Part shown: positions 1 through 64,000 of the stretch, one piece after another
Position numbering within the stretch: the first letter of the stretch is position 1
Layout of the letters: every line of letters starts with the position of its first letter
Origin: Methyloligella sp.
GTDB lineage: Bacteria; Pseudomonadota; Alphaproteobacteria; Rhizobiales; HXMU1428-3
NCBI GenBank assembly: GCA_021604645.1
Contig: BQJJ01000015.1
Location: 29,951 to 93,950, forward strand
Length of the DNA stretch: 64,000 nucleotides
Direction of reading: 5' to 3'
Position numbers and translations under genes: made by a program
Notes under the pieces: model-generated
The model's database searches: none
Told to the model about the DNA's origin: nothing
Seen by the model: only the letters and a program-made list of their open reading frames with translations

Positions 1-479
1 GAGAGTTTACCTGCCGGGTTTATCGCTCTAAATTAGATGGTGTTGAGCACCTTGCTTTTATAAAAGGTGAGATTGATCCTAATGAACCAACATTGGTGCG
101 CATGCATGGCTGCAATGTTTTACAGGACATCATCGGCATTAACAGTGAAATGTCTGGAGCTGAAGCCGTTCAGACTTCAATGAAAATAATAGGTGAGCAG
201 CAGTCAGGTGTTATAGTTCTAATCCGTCATGGTGAAGCCAAAAATTTAATGGCAACCTTAACGTCAATGGACTTAACATCAAGTGACAATAACAATACAG
301 ATGGAGCCTCAGATCAAAAGAAAACAGAGCGTTTGGTCGAATATGGCTTGGGTGCGCAGATCTTATCTGACCTTGGCTTACAAAAAATTATTTTATTAAG
401 TAACTCCAAATTACCAAAAATAATCGGCTTGGAAAGCTATAACCTTGAAATCGTCGGGCACCGGCCATTAACTGACTAG
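1..479 (+). CDS. ribBA: RibBA, C-terminal part (GTP cyclohydrolase II-like half), 5' end outside window
   Basis: The frame is open from base 3, so the gene enters from the left edge. What is visible is the cyclohydrolase II-like half of the riboflavin-pathway fusion RibBA; the DHBP synthase half would lie upstream. The segment TLVRMHGCNVLQDIIG matches the region around the metal site of RibA, and the C-terminal stretch (IILLSNSKLPKI...IVGHRPLTD) follows the family. The LRCDCG zinc element of E. coli RibA is replaced by INSEMSG and the HRQEGR loop by RHGEAKN, so this half is probably not an active cyclohydrolase. ribH follows 161 bp downstream, consistent with a riboflavin cluster. Family assignment is firm; loss of activity is inferred. 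Confidence 0.85.
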   Translation, partial: EFTCRVYRSKLDGVEHLAFIKGEIDPNEPTLVRMHGCNVLQDIIGINSEMSGAEAVQTSMKIIGEQQSGVIVLIRHGEAKNLMATLTSMDLTSSDNNNTDGASDQKKTERLVEYGLGAQILSDLGLQKIILLSNSKLPKIIGLESYNLEIVGHRPLTD

Positions 480-640
480 ACCTAAATAGAAGTTACGCGA
501 CGAAAATAGCTCTGTCATAATGATCTAACTTAGGTTAGAAGAGTGCAATTGTAATTTAAGCAAGCTAAAAACGAGCATCAGCTCGTGAAACCGCTCAATT
601 CAGATCATTAAATAAGATCGTATAAAGATACTAAAAAATC

Positions 641-1138
641 ATGACAAATAAATCGTCAACCAAACATATCCTAATTTTAATTAGCCCTTATTATGCCGAT
701 GTAAGTGCTGAATTATTAAAAGGGGCAAAACAAACATTAGCTGAAGCAGACGCAACTTATGAAGTGTTTGAAGTGCCTGGCGCGCTCGAAATTCCTCAAG
801 CCTTAGGCGCCGCCATTGATAATGGGTTGTTTGATGATGAACCAGATACATATTTTCACGGCTGCGTAGCTTTAGGTTGTGTGATTAGAGGCGAAACCAC
901 TCACTATGACATCGTAGCAAATCAACCAGCTGCTGCTTTGATGAAAACCAGCATCAGTGAATCAATCCCTCTGGGGAATGGAATTCTCACTGTTGAGAAC
1001 CATGAGCAAGCTATGGTGAGAGCAAGTGTTGATCAAAAAAATAAAGGCCGTGATGCCGCAAATGCGTGCCTCAGAATTATTGAACTAACCGACGAGTTCA
1101 GTGAAATAGCTGATGATGAGGACGAGCAAAATGCCTAA
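641..1138 (+). CDS. ribH: 6,7-dimethyl-8-ribityllumazine synthase
   Basis: Lumazine synthase condenses 5-amino-6-ribitylaminouracil with dihydroxybutanone phosphate, the penultimate step of riboflavin synthesis in the cytoplasm. At 165 residues it has the usual length plus an acidic tail (IADDEDEQNA). Family landmarks are VPGALEIPQAL (substrate loop), GCVIRGETTHYDIVA with the catalytic-region His, and GNGILTVEN. No strong Shine-Dalgarno precedes the ATG. The stop codon overlaps the likely nusB start by 8 nt, so the two are probably translationally coupled. This ribH-nusB-thiL order is common in alphaproteobacteria. Confidence 0.96.
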   Translation: MTNKSSTKHILILISPYYADVSAELLKGAKQTLAEADATYEVFEVPGALEIPQALGAAIDNGLFDDEPDTYFHGCVALGCVIRGETTHYDIVANQPAAALMKTSISESIPLGNGILTVENHEQAMVRASVDQKNKGRDAANACLRIIELTDEFSEIADDEDEQNA

Positions 1139-1607
1139 TGCTGATCAGCCCGTTTCTGCTAAAAACCGTCGGTCTAGTGCAAGACTTGCAGCAGTGCAAG
1201 CGCTTTATCAAATGGATGTTGCTCAAACAGACCTGGATGAAGTGATGAAAGAGTTTGTCTCGTTTCGCTTGGGCAAAGAAGTTGAAGGCGAACATATGAG
1301 CAAAGCCGACACTGCTTTTTTCCAAGACCTGTTAGCTGGTATCGTAGAAAAGCAGCGCGAGCTAGATCCTATCATTGATACTCATTTAGCATCAAAATGG
1401 CGATTGAACCGTATCGATAGTACTTTAAGAGCGATTTTACGAGCCGGAGCCTATGAGCTAACCAGCCGAAAAGATATTCCTCACGCAGTGGTCATTAGTG
1501 AATATGTAGATGTCGCCCATGCTTTTTTTGAAAAAGATGAACCCAAAGTGGTGAACGCAGTTCTGCAAAATATTTGGAAAACAGAAAATGCAGCCGACGC
1601 CTCATAA
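1131..1607 (+). CDS. nusB: Transcription antitermination factor NusB
   Basis: NusB binds boxA RNA with S10 (NusE) and supports antitermination of rRNA transcription. The protein has the all-helical family pattern: RRSSARLAAVQALYQMD at the N-terminus, WRLNRIDSTLRAILRAGAYEL in the middle, and a C-terminal VVISEYVDVAHAFF...VNAVLQNI. The frame is open from an ATG at 1113, but the ATG at 1131 is preferred: a GAGGAC purine tract lies about 5 nt before it and the product then begins MPNADQPVSAKNRR, like homologues. It overlaps ribH by 8 nt. A copy of the long hairpin repeat separates it from thiL. Confidence 0.95.
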   Translation: MPNADQPVSAKNRRSSARLAAVQALYQMDVAQTDLDEVMKEFVSFRLGKEVEGEHMSKADTAFFQDLLAGIVEKQRELDPIIDTHLASKWRLNRIDSTLRAILRAGAYELTSRKDIPHAVVISEYVDVAHAFFEKDEPKVVNAVLQNIWKTENAADAS

Positions 1608-1642
1608 GAGTAAGGCAAGAACTACAAAAAATTGAGCTAGCC

Positions 1643-1761
1643 ATACGAAGAAGGAGTGATACCTCTTCGGCGGCAGGACATGACGCCAGGGGCGTCCGGT
1701 GCTTAGCACCGCCCCTCGGAGGCCCAAGCGCTATAAGCGCTTGGAATAGCCGTGAGAGAAA
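1643..1761 (+). repeat. Long four-hairpin repeat (type L), copy 1
   Basis: This copy lies between nusB and thiL. Conserved boxes are ATACGAAGAAGGAG, GGACATG, CTCGGAGGCC and GGAATAGCCGTGAGAGA. Hairpins 2 to 4 are perfect: GACGCC/GGCGTC, CGGTGC/GCACCG and AAGCGC/GCGCTT. Hairpin 1 (TGATACC...GGCGGCA) is decayed. The terminal GTGAGAGA sits just before the thiL ATG at 1764 and appears to be its ribosome binding site. Confidence 0.85.
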
Positions 1762-1763
1762 AA

Positions 1764-2750
1764 ATGCTAACTGAAACCAGCTTTATCGAAACCTATTTAA
1801 AACCCCTTTGCTCATCAAGGGGAAGCCTCAATTTATCTGACGACGCCGCCATTCTAAGTCCTGATCCTCAACAAGACATCATCATATCTAAAGATATACT
1901 AATAGCAGGCCAGCATTTTTTCGAAACCGATGACTCCGAAGACATTGCTTACAAGGCCTTGGCCGTAAATCTCTCCGACATAGCCGCAAAAGGCGCAAAA
2001 CCTATTTCTTTCATGCTAGGCATCGCCTTTCCAGAAGCACCAGAAGCGAAGTGGGCAGAGAGCTTTGTTCAAGGCCTGAAAATGGCAATGCAGCAATTTG
2101 ATCTAAGCTTGCTTGGAGGAGACACAACAGGTACAAAGGGGCCGTTAGTGGTCTCAATAACCATATTTGGTCAAATTGAAAAAGGCAGAATGGTAAAAAG
2201 GTCTGGTGCAAATATTGGTGACCAAATCTATGTAAGCGGAACATTGGGGGATGCAGCTCTTGGGTTTAAATTGCGTGCAGCTAAAGAAGAAACCAAAAAT
2301 TGGTCATTAAAAAACGAAGAAAAAGCTGAGCTTCTTGAAAAATATTTAAAACCAAACCCAAGATGCGCACTTTCAAAACTTATAAAAGAATATGCCTCAA
2401 GCTCAATGGACCTTTCTGATGGGCTCGTTGCAGATCTTGAAAAATTATGCGCAGCTTCAAAACGCGGGGCGGTTATCGATTATGATCAAATCCCACTTTC
2501 AAAGCCAGCTCAAAAACTGTTCTTTGAGGATAAAGTTTTAAAGTCTCATTGTCTTGGATGGGGAGATGATTATGAAATTTTATGCACCATCCCACAAAAA
2601 GACAGTGAAACTTTCACCAAAGCCCTAAGGACAATAGAAATCCCGATGACCAACATAGGTCAGATCGAATCTATAGAACATGGCGTAATTTATAGAAATG
2701 AAAACGGGGACGAATTGAGCCTAAAAGGACAGAAATTTAGTCATTTTTGA
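1764..2750 (+). CDS. thiL: Thiamine-monophosphate kinase
   Basis: ThiL phosphorylates thiamine monophosphate to thiamine diphosphate using ATP. It belongs to the PurM-like fold family. Landmarks are LSDDAAIL near the N-terminus, the VNLSDIAAKGAKP metal-binding motif, GGDTTGTKGPLVVS, SMDLSDGLVADLEKL and WGDDYEILCTI. At 328 residues the length is normal. A GTG at 1752 is also in frame, but it falls inside the 3' end of a type L repeat, so ATG 1764 is preferred; its purine-rich leader GAGAGAAAA comes from that repeat. It is likely transcribed with ribH and nusB. Confidence 0.94.
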   Translation: MLTETSFIETYLKPLCSSRGSLNLSDDAAILSPDPQQDIIISKDILIAGQHFFETDDSEDIAYKALAVNLSDIAAKGAKPISFMLGIAFPEAPEAKWAESFVQGLKMAMQQFDLSLLGGDTTGTKGPLVVSITIFGQIEKGRMVKRSGANIGDQIYVSGTLGDAALGFKLRAAKEETKNWSLKNEEKAELLEKYLKPNPRCALSKLIKEYASSSMDLSDGLVADLEKLCAASKRGAVIDYDQIPLSKPAQKLFFEDKVLKSHCLGWGDDYEILCTIPQKDSETFTKALRTIEIPMTNIGQIESIEHGVIYRNENGDELSLKGQKFSHF

Positions 2751-2907
2751 AATGATTAAAAAATATGCACGGAAAAATTGTCATTTTTTAGCGCTTTAGT
2801 GGCAAAGAATCCAACTTTCCCACAATTACCACCTTGTCAGAATTGAATCTTAATGCCTCAATAGCGGTGTAAAAAGAAAACGCTAAACTATATGGGGAGT
2901 TACCTAC

Positions 2908-5043
2908 ATGGACATGGTTTTATGGGGGGTCATTGGTTGCGGTGTGCTGTCAATACTATACGGGGTTTGGGCAATCCGCTCCGTACTTGCAGCAGACCCG
3001 GGCAATGAACGGATGCAAGAAATAGCTGGAGCAATTCAAGAAGGCGCTCAAGCTTATTTATCAAGACAGTATCGAACAATCTCAATAGTCGGCATCGCAA
3101 TTTTTGTGTTGCTGACTTTTTTATTATCTTGGCAGGTTGCAGTAGGCTTTGCCATCGGCGCTATTATGTCAGGCGTTGCAGGTTTTATTGGAATGTTGGT
3201 TTCTGTACGGGCTAATGTGCGCACAACACAAGCCGCTAGTTTCAGTTTGGCAGCAGGTCTAAACGTTGCGTTTAAATCAGGCGCCGTAACAGGTCTTTTA
3301 GTGGCTGGTTTGGCTCTATTAGGCGTAGCTGTGTATTACCTGGTTCTTACAACAACAATGGGATACGCCATTACAGACCGCGTTGTAATCGATAGTCTAG
3401 TCGCCTTAGGTTTTGGTGCCTCACTTATCTCAATCTTTGCTCGTCTCGGCGGCGGTATCTTCACAAAAGGTGCTGACGTTGGCGCTGACCTGGTTGGTAA
3501 AGTTGAAGCCGGTATTCCAGAGGATGATCCAAGAAACCCAGCAACCATTGCTGACAATGTAGGCGATAATGTTGGTGACTGTGCCGGCATGGCAGCTGAC
3601 TTGTTTGAAACTTATGCTGTGACCTTAGTTGCAACCATGGTGTTGGCCGCGATTTATTTTGCTGGTCAAGACATTGTTGAAAACCTAATGCTCTATCCAT
3701 TAGCCATTGGCGGCGTTTGTATTTTCACATCCATCATTGGCACATTCTTTGTCCGTTTAGGCGCAAATGGCTCTATTATGGGGGCGCTCTATAAAGGCTT
3801 TATCGCAACAGGAATTCTTTCTCTCATTGCTATGTATCCTTTAACAGACCATATCATCGGTCTGGATACATCAATGACAATTGGGGAATCCACCTTTACA
3901 GGCATGGATCTATTCTATTGCGGTGCAGTTGGTCTGGCAATTACAGCCTTGATCATCGTCATCACAGAATATTACACCAGTACTGAATATCGCCCTGTGC
4001 GCAGTATCGCAAGTGCCTCTGTGACAGGTCATGGTACCAACGTTATTCAAGGTCTTGCTGTTTCATTAGAAGCAACAGCTCTACCAGCTTTGGTGATTAT
4101 CATTGGTATTATCGTGGCTTATGGTTTAGCTGGCCTATTTGGTATCGCCATTGCTGTATCAACAATGTTGGCCCTAGCCGGGTTTGTGGTGGCACTTGAT
4201 GCGTTTGGTCCAGTGACAGATAACGCTGGCGGTATCGCTGAAATGGCAGAACTACCTGAAGAAGTGCGCAACACAACTGATGCACTCGATGCAGTTGGTA
4301 ACACCACAAAAGCTGTAACCAAAGGTTATGCCATTGGCTCAGCCGGTCTTGGTGCTTTGGTACTCTTTGCAGCTTACACTGAAGACTTAAAGCACTTCAT
4401 CGCAAAAGCGAATGAAGCAGGTGCAACAAGCTTCTTGTATTTCAAGGATGTAACGGTCGACTTCTCACTATCAAACCCATATGTGGTTGTGGGACTTTTC
4501 TTTGGTGGCATGTTGCCGTACCTCTTTGGTGCCATGGGCATGATGGCCGTTGGCCGTGCAGGCGGTAAAGTCGTTGAAGAAGTGCGCAGGCAGTTTAAAG
4601 AACATCCTGGCATCATGGAAGGCACTGAAAAACCTGACTATGGCCGCGCTGTTGATATGCTCACCAAAGCTGCCATTAAAGAGATGATCATTCCATCACT
4701 ATTGCCGATTTTGTCACCAATCATTTGTTTCTTCGCAATTGATGCGATCGCTGGCAAATCAGCGGCCTTTAGTGCCTTAGGTGCGATGCTACTTGGCGTG
4801 ATTGTGAACGGGCTTTTCGTAGCTCTGTCAATGACAGCTGGTGGCGGTGCCTGGGATAACGCCAAGAAATACATCGAAGATGGTAATTTTGGTGGCAAAG
4901 GCTCAGAGGCTCACAAAGCAGCTGTAACAGGTGATACGGTTGGTGATCCATACAAGGACACGGCTGGACCAGCTGTTAACCCAATGATTAAGATTACAAA
5001 TATTGTAGCCTTGTTATTGTTAGCAATTTTGGCTCATCTCTAA
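2908..5043 (+). CDS. hppA: Membrane-bound proton-translocating pyrophosphatase, K+-independent type
   Basis: This integral membrane pyrophosphatase couples hydrolysis of PPi to proton transport. At 711 residues with about 16 hydrophobic segments it is full length. The substrate-binding motif [11 protein letters not shown] (about residue 190) and the acidic motifs [12 protein letters not shown] and [12 protein letters not shown] are intact. In the [10 protein letters not shown] motif residue 468 is Lys; in this family Lys marks K+-independent H+ pumps and Ala marks K+-dependent ones. The ATG has a GGGGAG ribosome site. A strong hairpin terminator follows at 5081, so it is probably a single-gene unit. 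Confidence 0.96.
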
Positions 5044-5080
5044 ACCAAAACAAAAGTTGAAAAAAACAAACAAAAACTTG

Positions 5081-5112
5081 AAAAGCCCTGCTTCAGCGAG
5101 CGGGGCTTTTTT
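5081..5112 (+). terminator. Intrinsic terminator of hppA
   Basis: The stem AAAAGCCC / GGGGCTTTT encloses a 13-base loop and ends in a T tract, 38 bp after the hppA stop codon. Confidence 0.85.
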
Positions 5113-5303
5113 ACCTTTAATTTCAATAAAATATCTAAAATTAACTCAAGCAGAAGATTATCAAAATCAATCAGTAAATTTCTTCAGATAAACATTAACA
5201 TTTTTTTTATTTGGTTTATTCTGATTAAGGAATGTATGTAAGGGGCCTAAGATAAGAGCCACCAAGAAAATACATCAATAAGAATTGGTGAGTGGAGGAA
5301 CAA

Positions 5304-7202
5304 ATGAGCAGTTATAAAGCAACCTATGATGCTTGGAAAAACAACAGTGAAGAGTTTTGGGCCAAAGAAGCTGAGAAAATCACCTGGGATAAAAGATGGG
5401 ATAAAGTCTTTGATGCCAATGATGGCCCTTACGGACGCTGGTTCCCAGGCGGGAAATGTAACACATGCTTTAATGCTCTAGATCGTCATGTCGTTGATCG
5501 GCCAGGTCAAGCTGCCATCATTTACCACAGCCAAATGACAGGTGAAGTAAAAGAGATTTCTTATGAAGCTCTGCTAGGTGAAGTTGAGGCTTTTGCAAAA
5601 GTCATTCAAAACCAGGGCGTTGAAAAGGGTGATCGTGTCATCATCTATATGCCAATGATCCCAGAAGCTGCTATTGCAATGCTGGCATGTGCTCGAATTG
5701 GCGCGGTACACTCGGTGGTGTTTGGCGGCTTTGCAGCTGAAGAATTGAGTGTTCGTATCAATGATTGCACGCCTAAATTAATCATTGCAGCATCCTGCGG
5801 CCTCGAGCCAAATCGTGTTATTGCTTATAAACCTCTCATCGACAAAGCCATTGAAATTGCAGACCATAAAGTCTCCGGCACCATAATCTTCCAAAGAGAA
5901 GGTCAAGATCCGAGTGAAATGGGAGCAATCGACAAAGATTGGAAAACCTTAATCGATGAAGTGAAGTTAAAGGGGGAAAAAGCTGAATGCGTCTCTGTTG
6001 ATGCAACAGATCCTCTTTATGTGCTTTATACATCTGGAACAACAGGTAAGCCGAAAGGTGTGGTGAGAGATCATGGCGGCCATATGGTTGCTTTGAAATG
6101 GACCATGAAAAACTTCTACGGGATTGAACCAGGTGAAGTGATGTGGGCAGCCTCTGATGTTGGCTGGGTTGTGGGGCACTCATACATTGTCTACGGCCCA
6201 TTGCTCCAGGGTGCAACAACCTTAATTTTTGAAGGAAAGCCTGTGGGCACACCAGATGCTGGTGTCTTCTGGAAAGTCATTGAACAACATAACGTCAATG
6301 TTCTCTTTACAGCACCAACTGCCATCCGTGCCATCAAGCGCGAAGATCCAAATGGCGAGTTGATGGAAAAAGCAGACTTAACATCTTTCAGAGCTTTGTT
6401 TTTGGCAGGTGAACGTGCTGACCCAGACACCATCAATTGGTCAGCTGAAAGCCTAAAAGTTCCAGTGATCGATCATTGGTGGCAAACAGAAACCGGCTGG
6501 GCCATTACAGGCATTCCGTTCGGCCTAGAAAAATTGCCAACTAAAGTCGGCTCATCAAACTTGCCAATGCCAGGATACCAAATCGATATTTTGGATGAAG
6601 AAGGAACCATTTTGCCCGCTGGTGAAATCGGAGCAATCACGGTCAAACTACCTTTGCCACCAGGTTGCGCGCCAACACTTTGGGGCGATACACAGCGTTA
6701 TGTTGAAAGCTACTTAACTACATTTGATGGCTATTACGAAACAGCTGACGCCGGGTATATCGATGAAGATGGCTACGTTTATGTCATGGCAAGAACTGAT
6801 GATGTGATCAACGTAGCTGGGCACCGCTTATCAACTGGCGGAATGGAAGAAGTTGTTGCCTCACATAAAGATGTCGCCGAATGTGCTGTTTTTGGCATGA
6901 ATGATAAACTAAAGGGGCAATTGCCAATTGGTTTCATTGTGCTAAATAGCGGAGTGGTGCGCTCAACTGAAGAGATTGAGGGGGAAGTTGTAAAGTTGGT
7001 GAGGGAAAAAATTGGCCCTGTCGCAGCTTTCAAAACAGCCGTTTCAGTTAATCGTTTGCCAAAAACACGATCTGGTAAGATTTTACGAGGTACAATGCGC
7101 AAAATCGCCAATGGTGAAGACTTTAAGTTGCCGGCCACAATCGATGATCCTGCCATTCTGGATGAAATCAAAGAGGCACTTGGCTCACGAAATATTGGTT
7201 AG
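5304..7202 (+). CDS. prpE: Propionyl-CoA synthetase (acyl-CoA synthetase, PrpE type)
   Basis: The enzyme activates propionate (and probably acetate) to acyl-CoA via an acyl-adenylate. It belongs to the ANL adenylating family. The phosphate-binding loop YTSGTTGKPKG is near residue 242, followed by VVRDHGGH, which is characteristic of PrpE. HWWQTETGW and the C-terminal RSGKILRG with catalytic/acetylatable Lys592 are present. At 632 residues it has the PrpE length. An in-frame GTG at 5292 overlaps the strong ribosome site GGAGGAA, so ATG 5304 is chosen. No methylcitrate-cycle or methylmalonyl-CoA genes adjoin it. An acetyl-CoA synthetase role is the main alternative. Confidence 0.9.
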   Translation: MSSYKATYDAWKNNSEEFWAKEAEKITWDKRWDKVFDANDGPYGRWFPGGKCNTCFNALDRHVVDRPGQAAIIYHSQMTGEVKEISYEALLGEVEAFAKVIQNQGVEKGDRVIIYMPMIPEAAIAMLACARIGAVHSVVFGGFAAEELSVRINDCTPKLIIAASCGLEPNRVIAYKPLIDKAIEIADHKVSGTIIFQREGQDPSEMGAIDKDWKTLIDEVKLKGEKAECVSVDATDPLYVLYTSGTTGKPKGVVRDHGGHMVALKWTMKNFYGIEPGEVMWAASDVGWVVGHSYIVYGPLLQGATTLIFEGKPVGTPDAGVFWKVIEQHNVNVLFTAPTAIRAIKREDPNGELMEKADLTSFRALFLAGERADPDTINWSAESLKVPVIDHWWQTETGWAITGIPFGLEKLPTKVGSSNLPMPGYQIDILDEEGTILPAGEIGAITVKLPLPPGCAPTLWGDTQRYVESYLTTFDGYYETADAGYIDEDGYVYVMARTDDVINVAGHRLSTGGMEEVVASHKDVAECAVFGMNDKLKGQLPIGFIVLNSGVVRSTEEIEGEVVKLVREKIGPVAAFKTAVSVNRLPKTRSGKILRGTMRKIANGEDFKLPATIDDPAILDEIKEALGSRNIG

Positions 7203-7266
7203 CGACGGTTGCTTTTGCGGATGCTAGTGGGCATCTGAAGCACAGAAATGGCAACCTGAAGGAGCA
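7203..7266 (+). repeat. Short hairpin repeat (type S), nested pair
   Basis: An outer S hairpin (GGTTGC ... GGCAACC followed by TGAAGGAGC) is interrupted in its loop by a complete second S hairpin (GGATGC / GCATCT with loop TAGTGG, then TGAAGC and ACAGAAAT). The outer arms still pair. Confidence 0.85.
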
Positions 7267-7268
7267 CT

Positions 7269-7305
7269 CGCGACGGTTGCTTGTGGGCAACCTGAAGGAG
7301 CACTA
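7269..7305 (+). repeat. Short hairpin repeat (type S)
   Basis: Stem GGTTGC/GCAACC, loop TTGTGG, then TGAAGGAGCAC and TAAC. It lies just upstream of the SDR-fold gene and directly follows the nested pair. Confidence 0.85.
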
Positions 7306-7326
7306 ACAAAGAGTTTAGGATATTTC

Positions 7327-8142
7327 ATGCCGCTAAGTGGTAAAGTTGCAATTGTAGCAGGTGGCGGTCAAGGCATTGGTCGCGCCACAGCTCATCGTTT
7401 CGCTCATAATGGGGCAAACATCGTCATTGCTGATAAAGATGAGGAAAATGGGCAAACAGTTGCTTCAGAACTTAAGACAGCAGGTTTCAATGCAGAGTTT
7501 ATTCATTGTAACGTTGCTGAACGCCTTGATGTCTTAAATCTAATGGCCGCAACACTAGAAGCCTTTGGCCGCGTTGACATTCTCCTAAATGCAGCAGCTA
7601 TTCGCGATAATAAACCTTTCGTAGATCTGACAGAAGATGAATTCAGTTCAGTAATCGACGTTAATCTGAAAGGCTCATTTTTGCTTGGTAAAACAGCGTC
7701 AAAGCAAATGATGAAACAAATTGAAGCTGAAGGCGCTGATCCTCAGCCCGGCAACATTATTTTCATCACATCCACCCACACAGTTTTAGCAGAGCCCAAT
7801 GCCGTTGGTTTTTCTGTCGCGAATGGTGGGCTGGGTCAGCTAACAAAAGCGATGGCGCAAGCAATGGCCCCTTACGGCATCAGAGTGAATGCAATTGGTC
7901 CTAGCAATGTCATGACACCCATGTTGGCTGAACTTGCCAAAAATGACAAAAAGCGAAAAAAAGCATTAGAGCGCTCACCCATGGGACGGTTCGGAAATCC
8001 AACAGAAATTGCTTCCATTGCAGCGTTCCTTGCCAGCGATGATGCAAGCTACATCACCGGCCAAACCATCTACGCCGACGGCGGCGCCCTCTCAATGAGA
8101 TGCTCAAGACCTGACGAAGATGAAAGTTCTGACGAAGAATAA
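7327..8142 (+). CDS. SDR-fold protein lacking the catalytic Tyr and Lys
   Basis: This is a 271-residue short-chain dehydrogenase/reductase fold. The nucleotide motif GGGQGIG is at residues 12-18 and NAAA at 88-91. The active-site Ser is present (Ser149 in ITST), but the canonical Tyr-x3-Lys reads Phe162-SVA-Asn166 (GFSVANGG). Known SDR catalysis needs that Tyr and Lys, so the protein may be a non-catalytic binder or use another mechanism. The rest looks intact, including NAIGPSNVMTPM and the C-terminal ITGQTIYADGG. An acidic tail (RPDEDESSDEE) is added. The ATG has only a weak ribosome site. Substrate is unknown. Confidence 0.85.
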   Translation: MPLSGKVAIVAGGGQGIGRATAHRFAHNGANIVIADKDEENGQTVASELKTAGFNAEFIHCNVAERLDVLNLMAATLEAFGRVDILLNAAAIRDNKPFVDLTEDEFSSVIDVNLKGSFLLGKTASKQMMKQIEAEGADPQPGNIIFITSTHTVLAEPNAVGFSVANGGLGQLTKAMAQAMAPYGIRVNAIGPSNVMTPMLAELAKNDKKRKKALERSPMGRFGNPTEIASIAAFLASDDASYITGQTIYADGGALSMRCSRPDEDESSDEE

Positions 8143-8246
8143 TTCAGTTTCAGGGCTAATTATTTAGTAAGTAGTTACAGCGTGCAAGTTATTCTGATAA
8201 CAGGCTGAAAGCGTATTATAACACTTGCTTTGATAAGTCATGATTT

Positions 8247-8762
8247 TCACCAATCTCTCCACTGACTAGCAATACCTTCTCCCGCACCGTATTTGCTGCT
8301 TTCAATACCAGCTGCTTTAGCAATCTGGTCAAATAATTCACATAAATCCTCTCGCTCCCCTGTCTCTATAAGTGAACCATCGGTCGCGTCGTTTAATTTA
8401 TTTAGTGACAGAACTGCAATTTTGAATTTCTCCACTTTTTGTGCTTCTTCAGCATCTTCACCGAGCGAAATTAAATTTGAGATTAAGCTGTTGAAAATTG
8501 CTTGTACTTTATTACAGTTTTCTTCTCTATATTTATCTAAAAGATGTTTTAAATAATATCTCCATCCATTAAATGAATTATTTTTTCTACATATATATAG
8601 TGGATGTCGATTTTTACTGGCCTCAAATTTTTCAGAATAACTCATTTTAATTCCAATTGATTTTATTTCATTAAGGTAAGTATCTTCAAAATGATATTTG
8701 GGGGCGACAGAAATTTCCTGAGTAAATATCGAAATAATAATTATGCTATATAAATTGCTCAT
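8247..8762 (-). CDS. Hypothetical protein
   Basis: I do not recognise this 171-residue protein. The frame extends upstream to 8900, but that part is encoded by repeat DNA (type L and S elements), so the ATG at 8762 (MSNLYSIIIISIF) is preferred. A second candidate start is the internal MSYSEKFEASK. After a short hydrophobic N-terminus the protein is mostly helical and charged (NGWRYYLKHLLDKYREEN, DAEEAQKVEKFKIAVLSLNKL) and ends in SQWRDW. The region is more A+T-rich than neighbouring housekeeping genes, which suggests an accessory gene. The opposite strand also has a short frame, but only this one has a plausible start and composition. Confidence 0.5.
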   Translation of the reverse strand: MSNLYSIIIISIFTQEISVAPKYHFEDTYLNEIKSIGIKMSYSEKFEASKNRHPLYICRKNNSFNGWRYYLKHLLDKYREENCNKVQAIFNSLISNLISLGEDAEEAQKVEKFKIAVLSLNKLNDATDGSLIETGEREDLCELFDQIAKAAGIESSKYGAGEGIASQWRDW

Positions 8763-8791
8763 ATTTGAAATCCGTTTAGTTAATGCCCTTA

Positions 8792-8987
8792 TATGAAGAA
8801 GAGGTTTAGTCCATCCCAGACTAAGGACATGGCATAGCGCTAGCGAAGCCTGGTGCCTAGCACCGCATAGTGCGGTTGCTAGTGGGCAACTGAAGCACAA
8901 CTAAAATGTAGGCTTATGAGTTTCAGCAGCGCGGTTGCTTGTGGGCAACCTGAAGCGCAACTAAAAAAGTAATAGCCGCGAGAGATA
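8792..8987 (+). repeat. Long four-hairpin repeat (type L), copy 2, with two S insertions
   Basis: The copy starts with ATATGAAGAAGAGG. Hairpin 1 is TTAGTC/GACTAA, followed by AGGACATGG, hairpin 2 around AGCGCTAGCG, and hairpin 3 GGTGC/GCACC. An S hairpin (GTGC outer stem, GGTTGC inner stem) occupies about 8868-8906. A second S hairpin at about 8926-8968 breaks hairpin 4. The copy resumes with TAATAGCCGCGAGAGA at its end. Confidence 0.8.
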
Positions 8988-8990
8988 ATA

Positions 8991-9020
8991 AGCGGATGCG
9001 TAGTGGGCATCTGAAGCATC
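8991..9020 (+). repeat. Short hairpin repeat (type S)
   Basis: Inner stem GGATGC/GCATCT with loop GTAGTGG, followed by TGAAGC. It lies between the end of L copy 2 and the trcR stop codon on the other strand. Confidence 0.8.
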
Positions 9021-9028
9021 AGTGAAGA

Positions 9029-9754
9029 CTAACTATCGCTACCAGCTTTGTCATCTTTAGTTTGTTCGCCAAAAACACTCTCGATAGAAACTTCAGCCTC
9101 GGGAGCTTCAGTCACGCTGCCTGCATCAGGTAAAACATCACCGCCAAGATCAATGGTTTCTTCACTTGGTAGAAGTGTGCCTGTTTTTACAGGAAGTTCA
9201 ATGCCTTGTTCTTTAGCTTCGCGAGCAAGGCGACGAGCCGCTTTTTGAACCGCGGCGTCAAGTTCCGTTTGACTGCAAAGACCTAATGTAACTGGATCTA
9301 GCGGTTGCAAGTTAGATGAGTTCCAGTGAGTGCGCTCTCTAATGGCTTCAATTGTTGGCTTGGTTGTGCCAACAAGACGCATAAGTTGGCTATCCTTTAA
9401 CTCAGGATGGCGCTTTAAGAGCCATAGAATCGCATTCGGGCGATCTTGACGACGAGAAACCGGCGTATAACGCGGAGACCGTTTTTTCTTAATTTCAGGT
9501 ATTTCAACTTTAGATTCTGATAGTTGAATATGGTAGCTGCTATCTTTTTGAGCGCGTGCAATTTCTTCACGGCTTAACTGACCAGATGAAATAGGGTCCA
9601 TGCCCTTAATTCCATGGGCAACATCCCCATCAGCAATGCCCTTAACTTCAAGAACATGCAGGCCGCAGAATTCTGCAATCTGTTCGAAGGTCAGCGATGT
9701 GTTATCTACAAGCCAAACAGCTGTTGCTTTCGGCATTAATGGTGTTTTAGACAT
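9029..9754 (-). CDS. trcR: DUF1013 protein, cell-cycle transcription regulator TrcR
   Basis: This 241-residue protein matches the DUF1013 family, found almost only in alphaproteobacteria. In Caulobacter the family member TrcR associates with RNA polymerase and affects cell-cycle transcription. Seen here are the N-terminus MPKATAVWLVDNTSLTFEQIAEFCGLH (a helix-turn-helix-like segment), YTPVSRRQDRPNAILWLLKRHPEL, a second HTH-like segment (LMRLVGTTKPTIEAIRERTHW) and DPVTLGLCSQ. The C-terminal 50 residues are acidic and variable. It has its own upstream region of about 400 bp. Family assignment is firm; the cellular role is by analogy. Confidence 0.85.
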   Translation of the reverse strand: MSKTPLMPKATAVWLVDNTSLTFEQIAEFCGLHVLEVKGIADGDVAHGIKGMDPISSGQLSREEIARAQKDSSYHIQLSESKVEIPEIKKKRSPRYTPVSRRQDRPNAILWLLKRHPELKDSQLMRLVGTTKPTIEAIRERTHWNSSNLQPLDPVTLGLCSQTELDAAVQKAARRLAREAKEQGIELPVKTGTLLPSEETIDLGGDVLPDAGSVTEAPEAEVSIESVFGEQTKDDKAGSDS

Positions 9755-10109
9755 AAAACAATTCTCCGCCCTTACTTGTGGTGATGAGGTTGATGGGAAT
9801 TTACATCACCGATAGGGCTAATCAATAGTACGAATACCCCTCCAAAGATTTTAATCAATACAAACTGATACAAATCTTAAAGAGAAGACCTCAATCCTCT
9901 AACAAGGATCCCACTTTCCCTGAGTGGTGAAAAAAGGCTTATTAATAGAAAGGCACTCGCAGATGGCTCCATACCATATTCAAAAAAACAGGTGCGATTG
10001 TGCCCATAATTGCCGATTTTTTCACATCTAGTCAAGCCGCTGCATCAATATAAATGTAATAAATTCACTTTTGAGTTTCATTTCACTCAATTTTACATGT
10101 TAATTCGGC
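9755..10109. other. Intergenic region upstream of trcR
   Basis: No coding frame is visible in this A+T-rich stretch. A weak 5-bp hairpin (CCACT/AGTGG) lies near 9912-9928. The trcR promoter must be here, but no convincing -35/-10 pair could be picked by eye. Confidence 0.4.
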
Positions 10110-10150
10110 AAAACAAGGGCCTATATCATTTATTAGGCCTTAAAGACCTT
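10110..10150 (-). terminator. Intrinsic terminator of the quinone oxidoreductase gene
   Basis: Read on the minus strand, AAGGCCTA pairs with TAGGCCCTT across a short A+T loop, followed by GTTTT. It lies just past the 10156 stop codon. Confidence 0.55.
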
Positions 10151-10155
10151 GTTGT

Positions 10156-11157
10156 TTAAAGGTTCATATCAAGAATCACTTTACCAACATGAGCGCCGCT
10201 CTCAAGAAACTCATGCGAGGCTTGTATGTCCTCAAGAGCAAAACATTTAGAAACAACAGGTTTTATCGTTTTATCTTCTAGTAATGGCCAGATTTTCTCC
10301 CGCACCTCAGCAGCAATACCAGCCTTTGTTTTATTATCGCGGGCCCGCAAGGTTGATCCTGTATGAACAAGGCGCTTCATCATCAAACGCATATAATTGA
10401 TTTCAACCTTGGAGCCTTCAAGAAATGCGATTTGAACAATCCGACCATCAACACTTGCCGCTGAATAGTTCTTTTCAATATACGAACCACCGACCATATC
10501 AAGAATAACATTGACACCTGCCTTAGCGGTGGCTTCTTTAGCCACTTCAACGAAATCTTGAGTTTTATAATTAACCGCCACATCAGCACCGAGTTCGAGA
10601 ACAGCTGAGCATTTCTCATCAGAACCACAAGTTGCAATGACTTTGGCGCCAAATGCTTTCGCCATTTGAATGGCCGTCGTGCCAATGCCGCTTGTCCCGC
10701 CATGCACCATAAACCACTCACCAGCCTTCAGACCGCCGGTTTGGAATACATTGTACCAAACTGTAAAGAAGGTCTCTGGCAAGCCGGCAGCTTCTACGAG
10801 AGAAAGGCCTTTTGGAATTGGAAGAGCAGAACCACTGTCAGCTAAACAATATTCGGCATATCCGCCGCCATTCACCAGCGCTGTTACCTGATCGCCGAGT
10901 GCATGGGCTGTTACATCAGAGCCAAGCGCTACAATTTCCCCAGCCACTTCGAGACCTAAAATATGAGAATGCCCCTTTGGCGCTGGGTAAAGACCGTCAC
11001 GCTGAAGGATGTCTGGTCTGTTAATCCCGGCTGCACGTACTTTAATCAGAATGTCAGTGGGGCCAACTTCAGGCAAAGCTTCAGTGACGACTTGAAGACC
11101 AGCTGCTCCTTTGGTCTCTGAGGTAGGAACACAGCGCATAGTTTCTGGCAAAGACAT
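10156..11157 (-). CDS. NAD(P)H quinone oxidoreductase, zinc-independent medium-chain family
   Basis: This 333-residue protein belongs to the quinone oxidoreductase (PIG3-like) branch of the medium-chain dehydrogenase family. Landmarks are VRAAGINRPDILQRDGLYPAP, the VHGGTSGIGTTAIQMAKAFGAKVIATCGS NADPH-binding region, and CSAVLELGADVAVNYK. The Cys/His ligands of zinc-dependent alcohol dehydrogenases are absent. The frame opens at a TTG (11166), but ATG 11157 is the better start, with AAAGGA about 10 nt upstream. The gene stands alone with its own terminator. Substrate is unknown. Confidence 0.9.
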   Translation of the reverse strand: MSLPETMRCVPTSETKGAAGLQVVTEALPEVGPTDILIKVRAAGINRPDILQRDGLYPAPKGHSHILGLEVAGEIVALGSDVTAHALGDQVTALVNGGGYAEYCLADSGSALPIPKGLSLVEAAGLPETFFTVWYNVFQTGGLKAGEWFMVHGGTSGIGTTAIQMAKAFGAKVIATCGSDEKCSAVLELGADVAVNYKTQDFVEVAKEATAKAGVNVILDMVGGSYIEKNYSAASVDGRIVQIAFLEGSKVEINYMRLMMKRLVHTGSTLRARDNKTKAGIAAEVREKIWPLLEDKTIKPVVSKCFALEDIQASHEFLESGAHVGKVILDMNL

Positions 11158-11290
11158 GGGACACAATCCTTTAGTTCAAAATGAAACGATACACAAAAGC
11201 AGTGCTTCATTTTAATCCACAATTTTATTATTCTGACTTGTGTACTCGAATTTCAAAGCCAGGAATAGTAGAAATTTAAGGAATAATTTT

Positions 11291-11491
11291 ATGGATGAAG
11301 AAGAGTTTCAACCAAGAAAAAGACAAACGGCTGAGATCACAGTTGGAGAGGACTTAACTCAATTTTCAATCGAGGAATTAACCATAAGACTTACAGCTCT
11401 GGATGAGGAGAAAAATAGAGTTGAGGATATGATCAAGGAAAAGAAGGCCCAAACAAGCCAGGCTGAAAATTTATTCAAAACAGATGGTTAG
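11291..11491 (+). CDS. DUF1192 family small protein
   Basis: This 66-residue protein begins MDEEEFQPRKR and has the DUF1192 pattern: an acidic and basic N-terminus followed by a helix, LSIEELTIRL-like and LDEEKNRVEDMIKEKKA, that likely forms a short coiled coil. The ATG at 11291 has an AAGGA ribosome site; the upstream in-frame start lacks one. DUF1192 genes often lie beside the rcdA/DUF1465 gene in this lineage, as here. Function is unknown. Confidence 0.8.
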   Translation: MDEEEFQPRKRQTAEITVGEDLTQFSIEELTIRLTALDEEKNRVEDMIKEKKAQTSQAENLFKTDG

Positions 11492-11639
11492 TAAGTAAAT
11501 ATTAGGCATAAACTAGCCATTTACAGTAGTCAGAGTAAAGATTTCCTTATCTTCTGCTTCATAAGAATCACTCGAAAACTATTAATTAATACTTAATTAA
11601 CTGATTTGGGTTATGTTTAATATATTCAGTTAATTCTGA

Positions 11640-11716
11640 ACAACAGAGCTTACTAGCTGCTCTGTGACGCCTCCCTGTTAACTTCCTGAGCCGCCTAATT
11701 GGCGGCTCCTTTTTTG
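11640..11716 (+). ncRNA. Candidate small RNA with anti-Shine-Dalgarno CCTCCC loop
   Basis: A 7-bp hairpin (ACAGAGC/GCTCTGT, 11643-11665) is followed by a single-stranded stretch holding CCTCCC (11670-11675). A strong intrinsic terminator (GAGCCGCC/GGCGGCTC plus T run, 11688-11716) closes it. Hairpin, exposed CCUCC and terminator is the layout of several alphaproteobacterial trans-acting sRNAs. The 5' end is estimated because no clear promoter was identified. The alternative is a terminator for DUF1192 with a chance hairpin upstream. Confidence 0.5.
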
Positions 11717-11766
11717 TTGGCCAAAAGGAAAAAAATCGTTCATACTTGTGAGAGAGTTATTGCAAT

Positions 11767-11792
11767 GCGGATGCTAGTCGGCATCTGAAGCG
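11767..11792 (+). repeat. Short hairpin repeat (type S)
   Basis: Inner stem GGATGC/GCATCT with loop TAGTCG, followed by TGAAGCG. It lies upstream of rcdA. Confidence 0.75.
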
Positions 11793-11880
11793 TGTAAATC
11801 TGAAAACTGGCCTTATTTTTGCTCCAATATTTGAGCTTAGCTAGCTTCAGTAAGTTGATTTGTAATTTGAAAGAGTAAAT

Positions 11881-12429
11881 ATGTCTCGCGTAATTGATAG
11901 TAATGTAAAAGAGTCCGAAACCATTTCTTTCGGGGAACGTTTCGTAAGTTCTGAGTGTTTTAATGAGATTTTTAAAGAGGGCATGTCTCTCGTTGAAGAA
12001 ACAGCGAACTATCTAGACACAGATGGCCGCAGAGAAGCAAAAGCTCTATCTCAAACATCATCCCTTTCATATGCAACTGAAAGCATGCGTCTAACCACTC
12101 GTTTGATGCAAATGGCTTCATGGTTGCTTATCCAGCGTGCTGTGAACGAAGGCGAGATGACAGAAGAACAAGCCTCAGCTGAAAAGCACAAAGTTAAAAT
12201 CCAGGCGTCTACAAGAGCAGCACACATCAAAAACTTCAGCGAGCTACCAGCCCGCCTACAGCAATTGATTAAAAATGCAGAACGCCTGTTTGATCGCATC
12301 CACTCTCTAGATCGCATGATCCACGAAGAGCCAAAAACAAAATCAGTGGCAGATAACCCGCTAACAAAACAGTTGCAAATGCTACAAAACGCATTCGGCG
12401 CAGAAGAAATCACCCTTCCACGCTCATAA
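11881..12429 (+). CDS. rcdA: RcdA-like protein (DUF1465), adaptor for CtrA degradation
   Basis: This 182-residue helical protein matches the DUF1465/RcdA family. In Caulobacter RcdA helps deliver CtrA and other substrates to ClpXP at the G1-S transition. Typical segments are ISFGERFVSSECFNEIFKEGMSLVEETANYLDTDGR, ESMRLTTRLMQMASWLLIQRAVNEGEMT and LPARLQQLIKNAERLFDRIHSLDRM. The start ATG is preceded by AAAGAG. A terminator follows at 12463. A candidate sRNA and a short hairpin repeat precede it. The family match is good; the role in this organism is inferred. Confidence 0.82.
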   Translation: MSRVIDSNVKESETISFGERFVSSECFNEIFKEGMSLVEETANYLDTDGRREAKALSQTSSLSYATESMRLTTRLMQMASWLLIQRAVNEGEMTEEQASAEKHKVKIQASTRAAHIKNFSELPARLQQLIKNAERLFDRIHSLDRMIHEEPKTKSVADNPLTKQLQMLQNAFGAEEITLPRS

Positions 12430-12462
12430 AATTTTTCTTTCAGAAAAAATGCGGCAAAAACA

Positions 12463-12497
12463 GCCGGGCTATCTCAAAAAGATGCCCGGCTTTTTTA
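12463..12497 (+). terminator. Intrinsic terminator of rcdA
   Basis: GCCGGGC / GCCCGGC stem with a 14-base loop and a T6 tail, about 35 bp after the stop codon. Confidence 0.88.
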
Positions 12498-12534
12498 TTT
12501 TGAAAATCATAGTAAAAATTATTGAAAGTAAAAA

Positions 12535-13035
12535 ATGTCGAAATATAAAAGTCCGATTAACCTTCCTGACGAACATATGAGATTGGTTGGGATAATTGCT
12601 GCTCATTGGGAGAGCGTAAATCTAGTTTTGGATGGTTTCGTAGCATTCGTTACAATGAATGAAATAGAGAAAGTTACAGTGCTTACTAAAGAAATGTCTT
12701 TTGGAAATAAAATAAATTTGATCTTAGCTTATGCGCGACAATATAAGGCAACAAATCCGGAAATATGGAAAGAGTTTACTGAAGCAATTGATAAAGTAAG
12801 AGAAGCTAACAGTCATAGAAATGATTATGTACATGCTACATGGAAAGTCGGTTGTGCAGATGAGGCTCCTCAGCGATGGGTTTTAAGTTTAAAGAATGGA
12901 AAACTTAAAGATGAAGTCCTTGTTGTTGAAATAGATGAGTTAGAGAAAGCTGCACAATACATATATGATGCTGGACAGGCTCTTACTGATACAATGTCAA
13001 AAGTAGGCATGAAGTCATTTGTATTAGATGATTAA
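12535..13035 (+). CDS. Hypothetical protein with a HEPN-like R-x4-H motif
   Basis: I do not recognise this 166-residue helical protein. It contains Arg95-Asn-Asp-Tyr-Val-His100 (SHRNDYVHATW), which fits the R-x4-6-H signature, with a polar residue after Arg, seen in HEPN ribonuclease and abortive-infection proteins. The long preceding helices (HWESVNLVLDGFVAFV, GNKINLILAYARQY) also fit the HEPN helical bundle. It is A+T-rich and sits alone between rcdA and a type L repeat, with no obvious antitoxin or nucleotidyltransferase partner. A plain structural role is possible; the RNase idea rests on one motif. Confidence 0.6.
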   Translation: MSKYKSPINLPDEHMRLVGIIAAHWESVNLVLDGFVAFVTMNEIEKVTVLTKEMSFGNKINLILAYARQYKATNPEIWKEFTEAIDKVREANSHRNDYVHATWKVGCADEAPQRWVLSLKNGKLKDEVLVVEIDELEKAAQYIYDAGQALTDTMSKVGMKSFVLDD

Positions 13036-13062
13036 GCTTCATAGAGAAAAACAAATCTCACC

Positions 13063-13184
13063 ATACGAAGAAGGGAGTGCTCTACTTCAGAGCACGCACA
13101 TGGCGAAACGCTAGTGTAGCCCGGCGCTTAGCGCCGCACCTCGTAGGCCCAAGCGCGTCTAGCGCTTGGAATAGCCGTGAGAGA
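13063..13184 (+). repeat. Long four-hairpin repeat (type L), copy 3
   Basis: Hairpin 1 is GTGCTCT/AGAGCAC, hairpin 2 is GGC...GCC around ACGCTAGTGT, hairpin 3 CGGCGC/GCGCCG, hairpin 4 AAGCGC/GCGCTT. Linkers ATACGAAGAAGGGAG, CTCGTAGGCCC and GGAATAGCCGTGAGAGA are conserved. Confidence 0.85.
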
Positions 13185-13189
13185 AAAAA

Positions 13190-13234
13190 ACTAAAAAAAA
13201 AGCCCACAAGGCGCTTTAATCACCTGTGAGCTTT
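13190..13234 (-). terminator. Intrinsic terminator on the minus strand, downstream of rpmE
   Basis: On the minus strand AAAGCTCACAGG pairs imperfectly with CCTTGTGGGCTTT and is followed by a run of about nine T. Confidence 0.7.
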
Positions 13235-13334
13235 AATTGATTAAACCAAAAAGAATAATCTGCACTACCCGAACCCCTTGTCTGAAAGAGGAGGGAATTT
13301 CTTTTGGTCATTAAATAAACCTAGATAGCTAGGC

Positions 13335-13553
13335 CTATAGAAAACCGTCGAACTTTTTCTTAAACTTAGAAACACGGCCACCACGGTCAACAAGATGCTG
13401 GCTACCACCAGTCCAAGCTGGGTGTGTGTTTGGATCAATATCCAAAACGATCCGGTCACCTTCAACACCATATGTTGAATATGAATCTAGTTCTGTACCG
13501 TCTGTCAGTACAATCTTTACCTTATGGTAATCAGGATGAATATCTGCTTTCAT
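13335..13553 (-). CDS. rpmE: 50S ribosomal protein L31, zinc-free type
   Basis: L31 (72 residues) bridges the ribosomal subunits. The sequence begins [20 protein letters not shown] and contains [14 protein letters not shown] and [13 protein letters not shown], all standard for L31. There is no Cys pair, so this is the C-minus (zinc-independent) form. It is monocistronic on the minus strand, with a terminator at 13190-13234. About 230 bp of upstream sequence without genes precede the next repeat block. Confidence 0.95.
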
Positions 13554-13788
13554 CGCTCAAACACTCGCATATTTACGCCTCAAAAGCTGTGTCAATACAA
13601 TGACATCCAACCAGCTCAAGGCCAAGTTATAATAATGTATGGAATTCAAAAAAGAACCTATAACCGATATTAGTACACAGCGCAAGGGATAGAGGGATAA
13701 AAATATCAACTATATTGCTCTTTCCCAGATACCCGTTTTTTTATAGTAAACGAACAGAATTCTAAGAAAGTTTATCTTCTAAACTAAA

Positions 13789-13910
13789 TACACGAAGAAG
13801 GAGCTCAGCCCTTTTCGGGCTGAGGGACATGGCGAAGCACCAGCGTAGCCCGGCGCGTTGCGCCGCCCAACGGAGGGCCCGCTGTGGTAACAGCGGAATA
13901 GCCCGTGAGT
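13789..13910 (+). repeat. Long four-hairpin repeat (type L), copy 4
   Basis: Hairpin 1 CTCAGCCC/GGGCTGAG, hairpin 2 GGC..GCC around AGCACCAGCG, hairpin 3 CGGCGC/GCGCCG with loop GTT, hairpin 4 CCGCTG/CAGCGG. The linkers and the terminal ATAGCCCGTGAG are conserved. It is followed directly by copy 5. Confidence 0.85.
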
Positions 13911-13917
13911 AAAATAA

Positions 13918-14037
13918 GCAAAGAAGGAGCTCAGCCCTTTTCGGGCTGAGGGACATGGCAGCGCGAGCTGCCCGGGGCAAGCCCCGCCCCTCGGAGAGCT
14001 TTTCGCTATTTCAGCGAAAAAATAGCCCGTGAGAGAG
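13918..14037 (+). repeat. Long four-hairpin repeat (type L), copy 5
   Basis: Hairpin 1 is identical to that of copy 4 (CTCAGCCC/GGGCTGAG). Hairpin 2 is GGCAGC/GCTGCC, hairpin 3 CGGGGC/GCCCCG, hairpin 4 TTTTCGCT/AGCGAAAA. Linkers CCTCGGAG and ATAGCCCGTGAGAGAG are conserved. Confidence 0.85.
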
Positions 14038-14040
14038 AAT

Positions 14041-14079
14041 AGCGCGGTTGCATAGTGGGCAACTGAAGCGCCAATAAAA
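14041..14079 (+). repeat. Short hairpin repeat (type S)
   Basis: Inner stem GTTGC/GCAAC, loop ATAGTGG, outer GCGC arms (AGCGC..TGAAGCGC), then CAATAAAAA. It lies between L copy 5 and the end of the ABC permease gene. Confidence 0.8.
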
Positions 14080-14080
14080 A

Positions 14081-14902
14081 TCACCCCTTTTTCCCCTTTG
14101 CTTTTAGCCCGCGTGAAGGGTCATAAGCATAAATGGCTAGCCCTAGGGCAATTACACTCGTAACAGCCACCACAAGGGCTCCTTCAGCATAAAACTGGCC
14201 ATGCAGGGCAAAGCGAATGAGCTCGACGGCGTAGGTAAACGGGTTGTAGGTGCAAAATTGGTAAAATGTGTAAGAAAGGTCCTTAATGCGCCATAAGGGG
14301 AACAAGGCGCTCGAGATGAAGAACATTGGGAAAATCACAAAATTCATCACACCCGCGAAGTTCTCAAGCTGCTTAACGGTTGCTGAAAGTGCCATGCCAA
14401 GCGCTCCAAGCATGAACCCGCAAATAACCAATGCGGGTAGAACCGTGATGTAGCCAATAGGATCAATATCAAGTTCCAAAAATTCAAAATATGTAAAGAA
14501 AAATGCGATGGCTAAAAAGGCATAAACTTGCAGAAGCGACACGGCAACGCCCGCAAAAAGCCGAGCAACCAAAATAAACCAGCGGGGCAAAGGCGTGGTG
14601 AGGAGTACGCGCATGGATCCCATTTCACGGTCATAAATCATGGAAAGCGAGCTTTGCATCCCATTAAACAATTGGATCATGGCACAAAGCCCAGGGATCA
14701 TATAAACCTCATAAGGAATATATGTCTGATATGGAGCATAAGGCGCAAGACCCTGGGTTTGCCGCCAGCCGGCAGAAAAGACAAGCAGCCAAATCAAAGG
14801 CCGGACAAGTGCTGATAAAAAACGAGCACGTTGTTGGAAGAAGCGCAAAAATTCGCGGTATAAAATGCCATAAAGAGCGCGGATCATCAAACCGTCTATC
14901 AT
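14081..14902 (-). CDS. ABC-2 type permease of a PQQ-dependent alcohol oxidation system
   Basis: This 273-residue permease has six predicted membrane helices of the ABC-2 type (VRPLIWLLVFSAGW, IPYEVYMIPGLCAMIQLFNGM, FAGVAVSLLQVYAFLAIAFFF and others). The motif DREMGSMRVLLTTPLP is typical of the family next to PQQ alcohol dehydrogenase genes. Its start overlaps the ATPase stop by 4 nt (ATGA type), so the two are coupled. With the ATPase it should form an exporter; the substrate is unknown. It is assigned to the PQQ system because of the adjoining beta-propeller, binding protein and PedF cytochrome. Confidence 0.85.
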   Translation of the reverse strand: MIDGLMIRALYGILYREFLRFFQQRARFLSALVRPLIWLLVFSAGWRQTQGLAPYAPYQTYIPYEVYMIPGLCAMIQLFNGMQSSLSMIYDREMGSMRVLLTTPLPRWFILVARLFAGVAVSLLQVYAFLAIAFFFTYFEFLELDIDPIGYITVLPALVICGFMLGALGMALSATVKQLENFAGVMNFVIFPMFFISSALFPLWRIKDLSYTFYQFCTYNPFTYAVELIRFALHGQFYAEGALVVAVTSVIALGLAIYAYDPSRGLKAKGKKG

Positions 14903-15687
14903 TTTAACCGCTCCTCTTCTTGAATAATAATACTCTCAAAAACATCACTCACAGAATTCGCCTCATTCTTAGCCAGAATTTCTCTGACAGTACCGTCTTC
15001 GATGATCTTCCCCTTATCCAGAACGATTAAGTGATCCTCATCCCAAATTTCATCCATTAAGTGGGTCGTCCAGAGAACAGCAACATTGTCGGCTTTTGCA
15101 AGATTATGAATATGATTAACAATGACGCGGCGAGTTTGAATATCGAGGCCAACTGTCGGTTCATCTAGTAAAAGCAATTTCGGCTGATGCAACATGGAGC
15201 GAGCAATCTCAACACGGCGGCGATGCCCGCCATTTAAATCTCGAACCCGTTCATCAACCCGCTCAAACATTTCTAAGGCTGAAAGAGTTTCTTCAATTCT
15301 TTGCTTTGCAAAAGATGAAGACATGCCGCGCAATCTGGCAAAGTATCTTAAATTCTGCCGGACAGATAAATCGAGATCTAATGTTGTTTGTTGAAAGACA
15401 ACACCAAGTGGCGCCAGTGCTTTTGAGCCATGTGAGGCAAAAGATTTCCCGTCAATAGAAATGGTACCATCGGGTGTATCAAACAAGCGAGTGATCAAAG
15501 ACAGTAAAGTTGACTTGCCAGCACCATTTGCACCAAGTAGCGCTGTAAACTGCCCTGGCAACACCTGAAAGCTCACATCATCAAGCGCTTTGCGCTTCCC
15601 GTAATTATAAGAAACCCCCTCGATAGAAATCGCCGCAGTTGGAACCATTTCGGAATGAGGGGACTGATTTGAGAGAGTATCTGTCAT
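14899..15687 (-). CDS. ABC transporter ATP-binding protein of a PQQ-dependent alcohol oxidation system
   Basis: This 262-residue ATPase has Walker A GANGAGKST, a modified signature LNGGHRRRVEIARSM (in place of LSGGQ), Walker B LLLLDEPTVGLD and the switch His in LWTTHLMDE. The LNGGHRRR variant is common in the PQQ-associated subfamily. It is coupled to the permease by a 4-nt overlap. A terminator at 15863 separates it from the upstream beta-propeller gene, so it should have its own promoter in 15690-15860. Transport direction is probably export, by the ABC-2 partner. Confidence 0.88.
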   Translation of the reverse strand: MTDTLSNQSPHSEMVPTAAISIEGVSYNYGKRKALDDVSFQVLPGQFTALLGANGAGKSTLLSLITRLFDTPDGTISIDGKSFASHGSKALAPLGVVFQQTTLDLDLSVRQNLRYFARLRGMSSSFAKQRIEETLSALEMFERVDERVRDLNGGHRRRVEIARSMLHQPKLLLLDEPTVGLDIQTRRVIVNHIHNLAKADNVAVLWTTHLMDEIWDEDHLIVLDKGKIIEDGTVREILAKNEANSVSDVFESIIIQEEERLK

Positions 15688-15862
15688 GAATTAACTTTCG
15701 AATAATCAGCTGTTGCCAAGTGAGGCATTAAATTTCTATTTCGCAAAGCAGCTTAGGTCCAGTGTGGATGTATGTAAAGATTTGAAGACCCGTAATAAAA
15801 TGATCATTTAGTTATATGACATGGGCTTAATCAAATTCACTGAACCAATTAGAGCATTCAAA

Positions 15863-15893
15863 GAAAAAATCCAGGCAAATTACTTTGCCTGGA
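15863..15893 (-). terminator. Intrinsic terminator of the beta-propeller gene
   Basis: Perfect 10-bp stem TCCAGGCAAA/TTTGCCTGGA with a 4-base loop; on the minus strand it is followed by TTTTTTC. It ends the gene that stops at 15913. Confidence 0.88.
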
Positions 15894-15912
15894 CTGATAT
15901 AATTTATAGGTT

Positions 15913-16944
15913 TTATTTGCTTGGAACGTAAACAGCGCCCCAAGGGTAACGTCCAACTTTAATAGATTTAACAACTTTTAATGTCGATAAATCAACAACT
16001 GAAACATCGCCTGAAACTCCATTTGTTGTATACATCTGCTTACCATCTGGTGTCATAGCCATATGCCAAACACGGCGACCAACAAGCAGGTATTTAGTCA
16101 CTTTAAATGTTTCTGTATCAACAACAGCAACGCGGTTTGAAGGGCCAAGCGCCACAAAGGCTAGCTTGCCATCTTTAGAAAAACGAATACCAACAGGTTG
16201 CACACGGTCTTTTGCAATGCCGGCAACCTCAAAATTGATCTTTGTCACTTCGCTTTTGTCAGCAACATTGAAAACACTCACAGTGCCGCCAATTTCAGCT
16301 GAAACCCAAAGACGCTTGCCATCTTTCGTAAACTCAGCATGGCGAGGACGTTGGTCGACAAGAGAGTTGTGCTCAAGTACCAATTTTTCAACATTGATCC
16401 AGTGTACGAAATTTGTTGTCTCTGATGTTGTGATAGCCCATTTGCCATCTGGGCTCACAGCCATACCTTCCGGTTCAATGCCCACATCAATTTGTGCAAC
16501 GACTGTTTTTTTCTGTGTGTCGACAACAGTGGTAATCGCATCATCTTCATTTGCAATAAATAAAAGACGGTTATTAGGATGCAAGGCGAATTGCTCAGGG
16601 TCTAAACCAGAAGGCAATTCATGCAAAATCTTATCAGTTGCAACATCCATCACCTGAACAGTGTCAGAGTCAGACGCGCAAATGAACAAATGTTTGCCAT
16701 CCTTAGAAAGAGTGATGCCACGTGGTCTGTCACCAACAGGAATGGTTTTAATAACTTCTAATGTCTTAGTGTCGATAACACTTAATGTGTCGTCTTTTTC
16801 ATTTGTGACATAAATTTTACCGGCATGAGCGGATGTTACAAAAGAGGTTTGTAAGCTTACTGCGCCTAAAGCCATCAATGCGGTAAATGCCAGTTTCGGG
16901 GCAGCTTTACCTACACCTTTACTCATGGCTTTAATTAGTCTCAT
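15913..16944 (-). CDS. Periplasmic YVTN beta-propeller protein of PQQ-dependent catabolism
   Basis: This 343-residue exported protein has a signal peptide ending SAHA, then seven-bladed YVTN-type propeller repeats: IYVTNEKDDTLSVIDTKTLEVIKTIPVG is one blade, and MYTTNGVSGDVSVVDLSTLKVVKSIKVG is the last. It matches the family found beside PQQ alcohol dehydrogenases and PedF-type cytochromes. The ATG at 16944 has an AAGGAGA ribosome site 6-7 nt upstream; the frame extends seven codons further without one. It follows the binding-protein gene on the minus strand with about 190 bp between, including a G+C-rich hairpin. Its exact biochemical role is not established. Confidence 0.88.
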   Translation of the reverse strand: MRLIKAMSKGVGKAAPKLAFTALMALGAVSLQTSFVTSAHAGKIYVTNEKDDTLSVIDTKTLEVIKTIPVGDRPRGITLSKDGKHLFICASDSDTVQVMDVATDKILHELPSGLDPEQFALHPNNRLLFIANEDDAITTVVDTQKKTVVAQIDVGIEPEGMAVSPDGKWAITTSETTNFVHWINVEKLVLEHNSLVDQRPRHAEFTKDGKRLWVSAEIGGTVSVFNVADKSEVTKINFEVAGIAKDRVQPVGIRFSKDGKLAFVALGPSNRVAVVDTETFKVTKYLLVGRRVWHMAMTPDGKQMYTTNGVSGDVSVVDLSTLKVVKSIKVGRYPWGAVYVPSK

Positions 16945-17065
16945 GTAAACTCTCCTTATTTTCAAGTGACTAAATAGTTTTAAACTTCAGTGTATCAATC
17001 TTCGCCAGAAACGAGGTTCTAAACGAGGGCAGAAAAGAAGGCCAAAAGAGGGCCAAAATAGGGAA

Positions 17066-17098
17066 GGGCGGGCAACGATGAGGACGTTGCCCCGCCCA
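17066..17098 (-). terminator. Strong G+C-rich hairpin between binding protein and beta-propeller genes
   Basis: GGGCGGGCAACG pairs with CGTTGCCCCGCCC around a 7-base loop. There is no T tract directly after it on the minus strand, so it may be an attenuator or an mRNA-stabilising 3' end instead of a full terminator. Confidence 0.5.
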
Positions 17099-17131
17099 AG
17101 GACATATGCACAAAAACACATGTTCAGAAAC

Positions 17132-18340
17132 TTATGATTGAACCCGGCACTTAGCTTGTCCTTCATCAATACCAAGTGTATCAAGTTCAGTTTTAGGATG
17201 AAGAAACCCTTCAATAGGAGAAAGCTTGATCACAGCACCTCCCGCATGAATTAGAGGTATAGTTTGGCGCATTTGACCAGACCAAGGGCGATAGCTCATA
17301 GAGCGTCCTTTAAACATGGCCAGACGAATTTTAGGTCCCAAAATATAATCTTTTAGTGTGGGAATTTCTGTTGTTTTGAGGCGAGTAACACCTTCTGCAA
17401 CAGTTCGAATAGCCGTCCAGGAGGCATAATCTTTTTGTGCCATAGGGCGAGTGGCCAGTTTTCTAAAGCGGCTTTGCAACTGAGCAGCACCCCATTGCTC
17501 AACAACACGGTGCCAAGCAACAGGCTCAATACCGTGACTACCTACAATAGGGCGTGGCAACCACGTGTGATATGAAACATACTGTCCAAAATCTTTCACT
17601 TCATCAGCAATAAAGACCACATCATAATCAGAGCCCTGTGTGAAACTAGGCACTTCAGCCGCTGCATTGCGGCGCATATCAGCCCCTTCAGCCCATTTTT
17701 TATCAGTCACAATTTTTAAACGGAACTTCTTAGCTGAAATTCTGAATTGCTCAGCAAATTCTTTATCACCTCTTTTAAGCCCTTCAATGAGGAACACTTT
17801 TTTCCAGTTCTTTTTTATAAGAAACTGAGAAAGTCCGTCCGTAAGCATACGGCGACTAGGGATTGTATGAAGCAAATTCGGTCTGCATTTATTAATACGA
17901 AGATCAGTATTGAGAGAACCCGCGTTGAAGACTAGCCTCTCTTTGGCAAGAGGGTGGTCAGTTAACTGAAGTAACTTGTCAGCACTAAGGTTGGCGACAA
18001 CAAATTTGTTCGGATATTTTTTCAAGGCCTCATCAAGTCTAGCTTTGAAATCTTCGTTATGAGCAATAACGACTTCATCCATTTTATAGGTGTGTTTTAA
18101 GAAACGACCGGTGGTATTGTTGTCTTTGATGCCTAATTGGGCGCCAAGTAAACCATCGTCTTCTGGTGGCGCAACTAAATTAGATAATGTAGCAGGGCGT
18201 TTTTCCTTGCTCTCAATATAAAGGAACTCAATGGAGAGCTCTTTAGCACTAGCAATGCTGCCTAAAAAGGCTGTTGCAGTAAAAGTGAATAGCGTAACTA
18301 GACTAACTAATTTGACAGCTTTGGTGACAAGAAACTTCAT
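17132..18340 (-). CDS. Periplasmic binding protein of a PQQ-dependent alcohol oxidation ABC system
   Basis: This 402-residue type 1 periplasmic binding-fold protein has a signal peptide (MKFLVTKAVKLVSLVTLFTF...SIASA). It has the family's N-terminal IEFLYIESKEKRPATL and the C-terminal AMFKGRSMSYRPWSGQMRQTIPL. ATG 18340 is chosen because GGGGAGA lies 9 nt upstream and the signal peptide starts there; the frame opens 14 codons earlier. It is the first gene of the minus-strand group and is divergent from pedF across about 440 bp. The ligand is unknown. Confidence 0.87.
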   Translation of the reverse strand: MKFLVTKAVKLVSLVTLFTFTATAFLGSIASAKELSIEFLYIESKEKRPATLSNLVAPPEDDGLLGAQLGIKDNNTTGRFLKHTYKMDEVVIAHNEDFKARLDEALKKYPNKFVVANLSADKLLQLTDHPLAKERLVFNAGSLNTDLRINKCRPNLLHTIPSRRMLTDGLSQFLIKKNWKKVFLIEGLKRGDKEFAEQFRISAKKFRLKIVTDKKWAEGADMRRNAAAEVPSFTQGSDYDVVFIADEVKDFGQYVSYHTWLPRPIVGSHGIEPVAWHRVVEQWGAAQLQSRFRKLATRPMAQKDYASWTAIRTVAEGVTRLKTTEIPTLKDYILGPKIRLAMFKGRSMSYRPWSGQMRQTIPLIHAGGAVIKLSPIEGFLHPKTELDTLGIDEGQAKCRVQS

Positions 18341-18776
18341 ACTCGACTTACTCTCCCCATTATACATAAATTTTAGCTCCAATCCGGATCGCTATGAAAC
18401 GATATAGAAAGGATAAAGTCATCACAAGTTAGATCGTCATATACAAAACTAACAGCAACTATTGAGAAAGTTATGAGAGAAAAATGAGGTTAGACGAAAG
18501 AACAAGGGAAAAATTAAGCATTAAGATCAATAGTTCCAGTCAATTTTTCAACATATATCATATATAAGATTTAATTAATGAACTATGTTTTTAATTTAAG
18601 AAAATAGATATGTAATAAGGAGATAAAGCGTCTTCTTATTTGTTAACTCTTATTAATAAAAACATCATAAAGTAAAAATAAGTGCACTAAAGCACAATTT
18701 AGAGCGGCGCATTGTTTGACTATGTTGCGTCTCGGGTATGCGGGGCCTTAGAACCACGCCAAGGGAGAAGAAATAT
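18341..18776. promoter_or_regulatory. Divergent intergenic region between binding protein and pedF genes
   Basis: About 436 bp of very A+T-rich DNA with no frame of note. It must hold the promoters of both divergent PQQ-associated transcripts. A short self-complementary stretch (ATATATCATATATAAG, near 18552) and a TTTGACT at about 18714, some 60 bp before the pedF start, are the only elements I can point to. Confidence 0.45.
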
Positions 18777-19292
18777 ATGCAAATTGCTAGATTAGGCATT
18801 GCTTCATTTGTAATGATAGTAGGAATTTTAGGTTTTTCATCATTAGGCTTTAGCCACGGTGACGTAACACCTCAGGCAGTAGATACAGCTGGTATCACGC
18901 CATTGGGTAAAGACTGGCTAGTAGAAAACCCATTTACTAAAAAGACAAAACCAAAAGAAATCAAGCGGATCATCGAAGTTGGTTGTACAGCTTACAACCA
19001 AAACTGTGCACGTTGTCACGGGTTAGGTGTTGTATCAGGCGGTACAGCTCCAGATCTACGTTATCTTGAAAAAGATGCATATGGTGATGAATGGTTTATC
19101 AGCCGTGTTCGTAAAGGTTACCACCAAAATGGCACAACAAAGATGCCAGCTTTTGAAGGTTTAATGCCTCAAGAGGCTATGTGGGCTCTTCGCGCTTATA
19201 TCAACATCCGTCCAGAAGATGATGATGAAGCCGCTGTAAAAGGCACAGGCGGAAGTTGTGCAGAACTTGATTTTGATAAGATCTTAAAATAA
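18777..19292 (+). CDS. pedF: Cytochrome c-550 PedF type
   Basis: This 171-residue periplasmic monohaem cytochrome has a signal peptide (MQIARLGIASFVMIVGILGF...SLGFSHG) and a haem site NCARCHG. A distal Met is likely in TKMPAFEGLMPQEAMWALRAY. In related bacteria PedF accepts electrons from PQQ alcohol dehydrogenases. The ATG at 18777 has an AAGGGAGAAG ribosome site; the in-frame ATG at 18738 does not. It is separated from the downstream MxaJ-like gene by 4 nt, with an intrinsic terminator just after the junction. Confidence 0.9.
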   Translation: MQIARLGIASFVMIVGILGFSSLGFSHGDVTPQAVDTAGITPLGKDWLVENPFTKKTKPKEIKRIIEVGCTAYNQNCARCHGLGVVSGGTAPDLRYLEKDAYGDEWFISRVRKGYHQNGTTKMPAFEGLMPQEAMWALRAYINIRPEDDDEAAVKGTGGSCAELDFDKILK

Positions 19293-19296
19293 ATTG

Positions 19297-20196
19297 ATGC
19301 TTATGATTAGGTTCCTGAAAAGAAACAAAAAAATGCAAGCAGGCTTCACCCTGCTTGCATTTTTTTTTATTGCGCTTTCATTCTGCCTAACGGCAGGTAA
19401 GGTGTCCGCCCGTCCTTTGGACGATGTTATTGAATCAAAATACATTCGTATCTTTGTCTATGAAAACTTCCCACCATATTCATATATGGATAAAAATAAA
19501 AAGATGGTTGGGGTAGATGTTGAGATCGCCGAAAAATTAGCTGAAATGCTCGGCGTCAGGCTTGATCTTTTTGTTCGCGGTGCTGATGAAACCGTTGATG
19601 ATGATCTTCGCAACAATGTCTGGAAAGGTCATTACATAGATAGCCGTATAGCAGATGTAATGATGCACGTCCCAGTAGATGATGAATTGCGCAAGAGAAA
19701 CCAACTCACTGTAATTACCGGCAGGTACTATACTGAACGTATGGCACTTTTGTCAGATCCTGAAAAAGTTGGCCGCTCTGAAACTTTAGCTCCTTTTCTC
19801 AGTGCTAAAATCGGCGTTGAATTAGATACATTGGGAGATTTTTATCTCTCGTCTCCAACAACTTTAGGCGGTAGATTAAGAGCCAATGCTGCTCGTTATA
19901 AAGATTTTGCGAGAGCAATGGCAGGCTTAAGAGCTGGTGAAGTGGCAGGTTTAATGGGACCAAGAGGTCAGTTAGAAGCCGCTATTAAGGGCTTGAAAAA
20001 AGAATATCTAATCTCAAGTCCACCATTTCCTGGCATGAGTAAACCCCGATGGGATATTGGTGTCGCGATTAATCATGATAGCCGTGACCTTGCCTATGAA
20101 ATAAGTGACAAACTCTTAGAGTTACGCAAATCAGGTGAGCTTAAAAAAATCTTCAATAAATATGGCTTGAGCTACTACAAAGATTTTCTCGATTAA
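19297..20196 (+). CDS. MxaJ-like periplasmic binding protein associated with quinoprotein dehydrogenases
   Basis: This 299-residue family 3 solute-binding-fold protein is of the kind encoded with PQQ dehydrogenases (MxaJ/XoxJ relatives). Seen are IRIFVYENFPPYSYMDKNKKMVGVDVEIAEKLAEMLGV and the C-terminal LRKSGELKKIFNKYGL. In methanol dehydrogenase systems J proteins help mature the enzyme, so that is the likely role. The start is ATG 19297 or 19303. The signal peptide (LLAFFFIALSFCLTA) is encoded by the right arm and T run of a perfect terminator hairpin (19331-19368). No good start exists downstream of that hairpin. Confidence 0.82.
   Translation: MLMIRFLKRNKKMQAGFTLLAFFFIALSFCLTAGKVSARPLDDVIESKYIRIFVYENFPPYSYMDKNKKMVGVDVEIAEKLAEMLGVRLDLFVRGADETVDDDLRNNVWKGHYIDSRIADVMMHVPVDDELRKRNQLTVITGRYYTERMALLSDPEKVGRSETLAPFLSAKIGVELDTLGDFYLSSPTTLGGRLRANAARYKDFARAMAGLRAGEVAGLMGPRGQLEAAIKGLKKEYLISSPPFPGMSKPRWDIGVAINHDSRDLAYEISDKLLELRKSGELKKIFNKYGLSYYKDFLD
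19331..19368 (+). terminator. Intrinsic terminator of pedF, inside the next gene's signal-peptide codons
   Basis: Perfect 13-bp stem AAATGCAAGCAGG/CCTGCTTGCATTT with a 6-base loop, followed by a run of T. The T run encodes Phe-Phe-Phe of the downstream signal peptide. It should reduce expression of the MxaJ-like gene relative to pedF. Confidence 0.8.
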
Positions 20197-20225
20197 GAAT
20201 TTAAGCATTTGAGAAAAATAAAGAT

Positions 20226-20264
20226 AAAAAAACGCCCTGATAAATTTTATCAGGGCGTTTTTTT
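20226..20264 (+). terminator. Bidirectional intrinsic terminator between MxaJ-like and RND genes
   Basis: Stem AAAACGCCCTGATAAA paired with TTTATCAGGGCGTTTT, with A and T runs on both sides. It suits both converging transcripts. Confidence 0.9.
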
Positions 20265-20283
20265 ATGAATTAAATTCATAAAA

Positions 20284-23200
20284 TTAATTACGACCAGCTA
20301 TCAGCTTAGACTTAGGTAAAGTGCCAGTAAGTTTTGGCCAAATCTCCGTTCTGAATATGGTTGGAAATGCTAGCATTACAGGCGTCAGGATCAGAGTGAT
20401 AATCGTCGCAAACCCAAGACCAAAGATAATAGCAGTTGAAAGTTGCACCCACCAAATAGAGGTAATTGAGCCAAACTGCACGGAATGATCAAAGAAATCC
20501 AAATTGATCTGAAGCGCCATGGGTAACAAACCACAAATGGTCGTGATGGTAGTTAATAGCACAGGCCGCAATCTCTGCGCTGCAGCTCTTAGAGAGGCAT
20601 CAATCGGGCTAATACCAAGTTCCATCAAACGATTATAAGTGTCGATCAGAACAATAGAGTTGTTCACGACAATCCCAGCAAGCGCTACAACCCCCGTTCC
20701 TGTCATAATGATAGAAAAGGTTTGCCCTGTTACAATCATACCAAGAAGCACACCAATAACCGACATCACCACAGTCGAGAGAGTAAGGAAGGTTTGATAA
20801 AAACTATTAAATTGGGTTAGCAAGATAATAAACATAATGAAGAGAGCACCGATCATTGCTTTACCAAGAAAGGCACCGGCTTCTTGTTGTTCTTCATCAG
20901 CCCCGCGAAACCTAAACCGCACACCTTGAGGCCAATTTTGAGACTTTATCCATTTATCAAGCTCTTGAACTTTTTCATTGCCGTTAACGCCAGTTTTAAC
21001 CGCAGCTTTAATGGTCGTTACAAAGTTGCCATCCTTGCGAATAATGCTATTCACTTTGGGCGCCGGAGATCTGGTAACAAAATTTTCAATGGGCACAAGA
21101 CCATTGGTTGTTCGTAACCGTAACCCATCCAAACCATCAAGTGTCCGCTCATTGCGAGGAAGGCGCGCTCTGATATCAACCTCATCTTCCGAATTATCAG
21201 GGCGATATTGCGCTATGAGAAATCCATTGGTGACAAGCTGAATAAGCCCGCCAACAGATGCCACATCAGCGCCAAATCGTCCGGCTTCCTTTCTATCAAC
21301 TTCCAAGACCCATTCAATTCCAGGTAGAGGCCGAGTATCTTCAATGTCTCGCAAACCTTCCATAGTAGTACTCATGTGAGAATTTATTTTTGAGATTACA
21401 TCATAAACTTGAGGTCGTGAGGGCCCATAAACTTCAAGCTTAATTGCTTTGCCAGTTGGGGGGCCATCTTCACGTTTGCGAACTTCAATTTTAATGCCTG
21501 CAATATCTTTTGTGCGTTGTCTTAATTCTTCAAGGATAACCTTGCCGGGCCGCCTTGTCGCAAAATCGGCTAGCTCAATTGTCAAAAGCCCAACTTGATC
21601 AAGCGGAGCGTCGGTAACACCAGAGCCAAGTTCTGGCCCGCTACCGCTACCACCGGTTGTTGTGAATACGGAGGCAATCCCTTTCACATTGAGAGCGATA
21701 TCTTCGACTTCACGAACCAAAGCTAGTTCTTCTTGTGCTGAGATATTGCCTCTTGCGGAAATGAAAACCAAAGCCTGCTCAGGTTCCGTATCAACAAAAA
21801 ACTCAACCCCATTATTCACTTTGCCAAAAACCGCAAAGACACCATACATAAGGGCAAAGGAGACAAAGAGCACCTTAAAGGGGTGGTGAATAAGGCGCTG
21901 TGCAAAACGAACATAAAGCCCTGAGAAACCAGGGACTTCTTTGTAGTCCATCTGCTGGCCGCCAGAGAGTTTTTTTGCTAATTCAGTCTGCGATGGATCA
22001 GAAACATTTTTACCAAACAAAGATCCAAGCGCTGGTAAAAAGATCATCGCTGTCAAAAGAGAGGCGGTGAGCACAAAGATAACAGTGAGCGGTAAGTAGC
22101 TCATAAATTTACCAGAAACCCCTGGCCAAAATAACAGAGGTAAGAAAGCGGCGAGTGTTGTTGCCGTAGAAGACGTCACCGGCCAGAACATACGTTTGGC
22201 AGCAAGAATATAAGCCTCTTTACGTGCAAGTCCTTCAGCCATTTTCCTGTCAGCATATTCAACAACAACAATGGCACCATCAACCAAAATACCAACTGTG
22301 AGCACCATGCCAAACATCAGCATCATATTCACCGTTAATCCCATAACACCGATGAGCAGAAAACCTGTCATAAAACTAGCTGGAATTGAGAGGCCAACAA
22401 GCAAGCCAGAGCGAAGGCCAAGCGTGGCCACAACCACAATCATCACAAGTAAGATAGCTGAAATAATCGAAGCTTGAAGAGAGCCAATAACTTCAAAAAT
22501 GAACTTTGATTGATCAAGCGCAAAATCAATTTTGACAGTCGATGGCCAGTCTTTAGTAAACTTGGCCACAACTTCTCGAACCTTAATGTTGTTTTGAATG
22601 ATGTTCGTGCCCTTGCGTTTGACAACAGAAAGAGCAAGGGCAGGCTTGCCATTGTAGCGACTAAAACTGGTCGCATCCTTAAAGGTGCGGCGTATGAGGG
22701 CCACGTCATTTAGCGTTACATCCCCGTCTTTGCCGGTTTTCAAGGGGATGTTAAACACGTCTTCTTTTGTGCGAATAAGTCCAGGCACTTTCACATTAAA
22801 ACGACCAGCACCACGGTCTAATTGTCCTGCAGTGATCAGTTGGTTGTTGCTTGTAAGTCGCTGCCCTAAAACTTTCGGGTCAATCTCATATGCCTCTAAC
22901 CGGGTCGGGTCAATGAGCACTTCCAAGAGTTCTTCTCTATGGCCTGATAATTTAGCTTCGAGAACTGTTGGTATGGCCTCAAGTTCATTTTGTAATTTCT
23001 TAGCCATGTTAAAAAGTGTGCGCTCGGGCACATCGCCAGAAAGGGTGACGATAATGGTTGGAAACAAACTAAAGTTAAATTCGTCGACAATCGGTTCTTC
23101 AGCGTCAGTTGGCAGTTCAGCTTTCGCCTTATCGACTTTCTCACGAAAATTAACACCAGCTTTCGCTAAGTCCATGTCAATTTGGAATTCACCAATCAGG

Positions 23201-23472
23201 GTAGCGTAGCCTTGGCCCGCAATAGCTGTGAGCTCTTTCAAGCCTTCAAGAGAGCGCAATTCTGTTTCCATCGGCTTGACAAGAAGGCGCTCAGAATCTT
23301 CTGGTGAAATGCCTTGCAATATAATCGTCGCTGAGAAAACCGGCACATCAATATCCGGGTCCGCTTCTTTCGGAATTGAGATATAGGTCGAAATCCCGGC
23401 CAAAATCATAACCACCATGAGGGTTAAAACAGTTTTCGGGCGGTTCAGAATTGTCTCAAGAATTGTGTTCAT
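20284..23472 (-). CDS. RND-family efflux permease
   Basis: This 1062-residue inner-membrane pump has the full RND layout: one N-terminal helix, a large periplasmic domain, helices 2-6, a second periplasmic domain, and helices 8-12. TM4 holds GILVDGAIVVVEYADR, with one Asp of the usual DD pair (the second is Gly), and TM10 has LAGIVVNNSIVLID. It belongs to the drug/amphiphile branch by overall sequence and lacks metal-efflux hallmarks that I can see. It is the last gene of padR - MFP - RND. No outer-membrane channel gene lies nearby, so a TolC from elsewhere is expected. Substrate unknown. Confidence 0.9.
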   Translation of the reverse strand: MNTILETILNRPKTVLTLMVVMILAGISTYISIPKEADPDIDVPVFSATIILQGISPEDSERLLVKPMETELRSLEGLKELTAIAGQGYATLIGEFQIDMDLAKAGVNFREKVDKAKAELPTDAEEPIVDEFNFSLFPTIIVTLSGDVPERTLFNMAKKLQNELEAIPTVLEAKLSGHREELLEVLIDPTRLEAYEIDPKVLGQRLTSNNQLITAGQLDRGAGRFNVKVPGLIRTKEDVFNIPLKTGKDGDVTLNDVALIRRTFKDATSFSRYNGKPALALSVVKRKGTNIIQNNIKVREVVAKFTKDWPSTVKIDFALDQSKFIFEVIGSLQASIISAILLVMIVVVATLGLRSGLLVGLSIPASFMTGFLLIGVMGLTVNMMLMFGMVLTVGILVDGAIVVVEYADRKMAEGLARKEAYILAAKRMFWPVTSSTATTLAAFLPLLFWPGVSGKFMSYLPLTVIFVLTASLLTAMIFLPALGSLFGKNVSDPSQTELAKKLSGGQQMDYKEVPGFSGLYVRFAQRLIHHPFKVLFVSFALMYGVFAVFGKVNNGVEFFVDTEPEQALVFISARGNISAQEELALVREVEDIALNVKGIASVFTTTGGSGSGPELGSGVTDAPLDQVGLLTIELADFATRRPGKVILEELRQRTKDIAGIKIEVRKREDGPPTGKAIKLEVYGPSRPQVYDVISKINSHMSTTMEGLRDIEDTRPLPGIEWVLEVDRKEAGRFGADVASVGGLIQLVTNGFLIAQYRPDNSEDEVDIRARLPRNERTLDGLDGLRLRTTNGLVPIENFVTRSPAPKVNSIIRKDGNFVTTIKAAVKTGVNGNEKVQELDKWIKSQNWPQGVRFRFRGADEEQQEAGAFLGKAMIGALFIMFIILLTQFNSFYQTFLTLSTVVMSVIGVLLGMIVTGQTFSIIMTGTGVVALAGIVVNNSIVLIDTYNRLMELGISPIDASLRAAAQRLRPVLLTTITTICGLLPMALQINLDFFDHSVQFGSITSIWWVQLSTAIIFGLGFATIITLILTPVMLAFPTIFRTEIWPKLTGTLPKSKLIAGRN

Positions 23473-23551
23473 TGGTCAGTTCGCCATTTGCTCATTTACT
23501 CATGTAATCATCTGCTCATCAATTCATTAAATTATATGATGAGTGTTCTAT

Positions 23552-24757
23552 TCAGGATCCCGGAGTTCCTTTTGCATCAGGAGTGCTCTGCTTAAATTTT
23601 GTGTCTTGAACAGCTTCAACCTTCTGTCCGGCTTTCACAAAATCTTGGCCGACTGTAATTATTCTTTTAGTTGCCGGTAAGGCTTCAACCCAAATGCCGC
23701 TATCTTCTTCAGACAGAATTTTTACAGGTAAAAATTCAACATTACCCACGGGCGAGACTGCACGAACACCAACCTTCCCATTATCATTTAATGTAAGAAT
23801 GCTAGGAGGTAGTTTCATGGCTTTTCTTGGAGCCAGAGGAATTTCTATATCAGCAGTAACGCCGCTTTTCAGCAGCCCATCTTTATTCGGGATCAATAAA
23901 TCAATACGAAAAGTCCGTGTTTCATTTTCTGCCCTGGCGGAAATAAAATGAATTTTTCCCTTAGCCGAAACACCCGTGACTAAATTAGCAACACCACTCA
24001 TACCAGTTTTAAGTTTGCCAATATCTCTCTCTCGAACAGCCCCAATGACCATTAGTGGATCTAAGGCAACCAGTGTGGCACAAGCCCCACCAACAGAGAG
24101 AAAACTACCGACCTTTGAAGGCAGCTGATCAATATAGCCATCAAATGGAGCCTTAATTTTAGTCCGTGCCAAATCAAGCTCAGCTCGTAGAAGGGTCGCC
24201 TTTGCCCGGTCCACAAGAGCTTTGTTCTGAAGAACTTTCAAACCAGCCGTATGCCCGCGGCGCTCAAGGGTTTTCGAAGCTTTAAAGTCCGCTTCAGCTT
24301 GAGTAACCACAGCCTTGGCTTCTAAAAGAGCCGCCGTCCTCCCGCCATCTTCAAGGTGACAAATAAGGGTGTCTTTTTTAACAAAATCACCTTTTTCAAC
24401 CTCAAGCTTCGTTATGAGACCCGCTGTTTCAGCCTTTAACTCAACTTGATTGTCAGAAAGAGTGCGTCCACGTATGACGAGCTTTTCTGGATGTTCAACA
24501 ACAGGAAATTCCGCCGTGCGCACACGAAAAGAAGTGCCTTCAGTCTTATCTCTTTTCGCCTTTTCAGCCAAACTCGGGCTTTCAGTCTTCAGAGAGCTTC
24601 CGCCCTTAAAATCTCCGGTCACGATCCAAGCTGCAATAAGTAATGTAAAAATCAATGCCCACATAATGGAGGATGAAATTGTTACTTTTTTGGGCTTTGG
24701 TAGTTTAGAAGAAAGGGTTTGATCTTTTTTTGCGTCTGTTTGCTTATGATCGGGCAT
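23552..24757 (-). CDS. RND efflux periplasmic adaptor (membrane fusion protein)
   Basis: This 401-residue adaptor bridges the RND pump and an outer-membrane channel. It has one N-terminal membrane anchor (SSIMWALIFTLLIAAWIVTG), lipoyl-like halves (ELKAETAGLITKLEVEKGDFVKKDTLICHL and the later IKAPFDGYIDQLPSKVGSFLSVG) and a helical hairpin between. ATG 24757 is chosen because GGAG lies 8 nt upstream and the earlier in-frame start would overlap padR by 50 nt. The gap to padR is 19 bp and to the pump gene 79 bp, so the three form an operon. Confidence 0.9.
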   Translation of the reverse strand: MPDHKQTDAKKDQTLSSKLPKPKKVTISSSIMWALIFTLLIAAWIVTGDFKGGSSLKTESPSLAEKAKRDKTEGTSFRVRTAEFPVVEHPEKLVIRGRTLSDNQVELKAETAGLITKLEVEKGDFVKKDTLICHLEDGGRTAALLEAKAVVTQAEADFKASKTLERRGHTAGLKVLQNKALVDRAKATLLRAELDLARTKIKAPFDGYIDQLPSKVGSFLSVGGACATLVALDPLMVIGAVRERDIGKLKTGMSGVANLVTGVSAKGKIHFISARAENETRTFRIDLLIPNKDGLLKSGVTADIEIPLAPRKAMKLPPSILTLNDNGKVGVRAVSPVGNVEFLPVKILSEEDSGIWVEALPATKRIITVGQDFVKAGQKVEAVQDTKFKQSTPDAKGTPGS

Positions 24758-24776
24758 CGCCCAGCTCCGCGTTAGG

Positions 24777-25325
24777 TTAATCTTTGTCTGAAAGGCTTTC
24801 TGTGGCTTCTTTTTGAGTGGTGTCAAAAGAAGCCAAATATTTTTTTAAATAGTCAAGAACGGCTTTGTTCATCGCAACCCCATACCCAAGTGCAAAATGA
24901 CTTGGGCCATGGTCACAACAATCATTGGCCTTTTCAAGGCTCTCTAGTGTGTCTCTTGTTTCAGCGATTTTACGAACCAATAATTTCCTAAAATCACTGG
25001 CAGGCATTTTATCTTGAAATAAGCTGTAAAAAAGAAATTCAGATTTAAATCGGTCAGGACCAGGCTGTTTATTTAATGTTTCAAATAAGTGAACACGTCC
25101 CTTTTCCGTAATTGAATAAATCTTGCGTGGTGGTTTGCCATCAAGGGCTTCGTCAGTAAAGACAACAAACTCATCTTTGGTTAATTGAGAAAGTGCGGGG
25201 TATATCGAACCGTAATTTGCTTCACAAAAATGACTAAAATTCCCCTCTGCAGCAAGTTTACGGATGTCATATCCGGTCATTTGCGCAAAAGAAAGGATTC
25301 CAAGACATAGGGTGCGAACATTCAT
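24777..25325 (-). CDS. PadR family transcriptional regulator
   Basis: This 182-residue regulator has the PadR winged helix at the N-terminus (LCLGILSFAQMTGYDIRKL, ANYGSIYPALSQLTKDEFV, GKPPRKIYSITEKGR) and a C-terminal helical dimer region containing NDCCDHGP. As the first gene of an efflux operon it probably represses padR-MFP-RND and is released by a pump substrate, by analogy with family members. Two copies of a known palindromic repeat type lie directly upstream (25351-25459). Confidence 0.9.
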   Translation of the reverse strand: MNVRTLCLGILSFAQMTGYDIRKLAAEGNFSHFCEANYGSIYPALSQLTKDEFVVFTDEALDGKPPRKIYSITEKGRVHLFETLNKQPGPDRFKSEFLFYSLFQDKMPASDFRKLLVRKIAETRDTLESLEKANDCCDHGPSHFALGYGVAMNKAVLDYLKKYLASFDTTQKEATESLSDKD

Positions 25326-25350
25326 CAGCTTGTTACAACTTAAATTCTAA

Positions 25351-25459
25351 AGCGTGTTGCGTAAAAGTGGGCACCGGTTTTACGAAAAACAACTCGCTTA
25401 AACAAAAAGATAGAGCGTGTTGCGTAAAAGTGGTTACCGGTTTTACGAAAAACAACTCG
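25351..25459. repeat. Type P palindromic repeat, two tandem copies
   Basis: Two near-identical copies start at 25351 and 25413. Each has AGCGTGTTG, then CGTAAAA, the core AGTGG..ACCGG, TTTTACG and AAACAAC. This core is common between genes in Hyphomicrobiales. Confidence 0.85.
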
Positions 25460-25474
25460 TATAAATAAAAAGAT

Positions 25475-25515
25475 ATAGCATTTCATTAAATTCATCAAAA
25501 AGCGAAATGCTCTAA
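25475..25515. repeat. AGCATTTC inverted repeat
   Basis: AGCATTTC pairs with GAAATGCT across a 19-base A+T loop. It follows the type P pair, as a similar element does at 53038. From here to 25950 I see no supportable gene. Confidence 0.7.
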
Positions 25516-25951
25516 AAGACAGAACGACGTATATATCAAATATAAAATGTATTCAACAAAATATATCAATTCGATATATGGTCTAGCTGCACTTAATGGC
25601 AAGACTATGATTATGGGGCTAGTGGAGTTTAGAGCGGAGTAAGAAAACAAAATTCCAAGGAAAAATATAACTTTAAAACCTAAAATGCCTGAAATTTTAT
25701 TTTGATTGAGGTTTTGTTTGATAGTTAATGTAAAAAATAAATCCACAAGAGGGAGAAATGTAGGAGGTATATTCTAATTGGGGCCTGAAATCTATAGCTA
25801 TATGCTTCCCTGAGGCGATCCGAGGTAAATGCGTTTTTTATTTTCAAAAAGCCCTTTAGAATTAGCTAAAAACAAGCTATCTGATAGGGAGAAATGATCT
25901 TCATATTTCCTCAGCCCAACAGACGTTTTCTGTGAGCGAGGTCTTAAAATA

Positions 25952-25975
25952 ATGAACTGGTTCAAAACTCAATGA
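25952..25975 (+). promoter_or_regulatory. Possible 7-codon leader peptide coupled to cysD
   Basis: A mini-frame encoding MNWFKTQ has its TGA stop overlapping the cysD ATG (ATGA). It has GAGG about 10 nt upstream, whereas cysD has no clear ribosome site of its own. Translation of cysD may depend on it. The frame is very short and could be chance. Confidence 0.35.
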
Positions 25976-26871
25976 AATTAAGCCACTTACAAGAGCTTGA
26001 AGCGGAAAGCATTTATATCATCCGCGAAGTTGCAGCCTCGTTTGAAAAGCCTGTTATGCTTTATTCAATCGGTAAAGATAGCGCTGTCTTGCTACATTTA
26101 GCTTTAAAAGCATTTTACCCGTCGAAACCTCCGTTCCCAATTCTTCATGTCGACACGACATGGAAATTTAAGGAAATGATCGAGTTTCGCGAAAAAATGG
26201 CCGCTGATACCGGCGTTGAGTTGCTGGTTCATATTAATGAAGACGGCGTAAAACAGGGCATTGGTCCTTTTAGCCATGGTTCTGCAATTCATACGGATGT
26301 CATGAAAACTGAAGGATTAAAACAAGCTCTGGATAAATGGGGCTTTGACGCAGCTTTTGGCGGCGCGCGGCGCGATGAAGAAAAATCAAGAGCGAAAGAA
26401 AGAGTGTTTTCTTTCCGCACCAAAACCCACCGTTGGGACCCAAAAAACCAACGTCCAGAACTATGGCACAACTATAATAGCCGCGTTCATCCTGGTGAAA
26501 GCATCCGTGCGTTTCCTCTTTCAAATTGGACAGAACTAGACGTCTGGAATTATATCGACGAAGAGAACATTCCTCTTGTCCCCCTATATTTTGCAAAAGA
26601 GCGCCCAATTGTGATGCGTGATGGCGTAATGGTTATGGTTGATGATGATCGTATGCCATTAGAGCCAGGCGAAACACCAGAAATGAAAAAGGTCCGGTTT
26701 CGCACACTTGGTTGCTATCCATTAACAGGCGCTGTCTCTTCTGAGGCAGAAACCGTTTCAGACATCATTGAAGAGCTCACTGTTTCCAGAGTTTCAGAAC
26801 GCCAGGGCCGAGTGATTGATCATGACGAAGCTGGTTCAATGGAAAAGAAAAAACAGGAAGGTTATTTTTAA
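25972..26871 (+). CDS. cysD: Sulfate adenylyltransferase subunit 2
   Basis: CysD (299 residues) is the catalytic half of ATP sulfurylase, making adenylyl sulfate from sulfate and ATP together with the GTPase CysN. The PP-loop [13 protein letters not shown] is near residue 32. [27 protein letters not shown] and the C-terminal [23 protein letters not shown] are all characteristic. cysNC starts 3 nt after its stop, so the genes form a tight pair. No cysH or sulfite reductase genes lie in the window. Confidence 0.97.
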
Positions 26872-26874
26872 AAA

Positions 26875-28806
26875 ATGACTGAACTGACAAAAGATAAGCA
26901 GCAAGAAAAAGAACAAGAGCAAAGCGCAGTAGAGTTTGGCCAAGCTATGAATGATAACAATATTGGACAAAAAAGCCTATTACGGTTTTTAACATGCGGC
27001 AGCGTGGATGATGGCAAATCAACCCTCATCGGGCGCTTGCTATATGATAGCAAGCTGGTCGCGGAAGATCAGCTGCAAAGCTTACAAAAAGATAGTAAAG
27101 CCCACGGAACGCAACATGGCGAACTTGATTTGGCTCTACTTGTTGACGGCCTGCAAGCTGAACGCGAGCAAGGCATCACCATTGATGTTGCCTACAGGTA
27201 TTTCTCAACTTTAAAACGCAAATTCATCGTTGCTGATACACCAGGACATGAGCAATATACCCGCAATATGGCCACAGGCGCCTCAACATGCGATATGGCT
27301 GTAATCTTAATCGACGCACGTAAAGGTGTCATTACGCAAACCAAACGCCATAGCTGCATCGTCTCTATGCTTGGTATTAAGAATGTGATTTTGGCTGTCA
27401 ATAAGATGGATCTGGTCGAGTACAGTGAAGAGCGATACAATGAAATCGTTGCAGATTACATTGAATTTGCTGAGAAATTAGAGCTGGATGAAATCCATCC
27501 GATCCCAATCTCTGCGTTAACTGGCGAGAACGTCACGACACAAAGCGCATCTCTAGAATGGTATGAGGGCCCGACTTTACTAGGCTTCCTGGAAGAGTTT
27601 GATGTACCAGATAAACGCGCTGCTCAAGCTTTGCGCTACCCAGTGCAGTGGGTCAACCGACCAGACCTAAATTTTCGCGGTTTTTCAGGAACACTGACAA
27701 GCGGACAGGTAAAAGTTGGCGACGAGATTGTTGTTCTACCATCAGGTAAAGAATCTATAGTTGATCGTATCGTGACATATGATGGTGACTTGGATGAAGC
27801 TAACCCAGGTCAATCAGTTACGCTAACATTAAAAGATGAAATTGATATCTCAAGAGGCGATGTGATAGCTCACAAAGAAAATCGCCCCTGTATTGCTCAA
27901 CAAATTGAAGCGTCGTTAATTTGGCTAAGCGAAGAGCCATTACAAATTGGTCGTGCCTATCAGCTGAAAGCAGGCCATCAAACAGTCATTGCAACTGTCT
28001 CTCGTATTGACCATAAGCTCGATGTCAACACACTAGAAGAAGTTGAAGATAAACAATTATCAACCAATGATGTCGGCGTTTGTGAGCTAAATTTGAGCAA
28101 GCCGATTGTGTTTGATCCATACACAAACAATTTGGAAACAGGTAATTTTATCCTGATTGATCGCTTAACCAATGCAACTATTGCAGCTGGCTTGGTTAAA
28201 GGTGCAGATAGGCGCGCTGATAACGTTCATTGGCAACATATGGCCGTTGATAAAGACGCACGCGCCTTGGCTAAGGGGCAAAAGCCGTGTTGCTTGTGGT
28301 TTACAGGGCTCTCAGGCTCTGGCAAGTCAACAATCGCAAATGTACTAGAGAGTAAACTGCACTTGGGTGCTCATCATACCTATCTTCTTGATGGTGATAA
28401 TGTCCGTCATGGTCTCAACAGAGACTTAGGCTTTTCAGATGAAGATCGCACGGAAAACATCCGCAGAGTGGCAGAAGCAGCCAAATTAATGGTTGATGCT
28501 GGCCTAATTGTTATGGTCTCCTTCATTTCTCCCTTTAAGGCAGACCGACGGTTAGCTCGATCTTTGTTTGATGATGGTGAGTTCATTGAAATTCATGTCG
28601 ACACACCTCTAGATGTGTGCGAAGCCAGAGATATCAAAGGCCTTTATGCCAAGGCAAGAGCCGGTGAAATCAAGCAATTTACAGGCATTGATTCGGCCTA
28701 CGAAGAACCAGAAAATGCAGAAATCGTGTTAGCTGGTGCCGAAACACCGCCAGAAGACTTAGCTGATGAAGTTATGAACATTCTTCGACGCGAAGAAATT
28801 ATCTAA
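26875..28806 (+). CDS. cysN/cysC: Bifunctional sulfate adenylyltransferase subunit 1 / adenylylsulfate kinase
   Basis: This 643-residue fusion activates sulfate to PAPS in two steps. The N-terminal part is an EF-Tu-like GTPase (CysN): [31 protein letters not shown] and NKMDLV. The C-terminal part, from about residue 460, is APS kinase (CysC): [14 protein letters not shown] and [15 protein letters not shown]. The NodQ-like fusion is common in Rhizobiales. PAPS could feed assimilation or sulfation of polysaccharides; an exopolysaccharide cluster lies 20 kb away but no sulfotransferase is seen. Confidence 0.96.
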
Positions 28807-29055
28807 AATTGAACAGCTTTCTCTCTAGTCTGAGAGGGCTGAAAGTAATATTATCAAAGCTAACAAGTTAGAATATGATAATGAAAATTATTATAATTTA
28901 ACGAGTTGGCTTTGTTTTGCTTGTGCCAAGTTTTTCTTTTGATAAACTATTAGAGAATATAAAAACAATCGTAAAGATTTTTGAGTAAGGGTAAAAAAAG
29001 ACCAACTCAGTTTATCTGTCAAATCAGTTTGTCAGAAAAGGAAAGAGAACAGGGA

Positions 29056-30570
29056 ATGCCAGGCGACTTCGGTGATAACCACAGGCGCAAAACTGGTATG
29101 GAGGGGAGAGAATGCAAGGAGAAACAGCAAAGGTCACAAAGATCAACAGCTAAAGATGAAGACTTAAGAGCTCATTCAACAAAGAACCATAAAAAAGAGA
29201 GCTTAAAAGAATTCGCACAAGCTTCAGCTAAATCAAGACCTGTGAAAGCTAGAGAAGAAACCGATCGCCAAACAACATCTGGTAAAAATGATGGTTCATT
29301 TCGGCGACATGCTGTCTCGGAGCTAAAACAAGAAACTCCAGCTAATCAAGAGCCTTCTGCCAATAAAAAGGCCTGCAAAAATATTAAAGCAGGCCATAGT
29401 GCAAATAAATTAAAACCAAAACAGGGGAATAAAACAAAAGCTCCCGTTTATGGTGCCTTAGATCTTGGTACAAATAATTGCCGGCTCCTATTGGCACGCC
29501 CTAACCGCCAGGGTTTTCAAATTGTTGATGCTTTCTCACGTATCATCCGCTTAGGCGAAGGAGTGAGTGAAACAAATTATCTCTCCAATGATGCCATGGC
29601 ACGCACAATTGATGCATTGCAAGTTTGCTCTGCCAAACTTGCCTTCCACAAAGTTAATCGAGCCAGGTTGGTCGCAACCCAAGCGTGTCGTGCTGCTGGC
29701 AATAGCACTCATTTTCTAGAAAATGTTGCCAGTAAAACAGGGTTAAACCTAGAGATTATCTGCCAGGAAACAGAGGCTAAATTGGCTGTTTCAGGCTGTG
29801 TGCCACTTATAGATAGTAATTGTGATTATGCTTTGATTTTTGATATCGGTGGGGGCTCTTCAGAGCTGATCTGGATTGATATACAAAAAATCCGAAATGA
29901 TCCTTCCATGAATTGTATAAACGCTGAAGAAGCCATCGTATCATGGATTTCACTTCCCGTTGGTGTCGTAACGCTGGCTGAAAAATTTGGCGGTAAACAT
30001 GTCGACAAAGATGTGTTTGCTAAAATGGTTGCTTACGTCAAAATTCTCCTTGATGGTTTTGCAAATCATATCGACGAGACAACAGATATAAATAGCTCAA
30101 ACATCCATTATTTAGGCACATCAGGTACAGTGACAACCTTAGCAGGGGTTCACTTAAGCCTGGAAAGTTACGACAGGCAAAAGATCGATGGCATCTGGAT
30201 GCACACTGATGAAGTGACGAATGTATCCAACAGATTAATGAACTTAAGCTTTGAGGAACGCTCTGCCATTCCTTCAATTGGTAGAGAGCGCGCTGATCTG
30301 GTAATGGGTGGTTGTGCAATTTTGGAGGCAATGTTAGAAACATGGCCGACGAACCAGTTACGTGTAGCTGATAGAGGTCTAAGAGAAGGCATTTTAGCTA
30401 AGTTAATGGCTGAAGACGGGTTTATAAAACCAGGTCAAACTTGGACAAGCCAACCCAAAAAGAACCACAATAAAAAGGGTGTCTACAGGGGCCACAATAA
30501 AAGTCAAACTAAAGGCAAAAATAGATATATGTCGCACCGCACAAGTAACACTAAAAAGACACGCACTTAA
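29056..30570 (+). CDS. Ppx/GppA family phosphatase with long basic N-terminal extension
   Basis: The catalytic domain, an ASKHA fold, starts near residue 130 with GALDLGTNNCRLLLARP and includes IFDIGGGSSELIWID and LGTSGTVTTLAGVHL. Relatives hydrolyse polyphosphate or pppGpp. The preceding ~125 residues are low-complexity, rich in Lys, Arg, Gln and Ser, and likely disordered; the C-terminus is also basic (KKNHNKKGVYRGHNKSQTK). The frame opens at TTG 28981; ATG 29056 is chosen for its purine-rich leader, and ATG 29098 is possible. It precedes rlmE, a common pairing in this lineage. Substrate is uncertain. Confidence 0.85.
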   Translation: MPGDFGDNHRRKTGMEGRECKEKQQRSQRSTAKDEDLRAHSTKNHKKESLKEFAQASAKSRPVKAREETDRQTTSGKNDGSFRRHAVSELKQETPANQEPSANKKACKNIKAGHSANKLKPKQGNKTKAPVYGALDLGTNNCRLLLARPNRQGFQIVDAFSRIIRLGEGVSETNYLSNDAMARTIDALQVCSAKLAFHKVNRARLVATQACRAAGNSTHFLENVASKTGLNLEIICQETEAKLAVSGCVPLIDSNCDYALIFDIGGGSSELIWIDIQKIRNDPSMNCINAEEAIVSWISLPVGVVTLAEKFGGKHVDKDVFAKMVAYVKILLDGFANHIDETTDINSSNIHYLGTSGTVTTLAGVHLSLESYDRQKIDGIWMHTDEVTNVSNRLMNLSFEERSAIPSIGRERADLVMGGCAILEAMLETWPTNQLRVADRGLREGILAKLMAEDGFIKPGQTWTSQPKKNHNKKGVYRGHNKSQTKGKNRYMSHRTSNTKKTRT

Positions 30571-30621
30571 CAACCAGCTAAGAAAATGTCCTAAAACATG
30601 AGGGCATGAAAGCTTTAAGCA

Positions 30622-31437
30622 ATGAATAAAAAGAAAACACCTTCAAGAGCCAAAAATAAAGAGTCTGGTAAACAGTCTGTGCCTTCAAAAAAACAAGAAA
30701 CTAAAATCCAAAGTAGTGGCAAAAACCAGGGCGGCTCTCCAGCACAGGGCAAGAGAAACCTCAAGGTAAAAGTAAAGTCAGCAAGAGGGCGCAAACTCTC
30801 TTCGACCATGTGGCTCCAACGTCAGCTAAACGACCCTTACGTAAAACGAGCCAAAGAAGAAGGCTTTCGGGCTAGAGCTGCCTTTAAACTCACCGAAATG
30901 GATGATCAGTTCGACCTGATCAAACCAGGCATGGTAATCGTTGATCTGGGAGCAGCCCCAGGTGGGTGGAGCCAGGTCGCAGCAAGACGCGCAAAATCAG
31001 AAGAAGGCAGATCAGAAAAAGGTAAAGGCCAGGTTGTCGCCATTGATATTTCAGAGATGGAGCCAATCGCCGGTGTAGAGATCATCCATATGGACTTTAT
31101 GGAAGATGAAGCGCCAGATGAATTGAAAAAAGCACTAAAAGGTAACGCAGCCGATATTGTCATGTCTGATATGGCTGCCCCATCAACAGGTCATAAACAA
31201 ACGGATCATCTCCGCATCATCGGGCTGGCAGAAGCCGCACTTGAGTTTGCCATTGAAGTGTTAAAGCCAGAAGGCGCCTTTCTAGCAAAAGTCCTACAAG
31301 GTGGCACTGAGCATGAATTGCTTGCGTTAATGAAAAAACACTTTAAAAAAACCCGCCACGTCAAACCAGATGCCAGCCGAGCTGATAGCTCGGAACTATA
31401 TGTCATGGCAACCGGCTTTAAAGGAAGAAGTAGCTAA
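30622..31437 (+). CDS. rlmE: 23S rRNA 2'-O-methyltransferase RlmE (FtsJ)
   Basis: RlmE methylates U2552 of 23S rRNA using SAM. The SAM motif VDLGAAPGGWSQVAA, the K-D-K-E catalytic set (Lys in RARAAFKL, Asp in SDMAAPSTG, Lys in FLAKVLQGG, Glu in DSSELYV) and the family's HKQTDHLR are present. At 271 residues it is longer than the roughly 210-residue E. coli protein because of a basic Lys/Ser/Gln-rich N-terminal extension of about 60 residues. It is likely co-transcribed with the Ppx/GppA gene 51 bp upstream. Confidence 0.95.
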   Translation: MNKKKTPSRAKNKESGKQSVPSKKQETKIQSSGKNQGGSPAQGKRNLKVKVKSARGRKLSSTMWLQRQLNDPYVKRAKEEGFRARAAFKLTEMDDQFDLIKPGMVIVDLGAAPGGWSQVAARRAKSEEGRSEKGKGQVVAIDISEMEPIAGVEIIHMDFMEDEAPDELKKALKGNAADIVMSDMAAPSTGHKQTDHLRIIGLAEAALEFAIEVLKPEGAFLAKVLQGGTEHELLALMKKHFKKTRHVKPDASRADSSELYVMATGFKGRSS

Positions 31438-31446
31438 TTAGCTGTT

Positions 31447-31474
31447 ATTAGGGTGAGAAATACCCACCCTAATA
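31447..31474. terminator. Hairpin between convergent rlmE and hydroxyacyl-CoA dehydrogenase genes
   Basis: ATTAGGGTG pairs with CACCCTAAT around a 10-base loop. T tracts are short, so termination strength is uncertain. Confidence 0.55.
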
Positions 31475-31497
31475 TTATGAAAAAGACGCACCTCTTA

Positions 31498-32388
31498 TTA
31501 CAAAGAGCGATGTGTTGGCTTCGGTGGTTCAACGCTATAATCATAAAAGCCTTTGCCAGTTTTGCGACCAAACCATCCTGCTTCTACATATTTTACCAAA
31601 AGAGGGCACGGACGATATTTTGTATCACCCAAACCATCATGCAGCACATTCATAATTGATAGACATGTATCAAGACCAATAAAATCAGCCAATTGCAAAG
31701 GCCCCATCCGGTGGTTCGCGCCCAGTCGCATAGCTTCATCAATACTCTCAGTCGTACCAACACCTTCATAGATTGCATAAACAGCCTCATTTATCATGGG
31801 CAGTAACAGGCGGTTCACAATAAAGGCCGGAAAATCAGCTGAATTCACAGGAGATTTTTCAATGAGTTGAATAAAGCCTTTGGCTGTCTCGAAGGTTTCA
31901 TCATTAGTCGCAATGCCGCGGATCAGCTCAACCAATTTCATCAAAGGAACAGGGTTCATAAAATGAATGCCAATGAACTGCTCAGGCCTGTCTGTTCCAG
32001 CTCCAAGCTTGGTGATAGAAATCGAAGAGGTGTTAGAGGCAACAATTGCTTCTTGTTTCAGGCACGGGCATAGCTGGTCAAAAATTTTGGCCTTTAATTC
32101 TTCCTTTTCTGTGGCCGCTTCAATCACCATGTCAGTCTGTTCAAAAAGTTCATAATCTGTCCCCGTATCAATCAATGAAAGCGCTTGTTTCGCCTGGTCT
32201 TCAGTGATGATCTCTTTGCGCACTTGTTTCCCAAGGTTCGTCTCAATCTCTGAAAGAGCCTTATCTAATTGAGCAGAGTTAATATCAAGGAGTTGGACAG
32301 ATCTGTTTGAAAGAGCGCAAACATGAGCAATTCCGGCCCCCATTTGCCCTGCCCCAATAACTCCAATTTTTTCTAAATTTAATGGCAT
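31498..32388 (-). CDS. 3-hydroxybutyryl-CoA dehydrogenase (3-hydroxyacyl-CoA dehydrogenase family)
   Basis: This 296-residue NAD-dependent enzyme oxidises 3-hydroxyacyl-CoA (typically hydroxybutyryl-CoA) in short-chain acyl or polyhydroxybutyrate metabolism. The Rossmann motif is [45 protein letters not shown] and the catalytic [15 protein letters not shown] follow. The C-terminal dimer domain has [21 protein letters not shown] and ends KTGKGFYDY. It is a single-domain form without hydratase. An enoyl-CoA hydratase gene lies 4 kb away but not in the same operon. Confidence 0.92.
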
Positions 32389-34214
<1,826 letters not shown>

Positions 34215-34242
34215 ACAAATAAGTTGCCTGTCTTTCCTTGTA

Positions 34243-34283
34243 AAAAAGCCGTACATTTCAAATGCAAATGGGCGGCTTTTTTT
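34243..34283 (+). terminator. Intrinsic terminator of guaB
   Basis: AAAAAGCCG pairs with CGGCTTTTT around a loop of about 20 bases, followed by T. Confidence 0.8.
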
Positions 34284-34384
34284 GTGCGTGAAAACCATCT
34301 CACAAAAAGAGACTTGTAAAATTAAAGTTACTGACGTAGTTTAATCTCTCAGACGGTAAATATTTTGTTGAGGGAGAGAATAGA

Positions 34385-34792
34385 ATGAGTTTAATCACGC
34401 CATTGTTGGTGCAAATTGCCTTGACCTTTTTAGTGATGTTCACATTAGTCAGATTTCGCATTGTTGAAATCTTTTCAAAAAGAGTGAATGAAGATGACAT
34501 ACCGCTTAGAAAAGTAGAATGGCCAGAAAAAGCCACAAGGGCCGATAGTAATTTTCTCAGTCAATTTGAAATGCCAGTTTTATTCATCGCGCTAGTGATA
34601 TTACAAGTGGTCACCAAAACAGACGATCAACTACAACTCTATTTGGCTTGGGGCTATGTAATTAGCCGCATCCTTCATTACATCTTTCATATCTTCATCT
34701 CGCAAAATGTTATGCGCACCGTTTTTTTCACTATTTCAAGTTTCATCCTAATGGCAATGTGGATTCGTTTTGCCATTGCTTTCTATGCCTAA
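34385..34792 (+). CDS. MAPEG family membrane protein, first of two
   Basis: This 135-residue protein has four hydrophobic helices and the MAPEG pattern (SQFEMPVLFIALVILQVVT, YVISRILHYIFHIFISQN). MAPEG proteins include glutathione-linked membrane enzymes, but bacterial members are mostly uncharacterised. It is followed by a paralogue (34827) that keeps the same landmarks: WPEKATRADSNFLSQFEMPVLF here, NWTEKATKVGNSYHNQFQIPVLF there. The pair is probably a local duplication and one transcript. Catalytic function is not shown. Confidence 0.82.
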   Translation: MSLITPLLVQIALTFLVMFTLVRFRIVEIFSKRVNEDDIPLRKVEWPEKATRADSNFLSQFEMPVLFIALVILQVVTKTDDQLQLYLAWGYVISRILHYIFHIFISQNVMRTVFFTISSFILMAMWIRFAIAFYA

Positions 34793-34826
34793 AAACATTG
34801 CATACTTAAAAATTGAGGAAAAAAAT

Positions 34827-35231
34827 ATGGAATTACTACCCCCACTATTCGTTCAAGTCGCTATTACCTTTGTTTTATTGTTAGCAATGGCATTTTTACG
34901 GGTGAAATCGATTAAATCTGGCAAAGTTCATCCAAAGGATGTAGCGCTCGGACAGCCGAATTGGACGGAAAAAGCCACAAAAGTTGGCAATTCTTATCAT
35001 AATCAATTCCAAATACCTGTTTTGTTTTATCTGTTAATAGGGTTGTTGATGATTACCAATCTTGCAGACAGCACATTTCTTTATTGTGCATGGGGCTATG
35101 TTGGTTTACGTCTTCTGCATGCCATCATTCATGTCAGCAATAATAATATACTAATGCGGTTTTATGCATTCGCCGCCTCCAATGTCCTATTGATGGTTAT
35201 GTGGGGCCGATTTGGATTAGCCGTCATGTAA
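34827..35231 (+). CDS. MAPEG family membrane protein, second of two
   Basis: This 134-residue paralogue of the preceding gene has four predicted helices and the conserved GYVGLRLLHAIIHVSNNNILMRF. The ATG at 34827 has a TTGAGGAA ribosome site; the in-frame start at 34770 would overlap the first gene and lacks one. The rsmB start lies 17 nt after its stop, so the three genes may share a transcript. Confidence 0.82.
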   Translation: MELLPPLFVQVAITFVLLLAMAFLRVKSIKSGKVHPKDVALGQPNWTEKATKVGNSYHNQFQIPVLFYLLIGLLMITNLADSTFLYCAWGYVGLRLLHAIIHVSNNNILMRFYAFAASNVLLMVMWGRFGLAVM

Positions 35232-35248
35232 AAAAACGGAACAATAAT

Positions 35249-36544
35249 ATGAAACTCCCAGGCCGCTTAAGCGCTGCAATCGACGTTCTTCAACTCATTG
35301 AGGAACGTCACCTTCCTGCAAAAAATGCGTTAGCGGAATGGGGGCGAGCTCACCGTTTCGCTGGTAGTAAAGATAGAGCCGCCATCGGCAATCTCGTCCA
35401 TGATATACTGCGAAATAAATCTTCACTGGCCTGGGCTATGGATGATGACAGCCCAAGGTCATTAGTCTTAGCCGGTGCTGTTTACAATTGGGGAGAAGAG
35501 GTCGATGCTCTATCTCAAAGCTTTGAAGGTGATAAATTCGCCCCAGGTGCGATCACCGAAAAAGAGCAAAAAGCACTGACCACGAAAAAAGAAGATGTTG
35601 CACCAGCCTGGGTTAATGCGAATATTCCAGAGTGGCTCTATAATACCATAAGCGCTCAGTTCAAAACAGGTTTCGAAAAAGAAGCGGGCGCTATGTTAAG
35701 TAGGGCGCCGATTGACATAAGAGTAAATGCCCTCAAATCAAAACGAGAAAAACTCCTAAATGCTTTCTCAAAATATAATGCCAGAGAGACAACCTTTTCT
35801 CCGTTTGGCGTGAGATTGCCAGCAGGTACAAAGGATAAAAAATCACCCAACATAGAAGCTGATGCAGAGCACGGTAAGGGATGGTTTGAAATCCAGGATG
35901 AAGGATCTCAAATAGCAAGCCTTCTGACAAATGCCAAAGAGGGTGATCAAGTCTTAGATTATTGCGCCGGCGCAGGAGGTAAAACGTTAGCATTAAGCGC
36001 AATCATGAAAAACAAAGGGCAAATCCACGCCTATGATGCTGATAAGCATCGCCTTCGCCCAATTTTCGAGCGCCTAAAACGAGCTGGATGCCGTAACGTG
36101 CAAACCTTAGAAGCAGGCAACGAAGCTCAACTTGAAATGCTCAAAAACAACATGGATATTGTACTGGTTGATGCGCCATGCACGGGAACAGGCACTTGGC
36201 GGCGCCATCCGGATGCGAAATGGAGATTATCAGAAAAATCATTGGCAGACCGCCAAACAGAGCAACACGAAGTTTTGAGAAAAGCGGCCGACCATGTGAA
36301 ACCTGGAGGAAAATTAGTCTATGTCACTTGCTCACTGCTCCCCTCAGAGAACAAAGAACAGATAGAAGCCTTCATAGAAGAAACACCAGTCTTTAAACCG
36401 ATTAAGTTTAAAGACCAATGGCAACAATCTGGAAACAATGCTGAGTTAAACTCTGCCAATGGTGATGAAACCTATTTAACGCTCACACCAAACACCCACA
36501 ATACAGACGGCTTCTTTATTTCCATTCTTGAAAAACAGAATTGA
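35249..36544 (+). CDS. rsmB: RsmB/NOP family RNA (cytosine-5) methyltransferase
   Basis: This 431-residue SAM-dependent enzyme makes m5C in RNA, probably 16S rRNA. It has an N-terminal NusB-like helical domain (LSAAIDVLQLIEERHLPAKNAL), the SAM motif VLDYCAGAGGKTLAL, motif IV DAPCTGTGTWRRHPDAKW with one Cys, and motif VI VYVTCSLLPSENKEQ with the second Cys; both are needed in the family mechanism. ATG 35249 follows CGGA. The frame continues upstream into the MAPEG gene without a better start. The exact target base is not certain. Confidence 0.9.
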   Translation: MKLPGRLSAAIDVLQLIEERHLPAKNALAEWGRAHRFAGSKDRAAIGNLVHDILRNKSSLAWAMDDDSPRSLVLAGAVYNWGEEVDALSQSFEGDKFAPGAITEKEQKALTTKKEDVAPAWVNANIPEWLYNTISAQFKTGFEKEAGAMLSRAPIDIRVNALKSKREKLLNAFSKYNARETTFSPFGVRLPAGTKDKKSPNIEADAEHGKGWFEIQDEGSQIASLLTNAKEGDQVLDYCAGAGGKTLALSAIMKNKGQIHAYDADKHRLRPIFERLKRAGCRNVQTLEAGNEAQLEMLKNNMDIVLVDAPCTGTGTWRRHPDAKWRLSEKSLADRQTEQHEVLRKAADHVKPGGKLVYVTCSLLPSENKEQIEAFIEETPVFKPIKFKDQWQQSGNNAELNSANGDETYLTLTPNTHNTDGFFISILEKQN

Positions 36545-36599
36545 TCATACAGATGTATAAAGAGGTGAACTAAAGAGAGATAGAGTAAGGGAAGAGGGC

Positions 36600-37442
36600 A
36601 TGACTGATACTGCAAGTGCAAATGTTGCTGAAGAAACAAAGAAAGAAACCCCTTTTTTGCTTAAAGAGCAAAAGGGAACAACATTGCATATCACTCTGAA
36701 CCGTCCCAAAACATTAAATGCACTCTCGTTAGATATGTTAAATGCCTTTCAAGAAGCTCTTGATCCAATAACTGATGATCACACAATCAAAGCGTTAATC
36801 ATCAAAGGAAGCGGCAAAGGTTTTTGCGCTGGGCATGATTTAAAAGAAATGCAAAGTCATCGCGGCGATGATGACAAAGGCAAAGCCTACTTTGATGAAC
36901 TCTTTGCAACCTGCACAAAAATGATGCTGACTTTAGCCAAACTTCCCATACCAGTGATTGCTGAAATTCATGGCGTGGCAGCCGCAGCCGGTTGTCAATT
37001 GGTTGCCAGTTGTGATCTGGCAATTGCTGAAGACAGCACAATCTTTGCAGTAAATGGAATTGATGCAGGCCTGTTTTGCTCAACACCTCAAGTGGCATTG
37101 TCGCGAAACATCCCAAGAAAAGCCGCGTTAGAAATGTTGATGCTGGGCGAGCGAATAGATGCAGAAAGAGCCTTAACCCTTGGGTTATTGAACCGAGTTG
37201 TGACAAAAGAAACTCTTGCTGAAACAGCTGAGGATTTTGCAGTCAAAGCGGCCATGCGTTCACGCACTGTCATTGCGCTGGGTAAACAAGCATTTTACAA
37301 ACAAGTAGAGCTCTCACTTGAGCAAGCTTACAAAGTGATGGGGGAAACCATCGTTGATAATCTAATGATGCCAGATGCGGCTTGCGGCATGGAAGCATTT
37401 ATTGAAAAGAAAAAACCTAACTGGCCATCAGAAAATCAATAA
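36600..37442 (+). CDS. Enoyl-CoA hydratase/isomerase family protein
   Basis: This 280-residue crotonase-fold protein starts with a variable ~25-residue lead, then LHITLNRPKTLNALSLDMLNAF, the oxyanion segment GKGFCAGHDLKEM, and AEIHGVAAAAGCQLVASCDLAIAEDS. The GIDAGLFCSTPQVALSR region that carries a catalytic acid in many hydratases has no clear Glu there, so the precise reaction is unsure. It could be a hydratase, isomerase or hydrolase. A CoA-binding protein gene follows 19 bp downstream. Confidence 0.87.
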   Translation: MTDTASANVAEETKKETPFLLKEQKGTTLHITLNRPKTLNALSLDMLNAFQEALDPITDDHTIKALIIKGSGKGFCAGHDLKEMQSHRGDDDKGKAYFDELFATCTKMMLTLAKLPIPVIAEIHGVAAAAGCQLVASCDLAIAEDSTIFAVNGIDAGLFCSTPQVALSRNIPRKAALEMLMLGERIDAERALTLGLLNRVVTKETLAETAEDFAVKAAMRSRTVIALGKQAFYKQVELSLEQAYKVMGETIVDNLMMPDAACGMEAFIEKKKPNWPSENQ

Positions 37443-37461
37443 ATAGTAGGTAGATCGCGCT

Positions 37462-37980
37462 GTGAGAACAAGTCGAAAAACAAAACGAAGAAAAACACGC
37501 GAGCGCGCACTTAAGAAAACTCAGGCAGCTAAGGTAACAAATATAAATCACAGCGCGTATAATGATGCCTATCTGAGCCAAATTTTAAAAGAAGTTCAAT
37601 CCATCGCCCTTGTTGGCGCAAGCAATAAAACTGAAAGACCCTCAAACGAAGTTCTAAGATATCTATTGAACGCAGGCTATAAGGTTTTTCCCATCAATCC
37701 AGGTCTTGCAGGGCAAGAAATCGCAGGGCAAAAAGTCTTTGCCACTCTAGGCGATGTTGACCATCAAATTGATATGGTCGATATTTTTAGAAAAAGCGAT
37801 GCGGTGTTCAGCATTGTTGAGGAGGCTATAAAAATCTCTCCTAAGCCAAAGGTTATCTGGATGCAGTTAGGGGTAGAAGATAAGGAAGCTGCAAAGCTTG
37901 CAGAAGCGAATGGAATGAGGGTGGTTATGAACCGCTGCCCCAAAATTGAATATGGGCGCTTAAAGCATGAATTGGCATAA
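37462..37980 (+). CDS. CoA-binding domain protein (YccU family)
   Basis: This 172-residue protein has a Rossmann-type CoA-binding domain: SIALVGASNKTERPSNEVLRYLLNAGYKVFPINPG, then VDIFRKSDAVFSIVEEAI, IWMQLGVEDKEAAKLAE and MNRCPKIEYGRL. The start is GTG 37462, since no in-frame ATG lies before the domain. The first 30 residues are very basic (RTSRKTKRRKTRERALKK), which is unusual for the family. It is probably cotranscribed with the hydratase gene. Function is unknown beyond ligand binding. Confidence 0.85.
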   Translation: MRTSRKTKRRKTRERALKKTQAAKVTNINHSAYNDAYLSQILKEVQSIALVGASNKTERPSNEVLRYLLNAGYKVFPINPGLAGQEIAGQKVFATLGDVDHQIDMVDIFRKSDAVFSIVEEAIKISPKPKVIWMQLGVEDKEAAKLAEANGMRVVMNRCPKIEYGRLKHELA

Positions 37981-38039
37981 CAGACTATAATTGCTATAAA
38001 ACCATTGAAAAATTCGTCATTTTGACGTAACACCCTCCC

Positions 38040-39656
38040 ATGACAGAGAATATCCTAATTATTGATTTTGGCTCCCAGGTCACCCAGCTCATTGCGCGGC
38101 GGGTACGTGAGGCCGGTGTGTACTCGGAAATCGTTCCTTTTAATGCTGCTGTTGAAGCATTTGAGAAGCTAAACCCCAAAGCGGTGATCCTCTCAGGCGG
38201 ACCAGCAAGCGTTACACATAGTGACACACCAAGAGCCCCGGAAGCCATATTTAAAGCCGGTATTCCAATTCTAGGCATCTGCTATGGCCAGCAAACCATG
38301 GTGGCTCAGTTGGGCGGTAAGGTCGAGACACACGATCATCAAGAATTCGGACGAGCCGACATAGAAATCGTAGCAAGCTCTCCCCTCTTTGAAGGCGTAG
38401 AAGAGTTCTCTAAAGCAGCTACTACAGATGCCTCAGACACCACAGAACAAACACCCCAAACACCGAGCGAGCAAATTAAAAACACGCTACGCGTGTGGAT
38501 GAGCCATGGGGATCGGGTGACGGCGTTGCCTGAGGGCTTTGACATCATCGCAAAATCTGAAGGCGCTCCTTATGCAGCAATCAGTGATGAAACGCGCAAA
38601 TTTTATGCGGTGCAATTCCACCCGGAAGTAATGCACACGATTGGCGGCGCAAAAATTATCCAAAACTTCATTCACAAAATTGCAGGCTGCAAAGGTGATT
38701 GGACGATGGCGGCTTTCAGAGAAAGCGAAATCGTCAAAATCAGAACGCAAGTTGGTGATAAGCGGGTTATCTGCGGATTATCAGGCGGTGTTGATAGCTC
38801 TGTGGCAGCCGTCCTGTTGCATGAAGCAATCGGCGATCAGTTGAATTGTATCTTTGTCGATCATGGGCTGTTGCGCATGGACGAAGCGACACAAGTGGTG
38901 AAGCTGTTTAAAGATCATTATAACATCCCGCTTGTTCATGTTGATGCGAAGGATAAATTCTTAGGCGAACTCGCTGGCGTTTCAGACCCAGAAAAAAAGC
39001 GCAAAATCATCGGCAAACTTTTTATTGATGTGTTTGAAGAGGAAGCCAATAAACTTGGCGGCGCTGATTTCTTGGCGCAAGGCACCCTTTATCCAGACGT
39101 GATTGAAAGTGTATCATTCACAGGCGGTCCCTCAGTGACCATCAAATCGCACCATAATGTTGGCGGCCTTCCAGAGCGCATGAACATGCAGTTGGTAGAA
39201 CCTTTGCGTGAATTGTTCAAAGACGAAGTGCGCGACCTTGGCCGCGAACTGGGCTTGCCAGACGCATTCATCGGACGGCACCCATTCCCAGGACCAGGAT
39301 TAGCCATTCGTATCCCGGGTGATATCACGCAAGAAAAAGCTGATATCCTTCGCAAAGCAGATTTTGTCTATTTAGATGAAATTAAAAAAGCCGGGCTCTA
39401 TGATGAGATCTGGCAAGCTTTCGCCGTGCTCTTACCAGTTCGCTCCGTTGGCGTGATGGGGGACGCAAGAACCTATGATTATGTTCTTGCGCTACGAGCT
39501 GTCACATCGACAGACGGCATGACGGCAGACTACTATCCCTTCGAACACGACTTCTTGGGCCGCGTCTCAACCCGCATCATCAACGAAGTTCGCGGCGTCA
39601 ATCGCGTCGTCTACGACATCACCTCAAAACCCCCCGGAACCATTGAGTGGGAGTGA
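38040..39656 (+). CDS. guaA: GMP synthase (glutamine-hydrolysing)
   Basis: GuaA aminates XMP to GMP with glutamine as donor. The class I amidotransferase domain has [10 protein letters not shown] (catalytic Cys) and FHPEVMHT (His-Glu). The ATP-pyrophosphatase domain has [12 protein letters not shown], and the C-terminal dimer domain ends [10 protein letters not shown]. At 538 residues it is a little longer than usual because of a polar Thr/Gln/Ser-rich insertion ([17 protein letters not shown]) in the amidotransferase domain. A small gene begins 7 nt after the stop. Confidence 0.97.
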
Positions 39657-39663
39657 TAAAGCA

Positions 39664-39861
39664 ATGTACTGTATTAAAGTAGATATGCCGCAGGAGATAT
39701 GTGAAATAGATGATGAGTTAAAGGCGATTTATCATAGCAAAGATACAGTTTGTATTTGGGTTTTTAAAACCAGAGACGATAGAAACAAGTTTATGGATGA
39801 AACCGCTGGAATGCTGAAATCTGAACGTGAAAATCACTATGAAAAAAAATACTTAACCTAA
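39664..39861 (+). CDS. Small hypothetical protein
   Basis: A 65-residue protein, MYCIKVDMPQEICEI..., with an ATG at 39664 and a GGGAG ribosome site inside the 3' end of guaA. It is mixed alpha/beta by eye (VCIWVFKTRDDRNKFMDETAGMLK) and acidic-to-neutral. I do not recognise a family. The tight spacing to guaA suggests co-transcription, but composition is more A+T-rich than guaA. Confidence 0.55.
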   Translation: MYCIKVDMPQEICEIDDELKAIYHSKDTVCIWVFKTRDDRNKFMDETAGMLKSERENHYEKKYLT

Positions 39862-39966
39862 AACTCAAAAAAATTTAAGTCATTTATTTTATGTAGAAAG
39901 TTTTCTAGGAAAGAATGACTGTGAACTGGCTCCTTTCTAGAGGTATCTGTAGCGCAAAAAAGAGTA

Positions 39967-40386
39967 ATGGAAATCATGAGTAAAACACTTCCAAAACAAC
40001 TGGTTGAGCAGTTTTATTATGATGTGTGGAACAAAGCAGATGAGAGTACAGCTCATAAAATTCTGACTGAAGACTTTATTTTCAGAGGATCTTTGGGGGA
40101 AGAAAAAGTCGGCATAGATGGCTTCGTAGATTATATGAGGTCTATCCATAAAGCTTTGGGTGACTATAAATGTATCATCGAGGATCTAATCATCACAGAA
40201 AATAGAGTTGCAGCTCAAATGGTTTTTAAAGGCATTCACCAGAATAGTTTTTTAGGATACAAACCCACACAAAAACTAGTTCAATGGAATGGTGCGGCTT
40301 TTTTCACAATCCAAAATCAAAAAATCTCTGAACTTTGGGTGTTGGGTGATATCGATGCAATCAAAACCCAGCTTAATAATGATTAA
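39967..40386 (+). CDS. SnoaL-like / ester cyclase family protein
   Basis: This 139-residue protein has the NTF2-like cone fold of SnoaL relatives: LVEQFYYDVWNKADESTAHKILTEDFIFRGSLG, GIDGFVDYMRSIHKALGDYKCIIEDLI, and WNGAAFFTIQNQKISELWVLGD. Many such proteins act on polyketide-like substrates or are of unknown function. ATG 39976 is an alternative start. Its stop codon lies inside the terminator hairpin. It stands alone; nothing around it suggests a pathway. Confidence 0.75.
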   Translation: MEIMSKTLPKQLVEQFYYDVWNKADESTAHKILTEDFIFRGSLGEEKVGIDGFVDYMRSIHKALGDYKCIIEDLIITENRVAAQMVFKGIHQNSFLGYKPTQKLVQWNGAAFFTIQNQKISELWVLGDIDAIKTQLNND

Positions 40387-40396
40387 GCTGGGTTTT
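40363..40396 (+). terminator. Intrinsic terminator overlapping the SnoaL-like gene's stop codon
   Basis: AAAACCCAGCTTAAT and ATTAAGCTGGGTTTT form a perfect 15-bp stem with a 4-base loop. The TAA stop at 40384-40386 is inside the right arm. Confidence 0.82.
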
Positions 40397-40580
40397 GAAT
40401 AGTCTTACAATTATTACACTTGTGAGCTGTTGGATATGGTGTGGCAATTTACGGAGCTTACTTAAGAGAAAATACCCGTAACATATTGTTGTTTGGCTTT
40501 TTGAGTTTAAATGCGGCATATGGTGCTTAAATTTGGCATTAGCCAGTGCAAAAAAATATAACCTATAGTCATGCGTATCA

Positions 40581-40611
40581 GCGACGGTTGCTGGTGGGCA
40601 ACCGAAGGAGC
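40581..40611 (+). repeat. Short hairpin repeat (type S), supplying a ribosome site
   Basis: Stem GGTTGC/GCAACC with loop TGGTGG, followed by GAAGGAGCC. The AAGGAG lies 8 nt before the methyltransferase ATG at 40619. Confidence 0.82.
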
Positions 40612-40618
40612 CTAAAAA

Positions 40619-41284
40619 ATGTCTCTATCCCAATGGACTGCCGTAGATAATTATTACAACAATTTGCTCCTACCTGAAGACGATATCTTAGATAAAGTAA
40701 GACAGTCAGCGATTGACGCTGAATTACCTCCCATCGCTATCTCAGATGCCTTTGGAAAATATCTGGAATTATTAGTGCAGATATCCGGAGCCAAGAGAGT
40801 TTTAGAAATTGGCACATTGGCTGGGTTTAGCGCTATTTGCATGGCAAGAGCTTTGCCGGAAAATGGCAAATTGATCACCTTGGAATATGAGCAAAAAAAC
40901 GCTGATGTCTCTCGCGACAACTTCAAGCAAGCTGGCCTTGAGGGGAAAATAGAATTGCGCCAAGGAGCAGCATTATCAAGTTTGCAGGATTTGATTAGAG
41001 AAAATTCTGAGCCATTTGATTTCGTCTTCATTGATGCGGATAAAGAAAATATCCCGAACTATCTTGATTTGTCTTTAAAGCTCTCTCGCAAAGGCACTGT
41101 CATTATTACAGACAATGTGGTGCGTGAAGGCGAGGTCATCAATATGGACACAGATGATGAGATGGTAAAGGGTGTGCAAAAGGGAAATGAGTACATCTCG
41201 AAGCGATCAGGTGTCTCATCAACGGCGATCCAAACCGTCGGCGAAAAAGGCTATGACGGCTTTTTACTCACCGTTGTGGAGTAG
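40619..41284 (+). CDS. O-methyltransferase (catechol/caffeoyl-CoA type)
   Basis: This 221-residue SAM-dependent methyltransferase has VLEIGTLAGFSAICMARAL (SAM site), LITLEYEQKNADVSRDNF, FDFVFIDADKENIPNYLDL with the metal-ligand Asp, and IITDNVVREGEVIN. That is the pattern of cation-dependent O-methyltransferases acting on catechol-like hydroxyls. Its ribosome site AAGGAG is provided by a type S repeat. It is monocistronic, with a type L repeat downstream. The substrate is unknown. Confidence 0.9.
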   Translation: MSLSQWTAVDNYYNNLLLPEDDILDKVRQSAIDAELPPIAISDAFGKYLELLVQISGAKRVLEIGTLAGFSAICMARALPENGKLITLEYEQKNADVSRDNFKQAGLEGKIELRQGAALSSLQDLIRENSEPFDFVFIDADKENIPNYLDLSLKLSRKGTVIITDNVVREGEVINMDTDDEMVKGVQKGNEYISKRSGVSSTAIQTVGEKGYDGFLLTVVE

Positions 41285-41324
41285 CTCGTTAGGGACAAAA
41301 ACTAATTAAAACTTGATCCAGAGA

Positions 41325-41438
41325 TCCGAAGAAGGAGTACTGCCCTTTTTCAGGGCAGTAGGACATGACGCCAGGGGCGTCCGGCGCTTAGCGCCGCACC
41401 TCGTAGGCTCGAGCGTAGCGAGGAATGGCCGTGAGAGA
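41325..41438 (+). repeat. Long four-hairpin repeat (type L), copy 6
   Basis: Hairpin 1 TACTGCCC/GGGCAGTA, hairpin 2 GACGCC/GGCGTC, hairpin 3 CGGCGC/GCGCCG, hairpin 4 CTCG/CGAG around AGCGTAG. Linkers CGAAGAAGGAG, AGGACATG and CTCGTAGGC and the end GGAATGGCCGTGAGAGA are conserved. Confidence 0.85.
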
Positions 41439-41472
41439 TAAAACATGAGAAAAAAACTAAAAATCTAATTTC

Positions 41473-42096
41473 TTAATTCCCAAACACATTTGTCTTGGCA
41501 CCAAGACCGCGGAATAATTGATTGATCAAACCAGCTTCCTGACCATGAGACGGTGTCTCGCGCGTAATAAAGTCAATGACTTTACCATCTTGTAGGCCGT
41601 AATGAGCAACCCGTTTAACCGTATCAATCTGCGGCGCAAAATAAACGGCCACAACCCGGCGATCAATCTCTTTAGCCGGCAAAAATGATTTTGTTTCCAT
41701 TTTTGAAGAAATGTAATAAAACACATCGCCCGTATAAGTTGCTGTTGTATCAGGTGTGCCAAGCAAGAATTTGACTTGTTGTTTGGACATACCAACTTGC
41801 ACTTGAGCCAAGTCAGCCTCTGTAAGCAAATGACCATGTTGTGAAATTTGAGAGGAGCAAGCGGAAACCGTACCAAGGGCCAGTGCAGCAACAGCACCTT
41901 TACCCAAAAGGCTCAAAATATCTCTGCGATGAAGTCCCTCTGATGTAGCAGATTGGACGCCACAAGGACGATCTTGTGTTTCAAGAGGATCAAAATGATC
42001 ATCAAGACCGCTTTTTTGTGATTTTTTCACGCCAATAGCTCCCAGTATAGATTGTATAGATTGCAGCTTGTTGTTTTTTGTGGTCTCTGCAGACAT
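41473..42096 (-). CDS. bamE: BamE/SmpA-OmlA-like lipoprotein with N-terminal extension
   Basis: The C-terminal ~125 residues match the BamE (SmpA/OmlA) domain of the outer-membrane assembly machine: LTEADLAQVQVGMSKQQVKFLLGTPDTT and VFYYISSKMETKSFLPAKEIDRRVVAVYF. It is preceded by a lipoprotein signal, RRDILSLLGKGAVAALALG with lipobox TVSAC. A further ~56 polar residues come before this, with no alternative start codon that would remove them. The RR before the hydrophobic stretch resembles a Tat motif. It faces away from the cytochrome bc1 chaperone gene. The bam role is by family; the extension is unexplained. Confidence 0.8.
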   Translation of the reverse strand: MSAETTKNNKLQSIQSILGAIGVKKSQKSGLDDHFDPLETQDRPCGVQSATSEGLHRRDILSLLGKGAVAALALGTVSACSSQISQHGHLLTEADLAQVQVGMSKQQVKFLLGTPDTTATYTGDVFYYISSKMETKSFLPAKEIDRRVVAVYFAPQIDTVKRVAHYGLQDGKVIDFITRETPSHGQEAGLINQLFRGLGAKTNVFGN

Positions 42097-42250
42097 AATA
42101 TTTTACCAATAAGTTTGTGGGGTTAGCCCAAAAATATAAAAAATCATGAAACCTAAACCACTGATTAAACTGATACCTTGAGTTAGCCTTAAATGCAAGC
42201 TAGCTATGCCTGTATAAACTTAAGAATGAAGCGGAACAAGAGATAGCATC

Positions 42251-42778
42251 ATGTTCAAATGGCTGAAAAATCGGGCAGAGAAAAGGCAAAACGCCAAAAA
42301 TCTCTTTTTATTAGCCTCTGAGCAGTCTTTGCACCCTCATTTTTATCACGCATATCAAGTCACGGATTCTGTTTTAGGGCGCTATGAGATGCTTTGCATT
42401 CACATCTGCTTGGTTTTAGAGCGGTTACGCCATGAAGATAATGAAAAGCAAATTAGTGAACTACTAACTGAAATCCTGGTGGAGGAGTTGGAATTGCATT
42501 ATAAGGAAGCAGCTCCAAAAGATGCCAGTGAAACGGAAAAAATAAACAAACTTATTGCTGGATTTTATGAACGCTCAGCTGATTATCAAAAAGGCTTGCG
42601 CTTAGGCAAAAAGCAAAAAATCATGAAAGCACTTAGTCATCATATATTTCAAAGTATGAACAGTGGTGACGAGCGTTCAAATGATTTATCAAACTATATG
42701 ATCGCTGTTCATAATTATCTTAACTCGGTTCCATTTCATGATATAGAGACAGCAAATTTCACCTTCGTTGAGCCTTAA
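42251..42778 (+). CDS. Ubiquinol-cytochrome c chaperone family protein
   Basis: This 175-residue protein matches the CBP3/UQCC family involved in cytochrome bc1 assembly. Seen are HPHFYHAYQVTDSVLGRYEMLCIHICLVLERL and YQKGLRLGKKQKIMKALSHHIFQ. In alphaproteobacteria this gene precedes DUF177, plsX, fabH and ihfA, as here. The DUF177 gene starts 51 bp downstream, so co-transcription is likely. Confidence 0.85.
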   Translation: MFKWLKNRAEKRQNAKNLFLLASEQSLHPHFYHAYQVTDSVLGRYEMLCIHICLVLERLRHEDNEKQISELLTEILVEELELHYKEAAPKDASETEKINKLIAGFYERSADYQKGLRLGKKQKIMKALSHHIFQSMNSGDERSNDLSNYMIAVHNYLNSVPFHDIETANFTFVEP

Positions 42779-42829
42779 AGGTTACGGCAGGGAGAAATAT
42801 TGATTTAACAATGACTACAGAGAGAAAAA

Positions 42830-43372
42830 ATGTCTTTTACTGAAAATTTTCTAGGGCCTATCAACCTTGTCATACCAATAAAAGATATTGGTGACAGTGG
42901 AATAGAACGAACTCTTGAGCTTGATGAAGCGCAAAAAACATTTTTTATCAAAGAGCTGGATTTGAGTGCTTTTGACGCATTTGAGTGCCATTGGCAGTTA
43001 AAAGCACTTCACAAAAACCGCTATCGCCTGACAGCAGAAATTAATGCTGAGATCACACAGTTAAGCGCGCTTTCACTTGAGCCAGTGAAGTGCAAAATAA
43101 ACGAGAGTTTCAAAACTGAATTTTGGCCAAGCAATCAAAATGACCCAGACAAGTCTCCTGAATTAGAAATTGATTATATTGATGAAATTATTGAGTTTTA
43201 TGAAAAAGAAGAATTTAACATTGGCCAAATCATTTATGAAAACTTCATGATCGCAATCGAGCAATTTCCAAGGAAAGAAGGCGAAGTTTTTGAATGGGAA
43301 AATAATGAAACAGCAGATGAGGAAAAGCCAAATCCCTTTGCGGCCTTAAAAGTTCTAAAAAATAAAGATTGA
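42830..43372 (+). CDS. DUF177 (YceD) family protein
   Basis: This 180-residue protein belongs to the YceD/DUF177 family, thought to be linked to 23S rRNA accumulation. Visible are an LKALHKNRYRLTAEINAEITQLSALSLEPVKC segment and the acidic ELEIDYIDEIIEFYEKEEFNIGQIIYENFMIAIEQFPR. The family's usual Cys-containing position VKCKI is present. It is normally followed by rpmF or plsX; here plsX lies 377 bp on and no rpmF is seen. Confidence 0.82.
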   Translation: MSFTENFLGPINLVIPIKDIGDSGIERTLELDEAQKTFFIKELDLSAFDAFECHWQLKALHKNRYRLTAEINAEITQLSALSLEPVKCKINESFKTEFWPSNQNDPDKSPELEIDYIDEIIEFYEKEEFNIGQIIYENFMIAIEQFPRKEGEVFEWENNETADEEKPNPFAALKVLKNKD

Positions 43373-43602
43373 GGTGTTTTACAACTCAAAATAGAAAAAC
43401 AGCACAGTTTTGAGCGCTAAAGCATAAAAGGGGCTTGTCTACTAGCGAGGAACCTTTATGTTGGCCAGTTCATAAAAAATGATTATAAAAATAGTGTTAT
43501 CAGGGGGAACTATTGAACTGAAAAACCTGGATCAGGTATAAAATGTTCAATCTACCTTCATGAAAAGCAGTTAGGCCTTAAGTGGGTTACCAGAGATGGA
43601 TT

Positions 43603-43622
43603 ATTAAGTGAGCTCACTTAAT
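43603..43622. promoter_or_regulatory. Perfect 20-bp palindrome upstream of plsX
   Basis: ATTAAGTGAGCTCACTTAAT is exactly self-complementary with no spacer and lies about 130 bp before plsX. It has operator-like symmetry and no T tract. The rest of 43373-43749 shows no gene. Confidence 0.5.
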
Positions 43623-43749
43623 ATCGAGGCTAATTGCTTGGGATTTTAAAAATTTGAAAGTGTAAATTTGGCGTTTTGAGGCGCAAACATTTAATAAGCC
43701 TCACATGATCAAAGTTAAAATGGTCTGGCTAAATTAAGGTGAATAATTA

Positions 43750-44853
43750 ATGACTGCGCCACTACGTATATCTTTGGACGCCATGGGGGGGGATGCCGGG
43801 CCAGAAATGGTAATTGCTGGCGCAAATAGATCTCTTACCCATCACCCAAATACACAATATTTGCTTTTTGGTGATGAAGCCAAAGTGCAACCAGAATTAA
43901 ATAAATTCCCAAATCTTTTAAAAAGATCAACAATCATCCACACAGATATTTCGGTTGAAATGGGTGAAAAACCCAGCCAGGCCCTAAGGCGTGGTAAACG
44001 AAATTCCAGTATGTGGAAATCAATTGAAGCTGTGAAAAAAGGGGAAGCCGATGTCTGCATCTCAGCAGGCAACACAGGCGCCCTAATGGCCATGGCTAAA
44101 ATTTGCCTGAGAACAGTCGCTGACGTAGAGCGCCCTGCAATTGCAGCTCTGTGGCCAACTGTACGCAGGGAAAGCATCGTACTGGATGTTGGGGCGAATG
44201 TTGGAGCAGATGCTCAACAGCTAGTAGATAACGCTGTTATGGGCTCTGCGATGGCAACGGCTTTATTTGCAAAAGAACGTCCATTAATTGGTCTCTTGAA
44301 TGTTGGTGTTGAAGAAATCAAAGGTCTGGATGAAATCAAAAAAGCCGCGAATGTTTTAAAGAATTCTGATTTGCCATTTGATTATCATGGCTTTGTCGAA
44401 GGAGATGACTTAGGCCGCGGAGTTGTTGATGTTGTGGTGACAGAAGGCTTTACCGGAAATATTGCACTAAAAACAGCTGAGGGGACCGCAAAACAAATCG
44501 GCACCTACATCAAAGACGCAATGACAAGAACACTCATCACTAAATTAGGAGCTCTGATTGCTTCTAATGGGTTTCGCGCATTAAAGCGTAAAATGGACCC
44601 GCGTGGCATGAATGGCGGCGTCTTTTTAGGCTTAAACGGGTTGGTTATAAAAAGTCATGGCGGAACGGATGCAAAAGGTTTTGCAAGTGCCATAGATCTT
44701 GGCTATGACATGGCATCGAATAAGTTGGTTGAGCGGCTTTCTAAGGATATTGAGAAATCACATGAGCTTTTAGCAAATGATCTGGCAAAAGAAGCTAAGC
44801 CCATTTTAGCAAAAAGCGAAACCGCTTCAGAAAAAGAACAAATAAACGAATAA
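43750..44853 (+). CDS. plsX: Phosphate acyltransferase PlsX
   Basis: PlsX converts acyl-ACP to acyl-phosphate for phospholipid synthesis. This 367-residue protein has [20 protein letters not shown] at the start, [17 protein letters not shown] [68 protein letters not shown] and [14 protein letters not shown]. It is followed by fabH, the usual partner, with 58 bp between. Confidence 0.96.
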
Positions 44854-44911
44854 GAAATCAAAAAGAATAAATGGGGTTAGCCCCACTATATAGAATTAAA
44901 GGTTGCGTAAA

Positions 44912-45886
44912 TTGTCTCAGTTTCAATCCATAATCCGCTCTGTAGGCGGCTACCTACCAGAAAACAAAGTAACGAATGAAGATTTGTCAAAGATGGTCGA
45001 TACATCTGATGAATGGATTAGGGAACGAACTGGTATCAAAGCGCGCCACATCGCAGCTGAAAATGAAATAACCTCTGACCTTGCTTTAAAAGCGGCAAAG
45101 CAAGCGTTGGAGCGGGCAGAAATGCAAGCTGATGAGATTGATCTCATTATTCTGGCAACTTCCACTCCAGATCAAACCTTTCCAGCAACTGCTGTGACCA
45201 TACAAGCCGAGCTCGGCATTACTGATGGCGCAGCATTTGATATGCAAGCGGTTTGCTCAGGTTTTGTATTCGCGCTCACCACAGCTGATCAATATGTTAG
45301 ATCTGGTCAGGCAAAGAATATTTTGGTTATTGGCGCTGAAACTTTCTCACGTATTCTCGATTGGGAAGATAGAACAACCTGTGTTTTGTTCGGTGATGGC
45401 GCTGGCGCCGTTGTCGTATCATCAGAGCCAGTGGGTGATGAAAATCAACGAGGAATACTAACTTCAAAATTACGCTCTGACGGCCGCTATAGAGATAAGC
45501 TCTATGTAGATGGTGGACCATCAAGCACAAAAACCACAGGCCACTTACGAATGAATGGCCGTGAAGTTTTTCGTCATGCTGTAACTAATATTTCTGATGT
45601 GATTAAAGAGACATTGGAACAAGCCAATTTAACAATTGCTGATATTGATTGGTTTGTCCCCCATCAGGCGAATGAGCGGATCTTGAACGGAACAGCTAAA
45701 AAAATTGGCTTACCCTTTGAAAAGGTCATTATGACAGTGGCTGATCATGGCAACACATCCGCAGCTTCAATTCCACTTGCCCTGAATTATGGAGTTGAAA
45801 CTGGAAAAATAAAACAAGGTGACATGGTCTTACTTGAAGCAATGGGTGGTGGTTTCACGTGGGGTGCAGTTCTGGTTCGTTGGTAA
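44912..45886 (+). CDS. fabH: 3-oxoacyl-ACP synthase III (FabH)
   Basis: FabH starts fatty-acid synthesis by condensing acetyl-CoA with malonyl-ACP. The catalytic triad is intact: Cys in [14 protein letters not shown], His in [11 protein letters not shown], Asn in [13 protein letters not shown]. No ATG fits the N-terminus. TTG 44912 (giving [17 protein letters not shown]) is preferred over TTG 44903 because AAAGG lies 9 nt before it. The product has 324 residues, normal for FabH. It shares the plsX transcription unit. Confidence 0.94.
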
Positions 45887-46108
45887 TCAGCATACCCTCA
45901 GGGCCATCCGGTTTTATGCCAAATATAAACGAAGATGCCACCTTGAGCTAAGAATTGTATTAAATGCTGCCTCATAACAAGAAAAAATACCACAAATCAT
46001 AGCTAAATCCCGAAATTTACAACAAAAATTGCAATTGCCCATTGACCAATTCATCTACCTTAGATTAGCATTTCAACCAGAGAGTCAAATCAATAAGAGG
46101 GACAAGCG

Positions 46109-46438
46109 ATGAGCGAGAAAACATTAACTCGCGCAGACCTGGCAGAGGCAGTTGTCAAACGCATAGGTTTGCCGCGAAATGAATCCGCAGACTTGGTGGA
46201 ACTCGTTCTTGCTGAAATTAGCAATAGCTTGCAAGAAGGCCAGCAAGTAAAGCTATCTTCTTTTGGCTCCTTTGGTGTGCGTGAAAAAAAACAACGCATC
46301 GGACGTAATCCAAAAACGGGTGAAGAAGTGCCAATCACACCAAGACGAGTTTTAGTTTTCAGACCAAGCGCCATCATGAAAAATCGTATCGATGCAAGCA
46401 TGAAAGCACGCAGCAAAAGAACCAAAAAGAAAAAATAA
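46109..46438 (+). CDS. ihfA: Integration host factor subunit alpha
   Basis: This 109-residue DNA-bending protein of the HU/IHF family begins [30 protein letters not shown] and has [28 protein letters not shown] and the arm region [20 protein letters not shown]. Its C-terminus is very basic ([11 protein letters not shown]). Gene order after fabH and before a MerR gene is the standard alphaproteobacterial one. IHF would be relevant to sharply bent sites such as the many palindromic repeats here, but no link is shown. Confidence 0.95.
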
Positions 46439-46483
46439 TCACTCTTAATAAAAGCCGTGAGAGTAACAGAATAGGTTTGTTTT

Positions 46484-46655
46484 ATACGAAGGGGAAATTC
46501 TCTCCGATTTAAGGGAGCATAACATGGCAGCCAAGCTGCCTGGAGTACAAGATCAGCCTGAGCGGAGTTGTTTAGCGAGCGCAGATAAGTTGATCGTAAG
46601 AAACACCGCCCCTCGGAAGCCCAGGCGCCATAAGCACTTGGAATAAATGTAAGTG
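46484..46655 (+). repeat. Long four-hairpin repeat (type L), copy 7, with T insertion
   Basis: A diverged copy. Box TACGAAGGGG, an imperfect hairpin 1, AACATGG, and hairpin 2 GGCAGC/GCTGCC are present. A ~60-bp T module (46544-46603) takes the place of hairpin 3, followed by CCTCGGAAGCCC and an imperfect hairpin 4 with GGAATAAATGT. Confidence 0.72.
46544..46603 (+). repeat. Module T, copy 1, inside a type L repeat
   Basis: Begins GTACAAGATCAGCC and ends AAGTTGATCGTAAG; the ends pair (GATCAG with TTGATC). Internal blocks CGGAG, AGCGAG and AGATAAG recur in the second copy at 57125-57180. Confidence 0.7.
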
Positions 46656-46668
46656 AAGAAAGTGAGCT

Positions 46669-46790
46669 ATCCGAAGAAGGAGCTCTGCCCTTTTCGGGCT
46701 GAGGGACATGGCAGCCAAGCTGCCCGGGGCAAGCCCCGCCCTTCGGAGGCCCAAGCGCCATAAGCGCTTGGAATAGCCGTGAGAGAGAGA
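46669..46790 (+). repeat. Long four-hairpin repeat (type L), copy 8
   Basis: Hairpin 1 CTCTGCCC/GGGCTGAG (one mismatch), hairpin 2 GGCAGC/GCTGCC with loop CAA, hairpin 3 CGGGGC/GCCCCG, hairpin 4 AAGCGC/GCGCTT. The end GGAATAGCCGTGAGAGAGAG directly precedes the MerR ATG at 46792 and supplies its purine-rich leader. Confidence 0.85.
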
Positions 46791-46791
46791 A

Positions 46792-47247
46792 ATGAAAAAG
46801 TCATCTGATGCTTTACGCACCATTAGTGAAGTTGCAACAGACCTTGATATACCAAAACATGTGCTTCGTTTCTGGGAAAGTAAGTTTACTCAGATCCGGC
46901 CTATGAAACGTGGCGGTGGTCGTAGATATTATCGCCCTGCTGACATTGAGCTTCTCAAAGCTATTCGTCATCTTTTATATGGAGAAGGTTTCACCATTCG
47001 CGGTGTTCAGCAAATCTTCAAGCGTGAAGGAATTGATTATGTTAAAAGTTTTGCCGGTGAAAACACTGGTGATACAGCAATTCTTTTGAATGCTAAGACA
47101 GAAGAAAATCCATCAGAAAAAATTGCCAACACACATTTAAAAGTGGCAATTAAAAAGGAAGGTTTTTCAGCTAAGTTAGACCCGAAGCAAAAAGTGCTAC
47201 TCTCAATTCTAGATGAAGTTGATGAATGCAGAAAAATATTTGCTTAA
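46792..47247 (+). CDS. MerR family transcriptional regulator
   Basis: This 151-residue regulator has the MerR winged helix: [65 protein letters not shown]. The C-terminal half is variable and has no metal-binding Cys cluster. MerR genes of this type follow ihfA across alphaproteobacteria; their targets are not known. Its start codon is 2 nt after a type L repeat that provides GAGAGAGAG as the only ribosome-site candidate. Confidence 0.9.
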
Positions 47248-47374
47248 AAACCGATCTAAAATCACGAACGCATAACTTCCTGAATTTAAAAAATATCACT
47301 TGACGATTGGCCATAAAAATTGAGAAAAGGTCTAGTGGCAATCATTATTGATGCTGGTTAATTCCTTATCTTGT

Positions 47375-47452
47375 CGGAGCGTGGCGCAGCCCGGTTAGCG
47401 CACTGGTCTGGGGGACCAGGGGTCGTAGGTTCAAATCCTATCGCTCCGACCA
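47375..47452 (+). tRNA. tRNA-Pro (anticodon GGG)
   Basis: The acceptor stem CGGAGCG pairs with CGCTCCG, followed by A and encoded CCA. The anticodon stem CTGGT/ACCAG encloses loop CTGGGGG, giving anticodon GGG. The T arm has GGTTCAAATCC. Length is 78 nt with CCA. No integrase or att duplication was seen next to it. Confidence 0.95.
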
Positions 47453-47638
47453 TTCTTTCCAAATTAATACAGCAAGTTAGATATCTCTCACAAACGAAGC
47501 TGCTTTCACTCCTCGAAAGCTTACCACAGCTCTTAGAGTTCCTCTCCTCAGTTTAGTCAAAAAAGCAGATCTGTTCCTACTGATCATTAAGGTTTAAGAT
47601 AGAGAGAGGGGCTGCAGCACGAATAAAGAGTATGGCTA

Positions 47639-47800
47639 ATGAACAAAGAGAACATAAAAAAAATTGGGTCCACATTAATCAAATCTTTAATCGCTGGAGT
47701 GATTTTTTATATTGTCTGCAGCAATCTAATTCTTTGGGCACATCACTATTATCATTCTGAAACCAAAGTTATTAGCGACGGAGCCAAAGTGAAAAGGTGA
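47639..47800 (+). CDS. Small single-helix membrane protein (53 aa)
   Basis: A short frame starts MNKENIKKIGSTLIK, continues with a hydrophobic helix (SLIAGVIFYIVCSNLILWAHHYY) and ends in a polar tail (SETKVISDGAKVKR). AAAGAG lies 8 nt before the ATG. Basic residues precede the helix, suggesting an N-in orientation. No family is recognised. An overlapping frame in another phase (MANEQREHKK...) is less protein-like. The rest of 47453-48059 shows nothing else supportable. Confidence 0.45.
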   Translation: MNKENIKKIGSTLIKSLIAGVIFYIVCSNLILWAHHYYHSETKVISDGAKVKR

Positions 47801-48059
47801 ACAAAGTTATCAGGGTCACTTAAAATCTAACAAAATGATTGTGTAACTTTTAAAAGACTAATCTCTTATCCAAGTGACATGTAAGCATGTTCTATAATAA
47901 CGATAATCTATCAACTCTCTGAATGAGAAAGTCTCATAAATTGAACTTTGTTTAAAAAATCCCTTAATATTTCTGTTCTTACAAATAAATTAGTTGAACT
48001 TGAATAATAAATTTGAATATAAGTATAAAAATTGAATTTATTGAGCGAGCTGATAACAA

Positions 48060-48587
48060 ATGCCGAAACCAATTGAAGTTCAACTAGTCCCCCATGATCC
48101 ATTCTGGCCAGATATAGCAGAAGATGAAATGGCCCAATTAAAGGTTGCCATAGGGGAGAACTTAAGCGCAGCTCATCATATTGGTTCAACTGCAATCTCT
48201 ACCATTAACTCAAAGCCCATCATTGACCTTCTAGGAGTTGTCCAAAACTTGGATGAACTTGATAAGGTCCAAAGCAATGTTGAAGCCATTGGATACGTTT
48301 GGTGCCATGAAAACGGAATTTCTGGTCGTAGATACGCATATAAAGATGATGCCGAGGCAGGCAAGCGCTTATTTCAAGTTCATTGCTTTCAAGAAAACGA
48401 TGCCGCAATAGCACGGCACTTAGCTTTCAGAGACTATCTTCGTCTGCACCAGGATATCGCGCTAAAATATCAAAATCTAAAAACAGAATGCCAGTTAAAA
48501 CATCCAGGCGATAGCCATGCATATGGTGAGTGTAAAAGTGACTGGATAAACAAGTGGGAACAAGAAGCGCTAAAGTTCTTTAACTAG
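48060..48587 (+). CDS. GrpB family protein (UPF0157, nucleotidyltransferase fold)
   Basis: This 175-residue protein matches GrpB: IEVQLVPHDPFWPDIAEDEM, HHIGSTAISTINSKPIIDLLGVV (the GST nucleotidyltransferase-like motif), and HLAFRDYLRLHQDIALKYQNLK. GrpB domains also occur fused to dephospho-CoA kinases. The physiological role is unknown. The gene converges on the O-antigen ligase gene with a gap of 2 bp, so there is no space for separate terminators. Confidence 0.9.
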   Translation: MPKPIEVQLVPHDPFWPDIAEDEMAQLKVAIGENLSAAHHIGSTAISTINSKPIIDLLGVVQNLDELDKVQSNVEAIGYVWCHENGISGRRYAYKDDAEAGKRLFQVHCFQENDAAIARHLAFRDYLRLHQDIALKYQNLKTECQLKHPGDSHAYGECKSDWINKWEQEALKFFN

Positions 48588-48589
48588 CG

Positions 48590-49852
48590 CTAAGCAGCCA
48601 GAGCGGAGGATTGTTTTTTCAACGAACGATCCTCATATTGATAGTAACCATAGGCTCCCCAAATAAGCCCCATTAAAATATACAGCAACCGCCAGTGGTC
48701 ACTGTCAATAATATAACTCTCCACTGCCAAACCAACAAATGTACAATAAGCAATGCCGTGGTAATGCATCCACTGGCTCTCTCTAAGCATTATCTTCGCA
48801 CCAAAATAAAGCGTGGCTCCCGTTAAGAATAAAAACAGTGCACCGCCAATCCAGCCAGTGCTTAAGAACATGCTTAAATATAAATTATGTGGCAATTCAT
48901 GATGGTAAAAATAACCAAAATAAAGCGCGCCAATGCCGATTGGGTTCTCGGAAATAATCTTGGCAGCTTTTTTATGTCCTACGAAACGCCCCTGATCTCC
49001 AACATCATAGCTTTGATTTAATGAAGCTCGCTCACTCCATAATGCTTGAACCTTTGGGGATTGCAGGGCAACAGCAATAATGCCAATAAATGCAATAAGG
49101 CTTAGGAGGCAAAGAGTGATGGTTTTAACTCGTTGTCTGTTGTCTCGTGCTGTGAAGAAAAAGAAACAAATATAAAAAGCACTTGAAAATGCAAAGAGCA
49201 TCCAAGCTCCTCTGGAAAAACTCATCAAAATAGCAAAGAGAAATAAACCCATTAAAGCAGTTGCGATGAGGCCATCTCTGAAGTTTCTAGTAAGAAGTAT
49301 ATGGAGACAATAAAGAAAAGCTGGCACAAGGTAAGGGCCCAATACATTCGGATCTTTAAAGGTTCCGCTGGCGCGTTGAAATTTAGTAAAGAGTTCAAAG
49401 GCGCCGGGGAATAAATTAAAATAACCAACAATCCCTGCAAGCGCCGCAATGATGGCCCCGCAGACATAGCCATTCCAAATGACTTTTAAATTCTGTTCAG
49501 GGGCTTTTGATACAAAGGCCGCTAAAGCAACAGAAAACACCGCTAGATATAGTGAAATAACCATGTGCTTAACAGAGACATAATAGAACTCATGTGTCCC
49601 TGCTGCAATAAACCCACCTGCTATAATGATGGCCCAGCAGGCAAGAAAAAGAGCGTGTAGAGGAAGAATGCGAACCATGCCAAAAAGTGGCATGATGACC
49701 ACAAAGACCATCATGAATAGATCGCATGGTGCTGGCTCTTTGATAACAATGGCATTTAAAAAGAACGTTAGCCAAACAAATAAATACAGCGCCTGATGAA
49801 GCCTGTTCGAGAGAGCTATATGTTGTTGATCAAATGTTGTGGTAACGCTCAT
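48590..49852 (-). CDS. O-antigen ligase/polymerase family membrane protein
   Basis: This 420-residue protein has about ten to twelve membrane helices and the Wzy/WaaL-type domain, with FQRASGTFKDPNVLGPYLVPAFLYCLHILL and the periplasmic LNQSYDVGDQGRFVGHKKAAKII...GIGALYFGYFYHHELPHNLYLSMFLSTG. The FKDPNxxG and HNxxL features are typical. It probably polymerises or ligates the exopolysaccharide made by the neighbouring genes. Its start is 12 nt after the stop of the glycosylphosphotransferase gene, so they form an operon. Confidence 0.88.
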   Translation of the reverse strand: MSVTTTFDQQHIALSNRLHQALYLFVWLTFFLNAIVIKEPAPCDLFMMVFVVIMPLFGMVRILPLHALFLACWAIIIAGGFIAAGTHEFYYVSVKHMVISLYLAVFSVALAAFVSKAPEQNLKVIWNGYVCGAIIAALAGIVGYFNLFPGAFELFTKFQRASGTFKDPNVLGPYLVPAFLYCLHILLTRNFRDGLIATALMGLFLFAILMSFSRGAWMLFAFSSAFYICFFFFTARDNRQRVKTITLCLLSLIAFIGIIAVALQSPKVQALWSERASLNQSYDVGDQGRFVGHKKAAKIISENPIGIGALYFGYFYHHELPHNLYLSMFLSTGWIGGALFLFLTGATLYFGAKIMLRESQWMHYHGIAYCTFVGLAVESYIIDSDHWRLLYILMGLIWGAYGYYQYEDRSLKKQSSALAA

Positions 49853-49864
49853 GTTAAACTCAAC

Positions 49865-51406
49865 TTAATACGCATTGTCTTTATCAAAAAGCAAGCTATA
49901 TGGCGTGCAAAGCATAATATAGAGATCTAAGAAGATGGACCAGTTTTCTATGTAGTAAAGGTCATGCTCAACACGTTTTTGAATTTTCTCTTCCGTGTCA
50001 GTCTCACCTCGCCAGCCGTTAATTTGGGCCCAGCCAGTGATGCCTGGCTTCACTCTGTGACGAGCAAAATAACCATCAACAACATCATGATAACTTTGGC
50101 TAGCAGCTTTAGCAGAGAGAGCATGTGGCCGAGGGCCAACAATAGAGAGCTCACCTTTTAAAACATTAATAAGCTGCGGGAGTTCATCAATACTGCTTTT
50201 GCGAAGGAAACGACCAACAGGAGTTACACGCGGGTCATCTTTAGTAACAAGCTTAGATGCATCAGCGTCAGACATGTCAGTATACATGGAGCGAAATTTA
50301 TAAACCTCAATCAGCTCATTATTAAAACCATAGCGCTTTTGTCTGAAAATAATCGGGCCTTTGCTGGTGTATTTCACAGCAATCGCAGCAGCAAGCATAA
50401 TAGGAGATAAAAGAATAAGCGCTAGAATGGCAACCACTTTGTCAAACATCCATTTAAGAACAAAGTCCCAATCAGCCATCGGTTTATCAAAAATATCTAT
50501 AAACGGAACATTGCCAATATAAGAGTATGCACGAGGACGAAATCTTAGTTTGGTCGTGTGTGCGGCAAGACGAATATCAACCGGCAGCACCCATAATTTT
50601 TTCAAGACACTCATAATCCGACCTTCAGCTGTAAGAGGCAGTGTCACAATTAAAAGGTCAATTCTAGATTTCCGGCCAAACTCTACAAGCTCATCATAAT
50701 TGCCGAGTTTCGGGTAGCCTTGAATATGAGTAGGAACGCGATCATCACTACGTTCATCAAAAACGCCGCAAATACGAATGTCAGTGTTTTCAGAACTTTC
50801 AAGCTCCTTAATCACAGCAACACCAGGATCACCGCCACCAACAATAACAGCCCGTCGATAAATACGTCCTTCAGCGCACCATTCTTTAAGAACAGCTGCA
50901 AAAACAAAACGAGCAAATAAGAGAGAAAGAACACTTAAAATATACCAGGCGCCCAACCAAAGGCGTGAAAATGTATCACCCATTTTTAAGAAAAATAAGC
51001 CGGTGACAAACAATGCAAAGACTAAAGTCACACCAAGCCATAATTTAGGTGTTTGGCGAATAGGGGAATTGAAAGCTTGAATGCTGTATACGTTCACAGT
51101 GTGTAAAACAAAGGCAAGCATCACGCAAACAATAGAAATACCAGATAAATAATGGAAGAAGTTTAGTGAACTCCCCTGATCAACATAGGCATAATAGCCA
51201 GCAATACCAATGCCCATAACAATAAGCATTTCTAGAAGGCGGTAACAGCCATTTAAAACGATAGGAGAGATAAGCGAAGAGGTTTCACCTAAATTCAAAC
51301 TATGTAGTTTGGGATTATCATCATTTGAAGCTACAATCCAAGGAGCTGTTCGTTCCTCTTTTTTTTCTTCAAATTCATTTTCAACTTTTAGATTCTGATC
51401 AGACAT
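49865..51406 (-). CDS. Undecaprenyl-phosphate sugar-1-phosphate transferase (WcaJ/ExoY type)
   Basis: This 513-residue enzyme starts exopolysaccharide repeat units by moving a sugar-1-phosphate (often glucose) to undecaprenyl phosphate. It has four N-terminal helices, a Rossmann-like middle part ([17 protein letters not shown]), a fifth hydrophobic segment and the catalytic domain: [68 protein letters not shown] 51406 has AAGGGG upstream; the in-frame TTG at 51415 is disfavoured. It leads the operon with the O-antigen ligase-like gene. Confidence 0.93.
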
Positions 51407-51788
51407 ACCGATCAACCCCTTTACGCAACTGAGCCACCAAAGGCAGCTTTACTAAACTCAAAACACGAGAGTGGCTTCACCATAAGAAAAAAAACCTTCA
51501 AACAAATGAAAATATTTAAAGGTAAAATTAATTTCTCTCGATCTTTAAAAACATAGTTAATAATTCGTTTGTACAACAGTTAAAAATCTATGAAAATCAG
51601 TTAAATACACGGTTTCTTTGACGGGAACTATCAAACTTAGTCACAAATCTGCGAGAAGTGGCCGTTTTGCCCCAGTTAATTTTTGCTGTTTGGAATAATC
51701 AAGTTATGTTTAGGGAATATGAAAAACAGCAAAGAGTTGGAAGTTTCGGTAAAATTCAATGTTATTTAGAAGAGTAAATGCCGAGAGT
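51407..51788. other. Intergenic region in the exopolysaccharide cluster
   Basis: 382 bp without a gene, A+T-rich. It must contain the promoter of the glycosylphosphotransferase operon and the 3' end of the glycosyltransferase transcript. I see no clear hairpin or repeat. Confidence 0.4.
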
Positions 51789-52922
51789 TTATCTCTTCAG
51801 GGCTGATAAATAAAAGTCAGTAATATCTGAAGCCATCCGTTCTATGGTAAACTTCTGTTTTATGGATGTTTGCAACTGTTCAGCCTGTGACATCATTCTC
51901 TCAGGTTGAGAAAGTGAATGTTTCATTGCTGAATATAAATCATCAACATCTTCAGGTACAATAAGTTCTGTTGAGGTCCCCGTTACAATCTCAGAAATAC
52001 CACCAACATCAGAACAAATGAGTGGCTTCAAACCAGCGCCTGCTTCAAGAACGATATACGGAAAACTTTCAGCTCTTGAAGGAACAACCATAACAGCCCC
52101 AAGAGCAAAGGCATCACGGGCAGGCAGCCGTCCATGAAATTTAACTTGTGAAGAAATTGAGAGGCTTTCTGCTTGGTTCTGAAAAAGTTGCATATCCGGG
52201 CCGTCGCCTACAATCGCAAGTCGAATTGAGGGAGTTTCCTTTAACAGAGAAGCAAAAGCCTCAAGTAAAAGATCAACCCCCTTTAAATGACGAAGCTCAC
52301 CAATAAACAAAAATTCAGCCGCATCAGGATGAAGGGGAACAGAAATAAATTCATCAGCTTTAAGGCCATTCGGAATAACTTTAGTTCGGCAAAAACCTCT
52401 GCCAACAACATCATGATAAATATTTGAAGAATAGGCGCTCTCAAAAATCAAACCATTCGTTTGTTTGGCTAAGGTACGTTCCAGTCCTAAAAACAATTTC
52501 CCCTTTATACTCGAGGGTGAGTAATGCAAACTGCCACCATGTGGCGTATAAAAACTAAGACAAGGGGTCTTGCTTTTCTTTAAAGAAGAACAAGCAAGTC
52601 TCGCATAAGCCCCCCCCTTGGCCCCATGTCCATGCAGAATTTGAGCGTCCGTATCAAGGGCAAATTTTTTCACAGCACGAAAAGCTGTATAATCACTGAA
52701 ATGCAACAAGCGCGGCATTTTTACAGATCGAACACCAAGAGAGCACCGCTGATTTAACAGTTCAAGTTGCGGAGTGATAGACGGGCTAACTGTAGAGCTG
52801 TCATAAATGACCCCCACTTCATGTCCCACCAAAGATTGTTCAACAGCCAAGTCAACAACATGTCTGAATAAGCCGCCAACTGGGGCGCGCAAACAATGGA
52901 TTATACGCAAATTCCGGCTCAT
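51789..52922 (-). CDS. Glycosyltransferase family 4 protein
   Basis: This 377-residue GT-B enzyme has an N-terminal LRIIHCLRAPVGGLFRHVVDLA, HGHGAKGGAYARLA, and the C-terminal donor site EFLFIGELRHLKGVDLLLEAFASLL, RLAIVGDGPDMQLFQ and the E-x7-E motif PSRAESFPYIVLEAGAGLKPLI. It probably adds a sugar to the lipid-linked exopolysaccharide precursor at the cytoplasmic membrane. Donor and acceptor are unknown. A type P palindromic repeat lies between it and the wza-like gene. Confidence 0.92.
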   Translation of the reverse strand: MSRNLRIIHCLRAPVGGLFRHVVDLAVEQSLVGHEVGVIYDSSTVSPSITPQLELLNQRCSLGVRSVKMPRLLHFSDYTAFRAVKKFALDTDAQILHGHGAKGGAYARLACSSLKKSKTPCLSFYTPHGGSLHYSPSSIKGKLFLGLERTLAKQTNGLIFESAYSSNIYHDVVGRGFCRTKVIPNGLKADEFISVPLHPDAAEFLFIGELRHLKGVDLLLEAFASLLKETPSIRLAIVGDGPDMQLFQNQAESLSISSQVKFHGRLPARDAFALGAVMVVPSRAESFPYIVLEAGAGLKPLICSDVGGISEIVTGTSTELIVPEDVDDLYSAMKHSLSQPERMMSQAEQLQTSIKQKFTIERMASDITDFYLSALKR

Positions 52923-52979
52923 AAAAACGCTCGCATATCAAAATAACTTTAAAATGAGTATTATATTCCCTCTATTTAG

Positions 52980-53026
52980 AGCGTTCCGCCTAAAAGTGGT
53001 GACCGGTTTTAGGGAAAAGGAACGCT
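52980..53026. repeat. Type P palindromic repeat
   Basis: AGCGTTCC/GGAACGCT outer arms, CCTAAAA/TTTTAGG inner arms and the AGTGG..ACCGG core. Confidence 0.85.
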
Positions 53027-53037
53027 AAAACAAAACG

Positions 53038-53072
53038 CTAGAGCATTTTCTTTTATCAAAAAAATGCTCTAG
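53038..53072. repeat. CTAGAGCATTTT inverted repeat
   Basis: Perfect 12-bp arms CTAGAGCATTTT/AAAATGCTCTAG around an 11-base loop, next to a type P copy as at 25475. Confidence 0.82.
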
Positions 53073-53149
53073 AGGAAATATAACTATCTCATAATGACAT
53101 GAAATAAATAAGTTTAAGTGCAAATGAATGACTTGCAAAAGCAAATCAA

Positions 53150-53974
53150 TTAAAAAAATCTTTCTCGCACATAAACGGTATCACCTGGAAAAATCGGGAA
53201 GTTCTTGAAAACCAGTAGAGTATAACGGCGCCCCTTATAAACCCGGCTGACACGGAACTTGCGCTCATTTGCACGGCTGGTAAATCCGCCAGCAATCGCA
53301 GCAGCAACCTCAGCAGTCATGCCAACCACATAAGGATATTGCCCGGCTGTCTGTACTTGTCCAAGCACGAAAAATGGACGGTAAGTTGCAACTTCAACTG
53401 AAACTTTGGGATCCCGTAAATATTTCGCTTTTAATCGAGCAGCAATACGGCGCTGAACTTGTTTGGTGCTGACACCGCGCGCCTTAACTTGTCCAACAAG
53501 AGGCACAGAAATATAACCGCTGTCATCTACTGTATAAGTACGAGTTAATGTCCGCTGACTATAGACAATCACACGAAGGCGGTCGCCCGTATCAAGACTA
53601 TAACTAAGAGGCCATTGCCCGGTACGCCGGTACACTTCCACGGGGTTGTAATTATTTGAAACGGATTTAAATTCATCCCGGATAGCATGAGTATAGGATG
53701 TATCCCAACTTTTATCTATTCTACTCGGGCGAATGGCATGAGCAACACGTGTGCGCCAGCCAACAGTTTCCTCAGAGCTAAAACTCTCGCTAAGCCCAAA
53801 ACGAAATCCACTATCTTTAAGGGAACTTATTCGCGAGCTATGATCAACCGGCTCAGGAATAACATCTTGATCACCAATCAATTCAAATTGGTTCTTAAAG
53901 TCTCCATCTCTATGGCTACATCCTGAAAAAATGACCATAAGAGAGATCAATAGGCAAAACCTAAATACACTCAT
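53150..53974 (-). CDS. Polysaccharide export lipoprotein (Wza family)
   Basis: This 274-residue outer-membrane exporter has a lipoprotein signal (CLLISLMVIFSGC) and the export domain LDTGDRLRVIVYSQRTLTRTYTVDDSGYISVPLVGQVKARG. An SLBB-like section follows: YRPFFVLGQVQTAGQYPYVVGMTAEVAAAIAGG. It ends FPGDTVYVRERFF. It should form the channel through which polymer leaves the cell. The chain-length gene starts divergently 226 bp away, so the two may share a control region. Confidence 0.92.
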   Translation of the reverse strand: MSVFRFCLLISLMVIFSGCSHRDGDFKNQFELIGDQDVIPEPVDHSSRISSLKDSGFRFGLSESFSSEETVGWRTRVAHAIRPSRIDKSWDTSYTHAIRDEFKSVSNNYNPVEVYRRTGQWPLSYSLDTGDRLRVIVYSQRTLTRTYTVDDSGYISVPLVGQVKARGVSTKQVQRRIAARLKAKYLRDPKVSVEVATYRPFFVLGQVQTAGQYPYVVGMTAEVAAAIAGGFTSRANERKFRVSRVYKGRRYTLLVFKNFPIFPGDTVYVRERFF

Positions 53975-54200
53975 AACGCTACAAACCCATACAAATACAA
54001 TTAAACTTAAAGGTAAAGATGGAGCAACATAGTTAAAATTTATCTAATATTGTTCTAAAATTATACGAATTTAAAGTTTTCTCGACTTTTATACTGAACT
54101 GTAACCATTGGTAAGCTAATTAAGGTTAAGAGATGTCATGTTTTGGTGAATAAACCATTTGGGTTGATATCACCAGTGAATAGCTAGAACGGAAATTACA

Positions 54201-55655
54201 ATGTCAAACGCAAACGAACTCAGTATTAGTAGCCTCTTCGATGCCATTAAAAAGTCTTGGATGAAAATGGTCTTGCTCAGTTTGCTTTGTGCACTCGGCA
54301 CATTCTTTCTCGCAAACAGTATGGCTCCTCGCTATGTATCTGAAGCAAGAGTTCTGGTTGCCCCTGTCGCAAGTTATCAAAATCCCGTTGCCGGCAGAAA
54401 CCCTGAAACCACGTTGGTTGATAAAGCTTCTATCTTTAGCCAAATCCAGGTCATCCAATCTCGAGATATCCTGGCCAAGGTCGTCGACGAATATGGTTTT
54501 TTGAAAAATGAAGATTTCCTTGAAAGCCTAAAGTCGAAAACCAGCGGCATCCTTTCAATGATTAAAAACCCAGGCCTGCCTAAATATGAAGATATGAGCG
54601 ACGCAGTGAAGCGCGAATTCGCCATCGATATGATCAGCCTTGACATCCAGGTTGTGCCATTAGCTGAGTCAAGAGTGATCGGCATTCGCTATCACAGCTC
54701 AGATGCAAAAGAAACAGAAGCCATCGCTAATGGCTTGGCCAAAGCCTATATAGAATGGCAGCGCTCAGAAAAAGTTTTACAAAGCCAAGATGACTCAATT
54801 CGTCTTGCCCGCTTGATTGATGACTTCAAAAAAGAAGTAAAAGCCTCAGAAGCAGCTGTGGCCGAATATCGTGCAAAAAAAGGTATTTTTAAATCCAGCA
54901 GTTCAAACGTCACCCTTGATCGTCAGCAATTGACAGAGCTAAACAGCCGTATCATCGCAGCAAGAGAACGCAGAGCCGATTCAGAAATTCGTGCAAAACT
55001 AGTCCGCGAAATGTTAGAGCGGGACGGTGAAGTCGCCAATGCTACAGAGACCACACGCTCCCCGCAAATCCAGCGCTTGTTCGAACAAAGAGGCCGCATA
55101 CAGAGATCTTTAGCAGAACTCGGTGCGACATTGCTATCCTCTCACCCGCGTCTCATTCAGGTGCGCTCAGAATTGCGCGGCGTGAACTTCCAAATCAGAA
55201 CCGAAATGCGCCGCATTGTCCGCACAATGGAAAATGACGCAAAAATCGCCAGAGCCAGAGAGCAATCTCTAGTTAAAAGCTTAAACGATTTAAAAAACCA
55301 ATCCACCCAAACTGATGGCGATGAAATTCAACTCCGTGCACTGGAGCGTGAAGCCCGCACAAACAGAGACTTGTTAAACACATATCTTGCCCGCTTCCGT
55401 GATGCCCAGGCCAGAAAAGACAGCGCCATCGCACCAGCTTACGCAACAATCGTCTCTAAAGCGCATGTGCCAAGCCTGCCATATTTCCCAAGACCATTGT
55501 CGTTTAGCCTCTTGATCTTTGCTGCCATGTTCCTTGTTTCAATGGCCCTCGTCATTCTAAGAGCCGTCATCTCAGAAGGTGAAGATGATGAAACTTCTGA
55601 ACAAGAACAAAGAAAAGAAGGCACACTAGGCAAAGAAGCTGATGCAGAAGCTTAA
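54201..55655 (+). CDS. Polysaccharide chain-length/export protein (Wzz/GumC type, no kinase domain)
   Basis: This 484-residue inner-membrane protein has two membrane helices (MVLLSLLCALGTFFLANSM near residue 25 and FPRPLSFSLLIFAAMFLVSMALVI near 430). A long periplasmic coiled coil lies between them (about residues 190-410). The family block VDKASIFSQIQVIQSRDILAKVV follows the first Wzz segment. It ends in an acidic cytoplasmic tail with no Walker motif, so the BY-kinase partner is missing or encoded elsewhere. It likely works with the Wza-like protein. Confidence 0.9.
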   Translation: MSNANELSISSLFDAIKKSWMKMVLLSLLCALGTFFLANSMAPRYVSEARVLVAPVASYQNPVAGRNPETTLVDKASIFSQIQVIQSRDILAKVVDEYGFLKNEDFLESLKSKTSGILSMIKNPGLPKYEDMSDAVKREFAIDMISLDIQVVPLAESRVIGIRYHSSDAKETEAIANGLAKAYIEWQRSEKVLQSQDDSIRLARLIDDFKKEVKASEAAVAEYRAKKGIFKSSSSNVTLDRQQLTELNSRIIAARERRADSEIRAKLVREMLERDGEVANATETTRSPQIQRLFEQRGRIQRSLAELGATLLSSHPRLIQVRSELRGVNFQIRTEMRRIVRTMENDAKIARAREQSLVKSLNDLKNQSTQTDGDEIQLRALEREARTNRDLLNTYLARFRDAQARKDSAIAPAYATIVSKAHVPSLPYFPRPLSFSLLIFAAMFLVSMALVILRAVISEGEDDETSEQEQRKEGTLGKEADAEA

Positions 55656-55691
55656 ATAATCTGAAACAAAGTATATTTCTGCGCATCACTA

Positions 55692-55730
55692 TAAATTCAC
55701 TCAACCAAACCAAAAGTTTGAGTGAATTTA
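55692..55730 (+). terminator. Hairpin after the chain-length gene
   Basis: AAATTCACTCAA pairs with TTGAGTGAATTT around a 14-base loop, about 40 bp after the stop codon. The tail is TATC, so strength is moderate. Confidence 0.6.
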
Positions 55731-55877
55731 TCATGGAATATTAAGACAGCCGTGCTACAGTTGGGCCAATAATAAATAAAAAACTTAAAGCACCCGCTTT
55801 AAATTCCAATTTTTAAAAAGTTGAATAGCTGTTTAAATGATGAAACCAGAAGTCATTTTAACAATTTGAGTGATCAA

Positions 55878-55912
55878 TTGACAGAAGTAGTATGACATAA
55901 GTTTTATGTCAT
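55878..55912 (+). promoter_or_regulatory. Candidate promoter and operator of the deacetylase gene
   Basis: TTGACA (55878-55883) fits a -35 box and TTTTAT (55902) a poor -10 box at an 18-bp spacing. A perfect inverted repeat, ATGACATAA-GTT-TTATGTCAT (55892-55912), covers the spacer and -10. Further ATGTCAT and ATGATGTAA half-site-like words follow to about 55940. Confidence 0.5.
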
Positions 55913-55961
55913 ATGGCATATGTCATCAGTCGTATGATGTAAGAAGTTTGACGCAAGAGTT

Positions 55962-57017
55962 ATGGCAAATATAGTTTTAGTGATATATAAAGCTGCGTTA
56001 AACGCCCTCTATTTCAGTGGGCTATATAAACTGTTGTCGCCTGCCACCCGCGGCGAAGGCATCATCTTCACCCTGCACCAAATCAATAATGACAGAGTAG
56101 AAGACTTCTCACCAAACTCAATTCTAAAAATCACACCAGAATTTTTAGAAACCACCATCCAAACCGTAAAAGCTGAAGGCTATGATATCATCTCACTAGA
56201 TGAGCTTTATGAACGCCAAAAACACGGTAATAAACCCGGCAAACCATATGCCGTTTTCACAGCTGATGATGGCTATAAAGACAACCGCGACATCGCCCTG
56301 CCGGTTTTGAAAAAGTACAACGTACCGTTGGCGATTTATATCGTCTCAGATTATAGCAATCATCAAGGCGAGCTTTGGTGGTTTGCATTAGAAGATATCA
56401 TCAAAAACTCAAGCTCGATCCAAAATCCATATAACAAAGGCGAAATGCTAGAGGCGGTCACGACCGAGCAAAAATACCGCGCGTTTGATAAAATCTATTG
56501 GCCCATGCGCAAAAGCAACCAACAAGAACAACGCGCAACCATTCGCGAAATGGCAGAGACCCATGATTATGACATCGACGCCTTAAGCAAAGAGCTCGTA
56601 ATGACATGGGAAGAATTGCGCGAGCTGAATAAAGAACCGCTGATCACACTGGCCGCTCACACAAAATCTCACTTCGCTATCGCAAGATTGAGCGAAGATG
56701 AAGCGGTAGAAGAAATCCAAACAGGCATGGAGATCATGGAAAAAGAGCTCGGCGAGAAGGCCACTCATTTTTCCTTTCCCTACGGCAGCAATTGTGCCGC
56801 GAACAGCCGAGACTTTGAATTGGTAAAACAGTTCAACTTCAAAACAGCGGTCACCACAAGAAAAGCCGTGCTCTACGAAGAGCACAAAGATCACATGATG
56901 GCCCTGCCACGCGTATCCCTCAACGGCGAATACCAATCTGGGCGCTACATAAAAACCTTCCTCTCCGGCCTGCCTTTTAGATTGAAGAATAAATGGCAAA
57001 AACTGGATGTAGAATAG
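55962..57017 (+). CDS. Polysaccharide deacetylase (NodB domain)
   Basis: This 351-residue protein has the NodB carbohydrate esterase motifs: VFTADDGYKDNRD (motif 1, the TFDDG equivalent), LAAHTKSHFAIARL (metal His pair) and THFSFPYGSN (motif 3). A hydrophobic N-terminal stretch (IVLVIYKAALNALYFSGLY) may associate with the membrane but is not a clear signal peptide. It probably removes acetyl groups from the exopolysaccharide or its precursor. It ends the cluster; a reverse type L repeat follows directly. Confidence 0.9.
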   Translation: MANIVLVIYKAALNALYFSGLYKLLSPATRGEGIIFTLHQINNDRVEDFSPNSILKITPEFLETTIQTVKAEGYDIISLDELYERQKHGNKPGKPYAVFTADDGYKDNRDIALPVLKKYNVPLAIYIVSDYSNHQGELWWFALEDIIKNSSSIQNPYNKGEMLEAVTTEQKYRAFDKIYWPMRKSNQQEQRATIREMAETHDYDIDALSKELVMTWEELRELNKEPLITLAAHTKSHFAIARLSEDEAVEEIQTGMEIMEKELGEKATHFSFPYGSNCAANSRDFELVKQFNFKTAVTTRKAVLYEEHKDHMMALPRVSLNGEYQSGRYIKTFLSGLPFRLKNKWQKLDVE

Positions 57018-57036
57018 CAGGCTAGCCTGTCTGTTT

Positions 57037-57241
57037 TCTCTCACGGCTATTTCAAACGCTATCGCGTTTGAGCCTGCATTTTTGTGGTGCTTCAGATTGC
57101 CCAATAGCAACCGCACTATGCGGCGTACAAGATCAGTCCGAACGGAGCGTAGCGAGTACGGATAAGCTGATCGCAAAAAATTCCGGGCAGCCCTGCTGCC
57201 ATGTCCCTCAGCCCGAAGTGGCTGAGCTCCTTCTTCGTATA
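57037..57241 (-). repeat. Long four-hairpin repeat (type L), copy 9, reversed, with S and T insertions
   Basis: On the minus strand it starts ATACGAAGAAGGAG, hairpin 1 CTCAGCC/GGGCTGAG, GGACATG, hairpin 2 GGCAGC/GCTGCC. A T module (57125-57180) and an S hairpin (57077-57120) follow. After these come hairpin 4 TCAAACGC/GCGTTTGA and AATAGCCGTGAGAG. It is the only L copy seen in reverse orientation. Confidence 0.82.
57125..57180 (-). repeat. Module T, copy 2, inside a reversed type L repeat
   Basis: Shares GTACAAGATCAG, CGGAG, AGCGAG and GATAAGCTGATCG with the copy at 46544, and has the same neighbour, hairpin 2 of a type L repeat, on one side. Confidence 0.7.
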
Positions 57242-57260
57242 GTTAGCCTTACTCTCCCTC

Positions 57261-57286
57261 GTCATCCCGGACTTGATCCGGGATCC
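57261..57286. repeat. ATCCCGGA palindromic repeat
   Basis: ATCCCGGA and TCCGGGAT around CTTGA, within GTCATCCCGGACTTGATCC. This motif is scattered through many alphaproteobacterial genomes. Confidence 0.8.
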
Positions 57287-57413
57287 AGTGTGGCTTGGTG
57301 GGGATGATAACCGTTTGCGGTGAGTTTAGTGGAGTGTGGTGGGAGGGCGGAGTGCTGAGTTTTTAGTTCTGAGTACTCACTATAAACTTATTCCCACGGG
57401 TGTTATCTCCCTT

Positions 57414-57560
57414 TACGAAGAAGGAGTGATGCCACTTCGGCGTCAGGACATGGTAGCAGGGTTGCCCGGGGTGAGTGCTGCACAGTGCGGTTGCTTGTGG
57501 GCAACTGAAGCACAGCAAAAAAGTAGGCCCGAGCGTAGCGAGGAATAGCCGTGAGAGAGA
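57414..57560 (+). repeat. Long four-hairpin repeat (type L), copy 10, with S insertion
   Basis: Hairpin 1 TGATGCC/GGCGTCA, hairpin 2 GGTAGC/GTTGCC. An S hairpin (57483-57522, outer GTGC/GCAC, inner GGTTGC/GCAAC) sits between the remains of hairpin 3 and the GTAGGCCC linker. It ends with GGAATAGCCGTGAGAGAG. The bases around it (57287-57413, 57561-57733) hold no gene I can support. Confidence 0.82.
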
Positions 57561-57733
57561 AACTATCATCCCGTATTCCTCCAACACACCCTCATCCAGT
57601 CAAAAATTTACAACACTCCCCCAAAATAACGCCCCTCAATACTCTAACCATTTGACATCAATGCAAACTTTACTTTGAGTGAAAAGTGATGTCGTAATTT
57701 TAACCATTTATTTAAAGAAATAATTTTATCAGC

Positions 57734-59395
57734 ATGTCTAAAACTTTGAAACGGTTTGTTACTAAAACAAGAGAGGAATGGAACAGTTGGGCTAAGGGGG
57801 TTTTATCTAAAAAAGAAAAATTAGTAAAAGCTGGAAAGTGGCATGTAACCTATGACTATGATCAGTATGGTAGGATGGCTACAGTAAGTGCAGATAAATC
57901 AATTCCAGAAATACAAAATATTTTGAACGACGCTTATGCGGACTTTTCAGGAACAAATATAAATACGTTTACAGGTGAACCGGGTGCAGGTGGTAAATGG
58001 GAAGAGCATAGCTTAGCAAATGGTAAATATATTATCGAGGTTACAGGGATAGAACCTAGAAGCTTCAATGGCTATATTTTCCCTGGAGATGTTAGTTTTA
58101 AAGATACTGCTTTTGAAGACTGGACGCAATTTGATAGTGCTAGGTTTCATGGTTTATGTGATTTTACTAGAGCTAAGTTCAAAGGAATTTCAATCTTCAA
58201 TGATGCTAAGTTTTATAAAAACACTAAGTTTTCAGAAACCAAATTTTTAAAAGATACAGACTTTTTGAATTGTCGTTTTTATGAGGGGGCTAATTTTTTT
58301 AAATGTGAATTCGTTGGAGAAGGCAATTTTAAAGAAAATATCATCCATGGTTTTTGTGATTTTGGACAATCTAAATTTATTAGAACCTCTGACTTTAGTA
58401 ATGCCAAATTTGAAGGCCCTGTATATTTTCAAAAGGTTAATTTCGAGAGTCATTCTGATTTTAGTCTTTCACGTTTTTTAGATGTTACAGACTTCGAAGC
58501 CATACAAGCTAAACGTGGGTTTAATTTAGCTGAAGCAGAATTTACAAGCAATATCCCTAATTTAATACAAGCCAATTTTACTGAAAGCCCGCGTCTAGAT
58601 AATGTGAAGATGATACCAGCCCCAAAGTTATTGAGAAGTCCATTTGGTTGGCAACGTTATTTTTGGACAGAAAATTATCTTCCGTACTTAATGCGACTAT
58701 CCAATAGATATTTTTTTCAATATCCAAAACACATCTGGAACCAATTCTGGAACACCCGCCGCAATCCAGACGAAGAAGCCCACTACCGCGCATTAAAACG
58801 CCTCGCCATTCAGGCGCATGATCATGAAAATGAAATGAAGTTCTTCGCCGGCGAAATTCGTTCGCGTAGACACATCACAGATTTTGCAAACTTTCTAACC
58901 CACAACTTCGCCAGCTCAATGCGATATTGGGCAGGGGTAGCTTATGAAGCCTTCTCAGATTTCGGTCGCTCTTTCATCCGCCCCGCCCTCTGGTGGTTCG
59001 CTTGCCTTTGGCTCTTTGCAAACCTAACCCTCTCAAATGCAGGACTAGAAGATACAACCAAATGCCACAACAGCCAGCTCTCCCCAAGAGAAGCCGCCTA
59101 CACAATCGGCCTGAAAAACTCACTGCTCATCCTAGGCCTCACCAAAACAAACATCGTAAAACAAGCCGAGCTCTGTCTATACGGACTTAATAAAAACGGT
59201 GTAGCTAAAAACAAGCCCAAGACATACAACCCAAAAATCAAAAGAACCTATCAGGCGAAGTCAACGAAGGGAGAAGTCACAAAAACAGACATTCCCTTCA
59301 AAGCAGTTTGGCAAGGAATAATCCACTCAGGCCTAAGCCTACTCTTCATCTTCCTGCTACTCCTAGCAATCCGCAACCAGTTCAAGATTAAGTAA
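57734..59395 (+). CDS. Pentapeptide-repeat membrane protein
   Basis: This 553-residue protein has a 110-residue N-terminal part, then about 35 pentapeptide-like units (roughly residues 115-290) with the A(D/N)F-type rhythm: ARFHGLCDFTRAKFKGIS, NAKFEGPVYFQKVNF. These would form a right-handed beta helix. A helical linker follows (DEEAHYRALKRLAIQAHDHENEMKFFAGEIRSRR), then two or three membrane helices (RPALWWFACLWLFANLTL and a C-terminal GLSLLFIFLLLLAI). Such proteins are known but uncharacterised. Base composition rises sharply in G+C near 58735, where the linker starts, suggesting a mosaic origin. Confidence 0.82.
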   Translation: MSKTLKRFVTKTREEWNSWAKGVLSKKEKLVKAGKWHVTYDYDQYGRMATVSADKSIPEIQNILNDAYADFSGTNINTFTGEPGAGGKWEEHSLANGKYIIEVTGIEPRSFNGYIFPGDVSFKDTAFEDWTQFDSARFHGLCDFTRAKFKGISIFNDAKFYKNTKFSETKFLKDTDFLNCRFYEGANFFKCEFVGEGNFKENIIHGFCDFGQSKFIRTSDFSNAKFEGPVYFQKVNFESHSDFSLSRFLDVTDFEAIQAKRGFNLAEAEFTSNIPNLIQANFTESPRLDNVKMIPAPKLLRSPFGWQRYFWTENYLPYLMRLSNRYFFQYPKHIWNQFWNTRRNPDEEAHYRALKRLAIQAHDHENEMKFFAGEIRSRRHITDFANFLTHNFASSMRYWAGVAYEAFSDFGRSFIRPALWWFACLWLFANLTLSNAGLEDTTKCHNSQLSPREAAYTIGLKNSLLILGLTKTNIVKQAELCLYGLNKNGVAKNKPKTYNPKIKRTYQAKSTKGEVTKTDIPFKAVWQGIIHSGLSLLFIFLLLLAIRNQFKIK

Positions 59396-59419
59396 AAAAC
59401 AGCCTAGCGAGATAGTGCT

Positions 59420-59536
59420 ATACGAAGAAGGAGCCCAGCCTTTTAGGCTGGGGGACATGACGCCAGGGGCGTCCGGCGCGTTGCGCCGCACCTCGTAGGC
59501 CCATGAGCTTCAGCTCATGGAATAGCCGTGAGAGAA
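59420..59536 (+). repeat. Long four-hairpin repeat (type L), copy 11
   Basis: Hairpin 1 CCCAGCC/GGCTGGG, hairpin 2 GACGCC/GGCGTC, hairpin 3 CGGCGC/GCGCCG, hairpin 4 ATGAGCT/AGCTCAT. Linkers and the GGAATAGCCGTGAGAGA end are perfect. Confidence 0.88.
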
Positions 59537-59550
59537 AATAAAAGCTAGCT

Positions 59551-59706
59551 ATACGAAGAAGGAGTGACGCCACTTCGGCGTCAGGACATGGCAGCGAGAG
59601 CTGCCCGGCGTGAGCGCCGCACAGTGTGGATGCATCGTGGGCATCTTAAGCACCACAAAAATGTAGGCCTATGAGCTTTAGCTCATAGAATAGCCGTGAG
59701 AGAGAG
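59551..59706 (+). repeat. Long four-hairpin repeat (type L), copy 12, with S insertion
   Basis: Hairpin 1 TGACGCC/GGCGTCA, hairpin 2 GGCAGC/GCTGCC, hairpin 3 CGGCG/CGCCG. An S hairpin (59621-59661, inner GGATGC/GCATCT) is inserted before TGTAGGCC. Then hairpin 4 ATGAGCT/AGCTCAT and AATAGCCGTGAGAGAG. It is in tandem with copy 11. Confidence 0.85.
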
Positions 59707-59718
59707 AAACCTGAGAGA

Positions 59719-59919
59719 TCAACTTCCATTCATCCACTTAATAATATAAGCCGCCGGTAAAACCCAAATTGTCCCAGCCACAGCCATAAAGATAAGCTGA
59801 ATACCCTGCGATGTGCCTGGCAAAAGGCCATAAGCCAGCGCGATAACAAGGGTAATATGAAAAATAAGAAACAGCGCAAATAGAAGTGAGCCGATTAATC
59901 GTTTCAGTCGAGGGTTCAT
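59719..59919 (-). CDS. DUF2842 family small membrane protein
   Basis: This 66-residue protein has two membrane helices (LIGSLLFALFLIFHITLVIALAYG and IQLIFMAVAGTIWVLPAAYIIKWM) and the family's basic start MNPRLKRLIG. DUF2842 genes commonly lie next to heme A synthase in Hyphomicrobiales, as here. Its function is unknown; a role in cytochrome oxidase assembly is only a guess from the neighbour. Type L and S repeats flank it on both sides. Confidence 0.82.
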   Translation of the reverse strand: MNPRLKRLIGSLLFALFLIFHITLVIALAYGLLPGTSQGIQLIFMAVAGTIWVLPAAYIIKWMNGS

Positions 59920-60015
59920 AAAAGAAAAGGCCTTTAAAGTAAAAAAATGGTCGAAATATAAGTTTAGCCGCTCCTCTTATAATGAACAAGTCAGAACAGC
60001 ACCACCCTAATAATA

Positions 60016-60041
60016 GTGCATTCCGCCTAAAAGTAGGTAGC
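60016..60041. repeat. Decayed type P palindromic repeat
   Basis: TGCATTCCGCCTAAAAG and CGGTTT remain, but the right outer arm has been lost next to a nested S repeat. Confidence 0.55.
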
Positions 60042-60053
60042 GGTTTGGGAAAT

Positions 60054-60128
60054 AGCGCGGTTGCTTCGGGCCGGTTTCTGGTGGGAAACCAGAAGGCCCA
60101 CCAAAAGAGGCAACCTAAAGCGCCACTA
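60054..60128 (+). repeat. Short hairpin repeat (type S), nested pair
   Basis: The outer hairpin GCGCGGTTGC ... GGCAACC, then TAAAGCGCC, holds in its loop a second S element. The inner one has outer stem GGGCC/GGCCC and inner stem GGTTTC/GAAACC around TGGTGG, followed by ACCAAAAGA. Confidence 0.85.
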
Positions 60129-60130
60129 AT

Positions 60131-60171
60131 TAGCGCGGTTGCTTGTGGGCAACCTAAAGCGCCACTAAAAA
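60131..60171 (+). repeat. Short hairpin repeat (type S)
   Basis: Inner stem GGTTGC/GCAACC, loop TTGTGG, outer GCGC arms, tail CACTAAAAAA. Confidence 0.85.
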
Positions 60172-60324
60172 AGCCCGCGCCATTTTGCCCCACCATAAAA
60201 AATACGGGATAAACCTATACGAGACCAAAACACTGCGCTATAAACCCAATCTGTGAGGAAGTTAAAATGTTTGCTCTAAGTTAAAAAGACCAAAGCAAAC
60301 AGATGTTTGGGATGTAGTTGTAAT

Positions 60325-60447
60325 AAATGTTCCGGATGCATAATGAGCATCTGAAGGAACGCAAAAATGTTCCGGATGCACAGTAAGTATCTGAAGGAAC
60401 GCTAAAATGTTCCGGATGCGTAGTGGGCATCTGAAGGAACGCTAAAA
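60325..60447 (+). repeat. Three tandem short hairpin repeats (type S)
   Basis: Three units of about 40 bp (from 60325, 60367 and 60407). Each starts AAATGTTCC and has GGATGC paired with GCATCT (GTATCT in the middle unit), TGAA, and GGAAC closing on TTCC. The third lies 15 bp upstream of the ctaA ATG. Confidence 0.85.
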
Positions 60448-60462
60448 GAGGTAAACCGCCGA

Positions 60463-61593
60463 ATGGTACTGTCTTCAACCAACACTCCAACAGAAAAACA
60501 AATCAAAGCCCGTCCCGCCATTCAGCTATGGCTCTTTATGATCTGCGCACTTATTTTTGCAATGGTCATCGTTGGCGGTGCCACACGCCTCACCGGCTCT
60601 GGACTTTCGATTACTGAGTGGAAACCAATTGTCGGCGCCATTCCTCCTTTGAATGTCGAGGATTGGAACGATGCCTTTGAGAAATACAAACAAATCCCGC
60701 AATATACTAAAATAAACCAAGGTATGAGCCTTAATGAGTTTAAATCCATCTTCTGGTGGGAGTGGGCACACCGCTTTTTAGGCCGCTTCATTGGCGTCGC
60801 GTTTTTGCTCCCCTTTTTATTCTTCCTTTTTACCAAGCGCGTTGAAAGCTCACTAAAACCAAAATTCTGGCTGATGTTCCTCGGCGGCGGCCTGCAAGGT
60901 TTTGTTGGATGGTACATGGTCGCAAGCGGTTTAACCGAGCGCGTTGATGTAAGCCAATACCGCCTCGCCGCTCACTTAGGTCTAGCCGTGCTGTTGTTCT
61001 CTTATATCTTCTGGGGCGCTATTGGACTTAGACGTGATGATGTTGCGGCGGTTTCTGGTGGGAAACTGAAGCCGCATCAAAAGAGTGGGCAACTGAAGGC
61101 GCACTTAAAAAGCCCGGCCTATTTCATCACTGGTTTAATCTTCTTTCAGATCATTGCTGGTGCCTTTGTCGCTGGTCTGAAAGCTGGTAAAGTCCACAAC
61201 ACCTGGCCGCTAATGGATGGTCGTTTCATTCCAGAAGGTCTGGGTGTCATGACACCTTTTTGGAAAAACCTGTTTGAAAATGTCCTCACTGTTCAGTTCA
61301 ATCACCGGATGATAGCATATGTGATCGCCATCGTCGTGCTCTTGCATTTCATCCAGTGCCTGATCTCAAAAAGTGAATTGGCCATCAAAGGCGCAATGCC
61401 GTTGCTTGTCCTAACTTTTGCGCAAATCGCGCTGGGTATCGTAACTCTCTTGCAATTCGTACCCCTAGACCTCGCGCTCTACCACCAAGGCGGTGCAGTC
61501 ATCCTCCTAAGCGTCAGCCTCTGGCACAGCCGGAATTTATACAGCGCGGTTGCTTGTGGGCAACCTGAAGCGCCACTAAAAAACGGTTGCTAG
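60463..61593 (+). CDS. ctaA: Heme A synthase (COX15/CtaA) with repeat-encoded segments
   Basis: CtaA oxidises heme O to heme A for cytochrome oxidase. The 376-residue protein has eight predicted helices and all four conserved His contexts: WEWAHRFLGR, AAHLGLA, FNHRMIAY and LYHQGG. Between helices 4 and 5, residues 193-216 (about DVAAVSGGKLKPHQKSGQLK) are encoded by a nested type S repeat inserted in frame. The last 16 residues (SAVACGQPEAPLKNGC) are read from a further S copy, and the stop TAG is in the loop of the next. The conserved core is intact, so the enzyme may still work. GAGG precedes the ATG. Confidence 0.93.
   Translation: MVLSSTNTPTEKQIKARPAIQLWLFMICALIFAMVIVGGATRLTGSGLSITEWKPIVGAIPPLNVEDWNDAFEKYKQIPQYTKINQGMSLNEFKSIFWWEWAHRFLGRFIGVAFLLPFLFFLFTKRVESSLKPKFWLMFLGGGLQGFVGWYMVASGLTERVDVSQYRLAAHLGLAVLLFSYIFWGAIGLRRDDVAAVSGGKLKPHQKSGQLKAHLKSPAYFITGLIFFQIIAGAFVAGLKAGKVHNTWPLMDGRFIPEGLGVMTPFWKNLFENVLTVQFNHRMIAYVIAIVVLLHFIQCLISKSELAIKGAMPLLVLTFAQIALGIVTLLQFVPLDLALYHQGGAVILLSVSLWHSRNLYSAVACGQPEAPLKNGC
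61041..61111 (+). repeat. Nested short hairpin repeat (type S) inside ctaA
   Basis: Outer arms GTTGC / GGCAAC with TGAAGGCGCAC enclose an inner S hairpin, GGC outer stem and GGTTTC/GAAAC inner stem around TGGTGG, with spacer ATCAAAAGAG. The insertion keeps the reading frame. Confidence 0.82.
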
Positions 61594-61657
61594 TGGGCAA
61601 CCTAAAGCCGAACAAAAAGGCGGTTGCAAGTGGGCAAATGAAGGAGCGCTAAAAAAG
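61543..61657 (+). repeat. Three tandem short hairpin repeats (type S) at the end of ctaA
   Basis: Units begin near 61543, 61581 and 61620. The first two are GGTTGC/GCAACC hairpins with loops TTGTGG and TAGTGG; the third (GGTTGC...GCAAAT) is partly decayed and ends TGAAGGAGCGC. Confidence 0.83.
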
Positions 61658-61682
61658 CATTGCCGTGTGAGAAAAAAACAAA

Positions 61683-62657
61683 CTAAACAACAGGCGTCTT
61701 CCCCGCCATCACTTCCTGGTAAACTGGGGCATCAACATTCGAGCCAGACAAAATAACTCCAACGTTCTTGCCAGCATATTCCTCTTTTTCACGGATCAAT
61801 CCGGCAAGGGAGGCCGCCGCTGCAGGTTCTGCAATGTTATGAGTGTCAGAATAGAAATAACGCATCGCATTTGCGATTTCATCTTCTTTCAATTGAATAA
61901 CCCGCGACGCACCATGCTTGATAATTTCAAAAGCGCTTTTATCTGGAGCGCGGCAAGCAATGCCATCAGCAAAAGTTGAAACCGTATCTGTTCCAATGAT
62001 TTCTCCCGCATCAAACGATAAGCCATAAGAAGGCGCGTTCTCTGCAACAACGCCGATAATTTCAGTCTCAAGTCCGAGCAAGTCTCGCGCTGTTATCAAA
62101 CCGCAGATACCTGAGCCCATGCCAATAGGAACGTAAACGGCAGCAAGCGGAGGGGCTGATTGAAAGAGTTCATAAGCATAGGTGGCAACCCCTTTCACAA
62201 TATCAGCATGAAAAGGAGGGACCATATGGAAACCACGGTCTTCACCAATTTGAGCAGCAACGACACGACTTGCTTCAAAGTCAGCGCCAGCAATGATTAG
62301 CTCGCCACCAAAAGCGTCCATTGCTGCGTTTTTCTCAAGAGAATTTCCCTCAGGCACAACGATCACACTCGGTATGCCATGTTGTGTAGCCGCTAAGGCA
62401 ACAGCTTGCCCGTGATTGCCGCGAGTAGCAGCCACTAAACCTTTTAGGGGAGCACCTGATTGAGCAAGTTCATGCACAAAAAGCGGGACGCCGCGTGCTT
62501 TAAACGCTCCAATCGGCGTATGGTTTTCATGCTTCACATAGACGTTTACCCCAGTACGTTTTGTCAAAAGAGGCCAATGATGGGTCGGTGTAGGAGGAAC
62601 AAGCTTTTGAACAAAATCTATGGCTTGGTGTAAATCATCTAATGAAAATAGAGGCAT
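61683..62657 (-). CDS. Threonine dehydratase-like PLP-dependent enzyme
   Basis: This 324-residue fold-type II PLP enzyme has the Schiff-base Lys in PIGAFKARGV, RGNHGQAVALAA, the glycine-rich phosphate site PIGMGSGICGL and a C-terminal VGVILSGSNVD. It resembles catabolic threonine/serine dehydratases and hydroxyectoine-type dehydratases (EutB-like). There is no C-terminal ACT regulatory domain. It is divergent from an AraC-type gene 147 bp away, which probably controls it. Substrate is not certain. Confidence 0.87.
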   Translation of the reverse strand: MPLFSLDDLHQAIDFVQKLVPPTPTHHWPLLTKRTGVNVYVKHENHTPIGAFKARGVPLFVHELAQSGAPLKGLVAATRGNHGQAVALAATQHGIPSVIVVPEGNSLEKNAAMDAFGGELIIAGADFEASRVVAAQIGEDRGFHMVPPFHADIVKGVATYAYELFQSAPPLAAVYVPIGMGSGICGLITARDLLGLETEIIGVVAENAPSYGLSFDAGEIIGTDTVSTFADGIACRAPDKSAFEIIKHGASRVIQLKEDEIANAMRYFYSDTHNIAEPAAAASLAGLIREKEEYAGKNVGVILSGSNVDAPVYQEVMAGKTPVV

Positions 62658-62804
62658 GATAAAGCTCCGCGAATTTTGTAACTAAGAAGAATTAAAAGTA
62701 AATCATCTAACAGAAGAAGAGAATAAAAGTCTTTCAAAAAACAGACCTGTTTTTTTAGGGCTCTCTTGCATTGTACAAATGAAAAGAGTTAGAATTTTAA
62801 AATC

Positions 62805-63647
62805 ATGCAACACTCAAATGAAACAGATCATCGAGACCATCTAAGGAAAAGGCGGATTCAAATCCCGCGCATTATGACTGTAGGGGATTTTGAACTCAGC
62901 CTGCTACCACCAACCAGCTATGATGTGAAATATATCCCGTCAGATCCAATCATTGGTTTTGCCTTTGATAGTCAGGAGGGTATGCACGGTTTTGCTTCTG
63001 ATAAAGTGAAGCCTTTTCGAGCAAGAGCTAATGGCGTGGCGTTTCTACCTGCAGACTGTGAAGTGATTTCACGATCAAAAAAGGGTGGAGAATATTTAAA
63101 TATAATAATAAGGGGAACTCCGTCGAAGGAGTTGCAGTTACAAAATCAATTTACTGATCTTGTTGATTCTATAGTTATTCCAACAGCTGAATGTCTCAGG
63201 CGAATGATGATCTCAAACTTGATGTTTGATCCTCTTGAGTATGATGAACAAATAACGAAATTATGTGCCTACATTTCAAGTTCATCAGAGATGCAGAGAG
63301 AACAATCATCAGCAAGGTGGATGACAAAACGTAGATTGAAAAATGTTGATGAATTTATCGAAGTTGAAATGGCAAGCCAATTGAAGGTAAAAGACGTCGC
63401 AGGTATGTTGGGTTTATCAGAAGGTTTTTTTAATAGATCCTTCAAAGCCGCAATGGGCAAAACCCCGCACCGTTATATTTTAGATCGGCGAAGAGCAAAA
63501 GCAAGAGAGCTAATTATAGCAACAAATAATAAATTAGCGGATATAGCCATTGATTGCGGCTTTTCTTCTCAAGCTCATATGACAACCCAGATTAAAAGAT
63601 CTGTAGGTTTAACTCCTGCTGAATTGAGGAACGAACGAGTGAGATAG
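62805..63647 (+). CDS. AraC family transcriptional regulator
   Basis: This 280-residue regulator has a variable N-terminal sensor part and a C-terminal double helix-turn-helix: LKVKDVAGMLGLSEGFFNRSFKAAMGKTPHRYILDRRRAKARELI and LADIAIDCGFSSQAHMTTQIKRSVGLTPAELR. It is divergent from the PLP dehydratase gene and probably activates it in response to a related amino compound. Start ATG 62805 has a weak ribosome site. No terminator on its own strand is obvious. Confidence 0.9.
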   Translation: MQHSNETDHRDHLRKRRIQIPRIMTVGDFELSLLPPTSYDVKYIPSDPIIGFAFDSQEGMHGFASDKVKPFRARANGVAFLPADCEVISRSKKGGEYLNIIIRGTPSKELQLQNQFTDLVDSIVIPTAECLRRMMISNLMFDPLEYDEQITKLCAYISSSSEMQREQSSARWMTKRRLKNVDEFIEVEMASQLKVKDVAGMLGLSEGFFNRSFKAAMGKTPHRYILDRRRAKARELIIATNNKLADIAIDCGFSSQAHMTTQIKRSVGLTPAELRNERVR

Positions 63648-63672
63648 TCTGTTCGTAAAAGAATAATCCCCC

Positions 63673-63727
63673 AAAAAAAACGCCAGACCAATTTATGCAT
63701 AGAAGCGTAAATCTGATCTGGCGATTT
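63673..63727 (-). terminator. Intrinsic terminator on the minus strand
   Basis: CGCCAGA/TCTGGCG stem with a 29-base loop; on the minus strand it is followed by eight T. It would end the transcript of the partial gene at the right edge. Confidence 0.7.
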
Positions 63728-63738
63728 AGAAAAAACAT

Positions 63739-63785
63739 AGCGTGTCACCTAAAAGTGGATTCCGGTTTTAGGAAAATGACACGCT
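63739..63785. repeat. Type P palindromic repeat
   Basis: AGCGTGTCA/TGACACGCT outer arms, CCTAAAA/TTTTAGG inner arms, and the AGTGG..CCGG core. Confidence 0.87.
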
Positions 63786-63873
63786 TTAAACATAGACCCA
63801 GCTAAAATTCGTCTGAGGGGGGGAGGGAGGGGGGTAAAATCTCAGCCCGATCTATATTTAAAAAACTCTGTGC

Positions 63874-64000
63874 TTACGGAAGCTCAGGGTAAGTAATGCC
63901 ATGAGCATTATCAAAAGTTTCAGGGTACTGAATGCCAAAAGTATTTTCAGTCTCTCCAGTCACAGGAATACCAAATGTAGAGTTGTCACCAGCAAACGCT
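63874..64000 (-). CDS. C-terminal end of an unknown protein with short tandem repeats
   Basis: Only the last 42 codons are in the window, on the minus strand, ending ELP and TAA. The visible part reads as three related 12-residue units: DNSTFGIPVTGE, TENTFGIQYPET and FDNAHGITYPEL. Periodic polar sequence like this suggests an extracellular or low-complexity repeat protein. A type P repeat and a terminator follow it. No family can be named from this fragment. Confidence 0.6.
   Translation of the reverse strand, partial: AFAGDNSTFGIPVTGETENTFGIQYPETFDNAHGITYPELP

Follow-up and report, generated by a model that had tools for sequence, protein, structure and literature searches.

A dispersed four-hairpin DNA repeat of Methyloligella with exchanged hairpins and skew-linked orientation, possibly spread at replication forks in a folded single-stranded form

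A repeat of about 120 bases, here called type L, has been identified in Methyloligella sp. (NCBI GenBank assembly GCA_021604645.1; genome label G000), where a covariance-model search of the genome found at least 150 copies with a four-hairpin fold common to all of them. The favoured reading, held with a little less than even confidence, is that type L is a DNA repeat whose whole hairpins are exchanged, whose orientation follows strand skew, and which spreads and converts, gene-free, at replication forks while folded as single-stranded DNA. The DNA under study, referred to as the window, is the whole stretch of 64,000 nucleotides at positions 29,951 to 93,950 of the forward strand of contig BQJJ01000015.1.

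Copies of type L in the window and in the genome

A preliminary description of the window listed twelve copies, quoted several of their stems and proposed a genome-wide covariance-model search. The quoted stems are present in the window copies, the covariance model returns exactly these twelve, and the genome-wide search has been run with the result given above. The model was trained on 52 insert-free copies, 47 from outside the window and 5 of the 12 window copies; the 52-copy alignment consists of 54 copies minus the truncated loci L033 and L077. A sample of 484 kb, comprising the window, one more 20-kb stretch from the same contig and twenty others of that length at round positions, contains 44 matches, which extrapolates to about 325 copies in the 3.57 Mb of the genome. 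A simple box pattern gives 86 matches in G000, whereas the reversed control pattern gives none. In the window, GAAGAAGGAG occurs exactly eight times (shuffle mean 0.11) and AATAGCCGTGAG with at most one mismatch 11 times (shuffle mean 0.26); two AATAGCCGTGAG matches, at 23221 and 46450, fall outside the listed copies.

The copy at 1643..1759 (+) has TGATACC/GGCGGCA in stem 1 (S1), GACGCC/GGCGTC in stem 2 (S2) and CCAAGCGC/GCGCTTGG in stem 4 (S4), the last of which differs at the orthologous site of the sister species (genome G002). The copy at 8791..8985 (+; S1 TTAGTC/GACTAA; model match 8791-8903) is split by two units of a hairpin repeat termed insert 1. At 13063..13184 (+), S1 is GTGCTCT/AGAGCAC; the G002 site has the same S1 and other S2 and S4 stems. 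The first copy of a tandem pair, 13790..13912 (+), contains S1 CTCAGCCC/GGGCTGAG at 13804-13824, GGACATG at 13825-13831, a long S2, stem 3 (S3) CGGCGC/GCGCCG and the S4 form AGGGC...AATAGCCC. Its partner, 13916..14036 (+), is matched at the same site of G002 by a copy with S2-S3-S4 almost unaltered and with S1 TGACGCC/GGCGTCA replacing CTCAGCCC/GGGCTGAG.

The copy at 41324..41438 (+) has S1 TACTGCCC/GGGCAGTA, and that at 46484..46656 (+; model 47 bits) is degenerate, with a repeat like insert 2 inside the S3 loop. At 46669..46786 (+), S1 and S2 are replaced in G002, S3 differs by one pair and S4 is the same. The copy at 57037..57240 (-), in the minority orientation, contains insert 1 and insert 2 and lies head-to-head with that at 57413..57558 (+), in which insert 1 is located between S3 and S4. 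The copy at 59420..59535 (+; S1 CCCAGCC/GGCTGGG; model 133 bits) is in tandem with that at 59551..59703 (+), which contains insert 1. Two of the twelve, 8791 and 46484, are degenerate or interrupted, and copies 8791, 46484, 57037, 57413 and 59551 harbour other small hairpin repeats.

The density of type L differs about tenfold, among the matches listed, between contigs C14, C15, C19 and C6 and contigs C3, C7, C8 and C10, a difference possibly linked to distance from the origin.

Fold and covariation

Type L consists, in order, of an A-rich segment, the weakly conserved CTAACTATAC, GAAGAAGGAG, stem 1, GGACATG, stem 2, stem 3 (CGGCGC..GCGCCG), C(A/C)CCTCG(T/G)AGG, stem 4, AATAGCCGTGAGAGA and a second A-rich segment. 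According to RNAalifold and direct counting, the fourth hairpin is compound: CTC:GAG and GGC:GCC pairs flank stem 4, with an AATA bulge. The layout of four hairpins with fixed linkers given in the preliminary description is real, with the correction that two of its linkers, CTCG.AGGCC and AATAGCCGTGAG, partly pair with each other. A change of AGGC to AGGGC is mostly accompanied by a change of GCCG to GCCCG in the same copy, with some exceptions.

In the aligned copies, 92.5% of the cells at 34 pairs hold standard pairs, and double-sided changes occur at 25 of these pairs, with 263 cells altered on both sides. None of 500 shuffles matched the observed pairing and covariation, and slid-partner controls pair at 33-45%; these figures are not probabilities, as the structure was derived from the same copies, which favours it over slid versions, and kinship of the copies inflates the shuffle tests. 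In stem 1, 6.78 of 7 positions pair, compared with 4.69 when arms are shuffled between copies (n = 94 copies, leaving out locus L036, a GC-rich match that does not have the rest of the layout). The suggestion in the preliminary description that folding is under selection is supported by these comparisons and by the excess of G·T over A·C cells described below, and the genome-wide lack of pairing that it named as grounds for rejection was looked for in the stem 1 comparison and was not seen. An inverted-repeat search of positions 13000-14100 with seed 9 and minimum 12 found none, probably because the stems are short.

The two types of wobble are unequally represented. In stems 1-4 of G000, the non-Watson-Crick cells, which are not independent of one another, comprise 46 G·T, 16 A·C and 43 other mismatches, and the corresponding numbers in G002 are 44, 15 and 52, respectively. 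A first count on one alignment gave 49 G·T and 19 A·C, eight of the A·C being at one misaligned column pair. Stem 4 alone has no wobble asymmetry in G000 (5 vs 5). Equal G·T and A·C would be expected from a process acting on double-stranded DNA or by template correction. Since the sense strand is A- and C-rich, skew-type mutation pressure would favour A·C, so the G·T excess points to selection on folding of the sense strand. The sense strand thus seems to be the folding strand of type L.

Replacement of hairpins at orthologous sites

For 95 distinct G000 copies, both flanks were found for 54 in the DNA fetched from G002. Exactly one copy is present at 44 of these G002 sites, two at 5 and none at 5, so that 49 have at least one; the sites are ascertained, the G002 loci having been fetched because they contain type L. 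The 44 single-copy sites yielded 40 one-to-one orthologous sites that parsed. With replacement defined as less than 80% identity, and with flank identities of 82-97%, the hairpins replaced between G000 and G002 were 15/40 for S1, 18/36 for S2, 17/30 for S3 and 16/31 for S4 (38-57% per slot); S3 and S4 are short, and some of their replacements may be a few point changes.

Some site pairs, for example L060/L231 and L066/L235, are near-identical throughout by eye. Others are mosaics (L043/L267, L021/L254, L053/L278 and L057/L228), in which by eye one side is vertically inherited or nearly identical and the other is replaced; in the aligned mosaics the breakpoints are in or near linkers. No association was detected between slot types in G000 (six slot pairs, p 0.21-0.51, n 37-80), in a test of limited power: of 89 copies, 80 yielded a parsed S2, 47 an S3 and 64 an S4, and the rarest types, with fewer than four occurrences, were merged. 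A number of stem alleles are abundant in each of the two species. The lack of slot association and the alleles abundant in both are as frequent exchange between copies predicts, and the mechanism that swaps hairpins, raised in the preliminary description, gains support from the replacements at orthologous sites together with the absence of detectable slot association. The extra copies in G002 lie in tandem with or beside older ones, and one of them has a flanking 12-bp direct repeat, CCATAACTCACC.

Orientation relative to strand skew and genes

The preliminary description proposed selection on folding or a hairpin-swapping mechanism; a replication-linked orientation was absent from it. Pattern copies agree with the majority orientation of their contig in 84 of 86 cases in G000 (simulated mean 58, maximum 71 in 100,000), and covariance-model copies in 143 of 148 (contigs with at least two matches, among the matches listed). 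In stretches that were not chosen for type L, 42 of 44 covariance-model copies are co-oriented per contig, as are 90 of 92 copies in G002. In G032, from another family, all 27 copies on multi-copy contigs share the contig orientation among the matches listed, the tandem copies among them not being independent.

The sign of the strand-corrected AT skew at fourfold sites predicts the orientation of type L in 23 of 23 contigs and 165 of 169 copies, in a test that required at least 100 fourfold sites in the genes of each strand and for which AT skew was picked after looking at 20-kb samples. Among seven contigs left out for having few sites, six agree and G002:C11 opposes. GC skew at these fourfold sites is of opposite sign, as expected, in 21 of the 23 contigs. 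Open reading frames in the 20 sampled stretches amount to 203 kb antisense to type L and 113 kb in its sense, which, if the usual rule applies, would make the sense strand the lagging-strand sequence. Replication direction was read from base-composition skew, with the G/T-rich strand presumed to be the leading one. The motif GGGCAGGG, tried as a polar replication marker and then given up in favour of skew, lies on the strand opposite to type L at 31 of 51 sites (among the matches listed), with 17/18 opposite on C2-C4 vs 1/12 on C1, C7 and C10.

Neighbouring genes predict orientation weakly: the upstream neighbour is on the type L strand in 53 of 81 cases and the downstream neighbour in 34 of 83. 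Transcription is accordingly weakened as the cause of orientation.

Nested small repeats and inverted pairs

Two smaller repeats occur in and around type L. Insert 1 is a hairpin repeat of about 37 bp, GCGGTTGC..GTGGGCAAC..GAAGCGCCACTAAAA (also written GCGGTTGC..GTGGGCAAC..GAAGC), with a varying outer stem. It is located in the window at 8872, 8931, 14044, 57487 and 60135 (+), with some of these units nested in type L copies, at 57096 (-), and outside type L as a tandem of three units at 61546..61655 (+). Insert 1 is oriented like type L in 42 of 44 cases by one pattern and 39 of 44 by a second. Insert 2, GATCAGCCCGAACGGAGC..GTACGGATAAGCTGATC, occupies the stem 3 loop at 57131 in the window and in many other copies (e.g., L013, L025). 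Its orientation agrees with that of type L in 10 of 16 cases by a loose pattern and 6 of 6 by a second pattern; in the reversed copy at 57037-57240 it is itself reversed relative to type L and so keeps its absolute orientation.

Adjacent matches on opposite strands and less than 400 bp apart are head-to-head in 19 of 19 cases among the matches listed (G018, G000, G007 and G005), which is what one polarity of strand switching would give. Pairs further apart fall outside the 400-bp limit, and one or more of these are tail-to-tail (G018:C59, 61126+ and 61763-); the pair and orientation count omits the partial-model rows G007:C24:239325 and G007:C13:53684. Among the matches listed, adjacent inverted pairs number 13 in G018 and three in G000. 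Of five minority copies in G000, three are in head-to-head pairs among the matches listed, the window copy at 57037 faces that at 57413, and one is solitary. Genome G018 contains largely head-to-head pairs, with an orientation that is not strand-locked (26/43). Its loci L293, L299, L305, L311 and L317 are likewise head-to-head, many about 10 bp apart, and all 13 of the opposite-strand pairs with less than 400 bp between them show this arrangement.

Distribution among genomes

Six of the eight genus members contain the exact box pattern, which otherwise occurs in one of 53 other genomes, as a single match in G052. In a scan of named genomes, repeated matches were found, among the matches listed, in the Hyphomicrobiales MAGs HXMU1428-3 and OFTM213 and the Hyphomicrobiaceae MAG OFTM222, and other named genomes gave mostly single matches. 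By coincident match positions, OFTM213 is linked to G003 (contig matches at 2172 and 6443) and HXMU1428-3 to G006 (5409). The structural model detected the layout in every one of the eight genus members and, beyond the genus, in further families of the order Hyphomicrobiales (19 of 41 genomes in total). Outside the genus, G018, G032, G033 and G009 have at least six model matches and others one to five. Outside the order, at least three members of the class have 3-7 matches and three have one (289 genomes searched). Match numbers per genome are lower bounds in both searches.

The loci inspected from other families contain a different hairpin in the stem 1 slot. By eye, the core S2-S3-CGnAG-S4-GTGAG(C/A)GA is conserved in loci of other families, and the last linker varies. 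Within the genus, the stem 1 arms of G004 are much longer, although the boxes on either side are the same. A plasmid or phage origin of type L is weakened by record searches: one window copy had no match at blastn sensitivity in 72,556 plasmid and 50,697 phage records, and the relative from G033 gave one weak match over part of its length (E 0.009), inside a gene annotated on a Pseudoroseomonas plasmid, and this was put down to chance.

Relation to known elements and alternative explanations

Type L resembles the REP, BIME and REPIN elements associated with RAYT (TnpA_REP) transposases in being a high-copy intergenic palindromic repeat, and some of its relatives (G018) form head-to-head pairs. 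It differs from them in having four hairpins, not one, a skew-linked orientation and hairpin slots that assort with no detectable association. A corresponding explanation is that type L is REP/REPIN-like and was mobilized on lagging-strand single-stranded DNA by a RAYT- or IS200-type Y1 (HUH) transposase, which most genomes have since lost, with later gene conversion shuffling the hairpins. The Y1 transposase (PF01797) is encoded in 8 of 41 genomes, namely in 6 of 19 with model matches (including G018 and G033) vs 2 of 22 that have none, and G000 contains two neighbouring Y1 genes (C1:11499-11819 and 15047-15370; open frames of 225 and 224 aa, respectively). The head-to-head pairs look like REPINs, and GGAG is present at the 5' foot of S1.

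Against this, 13 of 19 carriers have no Y1 gene. None was detected in any genus member other than G000 (seven genomes, among them G002 with 92 pattern copies at 99% completeness), and G032, which has 32 model matches and is 100% complete, likewise gave none. No type L box lies within about 1.5 kb of the two G000 genes. The absence from G002 and G032 weakens Y1/RAYT as the present mobiliser. REPs are defined by an unpaired GTAG or CGTC tag at one palindrome end (PMC3733652), whereas type L contains neither and has instead an invariant 5' GAAGAAGGAG in the 52 aligned copies, which were selected for it. An origin of this kind is considered unlikely.

The IS200/IS605 family is comparable in its single-strand hairpins and replication-strand bias. 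The replication-strand orientation bias expected of MITEs derived from IS200/IS605 is seen in type L through the skew (23 of 23 contigs with enough sites), but type L is pure structure of about 120 bp, with no transposase gene seen inside. A derivative of a group II intron or other retroelement is also weakened: reverse transcriptase (RVT_1) was found in 10 of 41 genomes and in 4 of 19 with model matches, and was absent from G000, G002, G003 and G032.

The double-hairpin elements and GC clusters of fungal mitochondria are mobile hairpins with compensated stems, and in these respects they are similar to type L. They are organellar, and we know of no replication-strand orientation or four-slot layout among them.

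A second possibility is that type L is a transcribed structured RNA, such as a 3'-UTR stabiliser, an attenuator or an sRNA, in which selection on the RNA keeps the pairing and the strand bias is a by-product. The sense-strand folding signature would fit, as would the position of the 81 copies with both neighbours called, 28 of which lie between convergent and 9 between divergent genes (raw counts). There is also a precedent among alphaproteobacterial multi-palindrome intergenic repeats: Br-REP1 and Br-REP2 of Bradyrhizobium, with three stem-loops, are reported to be transcribed in 3'-UTRs, and their flanking palindromes vary between species (PMC5082802). These repeats have other sequences and three palindromes, and the part of that source consulted mentions no replication orientation. 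The RNA explanation is improbable, since orientation tracks skew in nearly all copies tested and genes only weakly, no Rfam family fits, and the upstream conserved segment, A-rich with the weak CTAACTATAC, has no visible -35 by inspection.

The Rfam comparison covered the window, in which no type L copy was matched, and eight loci, none of which scored above the cut-off, and so the match to a described repeat family that the preliminary description allowed for was not found in Rfam. A text search of titles and abstract beginnings, in which subscription journals are little covered, likewise returned no repeat with the type L layout. Below the cut-off of 59.8 bits, the Brucella sRNA BASRCI27 matches the S1 hairpin region of L294 (G009, locus 1408-1547, minus strand) weakly at 32.8 bits, and the type L core is unmatched; the stem 1 region of L294 resembles what we take to be a palindrome present in many Rhizobiales genomes.

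Rfam matches in the window are confined to a tRNA and the sRNA BjrC1505 (RF02356), both away from type L. The latter is located at 11581-11715 (+), with 57.8 bits, upstream of an open reading frame at 11881.

A third explanation dispenses with selection on the fold: template-switch correction of quasi-palindromes would keep the pairing, and recombination purging of same-replichore inverted repeats would leave one orientation per replichore. Such correction depends on the replication strand, and both swapping and inverted pairs are compatible with it. It predicts equal numbers of G·T and A·C, however, in place of the observed 46 and 16; a repeat of about 120 bp with differing stems would be a poor substrate for inversion, and insert 1, of about 38 bp, has the same orientation. 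This explanation is very improbable.

Least credible of all is a role for type L as a polar chromosome signal of the KOPS or AIMS kind, with selection maintaining its orientation: the skew-linked orientation and the very uneven contig density would agree with this, but many copies are degenerate or carry large insertions and the inverted-pair form predominates in G018.

Proposed mechanism and significance

Fork-coupled copying and annealing of single strands is preferred because one process would give the orientation, the linker-bounded swapping and the single polarity of inverted duplication. We infer the steps beyond the observed patterns as follows. A sense-strand fragment, with the polarity of the nascent lagging strand, would anneal via the conserved linkers to the exposed lagging-strand template at another copy and would be copied in, with the replacement of one or more hairpins. 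Rarer new insertions may arise in the same way, and folding would be selected since the fold protects or delivers the fragment.

Searches for Y1 and reverse transcriptase in 41 genomes identified no dedicated enzyme for type L. Ordinary gene conversion would also yield mosaics, and the 12-bp direct repeat in G002 could reflect a transposase that makes staggered cuts; a transposase-based start followed by ordinary gene conversion is possible. In its strongest form, the fork-coupled reading would make type L a selfish fork element that has neither a gene nor a dedicated enzyme, in which a folded sense-strand fragment, freed from the lagging strand or copied on it, anneals to the lagging-strand template at another place, inserts in the polarity of the fork and exchanges hairpins one slot at a time with the copies already there. 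This form is regarded as doubtful.

Dispersed palindromic repeats are common in bacteria, and how they spread and how their pairing is maintained are poorly known. Type L gives a handle on both questions, through an orientation tied to strand skew and the replacement of hairpins as units at one site in sister species, and single-strand exchange at replication forks becomes testable by the comparison of strains. If the selfish-element form of the reading is true, a population of hairpin modules would recombine on single-stranded DNA across the bacterial chromosome, and would be ancient in the Hyphomicrobiales.
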